A DNA stretch of 33,351 nt from Candidatus Aerophobetes bacterium Ae_b3a (GTDB lineage Bacteria; Aerophobota; Aerophobia; Aerophobales; AE-B3A): the NCBI GenBank assembly GCA_005223095.1, contig NJBQ01000017.1, positions 1 through 33,351 on the forward strand, read 5' to 3'. The translations under genes were made by a program, and so were the position numbers. The notes under the pieces were generated by a model, which saw nothing but the letters and a program-made list of their open reading frames with translations, had not been told where the DNA came from and searched no databases. This document shows, one piece after another, positions 1 to 33,351 of this stretch (the stretch's first letter is position 1; each line of letters begins with the position of its first letter).

Positions 1-47
1 GGCTCATAACCCGGAGGTCGTCGGTTCGAATCCGACCCCCGCAACCA
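1..47 (+). tRNA. tRNA-fMet (CAT), partial at 5' end, initiator type
   Basis: Anticodon loop CTCATAA followed by CCCGG; T-arm GTCGGTTCGAATCCGAC; 3' acceptor strand CCCCGCA + A + encoded CCA. The CCC 3' anticodon stem and A72 fit a bacterial initiator; the 5' part is outside the window. Confidence 0.85.
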
Positions 48-51
48 AAAC

Positions 52-125
52 GGCGGTGTAGCTCAGTTGGTTAGAGCACACGGCTCATACCCGTGGAGTC
101 CGGGGTTCGAATCCCTGCACCGCTA
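52..125 (+). tRNA. tRNA-Met (CAT), elongator type
   Basis: GGCGGTG...CACCGCT acceptor (first pair G.U), D-arm GCTCAGTTGGTTAGAGC, anticodon stem-loop CACGG-CTCATAC-CCGTG, T-loop TTCGAAT; CCA not encoded. Confidence 0.9.
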
Positions 126-147
126 CCCTACCTCTAAAACAATCTAT

Positions 148-284
148 GTAAATATTCAGTGAACCACGTCATTGCGAACGCAAGCGAAGCAATCTCAATC
201 TCCATGAGAGATTACCACGTCGTCCTGAAGGCCCTCAGAACTCCTGGCAATGGCAAGAAGGAACATACTTCACTGAATATTTAC
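148..284. mobile_element. MITE-like element with perfect terminal inverted repeats, CATTGCGA-type core
   Basis: GTAAATATTCAGTGAA (148-163) and TTCACTGAATATTTAC (269-284) are perfect inverted repeats (17 bp if 147/285 are included). Core GTCATTGCGAACGCAAGCGAAGCAATCTC recurs in diverged form elsewhere in the window. Confidence 0.75.
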
Positions 285-333
285 AGTAGAGCTAAAAGAG
301 TTCTGCAAAGACAAAACAAAGTAGGAGGGAAAA

Positions 334-942
334 ATGCGCAAATTTTGTTACATTATCATGGCAGGAGTTTTACTATTATTTGCTGCCGGATGTGCTCCTA
401 GGGTGCCTGTCATTGACCTGACGGAATATGGAAAAATAGGATTTATCGATGTGAGCTCTAGTGCTGAAGGGGAAATTGCCAAAGTAGCCTCTCAGAAATT
501 AATAGAAAAAATTCTCGAAATTGACCGGGATAAGATAACTGTTATTGAGCTTGGAAATGAAGAGGAAATACTCCGAACACTGGGAAGAGAAAGAATGGAC
601 TCTGAGACCATACAGATGATTGGCAAAAAGTACAATATAGGAGTCATAGTCTCAAGTCATCTCAACATCTCAGAGGTTAGACCGCACCTAGATATTTCCG
701 CTATTACGGAATCTTTCGGAGTAAAAGCCGATGTTGATGCTTCCCTTATAGTTAAATTATTGGAAACCGAAGGGGGAGGAACCTTATGGAGCGATTCAGT
801 AGAGGATACAGAGTCAGTTGCTTCTGTGAGTATAGGATCCGGTGGTCTATTTCACTTTAATGCAAATACGCCTGAAAAAGCTTACGGCGAATTAGTTAAA
901 AGCCTAGTCAGAAAAATTAGCAGAGACTTTATGAGTGGTTAA
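334..942 (+). CDS. Putative lipoprotein of unknown function
   Basis: ORF with SD (aggaggg) upstream; N-terminal signal peptide with lipobox-like LLLFAAGC. Confidence 0.8.
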   Translation: MRKFCYIIMAGVLLLFAAGCAPRVPVIDLTEYGKIGFIDVSSSAEGEIAKVASQKLIEKILEIDRDKITVIELGNEEEILRTLGRERMDSETIQMIGKKYNIGVIVSSHLNISEVRPHLDISAITESFGVKADVDASLIVKLLETEGGGTLWSDSVEDTESVASVSIGSGGLFHFNANTPEKAYGELVKSLVRKISRDFMSG

Positions 943-980
943 TTGATAATAAAGAGGCGTGCCTATTGTCAGCCATAGGT

Positions 981-1115
981 ATGGCTGTCTGTGTGACACG
1001 CGCGACTTCGCTCCCTGCGATTGTGGGAGAGGAGGAAGGGGCAAGAGAGAAGTTTGCTAATATAGATGAGGCGTCGAACCATATTCCGATTGTGGTGAAG
1101 TTGGACAGTGGGTGA
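981..1115 (+). pseudogene. Short coding-like remnant or small ORF (MAVCVTRATSLPAIVGEEEGAREKFANIDEASNHIPIVVKLDSG)
   Basis: 44-codon frame with coding-like composition in an otherwise unexplained gap; frame open upstream to about 913. Family not recognised. Confidence 0.3.
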
Positions 1116-1175
1116 TGTTTGAGAGAGTCTAGATTATTTGTTGGGGCGGAATAAGTGAGGAAGGAGGTGGGCTAC

Positions 1176-1469
1176 TTGGATAATGAGGAAACCAGAGACT
1201 TAAAGCAGATTGCGGAGGTCTTTCTCCTGATCAATGTGGTCAGCGGAAAGGAAGATAGTGTTGCACGGAAGCTTATGCGAGTTCCTGAGATACGTAAGGT
1301 TCATACTGTACTTGGCGAATATGATCTTATAGCAGTAATGGAGGTGGAGAGAGGTTTTATTAAGCCTGCTGCCGATAAAGTCGCAGAGATTCTCAAAACA
1401 AAGGTGCGAAAAATCGCCGGTATTTCCCACACCGAAACGCTCATTCCTATCTCCTCTAAGGTCAAGTAA
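1176..1469 (+). CDS. Lrp/AsnC family ligand-binding (RAM) domain protein without HTH
   Basis: LLINVVSGKEDSVARKLMRVPEIRKVHTVLGEYDLIAVMEVE resembles AsnC C-terminal domains. SD AAGGAGGTGG at 1161-1170 favours a TTG start at 1176 over the GTG at 1155. Confidence 0.8.
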   Translation: MDNEETRDLKQIAEVFLLINVVSGKEDSVARKLMRVPEIRKVHTVLGEYDLIAVMEVERGFIKPAADKVAEILKTKVRKIAGISHTETLIPISSKVK

Positions 1470-1471
1470 TA

Positions 1472-1557
1472 CCTCAGGACAATCTCGTATTGCGTATATC
1501 GTATGTCGTATTGCGCAATTCGCATCACGCACGACGCAATACGAGATTGTCCTTCGG
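1472..1557. repeat. Bordered inverted-repeat element containing a 7-bp-period array; possible bidirectional terminator
   Basis: Perfect 19-bp arms AGGACAATCTCGTATTGCG (1476-1494) / CGCAATACGAGATTGTCCT (1535-1553). Borders CCTCAGGACAA / TTGTCCTTCGG. Lies between convergent genes. Confidence 0.85.
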
Positions 1558-1638
1558 TGGACCATATAATTTCCTAGTTCCTCAAGTGAACCAGGATTAA
1601 GGATTAGAAGGAATAAAGGATTAGAGGGTCAGAAAAAG

Positions 1639-2169
1639 CTAATCATTCTGTTTATAGCGAGCAACTGTAAAGCGTTGAATCTCCACATTCTCATCGGGTA
1701 TCCCACTTAAGCCAGCCTTTTGTTTGGCAATTGTCAGTTGTTCTTCAACTGTATTTACCCCTTCTAAGTTTGGTAATAACAGCCCTCTCTGCCATCCTTT
1801 ACTTACAATCACACCATATTTATCTGGGTCTAATGCTTCCTTAGAGGGGACAGGCTCCGGCGGACTTAGAACATCAACCGATATCTCCAGTTCGTCTAAT
1901 TCACTTCCTCTTACCGGCGGGAATCGAGGATCTGTAGTAGCAGCACTGATGGCGTTTTTTACAATCTCACTGGCAACATTCTTCTGTTGAGGAAGATAAG
2001 TACCAATGCATCCCCTTAGCTTCCCTCTTTCATGTAAAGAGACAAAAGCTCCTGCCTGTTCTTGGAATTCTTTCGGAATTTGAGGAGGAAGAGAAATCAC
2101 CTTTCCAGTACGAAGATACTCTCTTATAGCCTTCCTGGCTAACCTGGATGGAAAATTCCCCGGATCCAT
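1639..2169 (-). CDS. AMMECR1 domain protein (AmmeMemoRadiSam system protein A-like)
   Basis: [21 protein letters not shown] motif; ATG at 2169 preceded by AAGGAGGG SD, shorter than the track ORF (2202). Confidence 0.88.
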
Positions 2170-2316
2170 TAATCCCTCCTTACCGGCAGCACGACTATAC
2201 ATCCAGCTATTAGTGAGTTAAAATTCGTCACTTCTTGTCCGAATATATGGAGAAAGCAGAAATTTTTCTTTATTATCTAAACATAGAACCTTGAGTCTTT
2301 CGCTATCAGCTAAACG

Positions 2317-3288
2317 CTACCCGCTATCTTTTCCCAGCATAAATCCTTCTTTGATTTGATACCCTTTTACGAAATCATAGCCGGAGATGTGATTTCGCCC
2401 TGCTAGCTGAACTTTCCTGATTAGTAAAATACCTTCTCCTGCTTTTACCAATAGGCCTTTGCCTTTCTTTATCCCTACAACCTCACCTGGTCTGGCTTTT
2501 TTCTTTTTTAAGAGCTCCTCTTTCATCAATTCTGTTTGCCAGATTTTAACCCTGATTTTCTTCTCTCTCAATCGGATAAAAGTAAAGGCGCCCGGATAGG
2601 GATTTAACCCTCTAACAAGATTATGAATATCATAGGAGGACTTCTCCCATCTAATTAAACCGTCTTCTTTCCTTATCTTAGGAGCATAGGTAACCTGCTT
2701 TTCATTCTGAATTGTATACTTCTGCGAGCCTTCCTTTATCATCTTTATTGTTTTTAGTAAAAGTTCTGCTCCTACCAGAGAAAGTCTATCTTCTAAATCT
2801 CCAGCTGTATCCTCAAGGCTGATGGATACTTTTTCCTGGACGATTATCCTACCTTCATCTACCCCTTCTTCTATTCTCTGAATAGTTACCCCTGTTTCCC
2901 TGTCTCCTCGTATTATTGCCCAGGGAATGGGAGCAGCACCTCTATAACGCGGCAAGAGGGAAGGGTGGAAATTTAAGGAACATATTCCAGGGATAGATAG
3001 AAAATCAGGAGAAAGAATCTGCCCAAAAGCTACTACTACTACAATATCCGGAGCAATTTGCTCTATTCTAGTAATAAAAGAGGGACTATTTACATTTCTG
3101 CTTTGATAAAACGGTATGTTTTTTCTTTTGGCTAATCTCTCTACTGGGGAAGGATTTATTTTCCCTCCTCTTCCAGAGGGACGAGGAGGCTGTGTAACTA
3201 CTCCAACCAACCTCTCTTTTCGGCTCAAAAGCTCCAGGGAGGGACAGGCAAAAGCGGGTGTTGCCATAAAAAGAATACGCACTGACAA
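2317..3288 (-). CDS. fmt: Methionyl-tRNA formyltransferase
   Basis: MSVRILFMATPAFACPSLELL, LNFHPSLLPRYRGAAPIPWAIIRGDRETGVTI. Confidence 0.96.
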   Translation of the reverse strand: MSVRILFMATPAFACPSLELLSRKERLVGVVTQPPRPSGRGGKINPSPVERLAKRKNIPFYQSRNVNSPSFITRIEQIAPDIVVVVAFGQILSPDFLSIPGICSLNFHPSLLPRYRGAAPIPWAIIRGDRETGVTIQRIEEGVDEGRIIVQEKVSISLEDTAGDLEDRLSLVGAELLLKTIKMIKEGSQKYTIQNEKQVTYAPKIRKEDGLIRWEKSSYDIHNLVRGLNPYPGAFTFIRLREKKIRVKIWQTELMKEELLKKKKARPGEVVGIKKGKGLLVKAGEGILLIRKVQLAGRNHISGYDFVKGYQIKEGFMLGKDSG

Positions 3289-3480
3289 CCCTTCTTATTA
3301 TTCTATTTCAATCCCTGCCCTTGCGCTCAGAAAAAAGCCTTGAGTCAGAATCTCAGGGGGGTATCCTCTCAGATATTTCATGCTTCTCTTCCCCTGGAGA
3401 CCTGCATTACGTATCTGAACTTAGATTCCCATATGTACTGTGTTAGCTCAAAGTTTTCTTCCTATTAGCGAGGACAGGGA

Positions 3481-3696
3481 TCAATAATTGCGCAGCTGCT
3501 TTCTCTGCAACTTCAACATATTCCTTCTCTGTCTTCGAATAGCTCTAAGTCTTTTCTTTCTTTTTCTCTCCGTGGGTTTTTCGTACTCCTGATGTCGTTT
3601 AATCTCAGAACTCAAACCAGATTGTTGACATTTTGTCTTAAAATACTTTAAGGCTTGAGAAAAGGAGTTATAATCATCTACCTTAATTGTAACCAA
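3481..3696 (-). CDS. rpsU: 30S ribosomal protein S21
   Basis: Basic 71-aa protein with S21 features; TTG start behind a strong purine SD. Confidence 0.9.
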   Translation of the reverse strand: MVTIKVDDYNSFSQALKYFKTKCQQSGLSSEIKRHQEYEKPTERKRKKRLRAIRRQRRNMLKLQRKQLRNY

Positions 3697-3760
3697 ACTC
3701 CTCCACCTCCTTCATATCTGTCATTATAGTCACTTATTCACAATAAGTCAAAGGAAACTT

Positions 3761-5854
3761 TTATTTTGATATTCCTTTTCCGCTGAGATTCAATCTCCCC
3801 AGCTCATCAATGCCAGTAAGTTTCACCTTGATTTCATCTCCCACCTTCACTACATCGGAAACTTTTTTGACAAACTTATCGCTTAACTGGGAAACATGAA
3901 CCAATCCTTCTTTGCCAGGTGCAATTTCTACGAAAGCTCCAAAATCAGTTACTCGTTTCACTCTTCCCGAATAAATTCTTCCCACTTCTGGTCCTCTAAT
4001 TATGCTCTTGGCTATATCCACAGCCCTTCTTACCCCTTCTTCGTCAGAACCAGAGATGGTAACCTTTCCTTCAGCATCATCAATATCAATCCCCGCTCCC
4101 GTCTCTTTGGTTATGCCTTTGATTACCTTTCCCCCTGGACCAATTAGCTCACCAATCTTATCGGCAGGAATAGAAAGAATAGTAATTCTGGGGGCATGAC
4201 TGGAAAGTCGGGGTCGCGGTTCTTTTATCACAGCTTCCATCTGGTCCAGTATGAAAACACGAGCCTTTTTAGCCCTGCTCAGAGCTTCTTCCAGGACTTC
4301 TATACTAACCCCGGAAACCTTCATATCCAACTGCAGGGCTGTTACAGCCTCTCTGGTCCCACAGATCTTGAAATCCATATCTCCCAGATAGTCTTCCATT
4401 CCTTGAATATCAGTTAAGATAACAGTTTTATCCTCTTCTTTAATTAAACCTATCCCTACTCCAGCTACTGGCTCGGATATGGGAACGCCGGCATCCATCA
4501 AAGCAAGTGTCCCCCCACACACAGAAGCCATTGAAGACGAACCATTAGACGCCAGGATATCTGAAACCAGTCTAACGGTATATGGGAAAGAGCTGCTATC
4601 AGGTAGAATAGATACAATGGCTTTTTCTGCCAGAAGACCATGCCCGACTTCCCTTCTCGCCGGTCCACGCAAGAACCGGACTTCCCCGGTAGAGTAGGGA
4701 GGGAAATTGTAATGGAACATGAAACTCTTGAATATCTCTTCTTTGTGCAGACCGTCGATTCTCTGCTCATCAGATCTAGTCCCCAAAGCTACCGCTACCA
4801 AGGCCTGAGTTTCTCCTCTAGTAAAAAGTCCCGAACCGTGAGCACGCGGCAGCATCCCCACCTCACAACTGACAGACCGAATTTCATCTGAACCTCGAAG
4901 ATCCCACCTTTTCCCCTCTTTAATAATGAGCTCTCTCATTCTCTCTTTTTTAAATTCATTTAGTATATCCAGAATATCGTTTTCTTCATCAGGATATTCA
5001 GTTAGAAACTCTTCCAGAGTCTCTTCTTTTATTTTTTCCATATGAGCATTCTTTTCTTCTTTACTCCAATTCTTCTCAATAGCTTTGACTCTATCACAAG
5101 CAAAAGCTACAACTTTTTTCTTCATCTCTACATCAATTTCATAAAGGGGAAACTCTTTCTTTTCTTTCCCGACGGCAGAAATAAATTCTTCCTCTATTTC
5201 GATTAGTTCTTGGATCGAGGAGTGCGCTTGTTGAAAAGCCCCTGCTATAACATTATCTTCCACCTTGCAGGCCTCGCCTTCCATCATGACCAATCCTTCC
5301 TTGTTCCCTACTATTGCTAGATTCAACTCACTTTCACTCAACTCTTTGTCAGAGGGGTTAATAATAAATCTACCATCTATTCTACCTATTCTTACCCCTG
5401 CTATGGGCTCAATCGAGGAAAAATTAGATATAGATAAAGCCAGATAGGCTCCCATTATGGATAGAATAGGTGGCCAGTTGGACTCGCTGGCTGATAGAAC
5501 AGTAACGATTATTTGAACTTTATTCCTGAATCCTTTTGGGAAAAGAGGACGAACAGACCTATCTATCAGCCGACATGATAGAATCTCTTCACTGGAAGGT
5601 GCTCCCTCTCTCTTGAAGAAGCCTCCAGGAATCTTTCCCGCCGCATAAGCTCTTTCGCGATAATCTACTATTAAAGGAATAAACCCTCCTTCTTCCTCAA
5701 CGGCAGATGAAATAACCGCCGTCACTAAAACAATGGTTTCCCCATACTGTACCCATACAGCACCGTCACTCTTCCTAGCTACCTTGCCTGTTTCTAAAAT
5801 CAGGTCTTCATCCCCTAATTTCTTTTCTATCCTAATCAAATTACCTTTTTCCAT
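3761..5854 (-). CDS. pnp: Polyribonucleotide nucleotidyltransferase
   Basis: Two RNase PH domains, KH (ADKIGELIGPGGKVIKGI) and S1 (GRIYSGRVKRVTDFGAFVEI); directly follows rpsO. Confidence 0.97.
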   Translation of the reverse strand: MEKGNLIRIEKKLGDEDLILETGKVARKSDGAVWVQYGETIVLVTAVISSAVEEEGGFIPLIVDYRERAYAAGKIPGGFFKREGAPSSEEILSCRLIDRSVRPLFPKGFRNKVQIIVTVLSASESNWPPILSIMGAYLALSISNFSSIEPIAGVRIGRIDGRFIINPSDKELSESELNLAIVGNKEGLVMMEGEACKVEDNVIAGAFQQAHSSIQELIEIEEEFISAVGKEKKEFPLYEIDVEMKKKVVAFACDRVKAIEKNWSKEEKNAHMEKIKEETLEEFLTEYPDEENDILDILNEFKKERMRELIIKEGKRWDLRGSDEIRSVSCEVGMLPRAHGSGLFTRGETQALVAVALGTRSDEQRIDGLHKEEIFKSFMFHYNFPPYSTGEVRFLRGPARREVGHGLLAEKAIVSILPDSSSFPYTVRLVSDILASNGSSSMASVCGGTLALMDAGVPISEPVAGVGIGLIKEEDKTVILTDIQGMEDYLGDMDFKICGTREAVTALQLDMKVSGVSIEVLEEALSRAKKARVFILDQMEAVIKEPRPRLSSHAPRITILSIPADKIGELIGPGGKVIKGITKETGAGIDIDDAEGKVTISGSDEEGVRRAVDIAKSIIRGPEVGRIYSGRVKRVTDFGAFVEIAPGKEGLVHVSQLSDKFVKKVSDVVKVGDEIKVKLTGIDELGRLNLSGKGISK

Positions 5855-5858
5855 TCAA

Positions 5859-6128
5859 TTACCTTTTTAGCCCTAAAGCTTTTATTATTTTTCTATATTT
5901 TTCTATATTTTCATTTTTAAGATAATCAAGAAGCTTGCGTCGCTGCATAACCAATTGAAGAAGCCCCTTTTTAGCACTCTGGTCTTTTTTATAATTAGAC
6001 AGATGACCGGTCAAATTCTTAATTCGTTCGCTAAGTACGGCTATCTGCACCTCAGAAGAACCGCTGTCAGTAGGATGATAGCCGAATTTTTCTCTCAACT
6101 CTTTCTTTTTCACTTTATCAATACTCAT
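5859..6128 (-). CDS. rpsO: 30S ribosomal protein S15
   Basis: MSIDKVKKKELREKFGYHPTDSGSSEVQIAVLSERI; ATG at 6128 preceded by a GGTGAGG SD. Track ORF is over-extended upstream. Confidence 0.96.
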   Translation of the reverse strand: MSIDKVKKKELREKFGYHPTDSGSSEVQIAVLSERIKNLTGHLSNYKKDQSAKKGLLQLVMQRRKLLDYLKNENIEKYRKIIKALGLKR

Positions 6129-6157
6129 TTTTACCTCACCTATTACTATTAGATAGT

Positions 6158-6177
6158 CAGGGGGCTCTACCCCCCTG
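6158..6177 (-). promoter_or_regulatory. G/C-rich hairpin in the rpsO 5' region
   Basis: CAGGGGG-CTCTAC-CCCCCTG stem-loop about 30 nt upstream of the rpsO start. Confidence 0.4.
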
Positions 6178-6188
6178 AAACCCCTGTC

Positions 6189-6330
6189 TGTCATTACGAG
6201 CGCAAGTGAAGCAATCTTATCCTTTATCAGGGATTGCTAGAGCCTGTTCCCAGTAAAGCGAGGAATCTCCCTGGAGGCTTTCAGAACTCCTCGCAATAAC
6301 AGGAAGGAATGTATTTCACTGAATATTTAC
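6189..6330. mobile_element. CATTGCGA-type element, second copy (right TIR present, left TIR absent)
   Basis: TGTCATTACGAGCGCAAGTGAAGCAATC core; ends with TTCACTGAATATTTAC (6315-6330), identical to the 269-284 TIR. Confidence 0.65.
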
Positions 6331-6381
6331 CTCACTATTACTTATATTACCATATTTTAATTAGATTGTAAAGCAAAAATA

Positions 6382-7014
6382 TTACTTCCCGCCGGTAGGA
6401 ATAGTTACTGCGGTAGATAAAAGCAAAGGAGACTCCAGTAGTCGCTCATCCTGGACGATAATATTAATCTGCACCGCCTGGGGTAGGTAATCATCCCTGG
6501 TATTATCCGGTGTTCCCAGGCTAGAATCCCATCTATCCTGCCAGACACCCTCATTATTATACGAGAAACTCAACTCCAAAATATTATTGGCTAACACAGA
6601 TGTAGCTCCGCCTCTGGCAGAAGAAGAATCAAGACGGGTTTTTATCCGCCTCAATACCTCACCCTGAGAAGACAAACTATAACCTACTTCAAATAGGTCA
6701 AACTCGCCCGATTCATCAGACTTATGAAAAGTGGAAACATAACTTAAGGCATCCTCATCCCCATTGAACACTAGTTGAGAGTTACCCGGGCTAATCAGAG
6801 CGCATCTTATCTCTCGACTCATCACATCCAGACATACACGCCCATTCTGATACATTTTAATACGCACATCCCCCTTTTTCCAGGCAGAAGAACTCACCAA
6901 GAAAACACGATGCAGGGTAACCATTAAAAAAGCCAAAATGGAGGTAGCTATAATAATTTCTACCAAAGTAAAAGCTCTTTTATCCCGCCTTAATGTTCTT
7001 AAATTCATAAACAC
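6382..7014 (-). CDS. Prepilin-type N-terminal methylation domain protein (PilW/GspJ-like)
   Basis: DKRAFTLVEIIIATSILAFLMV. Confidence 0.85.
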   Translation of the reverse strand: MFMNLRTLRRDKRAFTLVEIIIATSILAFLMVTLHRVFLVSSSAWKKGDVRIKMYQNGRVCLDVMSREIRCALISPGNSQLVFNGDEDALSYVSTFHKSDESGEFDLFEVGYSLSSQGEVLRRIKTRLDSSSARGGATSVLANNILELSFSYNNEGVWQDRWDSSLGTPDNTRDDYLPQAVQINIIVQDERLLESPLLLSTAVTIPTGGK

Positions 7015-7047
7015 CCTTTCTCTTCTTTAGGTCCAATTATATATTTG

Positions 7048-7228
7048 CCGAAGGACATTTTTTGAGAGAGCCTTATAGGAGCAACCTTAACGAAACTTCG
7101 AGTTGAGGAAAAAGAAAAATATACTGTTTGAGGAGCAAAGCGACGAGTTCATATTTTTCCCGAGATGAGAAGCTGAGTAGAAATAATAAAAGGCTACTAT
7201 CGAGCGAAGGAAAAAAATTGTCCTGAGG
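7048..7228. repeat. Intergenic element bordered by CCGAAGGACA / TGTCCTGAGG
   Basis: Borders match those of 1472-1557 in opposite orientation; AT-rich interior without a convincing ORF. Confidence 0.55.
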
Positions 7229-7234
7229 CATTCC

Positions 7235-7711
7235 CTAATCCTTTTTAGCTAGATAAGTAACCAAATCCAAACATTGCCAGGAATTATCCTCATTATTCAG
7301 GTGATTTTTAGCGTTCCCCTCTCTTTCTCCGCTCTTTATCTCCCAATTATTAAGTAAGATTGTAACCTTCAATTCACGCAGATAAGGAGTTTCACTGTCG
7401 CACCATTCTAACCGATATCTGTATCCCTGATAATCCTCAAATTCACCCTCTCTTACCCCACAATTCTCACTCTGAGATAAAGATAGACTACTCAAGCTCT
7501 CATAGCCTTCTCTCTTTACCTCCTCTATTATCTTTTGACCTAAAAGAGCAGTTATGGAATATTGCTCCGCTGCTTCTTTTGCTTTAAAACCTAATGGAAG
7601 AATCTCAATTATGGTCAGAAGCCCCAGCGAGAGAATGACGGTAATAAAAATCACCTCGAAAAAAGTGAAACCTTTTTCTTTAGCCTGAATAGGTAAATCC
7701 ATATATTTCAC
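7235..7711 (-). CDS. Prepilin-type N-terminal methylation domain protein (PilV/GspI-like)
   Basis: KEKGFTFFEVIFITVILSLGLLTIIEILPLG. Confidence 0.85.
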   Translation of the reverse strand: MKYMDLPIQAKEKGFTFFEVIFITVILSLGLLTIIEILPLGFKAKEAAEQYSITALLGQKIIEEVKREGYESLSSLSLSQSENCGVREGEFEDYQGYRYRLEWCDSETPYLRELKVTILLNNWEIKSGEREGNAKNHLNNEDNSWQCLDLVTYLAKKD

Positions 7712-7751
7712 TGTTCTGTATGTTGTCCAGATATATAGAACTGTTGACCAG

Positions 7752-8540
7752 TCAATCTGAATCGCCTTTTTCTAATCTCTCTGAAATCATCCTGGCAACT
7801 TTTTCTCCGGACAGCAACATACCACCAAAAATCGGTCCCATTCTCGGTCCACCAAAAACTGCATTTGCTGCCATCCCGGCAACGTAAAGACCGGCATAGA
7901 TTTCCTTTGTATTATCCACAATTGTTTTCTCGCCAACTTCAGCCCACATAGGTTTCTCCCCCATAACACCCCCGCTCTCAGTCTTCAAGTAAGAGCCTAC
8001 TTTCTTCTCAATGAGCCTTGCCAGCTCACAGCTATGACCAGTAGCATCAACTACTACCCTGGAGCCTATACTCAAAGGATCAACATGGAGATTAGCAAGC
8101 TGCACAGATGACCAATTTATTACTATACCAGTAACTCTTTCCTTTCGGAGCATCACATCTTCTACGCTAATCAGGTTGAATATCTTTAATCCCCTTTTTA
8201 CAGCCTGAAAAGTCAGACCAGTAACAGCCTCAATAGAATTTGCTAAATAATAACCTTCTTTATATTCTTTTACCTTCACTCCTAATTCATCTAATATTCT
8301 CTTACTCTCCTTTTGAATGACGATTTTATTAAACATCATACCGCCACCCCACATACCACCGCCAATAGAAAGCTTTCTTTCAAATATAACTACCTTTCTC
8401 CCTTTTTTGGCAAGACAGTATCCGGCCATGAGCCCTGCCGGACCAGCGCCAACTATAGCTACATCGAGTCTAATGGAGTCAATAAAATCCTCCATAAAAC
8501 TCTTCACAATTGCCTCAGAGATTACTAAATCATCTAACAT
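7752..8540 (-). CDS. Thi4-family sulfide-dependent thiazole synthase (His-type active site)
   Basis: [22 protein letters not shown] Rossmann motif, [23 protein letters not shown]-terminal [17 protein letters not shown]. Confidence 0.92.
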
Positions 8541-8663
8541 TATTCTCCTCCCCTATTGTTTTTTAATCTTTGTTTCACTAATTCGCCTTCTGGCTAATCT
8601 TCTTTAACTTAATACCACCTTTAATACTTGAAAGTTCTTTTTCTACTCCTCATAAGCATAAAG

Positions 8664-9245
8664 TCAATGTTTTTCTGGATATATTCGAGCATAGCCAGTA
8701 CTGGCAGTTATAGTAATGGTATGCCATCTTTCACTCTCTTTCCCTCTTAGATAGATAGAGCCAGACTCTGCTGTTCCCTGAGGATAGAAAGAAAAACCAG
8801 AATCATCCGGATTATCGAACTCCACTATCCCGTCTTCTTCCTGCATCTTATTAAGTTCAGGATCGGCAAAAACTATATTTTCCTGAAGAGATCGTCTTTC
8901 TCCTGTTATATTGCCCTCTTCATCCTCCAGCCAGTACCTGCCTCTTTGTGGATTGAAAATAACCCTATACTCTTTTCTCTTGGTTATAGCCAAGCGTCGG
9001 GCCCACCTTAAGGTAGAGACAATATCCTCTGCTGAAGACTCCAGGTTAGTCCTGAAAAGAAAACTGCTCACATAAGGAACAGATATAGAGATAACTGTCC
9101 CTATAATAGCCAGGACTATAATCAATTCTATTAAAGTATAGCCGCATCTTCTATCACTACTCGATTGCTCAATTTCCTCTCCACCAGTTGTTGATATATT
9201 TAAGTATCGCAATTTCAATAATTTCGCTGAATCGTTATCAAGCAA
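8664..9245 (-). CDS. Prepilin-type protein (GspH/FimT-like pseudopilin)
   Basis: RRCGYTLIELIIVLAIIGTVISISVPYVSSF followed by a GspH-like region. Confidence 0.85.
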   Translation of the reverse strand: MLDNDSAKLLKLRYLNISTTGGEEIEQSSSDRRCGYTLIELIIVLAIIGTVISISVPYVSSFLFRTNLESSAEDIVSTLRWARRLAITKRKEYRVIFNPQRGRYWLEDEEGNITGERRSLQENIVFADPELNKMQEEDGIVEFDNPDDSGFSFYPQGTAESGSIYLRGKESERWHTITITASTGYARIYPEKH

Positions 9246-9274
9246 ATCTTCTCAGGTAATAGCTCAAGAAAAAC

Positions 9275-9327
9275 GGGGGGAGCAGGCCGAAGGCCGTTGA
9301 GGGGGGATGTTTTCCCCCTCAATATGT
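9275..9327 (+). repeat. GC-rich palindromic repeat, copy 1 (short form)
   Basis: GGGGGGAGCAGGCC...GGCCGTTGAGGGGGGATGTTTTCCCCCTCAATATGT; inverted copy at 12187-12276. Confidence 0.75.
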
Positions 9328-9376
9328 TTTTATCATTCCTCTCTTATTCTTCTGAATAATAGGGCGCTGTCCCTAT

Positions 9377-10462
9377 TTAAGCTAGTTTTCTGATGAGTTC
9401 CAGATAGTATAAATAATTATTAAAAGGAACATCTGGTGGTACAGAGTGGTCTATACAAGGGAAATATCCACTGGTAGAAAGAAGATAGGGTACTTTACTC
9501 ATTACCTCTTTTTCGATATCTATTTTGCCTCGTGAAAGTACTCTTTTATCAATTCCACCGGCTATGATGAGATTCTTGCCGAATTTCTTTCTCATTTTTA
9601 CTATATCCATTCCTGCCGCTACTTCACTGGGTAAAACTCCATTTATTCCACAGTCAAGCCATATAGGAATCAGTTCCCAGATATTTCCGTCCGAATCAAG
9701 GGTAATGATGTCTATACCCTTGGAGTGCAGAAGCTCAACTATTCTCTTATAGTGCGGAACCATATACTTCTTCACAAAAGAGGGAGAAACCAATGAACCA
9801 GTCTTATAGGCCATATCTTCCCAGAAGTGAGCAAAATCAAAGTCTATATCCTCTAATACCGGTTTTATAGTCTCTATTATAAAATACTCAAGATGTTCGT
9901 TGATTTCTTCTATTAAGGAGGGGTCATCACTCATTATATAGCTTAAGTTCTCAAGGCCTATCCAGTTTCTCATCCAGCCAAAGAAACTACCCACCGTAAT
10001 ACCCAAAGGATAACTTCTTTCTTTGTAGCGCTCTTTTTCTTCCTTCCACCAGAGGGGATAGCGAGCAGGAGAATGTGGATTAAGTCGCTTTTTGTATTCT
10101 CGCCATGTTTTTCTATCTTTTACCGGATATTCTAGCCACTGGTCCATAGACAGTAGTCGGTGTTCTTTGCGCACTCTCTTTTTAGCACCATCCCTATCCA
10201 TTATTACCTTATGGGTAGCATTTTCTTCTAAGGTCTCTACATCGAAGGTGGGCACTAAAAGTTCTCTCCATCCCGAATTTATAGGAACTATCTCCATTCT
10301 GTCAAAGCCAAAGTACTCAGATGGATGAACATCGGCTGGCAAGCCTTCTTTTTTCCATCTATCTAATGCCTCAGTAAAAAACCACTGCCATAGTGATGGA
10401 AACATAAGGTCATTGCTTTCAAAATGGGCGATTTTCAGAAATCTTTCTCTCCCAGAAGCCAT
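9377..10462 (-). CDS. Uroporphyrinogen decarboxylase (URO-D) family protein
   Basis: URO-D-like TIM-barrel motifs (DFDFAHFWEDMAYKTGSLVSPSFVKKYMVPHYKRIVELLHSKG, LIIAGGIDKRVL). Start moved to ATG at 10462 to remove overlap. Confidence 0.8.
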   Translation of the reverse strand: MASGRERFLKIAHFESNDLMFPSLWQWFFTEALDRWKKEGLPADVHPSEYFGFDRMEIVPINSGWRELLVPTFDVETLEENATHKVIMDRDGAKKRVRKEHRLLSMDQWLEYPVKDRKTWREYKKRLNPHSPARYPLWWKEEKERYKERSYPLGITVGSFFGWMRNWIGLENLSYIMSDDPSLIEEINEHLEYFIIETIKPVLEDIDFDFAHFWEDMAYKTGSLVSPSFVKKYMVPHYKRIVELLHSKGIDIITLDSDGNIWELIPIWLDCGINGVLPSEVAAGMDIVKMRKKFGKNLIIAGGIDKRVLSRGKIDIEKEVMSKVPYLLSTSGYFPCIDHSVPPDVPFNNYLYYLELIRKLA

Positions 10463-10493
10463 ATTCTTACTCCTTTTTTCTCCCTTTTGCCTC

Positions 10494-11351
10494 TCAACAA
10501 GAGATTCTGGAGAAGAACTCCGGAACACCTTTAATACCTAAGTTGATGCGAAACAGGGCTCCCGCCCTAGCTCCTTCTTCCCTCCTATTATTGCCACCCG
10601 CCGTTGTGACGTATATATCAGTGTAATCCTTCCCGCCAAAGGTCACACTTGAGATCTTCTTTACCGGAAAATGGATGCGTCGTTCCTCACTACCATCGGG
10701 TGAGTAACGGACCAGGCAACTGCCACCCCAACGGGCAGACCACAGATAACCCTCTGCATCTACGGTCATCCCGTCCGGGGCCCCTTCTCCTTCTGGAACA
10801 ACAATGAACGTATTTTGATTGCCGATAATCCCGCTATTCTGGTCGTAGTCAAACACATAAATTGCACGTTTGGAAGTATCAGTGTAGTACATACGTTTAC
10901 GGTCAGGTGTAAAACCCATCCCATTTGAAATACCGATTCCGTCCAATAGTTTGATTAACTCACCATCTGCATGAAGCTGATACAAACAACCCAATCTATC
11001 CTTAGTTGGCATTGTACCGCAAAAGACGCGTCCTTCAGGGTCGGCAATCACATCATTGAAGCGAGAATCTCGCTCATCAGGAATTTCCTCAAGCACATCA
11101 ATCAATTCACCATTTCGCCAGACCTTAACGGCACCCCTGGCCATGAACAGCAACAGAGTTCCCTCAGCCTGAATAGTGAATCCACCTACAACCTGGCCTT
11201 GGTAAAACTGCTCATGCTCGCTGGTGGCGGGATCATAGCGAAACATACGGCCGGTAGGGATATCAGTCCAGTAAAGTTGCTTCTCAATCGGATGCCATAA
11301 TGGGTTCTCGCCGCAAACACACTGGTAATCAGCAATTAACTCTGGTTTCAC
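10494..11351 (-). CDS. SMP-30/gluconolactonase/LRE family protein
   Basis: CGENPLWHPIEKQLYWTDI, SRFNDVIADPEGRVFCGTM, GISNGMGFTPDRKRMYYTDT, APDGMTVDAEGYLWSARWGG. Confidence 0.93.
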   Translation of the reverse strand: MKPELIADYQCVCGENPLWHPIEKQLYWTDIPTGRMFRYDPATSEHEQFYQGQVVGGFTIQAEGTLLLFMARGAVKVWRNGELIDVLEEIPDERDSRFNDVIADPEGRVFCGTMPTKDRLGCLYQLHADGELIKLLDGIGISNGMGFTPDRKRMYYTDTSKRAIYVFDYDQNSGIIGNQNTFIVVPEGEGAPDGMTVDAEGYLWSARWGGSCLVRYSPDGSEERRIHFPVKKISSVTFGGKDYTDIYVTTAGGNNRREEGARAGALFRINLGIKGVPEFFSRISC

Positions 11352-11446
11352 GCTAATTCTCCTTTAAATAGCTTCTTCTTGCTTTCTTATCTATTTCAGT
11401 TGTCTCCCTATAGAACCATAGCGTCTTTAATTTTAAATGATTTGTC

Positions 11447-11512
11447 AATATTCAGCGAAGCACGTATACCGCTGTCATTAGGAGGAGGGATAGGAGATTC
11501 CTCACAATGACA
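11447..11512. repeat. Degenerate CATTGCGA-type element, third copy
   Basis: AATATTCAGCGAA (cf. left TIR AATATTCAGTGAA) followed by TGTCATT...AATGACA inverted repeat. Confidence 0.5.
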
Positions 11513-11554
11513 TGCAACAGTTACGTTACAGTATTTATGAAACTGCGCACTAAA

Positions 11555-12316
11555 CTACCAGTTATTAATATCATCTTCCAGATAGCCGTTAGATGAACCC
11601 GGCCCATTAGGATCGAGTTCATCTATAAACCCATCTTCATCATCATCTGTCTCATTCTGACAATAATACCCATCAATAAATTCATTTCCTGAGATATCAT
11701 CACTGCCCGTCTTTCCGTCTCGACCCTTACAATAAATGTCATAACTACTTCTATTGTGAAAAGGAGGGGTGGTAAGAGGATTTTTGTCGAGATTAGCCCT
11801 ATAAGAATAGACATGAATACGATCGTCCTTTCCTTTATGCCAGGGATCCAATAGTTCACCATAGCTATTCACCTGGTTGTCATTGAATTCCATATAGGGA
11901 CCTTTTTTCTTGGAATCATCATCAGTATAGCTAGCTGGAGCTGAAGATAAAGCCTCTCTTAGAGAAGCTGAACCGTTGTCATCAGGAGGATAGGAACCAT
12001 GGTCAATCTTATACATACTTATAGCTGTTTGCAGTTGGGCAATGAAAGACTTTGCTGTTGCTCTTTTTGATTTCTCTGTAGCTTGAAGGAAATTAACCAC
12101 TGCTAGACTGGATAAAATAGCGACTATAGCTACTACTATTAAGAGCTCTATCAGGGTAAAACCCTCTTTTCCTGGACTGTCCATGAACATATTGAGGGGA
12201 GAAACATCCCCCCTCAACGGCCCGATCGGCAAAGCCGACTCTCGCTTGGCTCGAGCACGTCGGGCCTGCTCCCCCCTGTTTAACCCAGGGGAATTATTCA
12301 AATTCCGATACTTCAA
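11555..12316 (-). CDS. Prepilin-type protein (GspG-like major pseudopilin); N-terminus uncertain
   Basis: KEGFTLIELLIVVAIVAILSSLAVVNFLQATEKSKRATAKSFIAQLQTAI. The true start may be ATG near 12190 or 12184 rather than TTG at 12316. Confidence 0.85.
   Translation of the reverse strand: MKYRNLNNSPGLNRGEQARRARAKRESALPIGPLRGDVSPLNMFMDSPGKEGFTLIELLIVVAIVAILSSLAVVNFLQATEKSKRATAKSFIAQLQTAISMYKIDHGSYPPDDNGSASLREALSSAPASYTDDDSKKKGPYMEFNDNQVNSYGELLDPWHKGKDDRIHVYSYRANLDKNPLTTPPFHNRSSYDIYCKGRDGKTGSDDISGNEFIDGYYCQNETDDDEDGFIDELDPNGPGSSNGYLEDDINNW
12187..12276 (-). repeat. GC-rich palindromic repeat, copy 2 (long form), overlapping the GspG-like 5' end
   Basis: Reverse complement GGGGGGAGCAGGCC...GGGCCGTTGAGGGGGGATGTTTCTCCCCTCAATATGTT matches copy 1, with a longer centre. 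Confidence 0.75.
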
Positions 12317-15162
12317 AATATGCCCCCTATGGTGAAGAAAAGCTTAGCTCCTCTTTCCTCTCCATCTAAAGGCCAGGCTAAACCCAACCTTAGGACTAAA
12401 GAATATTTACCAAAGGGAATAATTCTCAGGCGCAATTCCGCTCCTATATCTTGTTTTAGCTCTATCTCTTCTTTCTGCCTGTCTTCAACGCCCTCTGCCC
12501 AGATACATCCTGCATCAAAGAATAGAGCGCCTCCCAGACGGTCAATATAGAGAAAGGGAGAGCCTCCCAGCATCTTCAGCCACAAGAACCTGTACTCAAG
12601 AGAGGTGAAAATAAGGTTCTCTCCTATTTGAGAATTAGTGGGATATCCCCGCAAATCAGAAATTCCTCCTAAAGAGAGCAAGACCTTGGGAAAACTTAAC
12701 CTATTATCCACTCTTTTAGCTAAAATTCTCAGAGCTAGACTGTTGCCATTAGAAAATTTTGTATATCCTCTTCCATCTATACTAAAAGCAGTGTATTCTA
12801 AATCACTACCCAGCCCCCTACTGGAATACTCAACTCCTGCCTGTACTCTGATGCCTTCTTGACTGAGATCCGGGTCACACACGGGAACTAAGTCAGCAAA
12901 CTCCCAAACAGTGCTTATGTTGTTTACCTTCCCCTGCCAGGTTTCGAGCCCACCCGATGAAGCAAGAAAGGGGGTATCCATCCATTGATTAGAATAGCTC
13001 ACCCCTAATCCCTGTCTATTATCTATCTGATAGGTTAGACCAAGACTCTGACCTTCCAGCTCCACTTGATGTAATTCTCCCCGGGAGAGACTATAGTATT
13101 TCTCACGGTATAAATTAAGCCAAAAAGTGGGAAGAAAACTTCGGTTGAAATAGACTATATCGTACTGGAATTCTTGGCCTATAAGAGTAGAGAAGTAAAG
13201 ATTATGTCTTTCCAAAACATCTGAGGCAGACCCTTCCAGGGAAAAGAAGAATCTCTGCTCAGCAAAAGAAAACCAGGGAAAAATATAATCCAGTCTAAAC
13301 TGAGGCCTGTAAGGAAAAGAAGGGTAAGCTACCTCCTTTTCACTGATAAACCCCGTTAGAGAATCTTTCTCTGATGGGACAAAAGCCAATTCTTTTTCCG
13401 GAACAGTCAGCAATCTTCCTGGCAAAGCTCCCAGAGAAAAAAGATAAAGAGAAAACCTTCCTTCCTGGTAAGCAGAGAGAACAACTTTTTTTCCATCAGG
13501 AGATATATCTGGCTCAAAGACTCCTCCCTTTACCTCGGTATACTGCCTGAATTCTTTCCTGGCTGGATGGAGTGAATAAAGATTAAATACACCATCTTTG
13601 CCATTGGAGATGAAGTAAATCTTCTCCCCCTGAGGAGAAAATATAGGACAGCGATCATCTGCTTCATCCAGAGTAAGACAAGTAAGAGTTTTATCCTTTA
13701 ATTGCAAAAGATAGATATCTCTTTTTCCTTCTCGAAAAGAGACAAACACTATTCTTTCCCCATTGGGAGAAAAAGAAGGAGAGAAGTTTTGCACTAATCC
13801 ATCATCATCATAGGTTAAAGGAGAGACTTCATTACTATGGATATCCAGAAGATAGAGATTGGAGTTTCCCCCTTGCTGCTTTACAAGCACTATTTTTTCC
13901 CCATCGGGAGAGAAAGATGCCTGGTCTGCCCTTAAACCATAGGTTAAACGTTCTTCCTTATTCTTCTCAATATCAAATAGATATAAATCTGACAAAAAGG
14001 TGCCTTTGGGAGAATAAAATTTTGTCTTAGAATATAGAATTCTCTTCCCATCAGGAGAAAAAGAAACAAAAGGATTAATCCCTCTCTTTAACCTTTTCAC
14101 CTCTTTACTATTAATATCCATAAGATAAAGGTCAAAAATAGCATAATCATACCCCCGATTGGAAGCAAAGGCGAGCATGTCTCCTGAAGGCGAGAAAACA
14201 GGATGTTGATTTCGTCTGCCCTGATAAGTTAAAGGCTCTCCCTCCTTAAGAGAATCATCATAGAAATCCTCTTTTCCCTTATATCTTTCTCTTATCCATT
14301 CCCGCCATTCAGAGTAAAGAAGAAAAGAGTCTTTAGCCAGGATTTCTTCTAGAGTCTGATTAAAACTCAAAAAGTGAGAAGTAGGATAAAAAGACAACTC
14401 GTCTGAGGCAAGAGCAAACTCTGTGGTAAATTGAAAAAGAGGTTGACGACGAAGATGGGCTAATATCCTGGCTATTTTATCCTTTCCATAATGATCAAAA
14501 ATATAGCGGACAAGACTATCTGATTGGTAGTAGCCAGAGGTTCTTCCCCATCCTTCAAAGAAATAGAAAGCCCCCAGGCTGCCCTCAGACATAATCTCTT
14601 CTCTCTGCGCCTCATCCCTCAGTACCATCTCTTTCAGGGAATGCCACTCCTCTGCCTGGTATTGAGCTAATCCTTCTATAAACCACATAGGCAAAGTTAG
14701 ATTAGCCATCAATCGCCGCAGGGGAAAAAGAGATTCCTCAATGGCAGCAAAAGTAACTAGATGAGTAAACTCATGAGCAACAACCTGTCTTGCCCAGGAC
14801 AGATTTCCACTGGTTCCCTCAGGATGCCATCGAGCCCGAATAACGATTTTAGCAGGTAAAATGGAGGTATAACCTCCTGTATTATCGCTATAATTTTCCA
14901 CAATAATGGGAGTCTTTTCTCGTGGCTGGTATCCCAAATCAGATGTAACAGATGGGTATATTTCTTCGGCAACCCTGGCTACCTGTTGAGCGAAAGTCTC
15001 TTCCTGCTGATGATAGTGAATAAGAAAATGAGGGGTTTGGATTACTTTCCAGTGAAGCTCGGGATGGTTAAAAGCAAAAGAAAAGGAATTAACTCCGGCT
15101 AGAAATATAAAAGGAAAAAAAAGAGCTATTACCCTACCTTTTCTAATAAAGTCTTTTTTCAA
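12313..15162 (-). CDS. Putative HExxH peptidase-like + PD40 beta-propeller + outer-membrane barrel-like protein
   Basis: Signal peptide; VVAHEFTHLV...MWFIEGLAQY; about six FSPDGxKI-type repeats; C-terminal beta-rich region ending ...KLFFTIGGIF with terminal Phe. Confidence 0.8.
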   Translation of the reverse strand: MKKDFIRKGRVIALFFPFIFLAGVNSFSFAFNHPELHWKVIQTPHFLIHYHQQEETFAQQVARVAEEIYPSVTSDLGYQPREKTPIIVENYSDNTGGYTSILPAKIVIRARWHPEGTSGNLSWARQVVAHEFTHLVTFAAIEESLFPLRRLMANLTLPMWFIEGLAQYQAEEWHSLKEMVLRDEAQREEIMSEGSLGAFYFFEGWGRTSGYYQSDSLVRYIFDHYGKDKIARILAHLRRQPLFQFTTEFALASDELSFYPTSHFLSFNQTLEEILAKDSFLLYSEWREWIRERYKGKEDFYDDSLKEGEPLTYQGRRNQHPVFSPSGDMLAFASNRGYDYAIFDLYLMDINSKEVKRLKRGINPFVSFSPDGKRILYSKTKFYSPKGTFLSDLYLFDIEKNKEERLTYGLRADQASFSPDGEKIVLVKQQGGNSNLYLLDIHSNEVSPLTYDDDGLVQNFSPSFSPNGERIVFVSFREGKRDIYLLQLKDKTLTCLTLDEADDRCPIFSPQGEKIYFISNGKDGVFNLYSLHPARKEFRQYTEVKGGVFEPDISPDGKKVVLSAYQEGRFSLYLFSLGALPGRLLTVPEKELAFVPSEKDSLTGFISEKEVAYPSFPYRPQFRLDYIFPWFSFAEQRFFFSLEGSASDVLERHNLYFSTLIGQEFQYDIVYFNRSFLPTFWLNLYREKYYSLSRGELHQVELEGQSLGLTYQIDNRQGLGVSYSNQWMDTPFLASSGGLETWQGKVNNISTVWEFADLVPVCDPDLSQEGIRVQAGVEYSSRGLGSDLEYTAFSIDGRGYTKFSNGNSLALRILAKRVDNRLSFPKVLLSLGGISDLRGYPTNSQIGENLIFTSLEYRFLWLKMLGGSPFLYIDRLGGALFFDAGCIWAEGVEDRQKEEIELKQDIGAELRLRIIPFGKYSLVLRLGLAWPLDGEERGAKLFFTIGGIF

Positions 15163-15173
15163 TCCTGCTCTCT

Positions 15174-15695
15174 CTAAAGAATCTTGGCAACTTTAACCTT
15201 TACCTCCCTCACATTTTCAATTCCTATAGTATTATTAAGATAATTCTTTACCACTGTCTGGAGTTCATCTATTAAGCGAGGAATCTCTCCTTGACCCTGG
15301 GCAGAAAGGGTCAGATAAACATCTACCCCCTCCTCCGCCAATTTAATATCTGCCTTGATGTCCTCAACTCCTTCTACTCCTTTGCCTATCCGTTGGATAA
15401 ATCCGCAAATTGCCTTCTGAGAAATTTCCATTTTACCCAGAGGATTTTTTAAAGAAACAACCGCACCCTCTCTTTTTTCCCTGGCAAGCAAAGGCAAGGC
15501 AATACTCAGAACAAATAGGAACCCGAACAGGCAAATAAAAATTCCTTTAGTCAATAATTGCTGTTCAAGAGCAGTAATAGCTCCCAGAATAGCAAACCTG
15601 GGGATTATCTCCAGCGAAATGAAGAATCCTGCCAGAGACAAAAGAGCCAGAGCGACTACAATTATTCCCCATAGTATCCTTTTACAAACTCTCAT
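15174..15695 (-). CDS. AmaP-like alkaline shock membrane anchor protein
   Basis: Two N-terminal TM segments and Asp23-like C-terminal region; adjacent to an Asp23 gene. Confidence 0.75.
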   Translation of the reverse strand: MRVCKRILWGIIVVALALLSLAGFFISLEIIPRFAILGAITALEQQLLTKGIFICLFGFLFVLSIALPLLAREKREGAVVSLKNPLGKMEISQKAICGFIQRIGKGVEGVEDIKADIKLAEEGVDVYLTLSAQGQGEIPRLIDELQTVVKNYLNNTIGIENVREVKVKVAKIL

Positions 15696-15709
15696 CTTAG
15701 CCTCCTTAT

Positions 15710-16036
15710 TTATGAAATATGTTTGATTCCTTTTATTTTTATGTTAATTTTAGCCACTGGTTTATCGAGAACTCTTTGCACTTCTTGCTTCACTTTTTTC
15801 TGAGTTTCCTCTACCAACTGAGGGATAGCATTTCCTTCTTTAATAATTAACTGGAGGGAAAGCCCTATTCCTTCCGGCAAATATTCTATCTTAATCCTCT
15901 CTCCCCACAAACCTCTCTTGACAGCATAAATTCCTTCCACCTCTTTGAGGGCTTTCTTGATAAGCCCGCTGATTACCTTCCTATCAACTTCATAACTCTC
16001 TTGCTTATTTTGGCTCTCCTTCTGCTGATCAGTCAT
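15710..16036 (-). CDS. Asp23/Gls24 family protein
   Basis: VISGLIKKALKEVEGIYAVKRG...VAKINIKIKGI. Confidence 0.88.
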   Translation of the reverse strand: MTDQQKESQNKQESYEVDRKVISGLIKKALKEVEGIYAVKRGLWGERIKIEYLPEGIGLSLQLIIKEGNAIPQLVEETQKKVKQEVQRVLDKPVAKINIKIKGIKHIS

Positions 16037-17387
16037 AGAAGGCCTCTTTCATTAGTTTTTCTTCCACAAAGTTAGTATAGAAATCACCTTTTCTAAAATG
16101 TTCGTTTTCTAATATATGTTGATGGAAAGGAATGGTCGTTTTCACTCCTTCAATAACAAATTCCTCTAAAGCCCGTTTCATCCGAACTATTGCCTCTTCT
16201 CTATCTCTCCCCCAGGTAATAAGCTTGGCTAGTAAAGAATCATAAAAGGAGGGAATACGATAACCGGAAAAAATATGGGTATCTATCCTGATGCCCGGAC
16301 CACCAGGAAGATGGAAAGAACTAATCTTTCCTGGAGAAGAGATAAAATTCCTTGCTGGGTCCTCTGCATTAATACGACACTCCAGGGAAACTCCTTCCAT
16401 CTTTATATCTTTCTGATTATAAGGAAGGTTCTCTCCGCTGGCGATTCTGATTTGATCCTTAACCATATCTCTGCCAGTAACCATCTCCGTTACCGGATGT
16501 TCTACCTGAAGTCGGGTGTTCATCTCCATAAAATAGAATCTCTTTTTTTCATCTACCAGAAATTCCACTGTTCCCGCCCCTCTATAACCAAGTTCTTTGG
16601 TTACCCTAACAGCAATTTCTCCCATCTCTTTTCGCAAAGATTCATCCAGGACAACAGAGGGAGATTCCTCTATTAGTTTCTGATACCTTCTCTGAATGGA
16701 ACAATCTCTCTCTCCAAAGTGAAGAGCTTTGCCAGAGCCATCAACTAATACCTGGAACTCAATATGCCTTGCTTTATCCAGGTATTTTTCCATGTACAGG
16801 CCTGACCTCCCGAAGGAAGTTTTCGCCTCCTGCTGAGCCAAACCAAAGAGAACATCCATATCCTTCTTTTCCCAAACTGCGCGCATACCTTTGCCTCCCC
16901 CTCCTGAAACAGCTTTTAGAATTATGGGGTAGCCAATACGCCCAGCCAATCTAGAAGCCTGAGATCTATTTTCTACTATTTCCTCCAGGCCAGGAATTAC
17001 AGGAATACCCTTTTGAGCTAAAGTATTACGAGCCTCTACTTTATTTCCCAATTTTCTGATTACTCCCGGAGCAGGTCCAATAAACTCTATACCTGAAGAA
17101 CGACAGACCTCAGCAAACTGTTCATTTTCGGCCAAAAAACCATATCCGGGATGGATAGCTTCTGCTCCCGCTATTTCAGCCGCACTGATTATACGAGGAA
17201 CATTAAGATAGCTCTCCGCTGGTTCCCGTGGACCAACACAAATAGCCTCATCAGCAAACTTTACTGGAAGGGAGTGTTCATCTTCTTTAGAGAAAACCGC
17301 CACTGTTTCTACTCCCAGCTCCTTACAAGCCCTTATTATACGAAGAGCGATCTCCCCTCGATTAGCAACAAGAATTCTACTAAACAC
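16029..17387 (-). CDS. accC: Acetyl-CoA carboxylase, biotin carboxylase subunit
   Basis: MFSRILVANRGEIALRIIRACKELG; GGGGKGMRAV; EMNTRLQVEHPVTE. Confidence 0.97.
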   Translation of the reverse strand: MFSRILVANRGEIALRIIRACKELGVETVAVFSKEDEHSLPVKFADEAICVGPREPAESYLNVPRIISAAEIAGAEAIHPGYGFLAENEQFAEVCRSSGIEFIGPAPGVIRKLGNKVEARNTLAQKGIPVIPGLEEIVENRSQASRLAGRIGYPIILKAVSGGGGKGMRAVWEKKDMDVLFGLAQQEAKTSFGRSGLYMEKYLDKARHIEFQVLVDGSGKALHFGERDCSIQRRYQKLIEESPSVVLDESLRKEMGEIAVRVTKELGYRGAGTVEFLVDEKKRFYFMEMNTRLQVEHPVTEMVTGRDMVKDQIRIASGENLPYNQKDIKMEGVSLECRINAEDPARNFISSPGKISSFHLPGGPGIRIDTHIFSGYRIPSFYDSLLAKLITWGRDREEAIVRMKRALEEFVIEGVKTTIPFHQHILENEHFRKGDFYTNFVEEKLMKEAFYD

Positions 17388-17843
17388 CTATTCTCCTTCT
17401 TCTATCAAAAACAACTCCTGGTCATATTCCACAGGATGTCCATTCTTTACCATAATTTCTTTGATTTTACCCTCAACATCCGAGGTTATCTCATTCATCA
17501 CTTTCATAGCCTCGATAATACAGAGAGTATCTCCCACTTCCACCCTGTCCCCTGCCTCTGCAAAGGGTTCTTCCTCTGGAGAAGGGCTTCTATAAAAAGT
17601 TCCCACCAGAGGCGAATTCACAGAAAAGAATTGTTTCCCTTCCTTCTCTTTCTTCCTTTTCCTTTGCTTCTCTTCTATTCTCTTATCTTCAATGATAGAG
17701 ACACTCCTTCTCTCAGCAATGGCGCCTTTTTCTTTTCTCCCTTTAGTTAATCTGAATCTAGTCTTCCCCTCCTCTATTTCTAACTCAGAAAGAGAAGAGG
17801 ATTCGAAAATTTTGATGACTTTCTTCAGCTGCTTAAGGTCCAT
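17388..17843 (-). CDS. accB: Acetyl-CoA carboxylase biotin carboxyl carrier protein
   Basis: [18 protein letters not shown] and biotinylation motif EAMKVMNEI. Confidence 0.96.
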
Positions 17844-17913
17844 TCTTAAACTCCTTGCCTCTCCTCACTCAAATCTCGATAAAAAAGAAAAACTAGCCTG
17901 TCCCCTTTTTTCT

Positions 17914-17948
17914 ACTATACGCTATCCGCTAAACGCTATACGCTGTTT
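17914..17948. repeat. 7-bp-period array, CGCTAWM flavour
   Basis: ACTATAC GCTATCC GCTAAAC GCTATAC GCTGTTT. Confidence 0.8.
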
Positions 17949-18506
17949 TTATGCTTTTCCTGCATACTCTTTTGATCTTGTATCTATACGGACTATATCT
18001 CCCTCTTTTATGAAAAGAGGAACTGATAGGTCATAACCGGATTCCAGAATCACTGATTTGCTAGCTGAACCTACCGTATCCCCTCTAGCTCCGGGAGGAG
18101 CTTTTTTTACCTTGAGCTCTACAAAAATAGGAATTTCTATTGCTATTACTTCGTCTTCGTATAATTGCATAGTCACTTCCATGTTCTCCTTAAGAAAATT
18201 TGTTTTCTCACCCAGGTTTGTGCCAGGAATAATCTTATCCTCAAAAGTTTCTAAGTCCATAAAATGAAAATCTTCCTTTTCTCTATAAAGATATTGGGCT
18301 TTTCTTTCCGTAATGAAAGCATCCTTTATCTTCTGTTCAGGCGAAAAGACCTTTCTTATGTTCTGTTGGCCATGAAGATTCTTTAAGGTAACTCGAACAA
18401 AAGCACCGCCTCTACCCCGCTTCACATGTTGAAACCCCTCAAGCGTCCAGAGCTCTCCCTCGAGCTCTATAGTCATTCCAACCCGCAGGTCGTTTGCGTT
18501 AACCAT
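17949..18506 (-). CDS. efp: Elongation factor P
   Basis: MVNANDLRVGMTIELEGELWTLEGFQHVKRGRGGAFVRVTLKNL; ATG at 18506 preceded by GGAGG SD. Confidence 0.97.
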   Translation of the reverse strand: MVNANDLRVGMTIELEGELWTLEGFQHVKRGRGGAFVRVTLKNLHGQQNIRKVFSPEQKIKDAFITERKAQYLYREKEDFHFMDLETFEDKIIPGTNLGEKTNFLKENMEVTMQLYEDEVIAIEIPIFVELKVKKAPPGARGDTVGSASKSVILESGYDLSVPLFIKEGDIVRIDTRSKEYAGKA

Positions 18507-19530
18507 TGAGAACTCTACCTCCCTCCTCACTAACAACTATCATTTCTTCTACTCTTACTCCTCCTTCTCCTTCCAGGTATATCCCTGGCTCCAGAGTAAA
18601 AACCATTCCTGCTTTTAAAATATCTTTTGATCTACTAGCTATGCTGGGCAATTCGTGGACCGCCAAGCCTACCCCGTGACCACTACCATGTATGAAGTTC
18701 CTGCCGTAACCAGCCCCTTCTATCTTCTCTCTTATCATTCTATCTATATCAGAACAACTGATTCCCGGCTTGAGCGTCTTAATGACTTCTTTCTGCGCTT
18801 TGACGATTAAATGATAAATCTGGCGCCACTTCTCTTTTATTCCGGCTAAGAAAATAGTCCTGGTTAAATCAGAACAATACCCTCCTACTCTGGCACCTAA
18901 ATCAAGAAGAACTAACTCACCTTTTTCCAACTTCTTTTGACTAGGCTTTCCATGGGGCAGGGAAGTCCTTTCTCCAAAAAGAACAATGGGAGGAAAAGCC
19001 TCTTCGTCTGCATTTTCCCTCAGAAAATAAATAGCTTTTCTACTGATGTCCTTTTCCGTTACTCCTGTCTCTAATTCATTTTCCAGATAGGCAAAAGCAG
19101 CTCTAGTCACTTTAAGAGCTTCCTCTATACAGGTCAGCTCCCCTACATCCTTAATCGCTCTTTGATTTTCTATTAAACCAGAAAAAGGAACCCACTCGAC
19201 TTCCTTAATTTTCCTTAGTCTTTCGTATTCGGCAAAAGAAAAGTGGGAAGCCTCAAAGCCCACCCTTTTACCTCTTAGTTTCTTACAAATCTCAGAAATG
19301 GTTTTTTCAAGACTATCTTTCTGAATAACTATCTGCCAACCATTTAACCTGGACTTTGCCTCTTCAGCAAAAAGGGAAGTAGTGATAAAAAACTTATCTC
19401 TACTGCTGAGTAATATTTCCCCTTCTATCCAGTAATGACTGAGATAAGAAACATTTTCTGTTCCCTTAATGAGAAATGCTTCTATTTTCTCCTTTTTAAT
19501 CTTTTGACCAAGAACAGTTATTCGATTCAC
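18499..19530 (-). CDS. Xaa-Pro aminopeptidase (M24 family); N-terminus uncertain
   Basis: LVLLDLGARVGGYCSDLTRTIF, GSGHGVGLAVHE, GMVFTLEPGIYLEGEGGVRVEEM. GTG start lies in a heptad array. Confidence 0.93.
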   Translation of the reverse strand: MNRITVLGQKIKKEKIEAFLIKGTENVSYLSHYWIEGEILLSSRDKFFITTSLFAEEAKSRLNGWQIVIQKDSLEKTISEICKKLRGKRVGFEASHFSFAEYERLRKIKEVEWVPFSGLIENQRAIKDVGELTCIEEALKVTRAAFAYLENELETGVTEKDISRKAIYFLRENADEEAFPPIVLFGERTSLPHGKPSQKKLEKGELVLLDLGARVGGYCSDLTRTIFLAGIKEKWRQIYHLIVKAQKEVIKTLKPGISCSDIDRMIREKIEGAGYGRNFIHGSGHGVGLAVHELPSIASRSKDILKAGMVFTLEPGIYLEGEGGVRVEEMIVVSEEGGRVLNG

Positions 19531-19555
19531 TATTCACCATTCACGATTCACTAAT
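19521..19555. repeat. 7-bp-period array, CACNATT flavour
   Basis: TTCGATT CACTATT CACCATT CACGATT CACTAAT. Confidence 0.8.
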
Positions 19556-19557
19556 AA

Positions 19558-20637
19558 TTATTCTAGATAATCTTTTAATTTATCGTCTCCCAAGAGTCTA
19601 TTTACCAAATCTTTTACCTTATGAGCTCTTTCTTTCCCCATTACAAGAACGCCATTTTTCGTATTGACAATAATCAAATGAGAAAGGCCAATAACCCCCA
19701 GGATTTTATTTTCTCTATTTATCAATATGCAGTCGCTGCTCCCCATCTCTTCTACTAACCCTCTTATGATATTTCCTTCTCCATCTCTATTCAGGATTCT
19801 TTCTAAAGCCTTCCAATTACCTATATCATCCCAAAAGAAATCTCCCGCAACAGCTACTACTGAAGAAGTTTTTTCCATAACTCCATAATCAATAGAAATT
19901 TTAGGAAAAGATGCATAGACTTCTTTGATTATTTCTTTTTCTTTATCCGTTCCCAAAGCTTTCCCAATCTTCATTAAGCCCTTATAAAGCCCTGGAAGAT
20001 GTATTTTCATCTCATTCAGGATAATGGTAGGTTTCCAGGCAAAAATTCCTGCATTCCAGAGAAAATTGCCCTCTTCAAAAAACTCCTTAGCTTTTTTATG
20101 AGAAGGCTTCTCAGTAAACCTCTCTACCTTCAAAAGAGAAATCCCATTTAAATCTTCTAATTTTTCTCCTACCTGGAGATAACCATATTCGGTCTCCGCC
20201 CGGGTAGGTTTAATACCAATAGTCACCAAGAAATCTTTCTCTGCCTGTTCAAGCGCAGCTAAAATAATCTTGGCAAATCTTCTTTCATTTTTTATGAGAT
20301 GGTCAGCCGGAAGCACCACCATAGACTCATCCCCTCTCTTTTCTTTTATCCATACACTGGCAAAACCAATACAAGGAGCGGTGTCTTTTCCCTGTGGCTC
20401 GGCAATAATATTCTCCAGATGGACCTTAGGAAGCTGACTTACCACTGCATCCTTCAAGTCCTCTCTTATTACCAAAAAAACATTTTCAGCACCAAAAATA
20501 TCAGAGGCTCTTCTGTAAGCCGCTTGAAGAAAACTCTCCCTATTCTCCAGGTTGATAAATTGCTTGGGACAGTTCACCCTGCTTTCAGGCCACAACCTCT
20601 TCCCTAGCCCTCCAGCCATAATTACACCTACGCTCAT
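19558..20637 (-). CDS. manC: Mannose-1-phosphate guanylyltransferase
   Basis: VIMAGGLGKRLWPESRVNCPKQFINL; ERFTEKPSHKKAKEF; LWNAGIFAWK. Confidence 0.93.
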   Translation of the reverse strand: MSVGVIMAGGLGKRLWPESRVNCPKQFINLENRESFLQAAYRRASDIFGAENVFLVIREDLKDAVVSQLPKVHLENIIAEPQGKDTAPCIGFASVWIKEKRGDESMVVLPADHLIKNERRFAKIILAALEQAEKDFLVTIGIKPTRAETEYGYLQVGEKLEDLNGISLLKVERFTEKPSHKKAKEFFEEGNFLWNAGIFAWKPTIILNEMKIHLPGLYKGLMKIGKALGTDKEKEIIKEVYASFPKISIDYGVMEKTSSVVAVAGDFFWDDIGNWKALERILNRDGEGNIIRGLVEEMGSSDCILINRENKILGVIGLSHLIIVNTKNGVLVMGKERAHKVKDLVNRLLGDDKLKDYLE

Positions 20638-20730
20638 CTCTTATTCCTTCAATTGAAATGATTTATATTTCTCATTTTCATTCTATCACAAAGCTGACCC
20701 TTGTCAATAAAAACAATACACTATACTTAT

Positions 20731-20774
20731 CTCAGGATATCTCGTATATCGTATGTCGTATTACGCAATACGCA
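20731..20774. repeat. 7-bp-period array, TNTCGTA flavour
   Basis: CTCAGGATA then TCTCGTA TATCGTA TGTCGTA TTACGCA ATACGCA; aligns to 1483-1524 minus one heptamer. Confidence 0.85.
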
Positions 20775-20795
20775 CAACAGAACTGGGGATCTCAC

Positions 20796-21458
20796 CTAAG
20801 ATATCTCTCTCATTTCTGTGAAGTTGCCATAGCAAATGAGGTTGTCCCCTGCACGGAGTTTATGATTTCCCTTGGGCACTAAAATTCTCTCTTTATCTCT
20901 TTCAATAGCCAAAATTAAAATCTTCTTTTTACTCAAATCAGAGCTGGCTAGGGTCTTTCCCGCGCAGCTGGACCCTTCATGTAAGGTGACCTCAGCTATA
21001 CCGAAGTCTTTCCCAAGATCGAGCACTTGTCCTATGGTTCTTTCATGAAGTTTGAATTTCTCTCGAATTTTCTCCTCTATTTTCTTAGAAAGAAAACGGG
21101 CCAATCTGGTGTGGGTAGCCATTTTGAATATCAGGTAAAGGGCTACTATGAGAATGAGGAACCTGAAAATCGACCAGGGGGAGGTGATGCTAAAAAAGGA
21201 GAAGACCGTGCCAGCCACGACTGCCACCATTCCGGCGTTTCCGATTATCATGAGAAGAAAAATTATCCTACGTCTCATTGGATGAGTAACCACCGACTCC
21301 GCTTCTCTGGTGGTAAAGCCCGTACAGGTAAGAGCCGAAAGAGTCTGAAAACTTGCTGTTCGCTCATCAAGACCGGTAAGTTTGAGAGCTACAGTGACTA
21401 CCTTTCCTATCATAACAATAACAAACACTACCACGATCACCAAGATTATTCCTCCCAT
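20796..21458 (-). CDS. Membrane protein with TrkA-C (RCK_C) domain
   Basis: N-terminal TM segments; IAEVTLHEGSSCAGKTLASSDLSKKKILILAIERDKERILVPKGNHKLRAGDNLICYG. Confidence 0.85.
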   Translation of the reverse strand: MGGIILVIVVVFVIVMIGKVVTVALKLTGLDERTASFQTLSALTCTGFTTREAESVVTHPMRRRIIFLLMIIGNAGMVAVVAGTVFSFFSITSPWSIFRFLILIVALYLIFKMATHTRLARFLSKKIEEKIREKFKLHERTIGQVLDLGKDFGIAEVTLHEGSSCAGKTLASSDLSKKKILILAIERDKERILVPKGNHKLRAGDNLICYGNFTEMREIS

Positions 21459-21589
21459 TGGCTAAACCTCCCGATTTTGTTGTTCAGCTTTTTCATAACC
21501 ACTTTTTTCTCCTAAAATAAATGAACATCGAGATACCTACAGCAACCATCACCAACGACCATTCACTACTGAGGCTCCCTCAAGAAGCC

Positions 21590-22999
21590 TCAGACGAGTC
21601 CATCCTTTTTCATCCAGCTTATAGTCCTGTCAAAGGCCATAATAGTTTTCTCTATGTCTTTGGCAGTATGGGCAGCAGAAACCCAACCTCCCTGCTCGGT
21701 TGCATCAACCCCATTCAGGAGCATTCCACAGCGCAAGCTTCCACTGAGAATCGGGTCGTTTCCTCCTTTAAGTTTCTTATAGTCATAGTCGCAACTGCGG
21801 AAGTCACAGGAAGATCTCTTAGGACAAGTATGATCCAACAAAAATCTAAAGCCAGAGAATTCACCATGTACACACCAGGCTAACTTGTATTTATCGATAA
21901 CCTCGTTCATGCCAGCTATTAGCATTGAAGATGCCCTGTTGGCTCTATTGATAGGCTCACCCGTAGCTATAATTTTAAGCGTGGCGATACCGGCAGAAGC
22001 AGAAATGGGGTTAGCATTAAAAGTTCCGTAGTGGAACATCTTCTTTTTAAGATCCCACTCTTTATTCCCTCTTTTCTCTAAAAGCTCAAGTATATCCTCT
22101 CTTCCAGCTACAGCCGCTCCCGGGAAACCTCCTGCCAGGACCTTACCCAGGGTAGTAATATCCGGCATCACTCCATAATATTCCTGAGCACCACCCGGGG
22201 CACATCTGAATCCGGTAATGACCTCATCAAAAATTAGTAAGACTCTGTATTTATCAGTAAGCTGGCGGAGTTCTTTAAGAAAACCTGCTCGGGTAGGTAT
22301 CATCCCAAAGCTTGCTCCCGTAGGCTCAATAATCACACAGGATACTCTATCATCTTCTCGCAGAACCTTCTCTACTTCCCCTATATCGTTAGGAGGGCAT
22401 ACGATAGTATCTTGCACTACGCCATTTGGCACTCCCGGCGGAAGAACCTCATAGGGAGGACTTGAGCCTATAATCAGGTTATCTTGCCAACCATGGAAAT
22501 GTCCAGCAAATTTAAGAATTTTACTTTTGCCAGTAAAAATCCGAGCCAGTCTTACTGCCATAAAAGTAGCCTCGGTACCAGAACTCACAAATCTTACCTT
22601 GTCCGCCGAAGGAACCATGTCTGTTACTAATTTAGCCCACTCTACCTCCAGACGGTGACAGGCGCCATAATGCGTACCTCTATTCATCTGTTTGGTCACA
22701 GCTTCTACTACTCTGGGATGCCCATGTCCCAGCAAAAGTGCTCCATGACCCCCAAAGTAATCAATATACTCATTACCATCTTCATCCCATTTTTTGCACC
22801 CCAAAGCATTATCCACATAAATAGGGAAAGGCTTCAAGATTCTATTATCATGAGTCACTCCATTGGGAAATAAATCCAATGCTTTTCTATATAACTCCTG
22901 AGAAGTAGGAAAACTGTTCTCATACCTTTCCTGGATACTAGGTCCTCTCTTTTCTCGAGCCTCTTGTATCTCTCTTGCTCCCTTTTCAATCAAATCCAC
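21590..22999 (-). CDS. Class III aminotransferase, glutamate-1-semialdehyde aminomutase-like, with Cys-rich C-terminal segment
   Basis: PNGVTHDNRILKPFPIYVDNALGCKKWDEDGNEYIDYFGGHGALLLGHGHP; FDEVITGFR; TTLGKVLAGGFPGAAVAG. Start revised to GTG 22999 or TTG 22993 behind GGAAGGAG. Confidence 0.88.
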   Translation of the reverse strand: MDLIEKGAREIQEAREKRGPSIQERYENSFPTSQELYRKALDLFPNGVTHDNRILKPFPIYVDNALGCKKWDEDGNEYIDYFGGHGALLLGHGHPRVVEAVTKQMNRGTHYGACHRLEVEWAKLVTDMVPSADKVRFVSSGTEATFMAVRLARIFTGKSKILKFAGHFHGWQDNLIIGSSPPYEVLPPGVPNGVVQDTIVCPPNDIGEVEKVLREDDRVSCVIIEPTGASFGMIPTRAGFLKELRQLTDKYRVLLIFDEVITGFRCAPGGAQEYYGVMPDITTLGKVLAGGFPGAAVAGREDILELLEKRGNKEWDLKKKMFHYGTFNANPISASAGIATLKIIATGEPINRANRASSMLIAGMNEVIDKYKLAWCVHGEFSGFRFLLDHTCPKRSSCDFRSCDYDYKKLKGGNDPILSGSLRCGMLLNGVDATEQGGWVSAAHTAKDIEKTIMAFDRTISWMKKDGLV

Positions 23000-24035
23000 T
23001 CTCCTTCCATAGTCTATTAAATTCTTCCTCGTATTGACTGGCCAAGGAAGGACTATATATGATGATAAGATTTTCTCGGTTGCTATAATTAGCATGCCAG
23101 GTGGGATTAAAAGATCCAGTAATAACAATCTTTTGGTCAATTATGAAGAATTTGTGGTGCATAAAATAAAAGTTTCTATCCCACCTGACGGGCACTCTCA
23201 ATCTCTTCAAAGAATGAAATCGAGAAAACGGACCATCCTGATTTTTTTCCAGTATTCCTTTTATTTCTATGTTTTCAGCAAATTTATGAATGATAGCCTG
23301 AGCAATTTCTTGTGAAGTGAAGGTGAAAAGGGCAAAATATATACTCTCCTTAGCTTTTTCAAGAGATTGAAGAATAGCCTCCTGAGGATTATGATGAAGC
23401 GAAAAATATACCTTTATCCCACTTTCTAATAACACAGGGGAAGGGGTAGGGCCAGGAGATAATAACTCCCCTTCCCATAATCTTTCAAACTCTTCTATAA
23501 ATTGAGCAGCTACCAAGGACGACATTATAACTACCGCATTGTTATTCTCCCGGGAAAAGCCTGAGTAAGTAGGATTGAAAGACCCTGTCCAGACTATTTT
23601 CCCATCAATAACACAAAACTTATGATGCATGAAACTGGCCGGATCTTTATCTGTTTTAACGGGAAAAAACTTATTCAAAGAGTCAAGTCTGGATTTTTCA
23701 CCCCGAGAAGTCATATCATCACTAAAAATTCTTACCTTTACCCCCCTCTTATGAGCTTCCAGCAAAGCATCAGATACTTCCTTAAGCTCGAGTTTGTAAA
23801 AAGCGGCATAGATACTCTTTTCAGCTTCCTGAATCAAGCGGACAAGATGGGCATAGAGTGAATCTTGAGGAGAGAAGTAAGCATAGTAGGGTTGTTGAGA
23901 AGAAAAAAATGGAGGTTTATTTTTTGGGCGGCAATCACTGGAAAATAGAAGAGGAAAAAAGAGAAGAAGGAAGCAGAGGAAATAATACCTAAACCCCTCT
24001 TTCATTCCAACCTTAGCTTGCTTCTTTCTGCCCAT
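22986..24035 (-). CDS. Phospholipase D-like protein with signal peptide
   Basis: Two motifs: MHHKFCVIDGKIVWTGSFNPT and MHHKFFIIDQKIVITGSFNPT. Likely start ATG near 24005. Confidence 0.9.
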   Translation of the reverse strand: MGRKKQAKVGMKEGFRYYFLCFLLLFFPLLFSSDCRPKNKPPFFSSQQPYYAYFSPQDSLYAHLVRLIQEAEKSIYAAFYKLELKEVSDALLEAHKRGVKVRIFSDDMTSRGEKSRLDSLNKFFPVKTDKDPASFMHHKFCVIDGKIVWTGSFNPTYSGFSRENNNAVVIMSSLVAAQFIEEFERLWEGELLSPGPTPSPVLLESGIKVYFSLHHNPQEAILQSLEKAKESIYFALFTFTSQEIAQAIIHKFAENIEIKGILEKNQDGPFSRFHSLKRLRVPVRWDRNFYFMHHKFFIIDQKIVITGSFNPTWHANYSNRENLIIIYSPSLASQYEEEFNRLWKESGFD

Positions 24036-24666
24036 ACTTTTCCTTGTAGGCTTTATGAGCTCTTCTCACTTCTTGTACTGGTATCTCATCCGGGGTCCCT
24101 TGCAGAAGAGCCAAAAACACAGTCTTGGCAATATCTTCCACCATGACTGCTGCCTTTACCGCCGCTCTTGCAGAAGAACCAATAGTAAAGACACCGTGGT
24201 TTTTCATCAAAATAGCGGGGGAATCCCCAATAGACCTTATAATTTCTTTTCCAATTGCTTCCGTACCAATCTGAGCATAATCTCCTACCGGGATAGGACC
24301 ACCAAATTCATCAGCCATAGCTGTAAGATAAACAGGAATAGGTCTACCTAAAGCGGCAAAACTGCTAGCATAATTAGAATGAGTGTGAACCACACCATTA
24401 ACATCATCTCGATGTTGATATATATAAAGATGGGTAGAGGTATCCACCGAAGGTTTTAGAGCACCCTCAATCACCTTCCCCTTTAAATCTATTACTACCA
24501 TATGGGAAGGCTTCAGGTCATCATAATTCATTCCACTTGGTTTTATGATTACATAATTTGTCTCTTTATCTCGAGCACTAACATTTCCACTTGTCATACT
24601 AACCAATCTATTTCTGGGGAGTTCCAGGTTCATTCGCCAGACTTCCTCACGCAGTTCTTCTAACAT
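24013..24666 (-). CDS. araD: Class II aldolase / L-ribulose-5-phosphate 4-epimerase-like
   Basis: SGNVSARDKETNYVIIKPSGMNYDDL, GVVHTHSNYASSFAALG, ILMKNHGVFTIG; adjacent to ribulokinase. Confidence 0.85.
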   Translation of the reverse strand: MLEELREEVWRMNLELPRNRLVSMTSGNVSARDKETNYVIIKPSGMNYDDLKPSHMVVIDLKGKVIEGALKPSVDTSTHLYIYQHRDDVNGVVHTHSNYASSFAALGRPIPVYLTAMADEFGGPIPVGDYAQIGTEAIGKEIIRSIGDSPAILMKNHGVFTIGSSARAAVKAAVMVEDIAKTVFLALLQGTPDEIPVQEVRRAHKAYKEKYGQKEAS

Positions 24667-24680
24667 AGAGTTCTCCTTTT

Positions 24681-26363
24681 CTATTTGCCCCGAATGGTCA
24701 TCTTGATACTTTTCAGCTGTTTCATAACATCATTTATTCCCCGTCCAAAATAATCGTGTAATTTCTCATATTCAGCATAAACACCCTGGTAAACAGAGTG
24801 ATTTTTCTCATCAGGTCTAAAACTCTCTCTTTTCAGGTGAGCCATTTTCCTGGCTGCTTCCATTATACTATCATATCCTCCCTTCTTTCTTCCAGCAGCT
24901 ACTGCTCCAAACATAGCTGAACCCAGAGCAGGAGCTTGCGAAGAAGCGGCAATCTTAATTTCTCGACCAGTGATATCAGCATAAATCTGCATAAGCAGTT
25001 TATTCTTCTCAGGTAGACCTCCACAAGCATAAAGCTCCTCTATTCTTACTCCATTTTCCTCAAAAGTATTGATTATTTTATAAGTCCCAAAAGCTGTTGC
25101 TTCAATGAGGGTACGATAGACATCCTCCGGTCTTGTCTCCAGAGTACAACCCAGAAGCAAACCGCTAAGGTCAACATCTACCAATACGGAGCGATTGCCG
25201 TTCCACCAATCAAGAGCTAAAAGTCCACTCTCTCCCGGCCTCAAAGTAGATGCTTTTTCCTCCAAAAGACGATGAATATCGACTCTTTTACCGGCAGCCT
25301 CTTTCCAATATTTTCCCGGCACACAATTCTCCACGAACCAGGCAAAAATGTCTCCTACTCCCGATTGACCAGCTTCATATCCATAATAGCCGGGCAGAAT
25401 ACCCTCCTTCACTATTCCACATACTCCCGGGACTATGTGCAGTTCTCTATCAACCATCACATGGCAAATGGATGTACCCATCACCATCAGCATCTTGCCT
25501 GGTGAGACAATTGTAGCTGCAGGAACAGAGACATGTGCATCTACATTTCCTATTGCCACGGGCGTTCCAGTAAGAAGACCAACAAGGCGAGCCATTTCTG
25601 CTGTCAACCCTCCTGCCTTTTTACCCAGAGGATAAATATCTTGAGACATTTTCTCTTTAACTATATTTTCTAAACGAGGGTCTAGGGCTCGAAAAAAATC
25701 TGGAGAGGGAAAACCCTCATCGAAATCCCAGAGTGCTTTATAACCAGCAGTGCAAGAGTTTCGCCTTTCTTCTCCTATAAGCTGAAGAACTATCCAGTCT
25801 GCTCCTTCTATCAGTCTGTCCGCAGCTTGATAAATACTGGGAGCCTCGTTCAGTATTTGAAGAGATTTAGAAAAAAACCACTCCGAGCTATACTTGCCTC
25901 CATAACGAGCCAGAAATTTTTCGCTTCTCTTTCTAGCCACCTCGTTTATTTTGTCTGCCTCTGGCTGTGCCGCATGGTGCTTCCAGATTTTAACCCAGGA
26001 ATGCGGATTATTCCTATATTTATCCATGAGGCAGAGAGGAGTCCCTCTCTTGTCTGTAGGCATCATAGTGCAGGAGGTAAAATCTATACCTATGCCAATG
26101 ATATCTCTTGCATTAACTCCGCTTTTCTTCAGTAAAGCAGGTATAGTTTTTTCCAGGGTTTGAATATAATCAGCGGGATTTTGCAGAGCCCAATCTGGCT
26201 CAAGTCTTATGCCAGTATCGGGAAGAAACTCATCTATCACTCCATCCTTATATTCATAGACTGAGCTCGCCACTTCCTTCCCATTGTCTACCTTTACCAA
26301 AACAGCTCTTCCTGACTCAGTTCCAAAGTCAACACCAATGGAATATTTAGTCTGACTCACCAT
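24681..26363 (-). CDS. araB: Ribulokinase (FGGY family)
   Basis: [34 protein letters not shown] at 26363 with GGAGGGA SD. The extension to 26405 reads through a repeat. Confidence 0.9.
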
Positions 26364-26381
26364 TCCCTCCTGTGCAGTATT

Positions 26382-26416
26382 CGTTGCTCGTATTGCGTGA
26401 TACACATCACGTATAC
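26382..26416. repeat. 7-bp-period array upstream of araB
   Basis: CGTTGCT CGTATTG CGTGATA CACATCA CGTATAC. Confidence 0.65.
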
Positions 26417-26419
26417 TAC

Positions 26420-26526
26420 TGTCATTGCGAGGAGTGGGATTCTTCGCTGCGCTCGGAACAGGCTGCGCAATCCCAAAGTAATCTCAAAAGATTGCCACAC
26501 CTACCTTCGGCAGGTTCGCAATGACA
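26420..26526. repeat. CATTGCGA-type element, fourth copy
   Basis: TGTCATTGCGA (26420-26430) / TCGCAATGACA (26516-26526) perfect inverted ends. Confidence 0.7.
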
Positions 26527-26543
26527 TGGTTCATCGAGTACTT

Positions 26544-26578
26544 ACGAGATACTAGATACGAGATACGATTCACTACTT
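26544..26578. repeat. 7-bp-period array overlapping the cimA stop codon
   Basis: ACGAGAT ACTAGAT ACGAGAT ACGATTC ACTACTT (minus-strand TNTCGTA flavour). Confidence 0.8.
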
Positions 26579-28132
26579 CAATAGCTTATACTCAATAGAA
26601 TCAATAAGAGCCTCCCAACTTGCTTCGATAATATTAGGAGAAACTCCCACTGTTCCCCATCTATCTTCTTTGTCAGAGGACTCAATAAGAACCCTGGTCT
26701 TAGCCCGCGTCCCTGCTCTTGCATCTAAAATCCTTACTTTGTAATCAGCCAGATGCATTTGAGAAAGCTCAGGATACTCCTGTTTCAAAGCCTTACGTAG
26801 AGCTTTATCCAGAGCATTAACTGGACCATTCCCCTCTGCTACTGTATGGACAATCTTCCCCTTCAGCTTTAGCTTCACCGTAGCTTCTGAAATTAGCCTA
26901 CCGTCATCTCTTTTTTCCACAGTAACTCTGAAACCCTCCAGATCAAAAAGCTTCTTGTACCTACCCTTGGCTTTCTTCACCAGAAGCTCGAAAGAGCCTT
27001 CTGCTCCCTCAAATTCATAACCCTGGTTCTCTAACTCTTTAACCCGAGCAATGATTTTCTTGCTTAAAAGAGTATCCTCTTCTAATCCCAGTTCTTTCTC
27101 TTTCAATTTATAAAGGACATTACTCCTGCCAGCAAGTTCACTCACTAATACTCTTCTTTTATTCCCCACCAGCTCCGGGTCTATATGTTCGTATGTCCTC
27201 TTGTCTCTAGAAATAGCGCTGACATGCATCCCGCCTTTATGAGCAAAGGCTGATTTGCCCACATAAGACTGATGACCATCAGGAGAAAGATTAGCTAGTT
27301 CACTGACAAAATGGGATATACGAGTGAGTGATTCCAGGTTCTCTTTACAGACACAATCAATCCCCAACTTTAGTACTAAATTGGGTATAATTGAACACAG
27401 ATCAGCATTTCCACATCTTTCTCCATAACCGTTCATAGTACCCTGGATATGACCTATCCCCAATCTAGCAGCAATAATGGAATTTGCCACTCCCACGCCC
27501 GCATCGTTATGAGCATGCATTCCCAGGGGAGAATTTATCTCTTTTTGCACTTCTTTAATAATTTTCTCTATTTCAAAGGACATAGAACCCCCATTTGTAT
27601 CGCAAAGAACAAGACAATCTGCCCCTGCTGTTTGAGCTACTTCGAGGGTCTTTAGAGCATATTGAGAATTATCCTTATATCCGTCAAAAAAATGTTCAGC
27701 ATCAAAGATTACTTCTTTACCTCTTTTCTTAAGGAAATTAATCGAATCCTCTATCATACGAAGATTCTCTTCTTTGTTCGTTCTAAGAGCCTTCTCTACA
27801 TGAAGAATCCAGCTTTTGCCAACGAGGGTAACCACCTCTGTTTCTGCTTTTATTAAAGCACGAATGTTGGGATCTTCCTCTACTCTCCTGTCTCTCCTTC
27901 TGGTCATGCTAAAAGCGCTCACCTTGACTTTTTTTAAGGAAATCTTTTTTATTTTTTCGAAGAATTCCATATCTTTGGGATTGGAAGCTGGGTTTCCTCC
28001 TTCGATATAATCTAAGCCCAATTTGTCTAACTCCTGAGTAATCTCTAATTTATCTAAAAGAGAAAAAGAAACCCCCTCTGCCTGTGTTCCGTCTCGCAGA
28101 GTAGCATCGTATATTCTTACTTGTCTTCCCAT
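26573..28132 (-). CDS. cimA: Citramalate synthase
   Basis: [45 protein letters not shown]-terminal LeuA-dimer-like region. Confidence 0.92.
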
Positions 28133-28135
28133 TTT

Positions 28136-28642
28136 CTAAGACTCTCCTTCTTCTCTCATTCTTTCCTTTACATATCCTTCTAATCCCCCTTTGTTGATCA
28201 ACTGCTGCAGAAAAGGAGGAAATGGAACTAGAGAATAGCTTTCTTCTTTAGTAAGGTTCCTAATATTTCCTCTAACAATATCTATTTGCACTTCATCTCC
28301 TTCCTCTATATTTGCAACTACTTGTTCACATTCTACAATAGGAAGACCTATATTTATAGCATTACGAAAAAAAATTCTGGCAAAAGATGAAGCAATTATA
28401 CAGCTAACCCCTGCCTCTTTAAGAGCTAAAGGCGCATGCTCGCGCGACGAGCCACAACCAAAGTTTCTTCCGGCAATTAAAATCTTACTATCTTTGACTC
28501 TACCTGGAAAACTTTCATCCAATCCTTCCATGCAATGCTTAGCCAATTCTTTAGAATCGGTAGTGTCCAGATAACGCGCTGGAATAATCTCATCCGTATT
28601 AATATTATCTCCGTATTTTAACACCCTACCTTTTATGACCAT
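28136..28642 (-). CDS. leuD: 3-isopropylmalate dehydratase small subunit family
   Basis: GDNINTDEIIPARYL; AGRNFGCGSSREHAPLAL; SFARIFFRNAINIGLPIVE. Confidence 0.93.
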   Translation of the reverse strand: MVIKGRVLKYGDNINTDEIIPARYLDTTDSKELAKHCMEGLDESFPGRVKDSKILIAGRNFGCGSSREHAPLALKEAGVSCIIASSFARIFFRNAINIGLPIVECEQVVANIEEGDEVQIDIVRGNIRNLTKEESYSLVPFPPFLQQLINKGGLEGYVKERMREEGES

Positions 28643-28653
28643 TTTTACCTCTT

Positions 28654-28928
28654 GTATATCGTATGTAGTATATAGTATATCGCATTCCGTTGCTCATATC
28701 TAGTATAGCGTAAAGCTAAAAACCCAAGCATAGCGGGTAGCGTTTAGCGTATAGGATAAATCATTAAAAACAAAAAATTCAAACGCTAAGAACAGAAAAC
28801 TATGATTCAAAATGCAGAACTTGTTCCTCTTTCTAATTGGTCTTAGATCTTAAGTTTTAGTCTTACATTTTTGGTTTTGCGTTATGGTTTTGCGCTTTTC
28901 ACGATATACGATATACTATATACGGTTC
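28654..28928. repeat. Composite 7-bp-period array with three flavours, spanning the whole leuD/korA gap
   Basis: 28654-28716 GTATATC GTATGTA GTATATA GTATATC...; 28731-28758 TAGCGGG TAGCGTT TAGCGTA TAGGATA; 28759-28821 A-rich heptads; inverted A-rich heptads to about 28900; 28901-28928 ACGATAT ACGATAT ACTATAT ACGGTTC. Confidence 0.75.
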
Positions 28929-29974
28929 TTAAGCAACGACTCTATTTTCTCCATTATCTCTAAGGGTGTAGGGACTCCTCCTCCTAATCTTCCGTAAAAA
29001 TAGACAGGAACTTGGCTACCCACAGCTAGTTTTACATCTTCTAACATCTGTCCCTCACTCATCTCTACCACAAAGATAAATTTAACTCCACTAATTAGTC
29101 TTTTGATAGCAGTATAGGGAAACGGCCAAAGGCTAATGGGTCGAAGGAGTCCAGCCTTCACTCCCTTCTCTCTGAGCTTATTCACTACTTCCATGCTAAG
29201 GCGAGCCATACTTCCATAAGCTATTATAAGTAAATCCGCATCTTTTGCTGCAAAAGACTCATACCTCACTTCCTGGGAACGCATCCTGGCATATTTTTCT
29301 TGCAAGTGTCTATTGTGCTCCTCTAAAACTCCTTCCTGCAGGTATAAAGACCTTATTATGTTAGCATCTCTTCCCCTGGCTCCACCTATAGCCCATTTCT
29401 TACCAGGTATATCTTTGACTCCATTCTTAAACTTAACCCCCTCCATCATCTGTCCTAGAATAGCATCAGCAAGAATCATCATCGGGTTTCTGTATTTATC
29501 AGCTAAGTCAAAGGCAAGATAGGTTAAATCAGCCATTTCCTGAACTGAACTGGGAGCCAGAACAACCAAATGGTAATCTCCATGACCGCCACCTCGTGTC
29601 GCCTGAAAATAGTCAGATTGGGAAGGTGCTATATTTCCCAACCCTGGTCCTCCCCGCATTACATTGACAACTACGGCCGGAAGCTCAGCTCCAGCAAGGT
29701 AAGATATACCTTCTTGCTTCAAACTAATCCCTGGACCAGAGGAAGACGTCATCGTTCTTGCTCCAGCAGACGCAGCACCATAAACCATATTAATAGCTGC
29801 CAGTTCACTTTCTGCCTGAAGAAAAATTCCTTCTACTTCTCTCATTCTCCTAGCCATATAGGCGGCTATTTCTGACTGAGGAGTAATAGGATAGCCAAAA
29901 TAATAGCGACATCCAGCTCTAATGGCTCCTTCTGCCAAAGCTTCATTGCCCGACATTAGAATTCTTTTGTTCAT
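28916..29974 (-). CDS. 2-oxoacid:ferredoxin oxidoreductase alpha subunit (KorA/VorB-like)
   Basis: MSGNEALAEGAIRAGCRYYFGYPITPQSEIAAYMARRM; TSSSGPGISLKQEGISYLAGAELPAVVVNVMRGGPGLGN. Confidence 0.92.
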   Translation of the reverse strand: MNKRILMSGNEALAEGAIRAGCRYYFGYPITPQSEIAAYMARRMREVEGIFLQAESELAAINMVYGAASAGARTMTSSSGPGISLKQEGISYLAGAELPAVVVNVMRGGPGLGNIAPSQSDYFQATRGGGHGDYHLVVLAPSSVQEMADLTYLAFDLADKYRNPMMILADAILGQMMEGVKFKNGVKDIPGKKWAIGGARGRDANIIRSLYLQEGVLEEHNRHLQEKYARMRSQEVRYESFAAKDADLLIIAYGSMARLSMEVVNKLREKGVKAGLLRPISLWPFPYTAIKRLISGVKFIFVVEMSEGQMLEDVKLAVGSQVPVYFYGRLGGGVPTPLEIMEKIESLLKNRI

Positions 29975-29984
29975 ATTTATAGGT

Positions 29985-31022
29985 CTACCTTCCCACCCAT
30001 CTTAGAATATCCTGATAAGTCACTAAAAATAACAAGGAAAATAGAATAATAAAACCAATATAATGAACTAACTCTTCTTTTTTAAGATCAAGAGGCTTAC
30101 CTCTGACTCCCTCTATCAATAAAAAAAGAAGCCTCCCTCCATCAAGAGCTGGAATAGGAAATAGATTAAATAATCCCAGATTTACACTGAGGAAAGCAAT
30201 AAGAGAAAGGAGAGGGACCATCCCCATCTTAGCACTTTCTCCAATGAACTGTGCGATTCCTACCGGACCGGTAAATTGGGCAGGAACTCTACCTATAATC
30301 ATTCCCCCCAAAGCGGAGAAAATTGCCCCAGTCAAAGAAAATACCCTTTCTGACCCTTTGAGCAGAGAATCCACAAAATTATAGCGAACAAAAGTGGAAG
30401 AAGGGGTAATGGTAACCCCTATAGCCATTTTGTCCAGTTGAGGATCAAAAGCAGGCTTTATCTGAACATCAAAAACCCTCCCCTCTCTTTGAATGGTTAA
30501 CTTCAAATCATTCTCTATATTCTCTTTTATAGCTACAGATACCCCTTCCCACCCTTCTATCTCTTCCCCATTTATGGCTAAAATTTTATCCCCTGCTAAA
30601 AGAGAAACCAAAGCAGCCGGAGAACCAACCTTTACTTCATTAATAACAGCCTCTTCCATATTATAGGCATGAAAACCGATCATAAAGACCACTGAAAAAA
30701 GGATAATAGCCACTAGATAATTCATAGCAGAACCAGACAGTAACACTAAAATTCTATTTCTTAAGGGCTTTTCATAAAAACTTCCCGGCAGGTTCCTCTC
30801 ATCAGATTGCATTCCTCTTATTTTTACAAACCCACCCACCGGGATTAAGCAGAGAGTGTATTCGGTCTGCCCTCTCTTAAATCCTATCAGCTTTGGCCCC
30901 ATACCAAAAGAAAATCTATCAACCTGCATTCCGAAGCTCTTAGCTAATAAAAAATGTCCCAGCTCATGCGGAATAATGAGAAGGATAAACGTTACCAGCA
31001 CAAAAATAATAGTCGTAATCAT
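29985..31022 (-). CDS. rseP: RIP metalloprotease RseP (site-2 protease)
   Basis: IPHELGHFLLAKSFGM (HExxH), FPIPALDGGRLLFLLIEG, PDZ. ATG at 31022; the track extension to 31082 reads a heptad array. Confidence 0.93.
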   Translation of the reverse strand: MITTIIFVLVTFILLIIPHELGHFLLAKSFGMQVDRFSFGMGPKLIGFKRGQTEYTLCLIPVGGFVKIRGMQSDERNLPGSFYEKPLRNRILVLLSGSAMNYLVAIILFSVVFMIGFHAYNMEEAVINEVKVGSPAALVSLLAGDKILAINGEEIEGWEGVSVAIKENIENDLKLTIQREGRVFDVQIKPAFDPQLDKMAIGVTITPSSTFVRYNFVDSLLKGSERVFSLTGAIFSALGGMIIGRVPAQFTGPVGIAQFIGESAKMGMVPLLSLIAFLSVNLGLFNLFPIPALDGGRLLFLLIEGVRGKPLDLKKEELVHYIGFIILFSLLFLVTYQDILRWVGR

Positions 31023-31024
31023 TT

Positions 31025-31052
31025 TCTCGTATCTCGTATATCGTATATCCGA
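31025..31052. repeat. 7-bp-period array immediately upstream of rseP
   Basis: TCTCGTA TCTCGTA TATCGTA TATCCGA. Confidence 0.8.
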
Positions 31053-31128
31053 ACTTCCGCACGCGGTGGCGGAAGACCGCATAAAATCTACATAAAATTT
31101 TCAAGTCGGTAACACACTTGTCTTTTAT

Positions 31129-32913
31129 CTAAAGTTTTGGTTTAACTTTTACAAGCTCTTTGACGTACTTACGAGTAGCAAGATGTTCACATTTTAGACT
31201 CCTGAGAATATCTTTCTGATCATCGGTTAAACTATTGATCTTTTTCACTGGTTTACCCTTGGGAGAAGCTTTAAATTCTGCCAGGATACAACTGGATAAC
31301 TCCTCATAAATACGGCTTGAGCTCTTAAAGGAGGAGATTTTAGCTTCCTTTACCTGGTTAACGATACTAATGTTTAAAAGATAAGAAAGAATACAGATAG
31401 TGTAATGGGCTCTAACATGTTCTTTTTTGAAAACATAAACAGGAGAAAACTTTACAAATGACTTGATGTTGCGAAAAGCTCTCTCTACCTTATCTTTATC
31501 CCGATAAGAGGTAATTATCCTCCTGGTGGGATAAGTGTATACTCCTTTTTCCTTCTCCTTATGATTAGTGATGAAGCAGCACAGACCATCGGTTAGTTTT
31601 ACTTTTTCTAATTTTTCTTTTTTAATCTCCAATACGATCTTGAAGCTCTTGACTTCTCGAGGGCTCTTAGCGGATCCTTTTTTACATACTTTGTGAGTTT
31701 CAGGTTCCAGATGATACTTGCAAAAATAGGTAAATCCCTTTAGTTTTTTATCCATAAGGCGGCAAAGTGAATCTTTTTTAGGATTCCTCTTTAGCTTTTT
31801 TAAAGCTTGATTCTTCTCTTTGACAAAATATAAAAGGTTATTCAATCTCTCTTGACGAGTCTCTCTCTCATTTTCAAATAGGACACAGTTAAAGCCAATT
31901 ACATATCGCCTGGTCTCGCTTTCTATCTCTTTGAAATAAAGCTCATCATCGAACTTTTCAAAGCCGTGCTCTTTGATATTTTTTATGATTTGACCAGGCT
32001 CATCTCCTTTGAATATAGCTAAATCTAGGCCCTTAACCGAAGGAATTTGATCCTTATCTAAAGCTGAAATATAGCAAAGCTTCTCTTGCTCAATCAAAGC
32101 TAAATTCTTTTCAGAGATTATACCTCGATCAAAGACTAAGATAATCTTCTCAACGCCAAAACGAGTCTTGCACTCAGCTATCTTATTTTTAATAGTAGAG
32201 GCTTCAGTGGTATCTCCGGGTAGAACTTCCCAGGAAAAGGGTATTCCCTTCTCGTTTACTACAAGAGAAAGAACTATTCTATGAGATTTATAGCCGTGGT
32301 CTTTGGTTCTTCCTGGCTTAGCTAAGGAGCATTTGCTTCCTTCAAAATAAGAAGTAGTCAAATCATAAAAGATTAAATTCAGGCTCTTTGAGTCTTTTAC
32401 CTTGATCTTGTTGAAGAGGTGCTTTTCTATTCTTTCTTTTTTATCTTCAATCTGGATAAGTTCTCGATAGATTTTATCATCATTAACTTGGCTATAGTTG
32501 ATCTTTAAGATATAATCAAGGACAGTTCTTCTAGCCCAACGGCTAGCATAAAGTTTACTGCCCGGATCTAAACAGCGATTGAAGGTCAAAATCTTGGCAA
32601 TCTTTAAAGTATCCGTCTTTCTACCAAAGACATCGGAAAGGCCCCAACTTTCCCATTGGTGATTAAGCAGGGCTACATCAAGATAGTGCCAATGTTTTGA
32701 GAAGATGATATCTTTCAGTGAAAGAAGGGTATCCTCCTTTGACTGAATGACCTTTATAACTTGCCGAATTTGATAGGCTTTTAAGTCGGTTAAGTGACCC
32801 AAACGCCAGATGATTCTGATGTGAGATTTACCAGCTTCCCGATAAGATTCGGCAATACTATAATAATTGTAGATTTTGCCTGCTTTTTCCCGTGGTTGAG
32901 GCAGTAGATACAA
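31129..32913 (-). mobile_element. IS1634/IS4-like family transposase, intact ORF
   Basis: LIFYDLTTSYFEGSK, FSWEVLPGDTTEASTI, IILVFDRGIISEKN, YRDKDKVERAFRNIKSFVKFSPVYVFKKEHVRAHYTICIL. TTG start at 32913 behind GGAGGTGG. IS ends not resolved. Confidence 0.88.
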
Positions 32914-32950
32914 GGTGCCACCTCCAAAAAAAGATTTGGTCGGTAGCACC

Positions 32951-32978
32951 ATTATAACACAAAAGACCGAAATGTCAA
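32951..32978 (-). promoter_or_regulatory. Sigma70-type promoter of the transposase
   Basis: TTGACA (32978-32973), 16-bp spacer, TATAAT (32956-32951) on the minus strand. Confidence 0.85.
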
Positions 32979-33136
32979 GGGTTATAAAAGCTTAAATTCG
33001 GTAATACTATATTTGACCCCCATTTAGTGCTAAGCATTGCCATTACTTAATTTGATGGTAAAAACCCACGAAAAAATGCGGAACATGGGGTATATAGTAT
33101 ATCGAAAAAAAAGTGCGTGAATCGAATTATTGCCAT

Positions 33137-33183
33137 AAACGCAATACGACATACGATACACGCAATACGAGATTGTCCTGAGG
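33137..33183. repeat. 7-bp-period array, near-identical to the 1471-1515 segment (inverted)
   Basis: 33140-33184 matches the reverse complement of 1471-1515 with one mismatch over 45 bp, including border TTGTCCTGAGG. Confidence 0.9.
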
Positions 33184-33207
33184 TATTTTTGAGTAGAGGT
33201 TCTGAGC

Positions 33208-33351
33208 ATGGTTGATAACAAAATAAGAGAAAAGATAGCCAGATTGCGAGAAGAAATCCATTACCATGATTACAAATACTATATAGAGAATAATCCGGAA
33301 ATTTCTGATTATGAGTATGACCAGTTAATGAGAGAGCTAAAGAGGTTGGAG
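33208..33351 (+). CDS. ligA: NAD-dependent DNA ligase, N-terminal fragment (runs off window)
   Basis: [48 protein letters not shown]. Confidence 0.93.

Follow-up and report, generated by a model that had tools for sequence, protein, structure and literature searches.

A probable MITE-like mobile hairpin with a palindromic heptad array in its upper stem in Candidatus Aerophobetes

In many bacteria, no other longer repeat unit is as over-represented as the heptamer, and slippage has been put forward to explain this (PMC4692102, PMC4679880). Heptanucleotide repeats have been described in cyanobacteria and in Xanthomonas (GGGAATC) (PMC4692102), in Geobacter (GGGACCG; PMC2700814) and in Beggiatoaceae (TAACTGA; PMC4679880), where they form direct arrays of one consensus unit. 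Among mobile elements, the nearest published case in kind to the element described here is BrickBuilt of Porphyromonas gingivalis, a MITE with an internal minisatellite (PMC4596501), while the nearest modular element is BOX of Streptococcus pneumoniae (PMC3049150). YPAL and Correia (NEMIS) elements are likewise described as short intergenic hairpins with target duplications (PMC2229807). For Aerophobetes, an open-access literature search combining the phylum with repeats and intergenic regions returned only a ribosomal-protein tree study. Here, we describe an element from this phylum that is likely to be a copy of a MITE-like, non-autonomous mobile hairpin, in which degenerate 7-base repeats, arranged as a palindrome, take the place of the upper stem.

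The window analysed is the whole 33,351-bp contig G000:C136 of a 2.37-Mb metagenome-assembled genome (Ca. Aerophobetes); judged by polynucleotide phosphorylase, a long protein, its nearest named relatives are Candidatus Aerophobetes bacteria. All genomes compared are incomplete metagenome assemblies; hence, absences are weak evidence and joins beside repeats may be wrong. The element lies between a convergent pair of genes, directly past the stop codon of the first, the reading frame of which stays intact. The relevant features of the window are as follows (strand is given where one applies).

1155–1469, + strand: Lrp/AsnC-like gene, upstream neighbour of the element
1462–1469, + strand: 8-mer TCAAGTAA bordering the element on the left, a candidate target-site duplication (in the family, the flanks have the consensus TCAAGAAA at either end)
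1470–1581: whole element, fixed outer ends and inner heptad palindrome (from comparison with full copies in its own and related genomes)
1470–1481, + strand: left end TACCTCAGGACA (the left end of the canonical form has 45 places in its own genome at ≤3 mismatches, 0 in a reversed control)
1476–1495, + strand: left perfect arm, 20 bp, AGGACAATCTCGTATTGCGT
1482–1546: CGTATNN heptad palindrome in place of the canonical upper stem (alignment, genome search and TRF)
1534–1553, + strand: right perfect arm, 20 bp, ACGCAATACGAGATTGTCCT
1547–1581, + strand: right end TTGTCCTTCGGTGGACCATATAATTTCCTAGTTCC, the core border motif of which has 25 matches in its own genome against 1 in the control
1582–1589, + strand: right flanking 8-mer TCAAGTGA, candidate target-site duplication, 7/8 identical to the left 8-mer
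1639–2202, − strand: AMMECR1 gene, the other neighbour of the element
7035–7236, − strand: canonical member of the hairpin family (E value 1.1e-69, and alignment)
31050–33090: IS1634-family insertion sequence, with its transposase at 31129–32952
33140–33187, − strand: half element, consisting of the left end and left heptad arm, without the right arm or right end

An earlier note on this DNA had placed a heptad array inside an inverted-repeat element with asymmetric outer borders at 1472–1557. Both borders are found at the positions claimed (CCTCAGGACAA and TTGTCCTTCGG), and TRF located the array at 1485–1511. The perfect arms were also confirmed, at 20 bp each rather than the 19 bp reported, while the span given was too small, the real element covering approximately 1470–1581. 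The palindrome is built of degenerate heptads, CGTATNN in one arm and CGCANNA in the other, and the left flanking 8-mer includes the TAA stop of the Lrp/AsnC-like gene. Folding of the element is very stable on either strand (−50.7 kcal/mol vs −24.4 for shuffled sequences, z −7.7).

The outer borders are those of a hairpin family of ~220 bp (TCAAGAAATACCTCAGGACAATTTCTTCC...GTCCTTCGGTAGACCATATAATTTCCTAGTTCATCAAGA) with 54 matches in its own genome, present in 9/9 genomes of the taxonomic family and retaining 75–80 % identity in other genera. Like a MITE, it is short, non-coding and dispersed in many copies with fixed ends. The sequence GAGATTGTCCT occurs 14 times in the genome and not at all in the reversed control, and a search with a 151-bp region returned 76 own-genome matches, which by our count represent about 34 separate heptad places. 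Across 41 copies, 91.6 % of the pair cells of the canonical stem are paired, with 178 two-sided changes vs 54 in shuffles and ≤35 when the partner was slid by 1–3 columns; since the structure was derived from the same 41 copies on which it was scored, the percentage paired is favoured, but not two-sided changes of the observed size. No known RNA family was matched at the window element or at the canonical copy at 7035–7236; a 6S RNA gene lies at 3308–3483 on the − strand (Rfam RF00013, 52.8 bits).

Inverted ends (ACCTCAGGACAA / TTGTCCTTCGGT) exist but fall short of the extreme tips, on the right by 22 nt. A partner insertion sequence would match the hairpin family ends TACCKMAGGACA and TGAACTAGGAAATTATA. 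Nine left ends have no right end close by; none of them proved to be an autonomous copy, with no transposase within 1.5 kb where the sequence reached that far. A transposase partner need not share the same genome.

The sister species G001 provides evidence of movement. At G000:C78:8044, a member of the family occupies a site reading GCG-TCAAGAAA-(element)-TCAAGAAA-GAAGCCCTTGACTGG, and the empty counterpart in G001:C106 reads GCG-TCAAGAAA-GACCCCCTTGACTGG, with the octamer present once. This is the only clean empty site found, and it shows an 8-bp flanking duplication of TCAAGAAA. When 21 copies were compared, the 8-mers on the two sides of a copy agreed no better than randomly paired ones (p = 0.25), on account of nearly all 8-mers being close to TCAAGAAA, so the target duplication rests on the one clean case; some of the TCAAGAAA motif could be a piece of the element itself or the mark of a strict target. 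Sites also differ between the sister species. At the window site, no orthologous empty site was found in the sister species; Lrp-like orthologues in genus g4 end in AAGGTCAAAAAATAG with no element behind them. The proposal in the earlier note of a small mobile-like unit with asymmetric borders is supported by the genome-wide copies of both ends and by the empty site of a family member; the outcome that the note had set against it, no other copies and vertical descent alone, is contradicted by the many copies and by the Lrp-like gene without an element in another genus.

The family is also associated with promoters. Read outward, the left end runs into TTGAC in 26 copies, 14 of which have a −10 box matching TATAAT at ≥5/6 positions at a spacing of 16–18 (shuffled flanks: mean 1.4, maximum 7 in 2000 shuffles; other spacings: mean 1.0, maximum 5). 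These well-spaced boxes, the compensatory changes that conserve the stem and the survival of the promoter at the empty-site case, where the sister species has the same promoter although it lacks the insertion, would fit a regulatory element in which a hairpin upstream of the −35 box is retained since it tunes the promoter. We consider this unlikely, as the window copy has no −10 box at a spacing of 16–18, the sites differ between sister species and a preference for TTTCTTGA as target, together with survival of those insertions that spare the promoter, explains the association equally well. The simplest explanation for the frequent position of the family directly before −35 boxes is a target similar to TTTCTTGA. 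If functional, the link between left end and −35 box would have consequences for how these bacteria regulate their genes.

The same ends enclose several different interiors. The window arrangement, with a heptad palindrome inside the family ends, recurs at G000:C44:73415, C132:17137 and C74:12180 and, in G001, on contigs C82, C52 and C187. Within the same ends, GTGAATN palindromes are present at C63 and C108, a GTATCTA palindrome at C59 and C77 and other inserts at the hairpin tip at C97 and C67, and the heptad palindrome is also found without the hairpin family ends. In the copies enclosed by the family ends on both sides (n = 7, from six independent sites, C74 and C187 being orthologues), the outermost heptads of one arm are complementary to those of the other at 11–12/12 positions, while those of the other 16 copies are usually not (3/16 reach 10; Fisher p = 0.0005). 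At L280:2463–2514, flanks and borders (TCTCGT...ACGA) are the same in the two sister species but the heptad palindromes that they enclose differ, which may reflect either an exchange at the site or two separate insertions.

What looked like an in-place swap of interiors between G000:C108 and G001:C28 was discarded, since the left flanks proved not to be orthologous and rearrangement or misassembly at the repeat would explain it. At G001:C28:2300–3687, the two flanks of one hairpin copy are orthologous to two places in G000, C78 and C108, reflecting either recombination between copies or misassembly at the repeat. Separately, a GGCCGTTGAGGGGGGATGTTTTCCCCCTCAA palindrome was observed at 9292–9328 and 12186–12222 of the window and at G001:C61:3427–3492; it also occupies the hairpin tip of several mobile-hairpin copies in both sister species, as if inserted.

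A more far-reaching reading of these interiors is that the heptad palindromes are a self-spreading class, with entire upper stems passing as cassettes from one palindrome to another, unrelated one (in MITE ends, REP-like repeats and bare intergenic sites) by a dedicated process acting on hairpins. The mobile hairpin family would then be one carrier among several, steered to −35 boxes. We regard this as quite improbable.

The suggestion that the element acts as a transcription terminator, or as a stabiliser of mRNA 3′ ends, between its convergent neighbours is also doubtful: the convergent arrangement and the very stable fold on either strand are compatible with it, but several heptad places lie 5–25 bp from both neighbours, so that termination there would interrupt operons. 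Moreover, a consensus scan found no stem with a T-run at the element, which lacks the GC-rich stem followed by a U-run of an intrinsic terminator. The genomic context was clear for 22 heptad places: the flanking genes run in the same direction at 19 and converge at three, much as for all gaps in the sampled 84 kb (32/37 same-direction, 3/37 convergent). The bidirectional terminator put forward in the earlier note is, therefore, not upheld, and a terminator or stabiliser role in general appears rather improbable.

Heptad matches were detected in both genomes of the genus and in G002 and G005, and none were found in more distant genera, the single short match in G003 falling outside the heptads. 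In four stretches totalling 84 kb, identity at lag 7 was 0.311 in intergenic vs 0.258 in coding DNA (other lags from 4 to 13: 0.26–0.28), and 21 intergenic period-7 runs were counted vs ≤1 at other periods from 4 to 13. As in STRR-like repeats, tandem 7-mers are over-represented in intergenic DNA, but there are several heptad types in inverted arms rather than one consensus unit in direct orientation. Of five pairs of orthologous arrays in the sister species, three show length differences of exactly 14, 21 and 14 nt, the result expected from slippage or unequal exchange of whole units.

Stepwise change by 7 between orthologues, the period of 7 in intergenic DNA and the over-representation of heptamers across many bacteria (PMC4692102, PMC4679880) would all be accounted for if the heptads had grown in place by polymerase slippage, their borders being incidental. 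This is very unlikely for the arrays considered here, given that about 34 unrelated places share one 60–75 bp core, for the most part with 85–95 % identity, and that this core lies within the same two border sequences, which indicates that copies moved and did not grow independently.

Other repeats share these genomes. REP-like repeats (GTAAATATTCAGTGAACCACGTCATTGCGAAC... and CCTGAAGGC...CAGAACTCC...) lie at 148–284, 6270–6330 and 26514–26545 of the window, the first of these stretches also being matched in G001, G004 and G005. The heptad array at G000:C96:24183 lies inside a REP-like repeat and is missing in G001:C50. The gap at 28642–28932 is flanked by genes that are both ~97 % identical in G001, and the orthologous gap there has an entirely different palindromic filling of ~440 bp with GATGCTC heptads. 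Mobilization of the element as a REP/REPIN by a RAYT (Y1) transposase, a REP-associated enzyme raised in the earlier note, is highly improbable: the element is palindromic, intergenic and present in high copy number, and its own genome has two intact Y1 transposase genes, but no Y1 match was found in G001, G002 or G005, all of which carry heptad arrays and the hairpin family, although at 69–84 % completeness this absence is no proof.

The inverted second copy of the left 45 bp near the far end of the window, also reported in the earlier note, is real and extends to 48 nt (1468–1515 vs 33140–33187; 98 % identity, E value 3e-17 in the own-genome search). It was taken to imply a recent duplication of a small unit, a reading that fails because both copies belong to a large family and one of them is only half an element. 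Rather, the copy at 33140 is a remnant beside the IS1634-family element, without its right arm. The ends of this insertion sequence are imperfect (CCGAACTTCCGCA / TGCGGAACATGGGG) with TATAT on either side, and its point of insertion is apparently a heptad array, with a site-2-protease-like gene on one side and the gene at 33209, called ligA in the earlier note, on the other. Its transposase was rejected as the mover of the hairpin family, as the insertion sequence has different ends, itself sits inside a heptad array and carries none.

For a mobile hairpin copy with an exchanged upper stem, the reading that we prefer, the following course can be proposed. A transposase acting in trans would move the family into TCAAGAAA-like sites; illegitimate recombination between palindromes, or template switching from one to another, would bring in the heptad interior, which would then change by slippage. 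At the window site, such an insertion would have occurred at the Lrp/AsnC-like stop codon with the reading frame left intact. The window copy probably has no function of its own.

The element adds a well-documented example to a known kind of genome parasite and does not represent a novel type of system. Within this uncultured phylum, several unrelated palindromic interiors share a single set of mobile-element ends, and 7-base arrays change by whole units between sister species; together, these observations make the origin of the widespread, unexplained heptanucleotide repeats of bacteria testable. Like those repeats, the arrays have 7-base units and are intergenic, abundant and variable in length between relatives; in contrast to them, they comprise several types, most are palindromes and some of them travel inside a mobile hairpin. 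With BrickBuilt, the family shares a non-coding, multi-copy nature, a fixed leader and tail, a tandem-repeat interior and target duplications, here candidate ones, at some copies only; however, the BrickBuilt unit is a 23 bp direct tandem repeat, whereas degenerate 7-mers in inverted arms are found here, and a canonical covarying interior and several other interiors share the same ends (PMC4596501). BOX resembles it in having fixed outer modules, a variable middle, a hairpin and copies nested in one another, but varies in the number of boxB modules, whereas in the present family unrelated palindromes take the place of the entire upper stem (PMC3049150). Finally, YPAL has internal, not terminal, inverted repeats, and Correia occurs in forms with and without a 50-bp interior (PMC2229807); unlike in either, the interiors of the present family are heptad palindromes.
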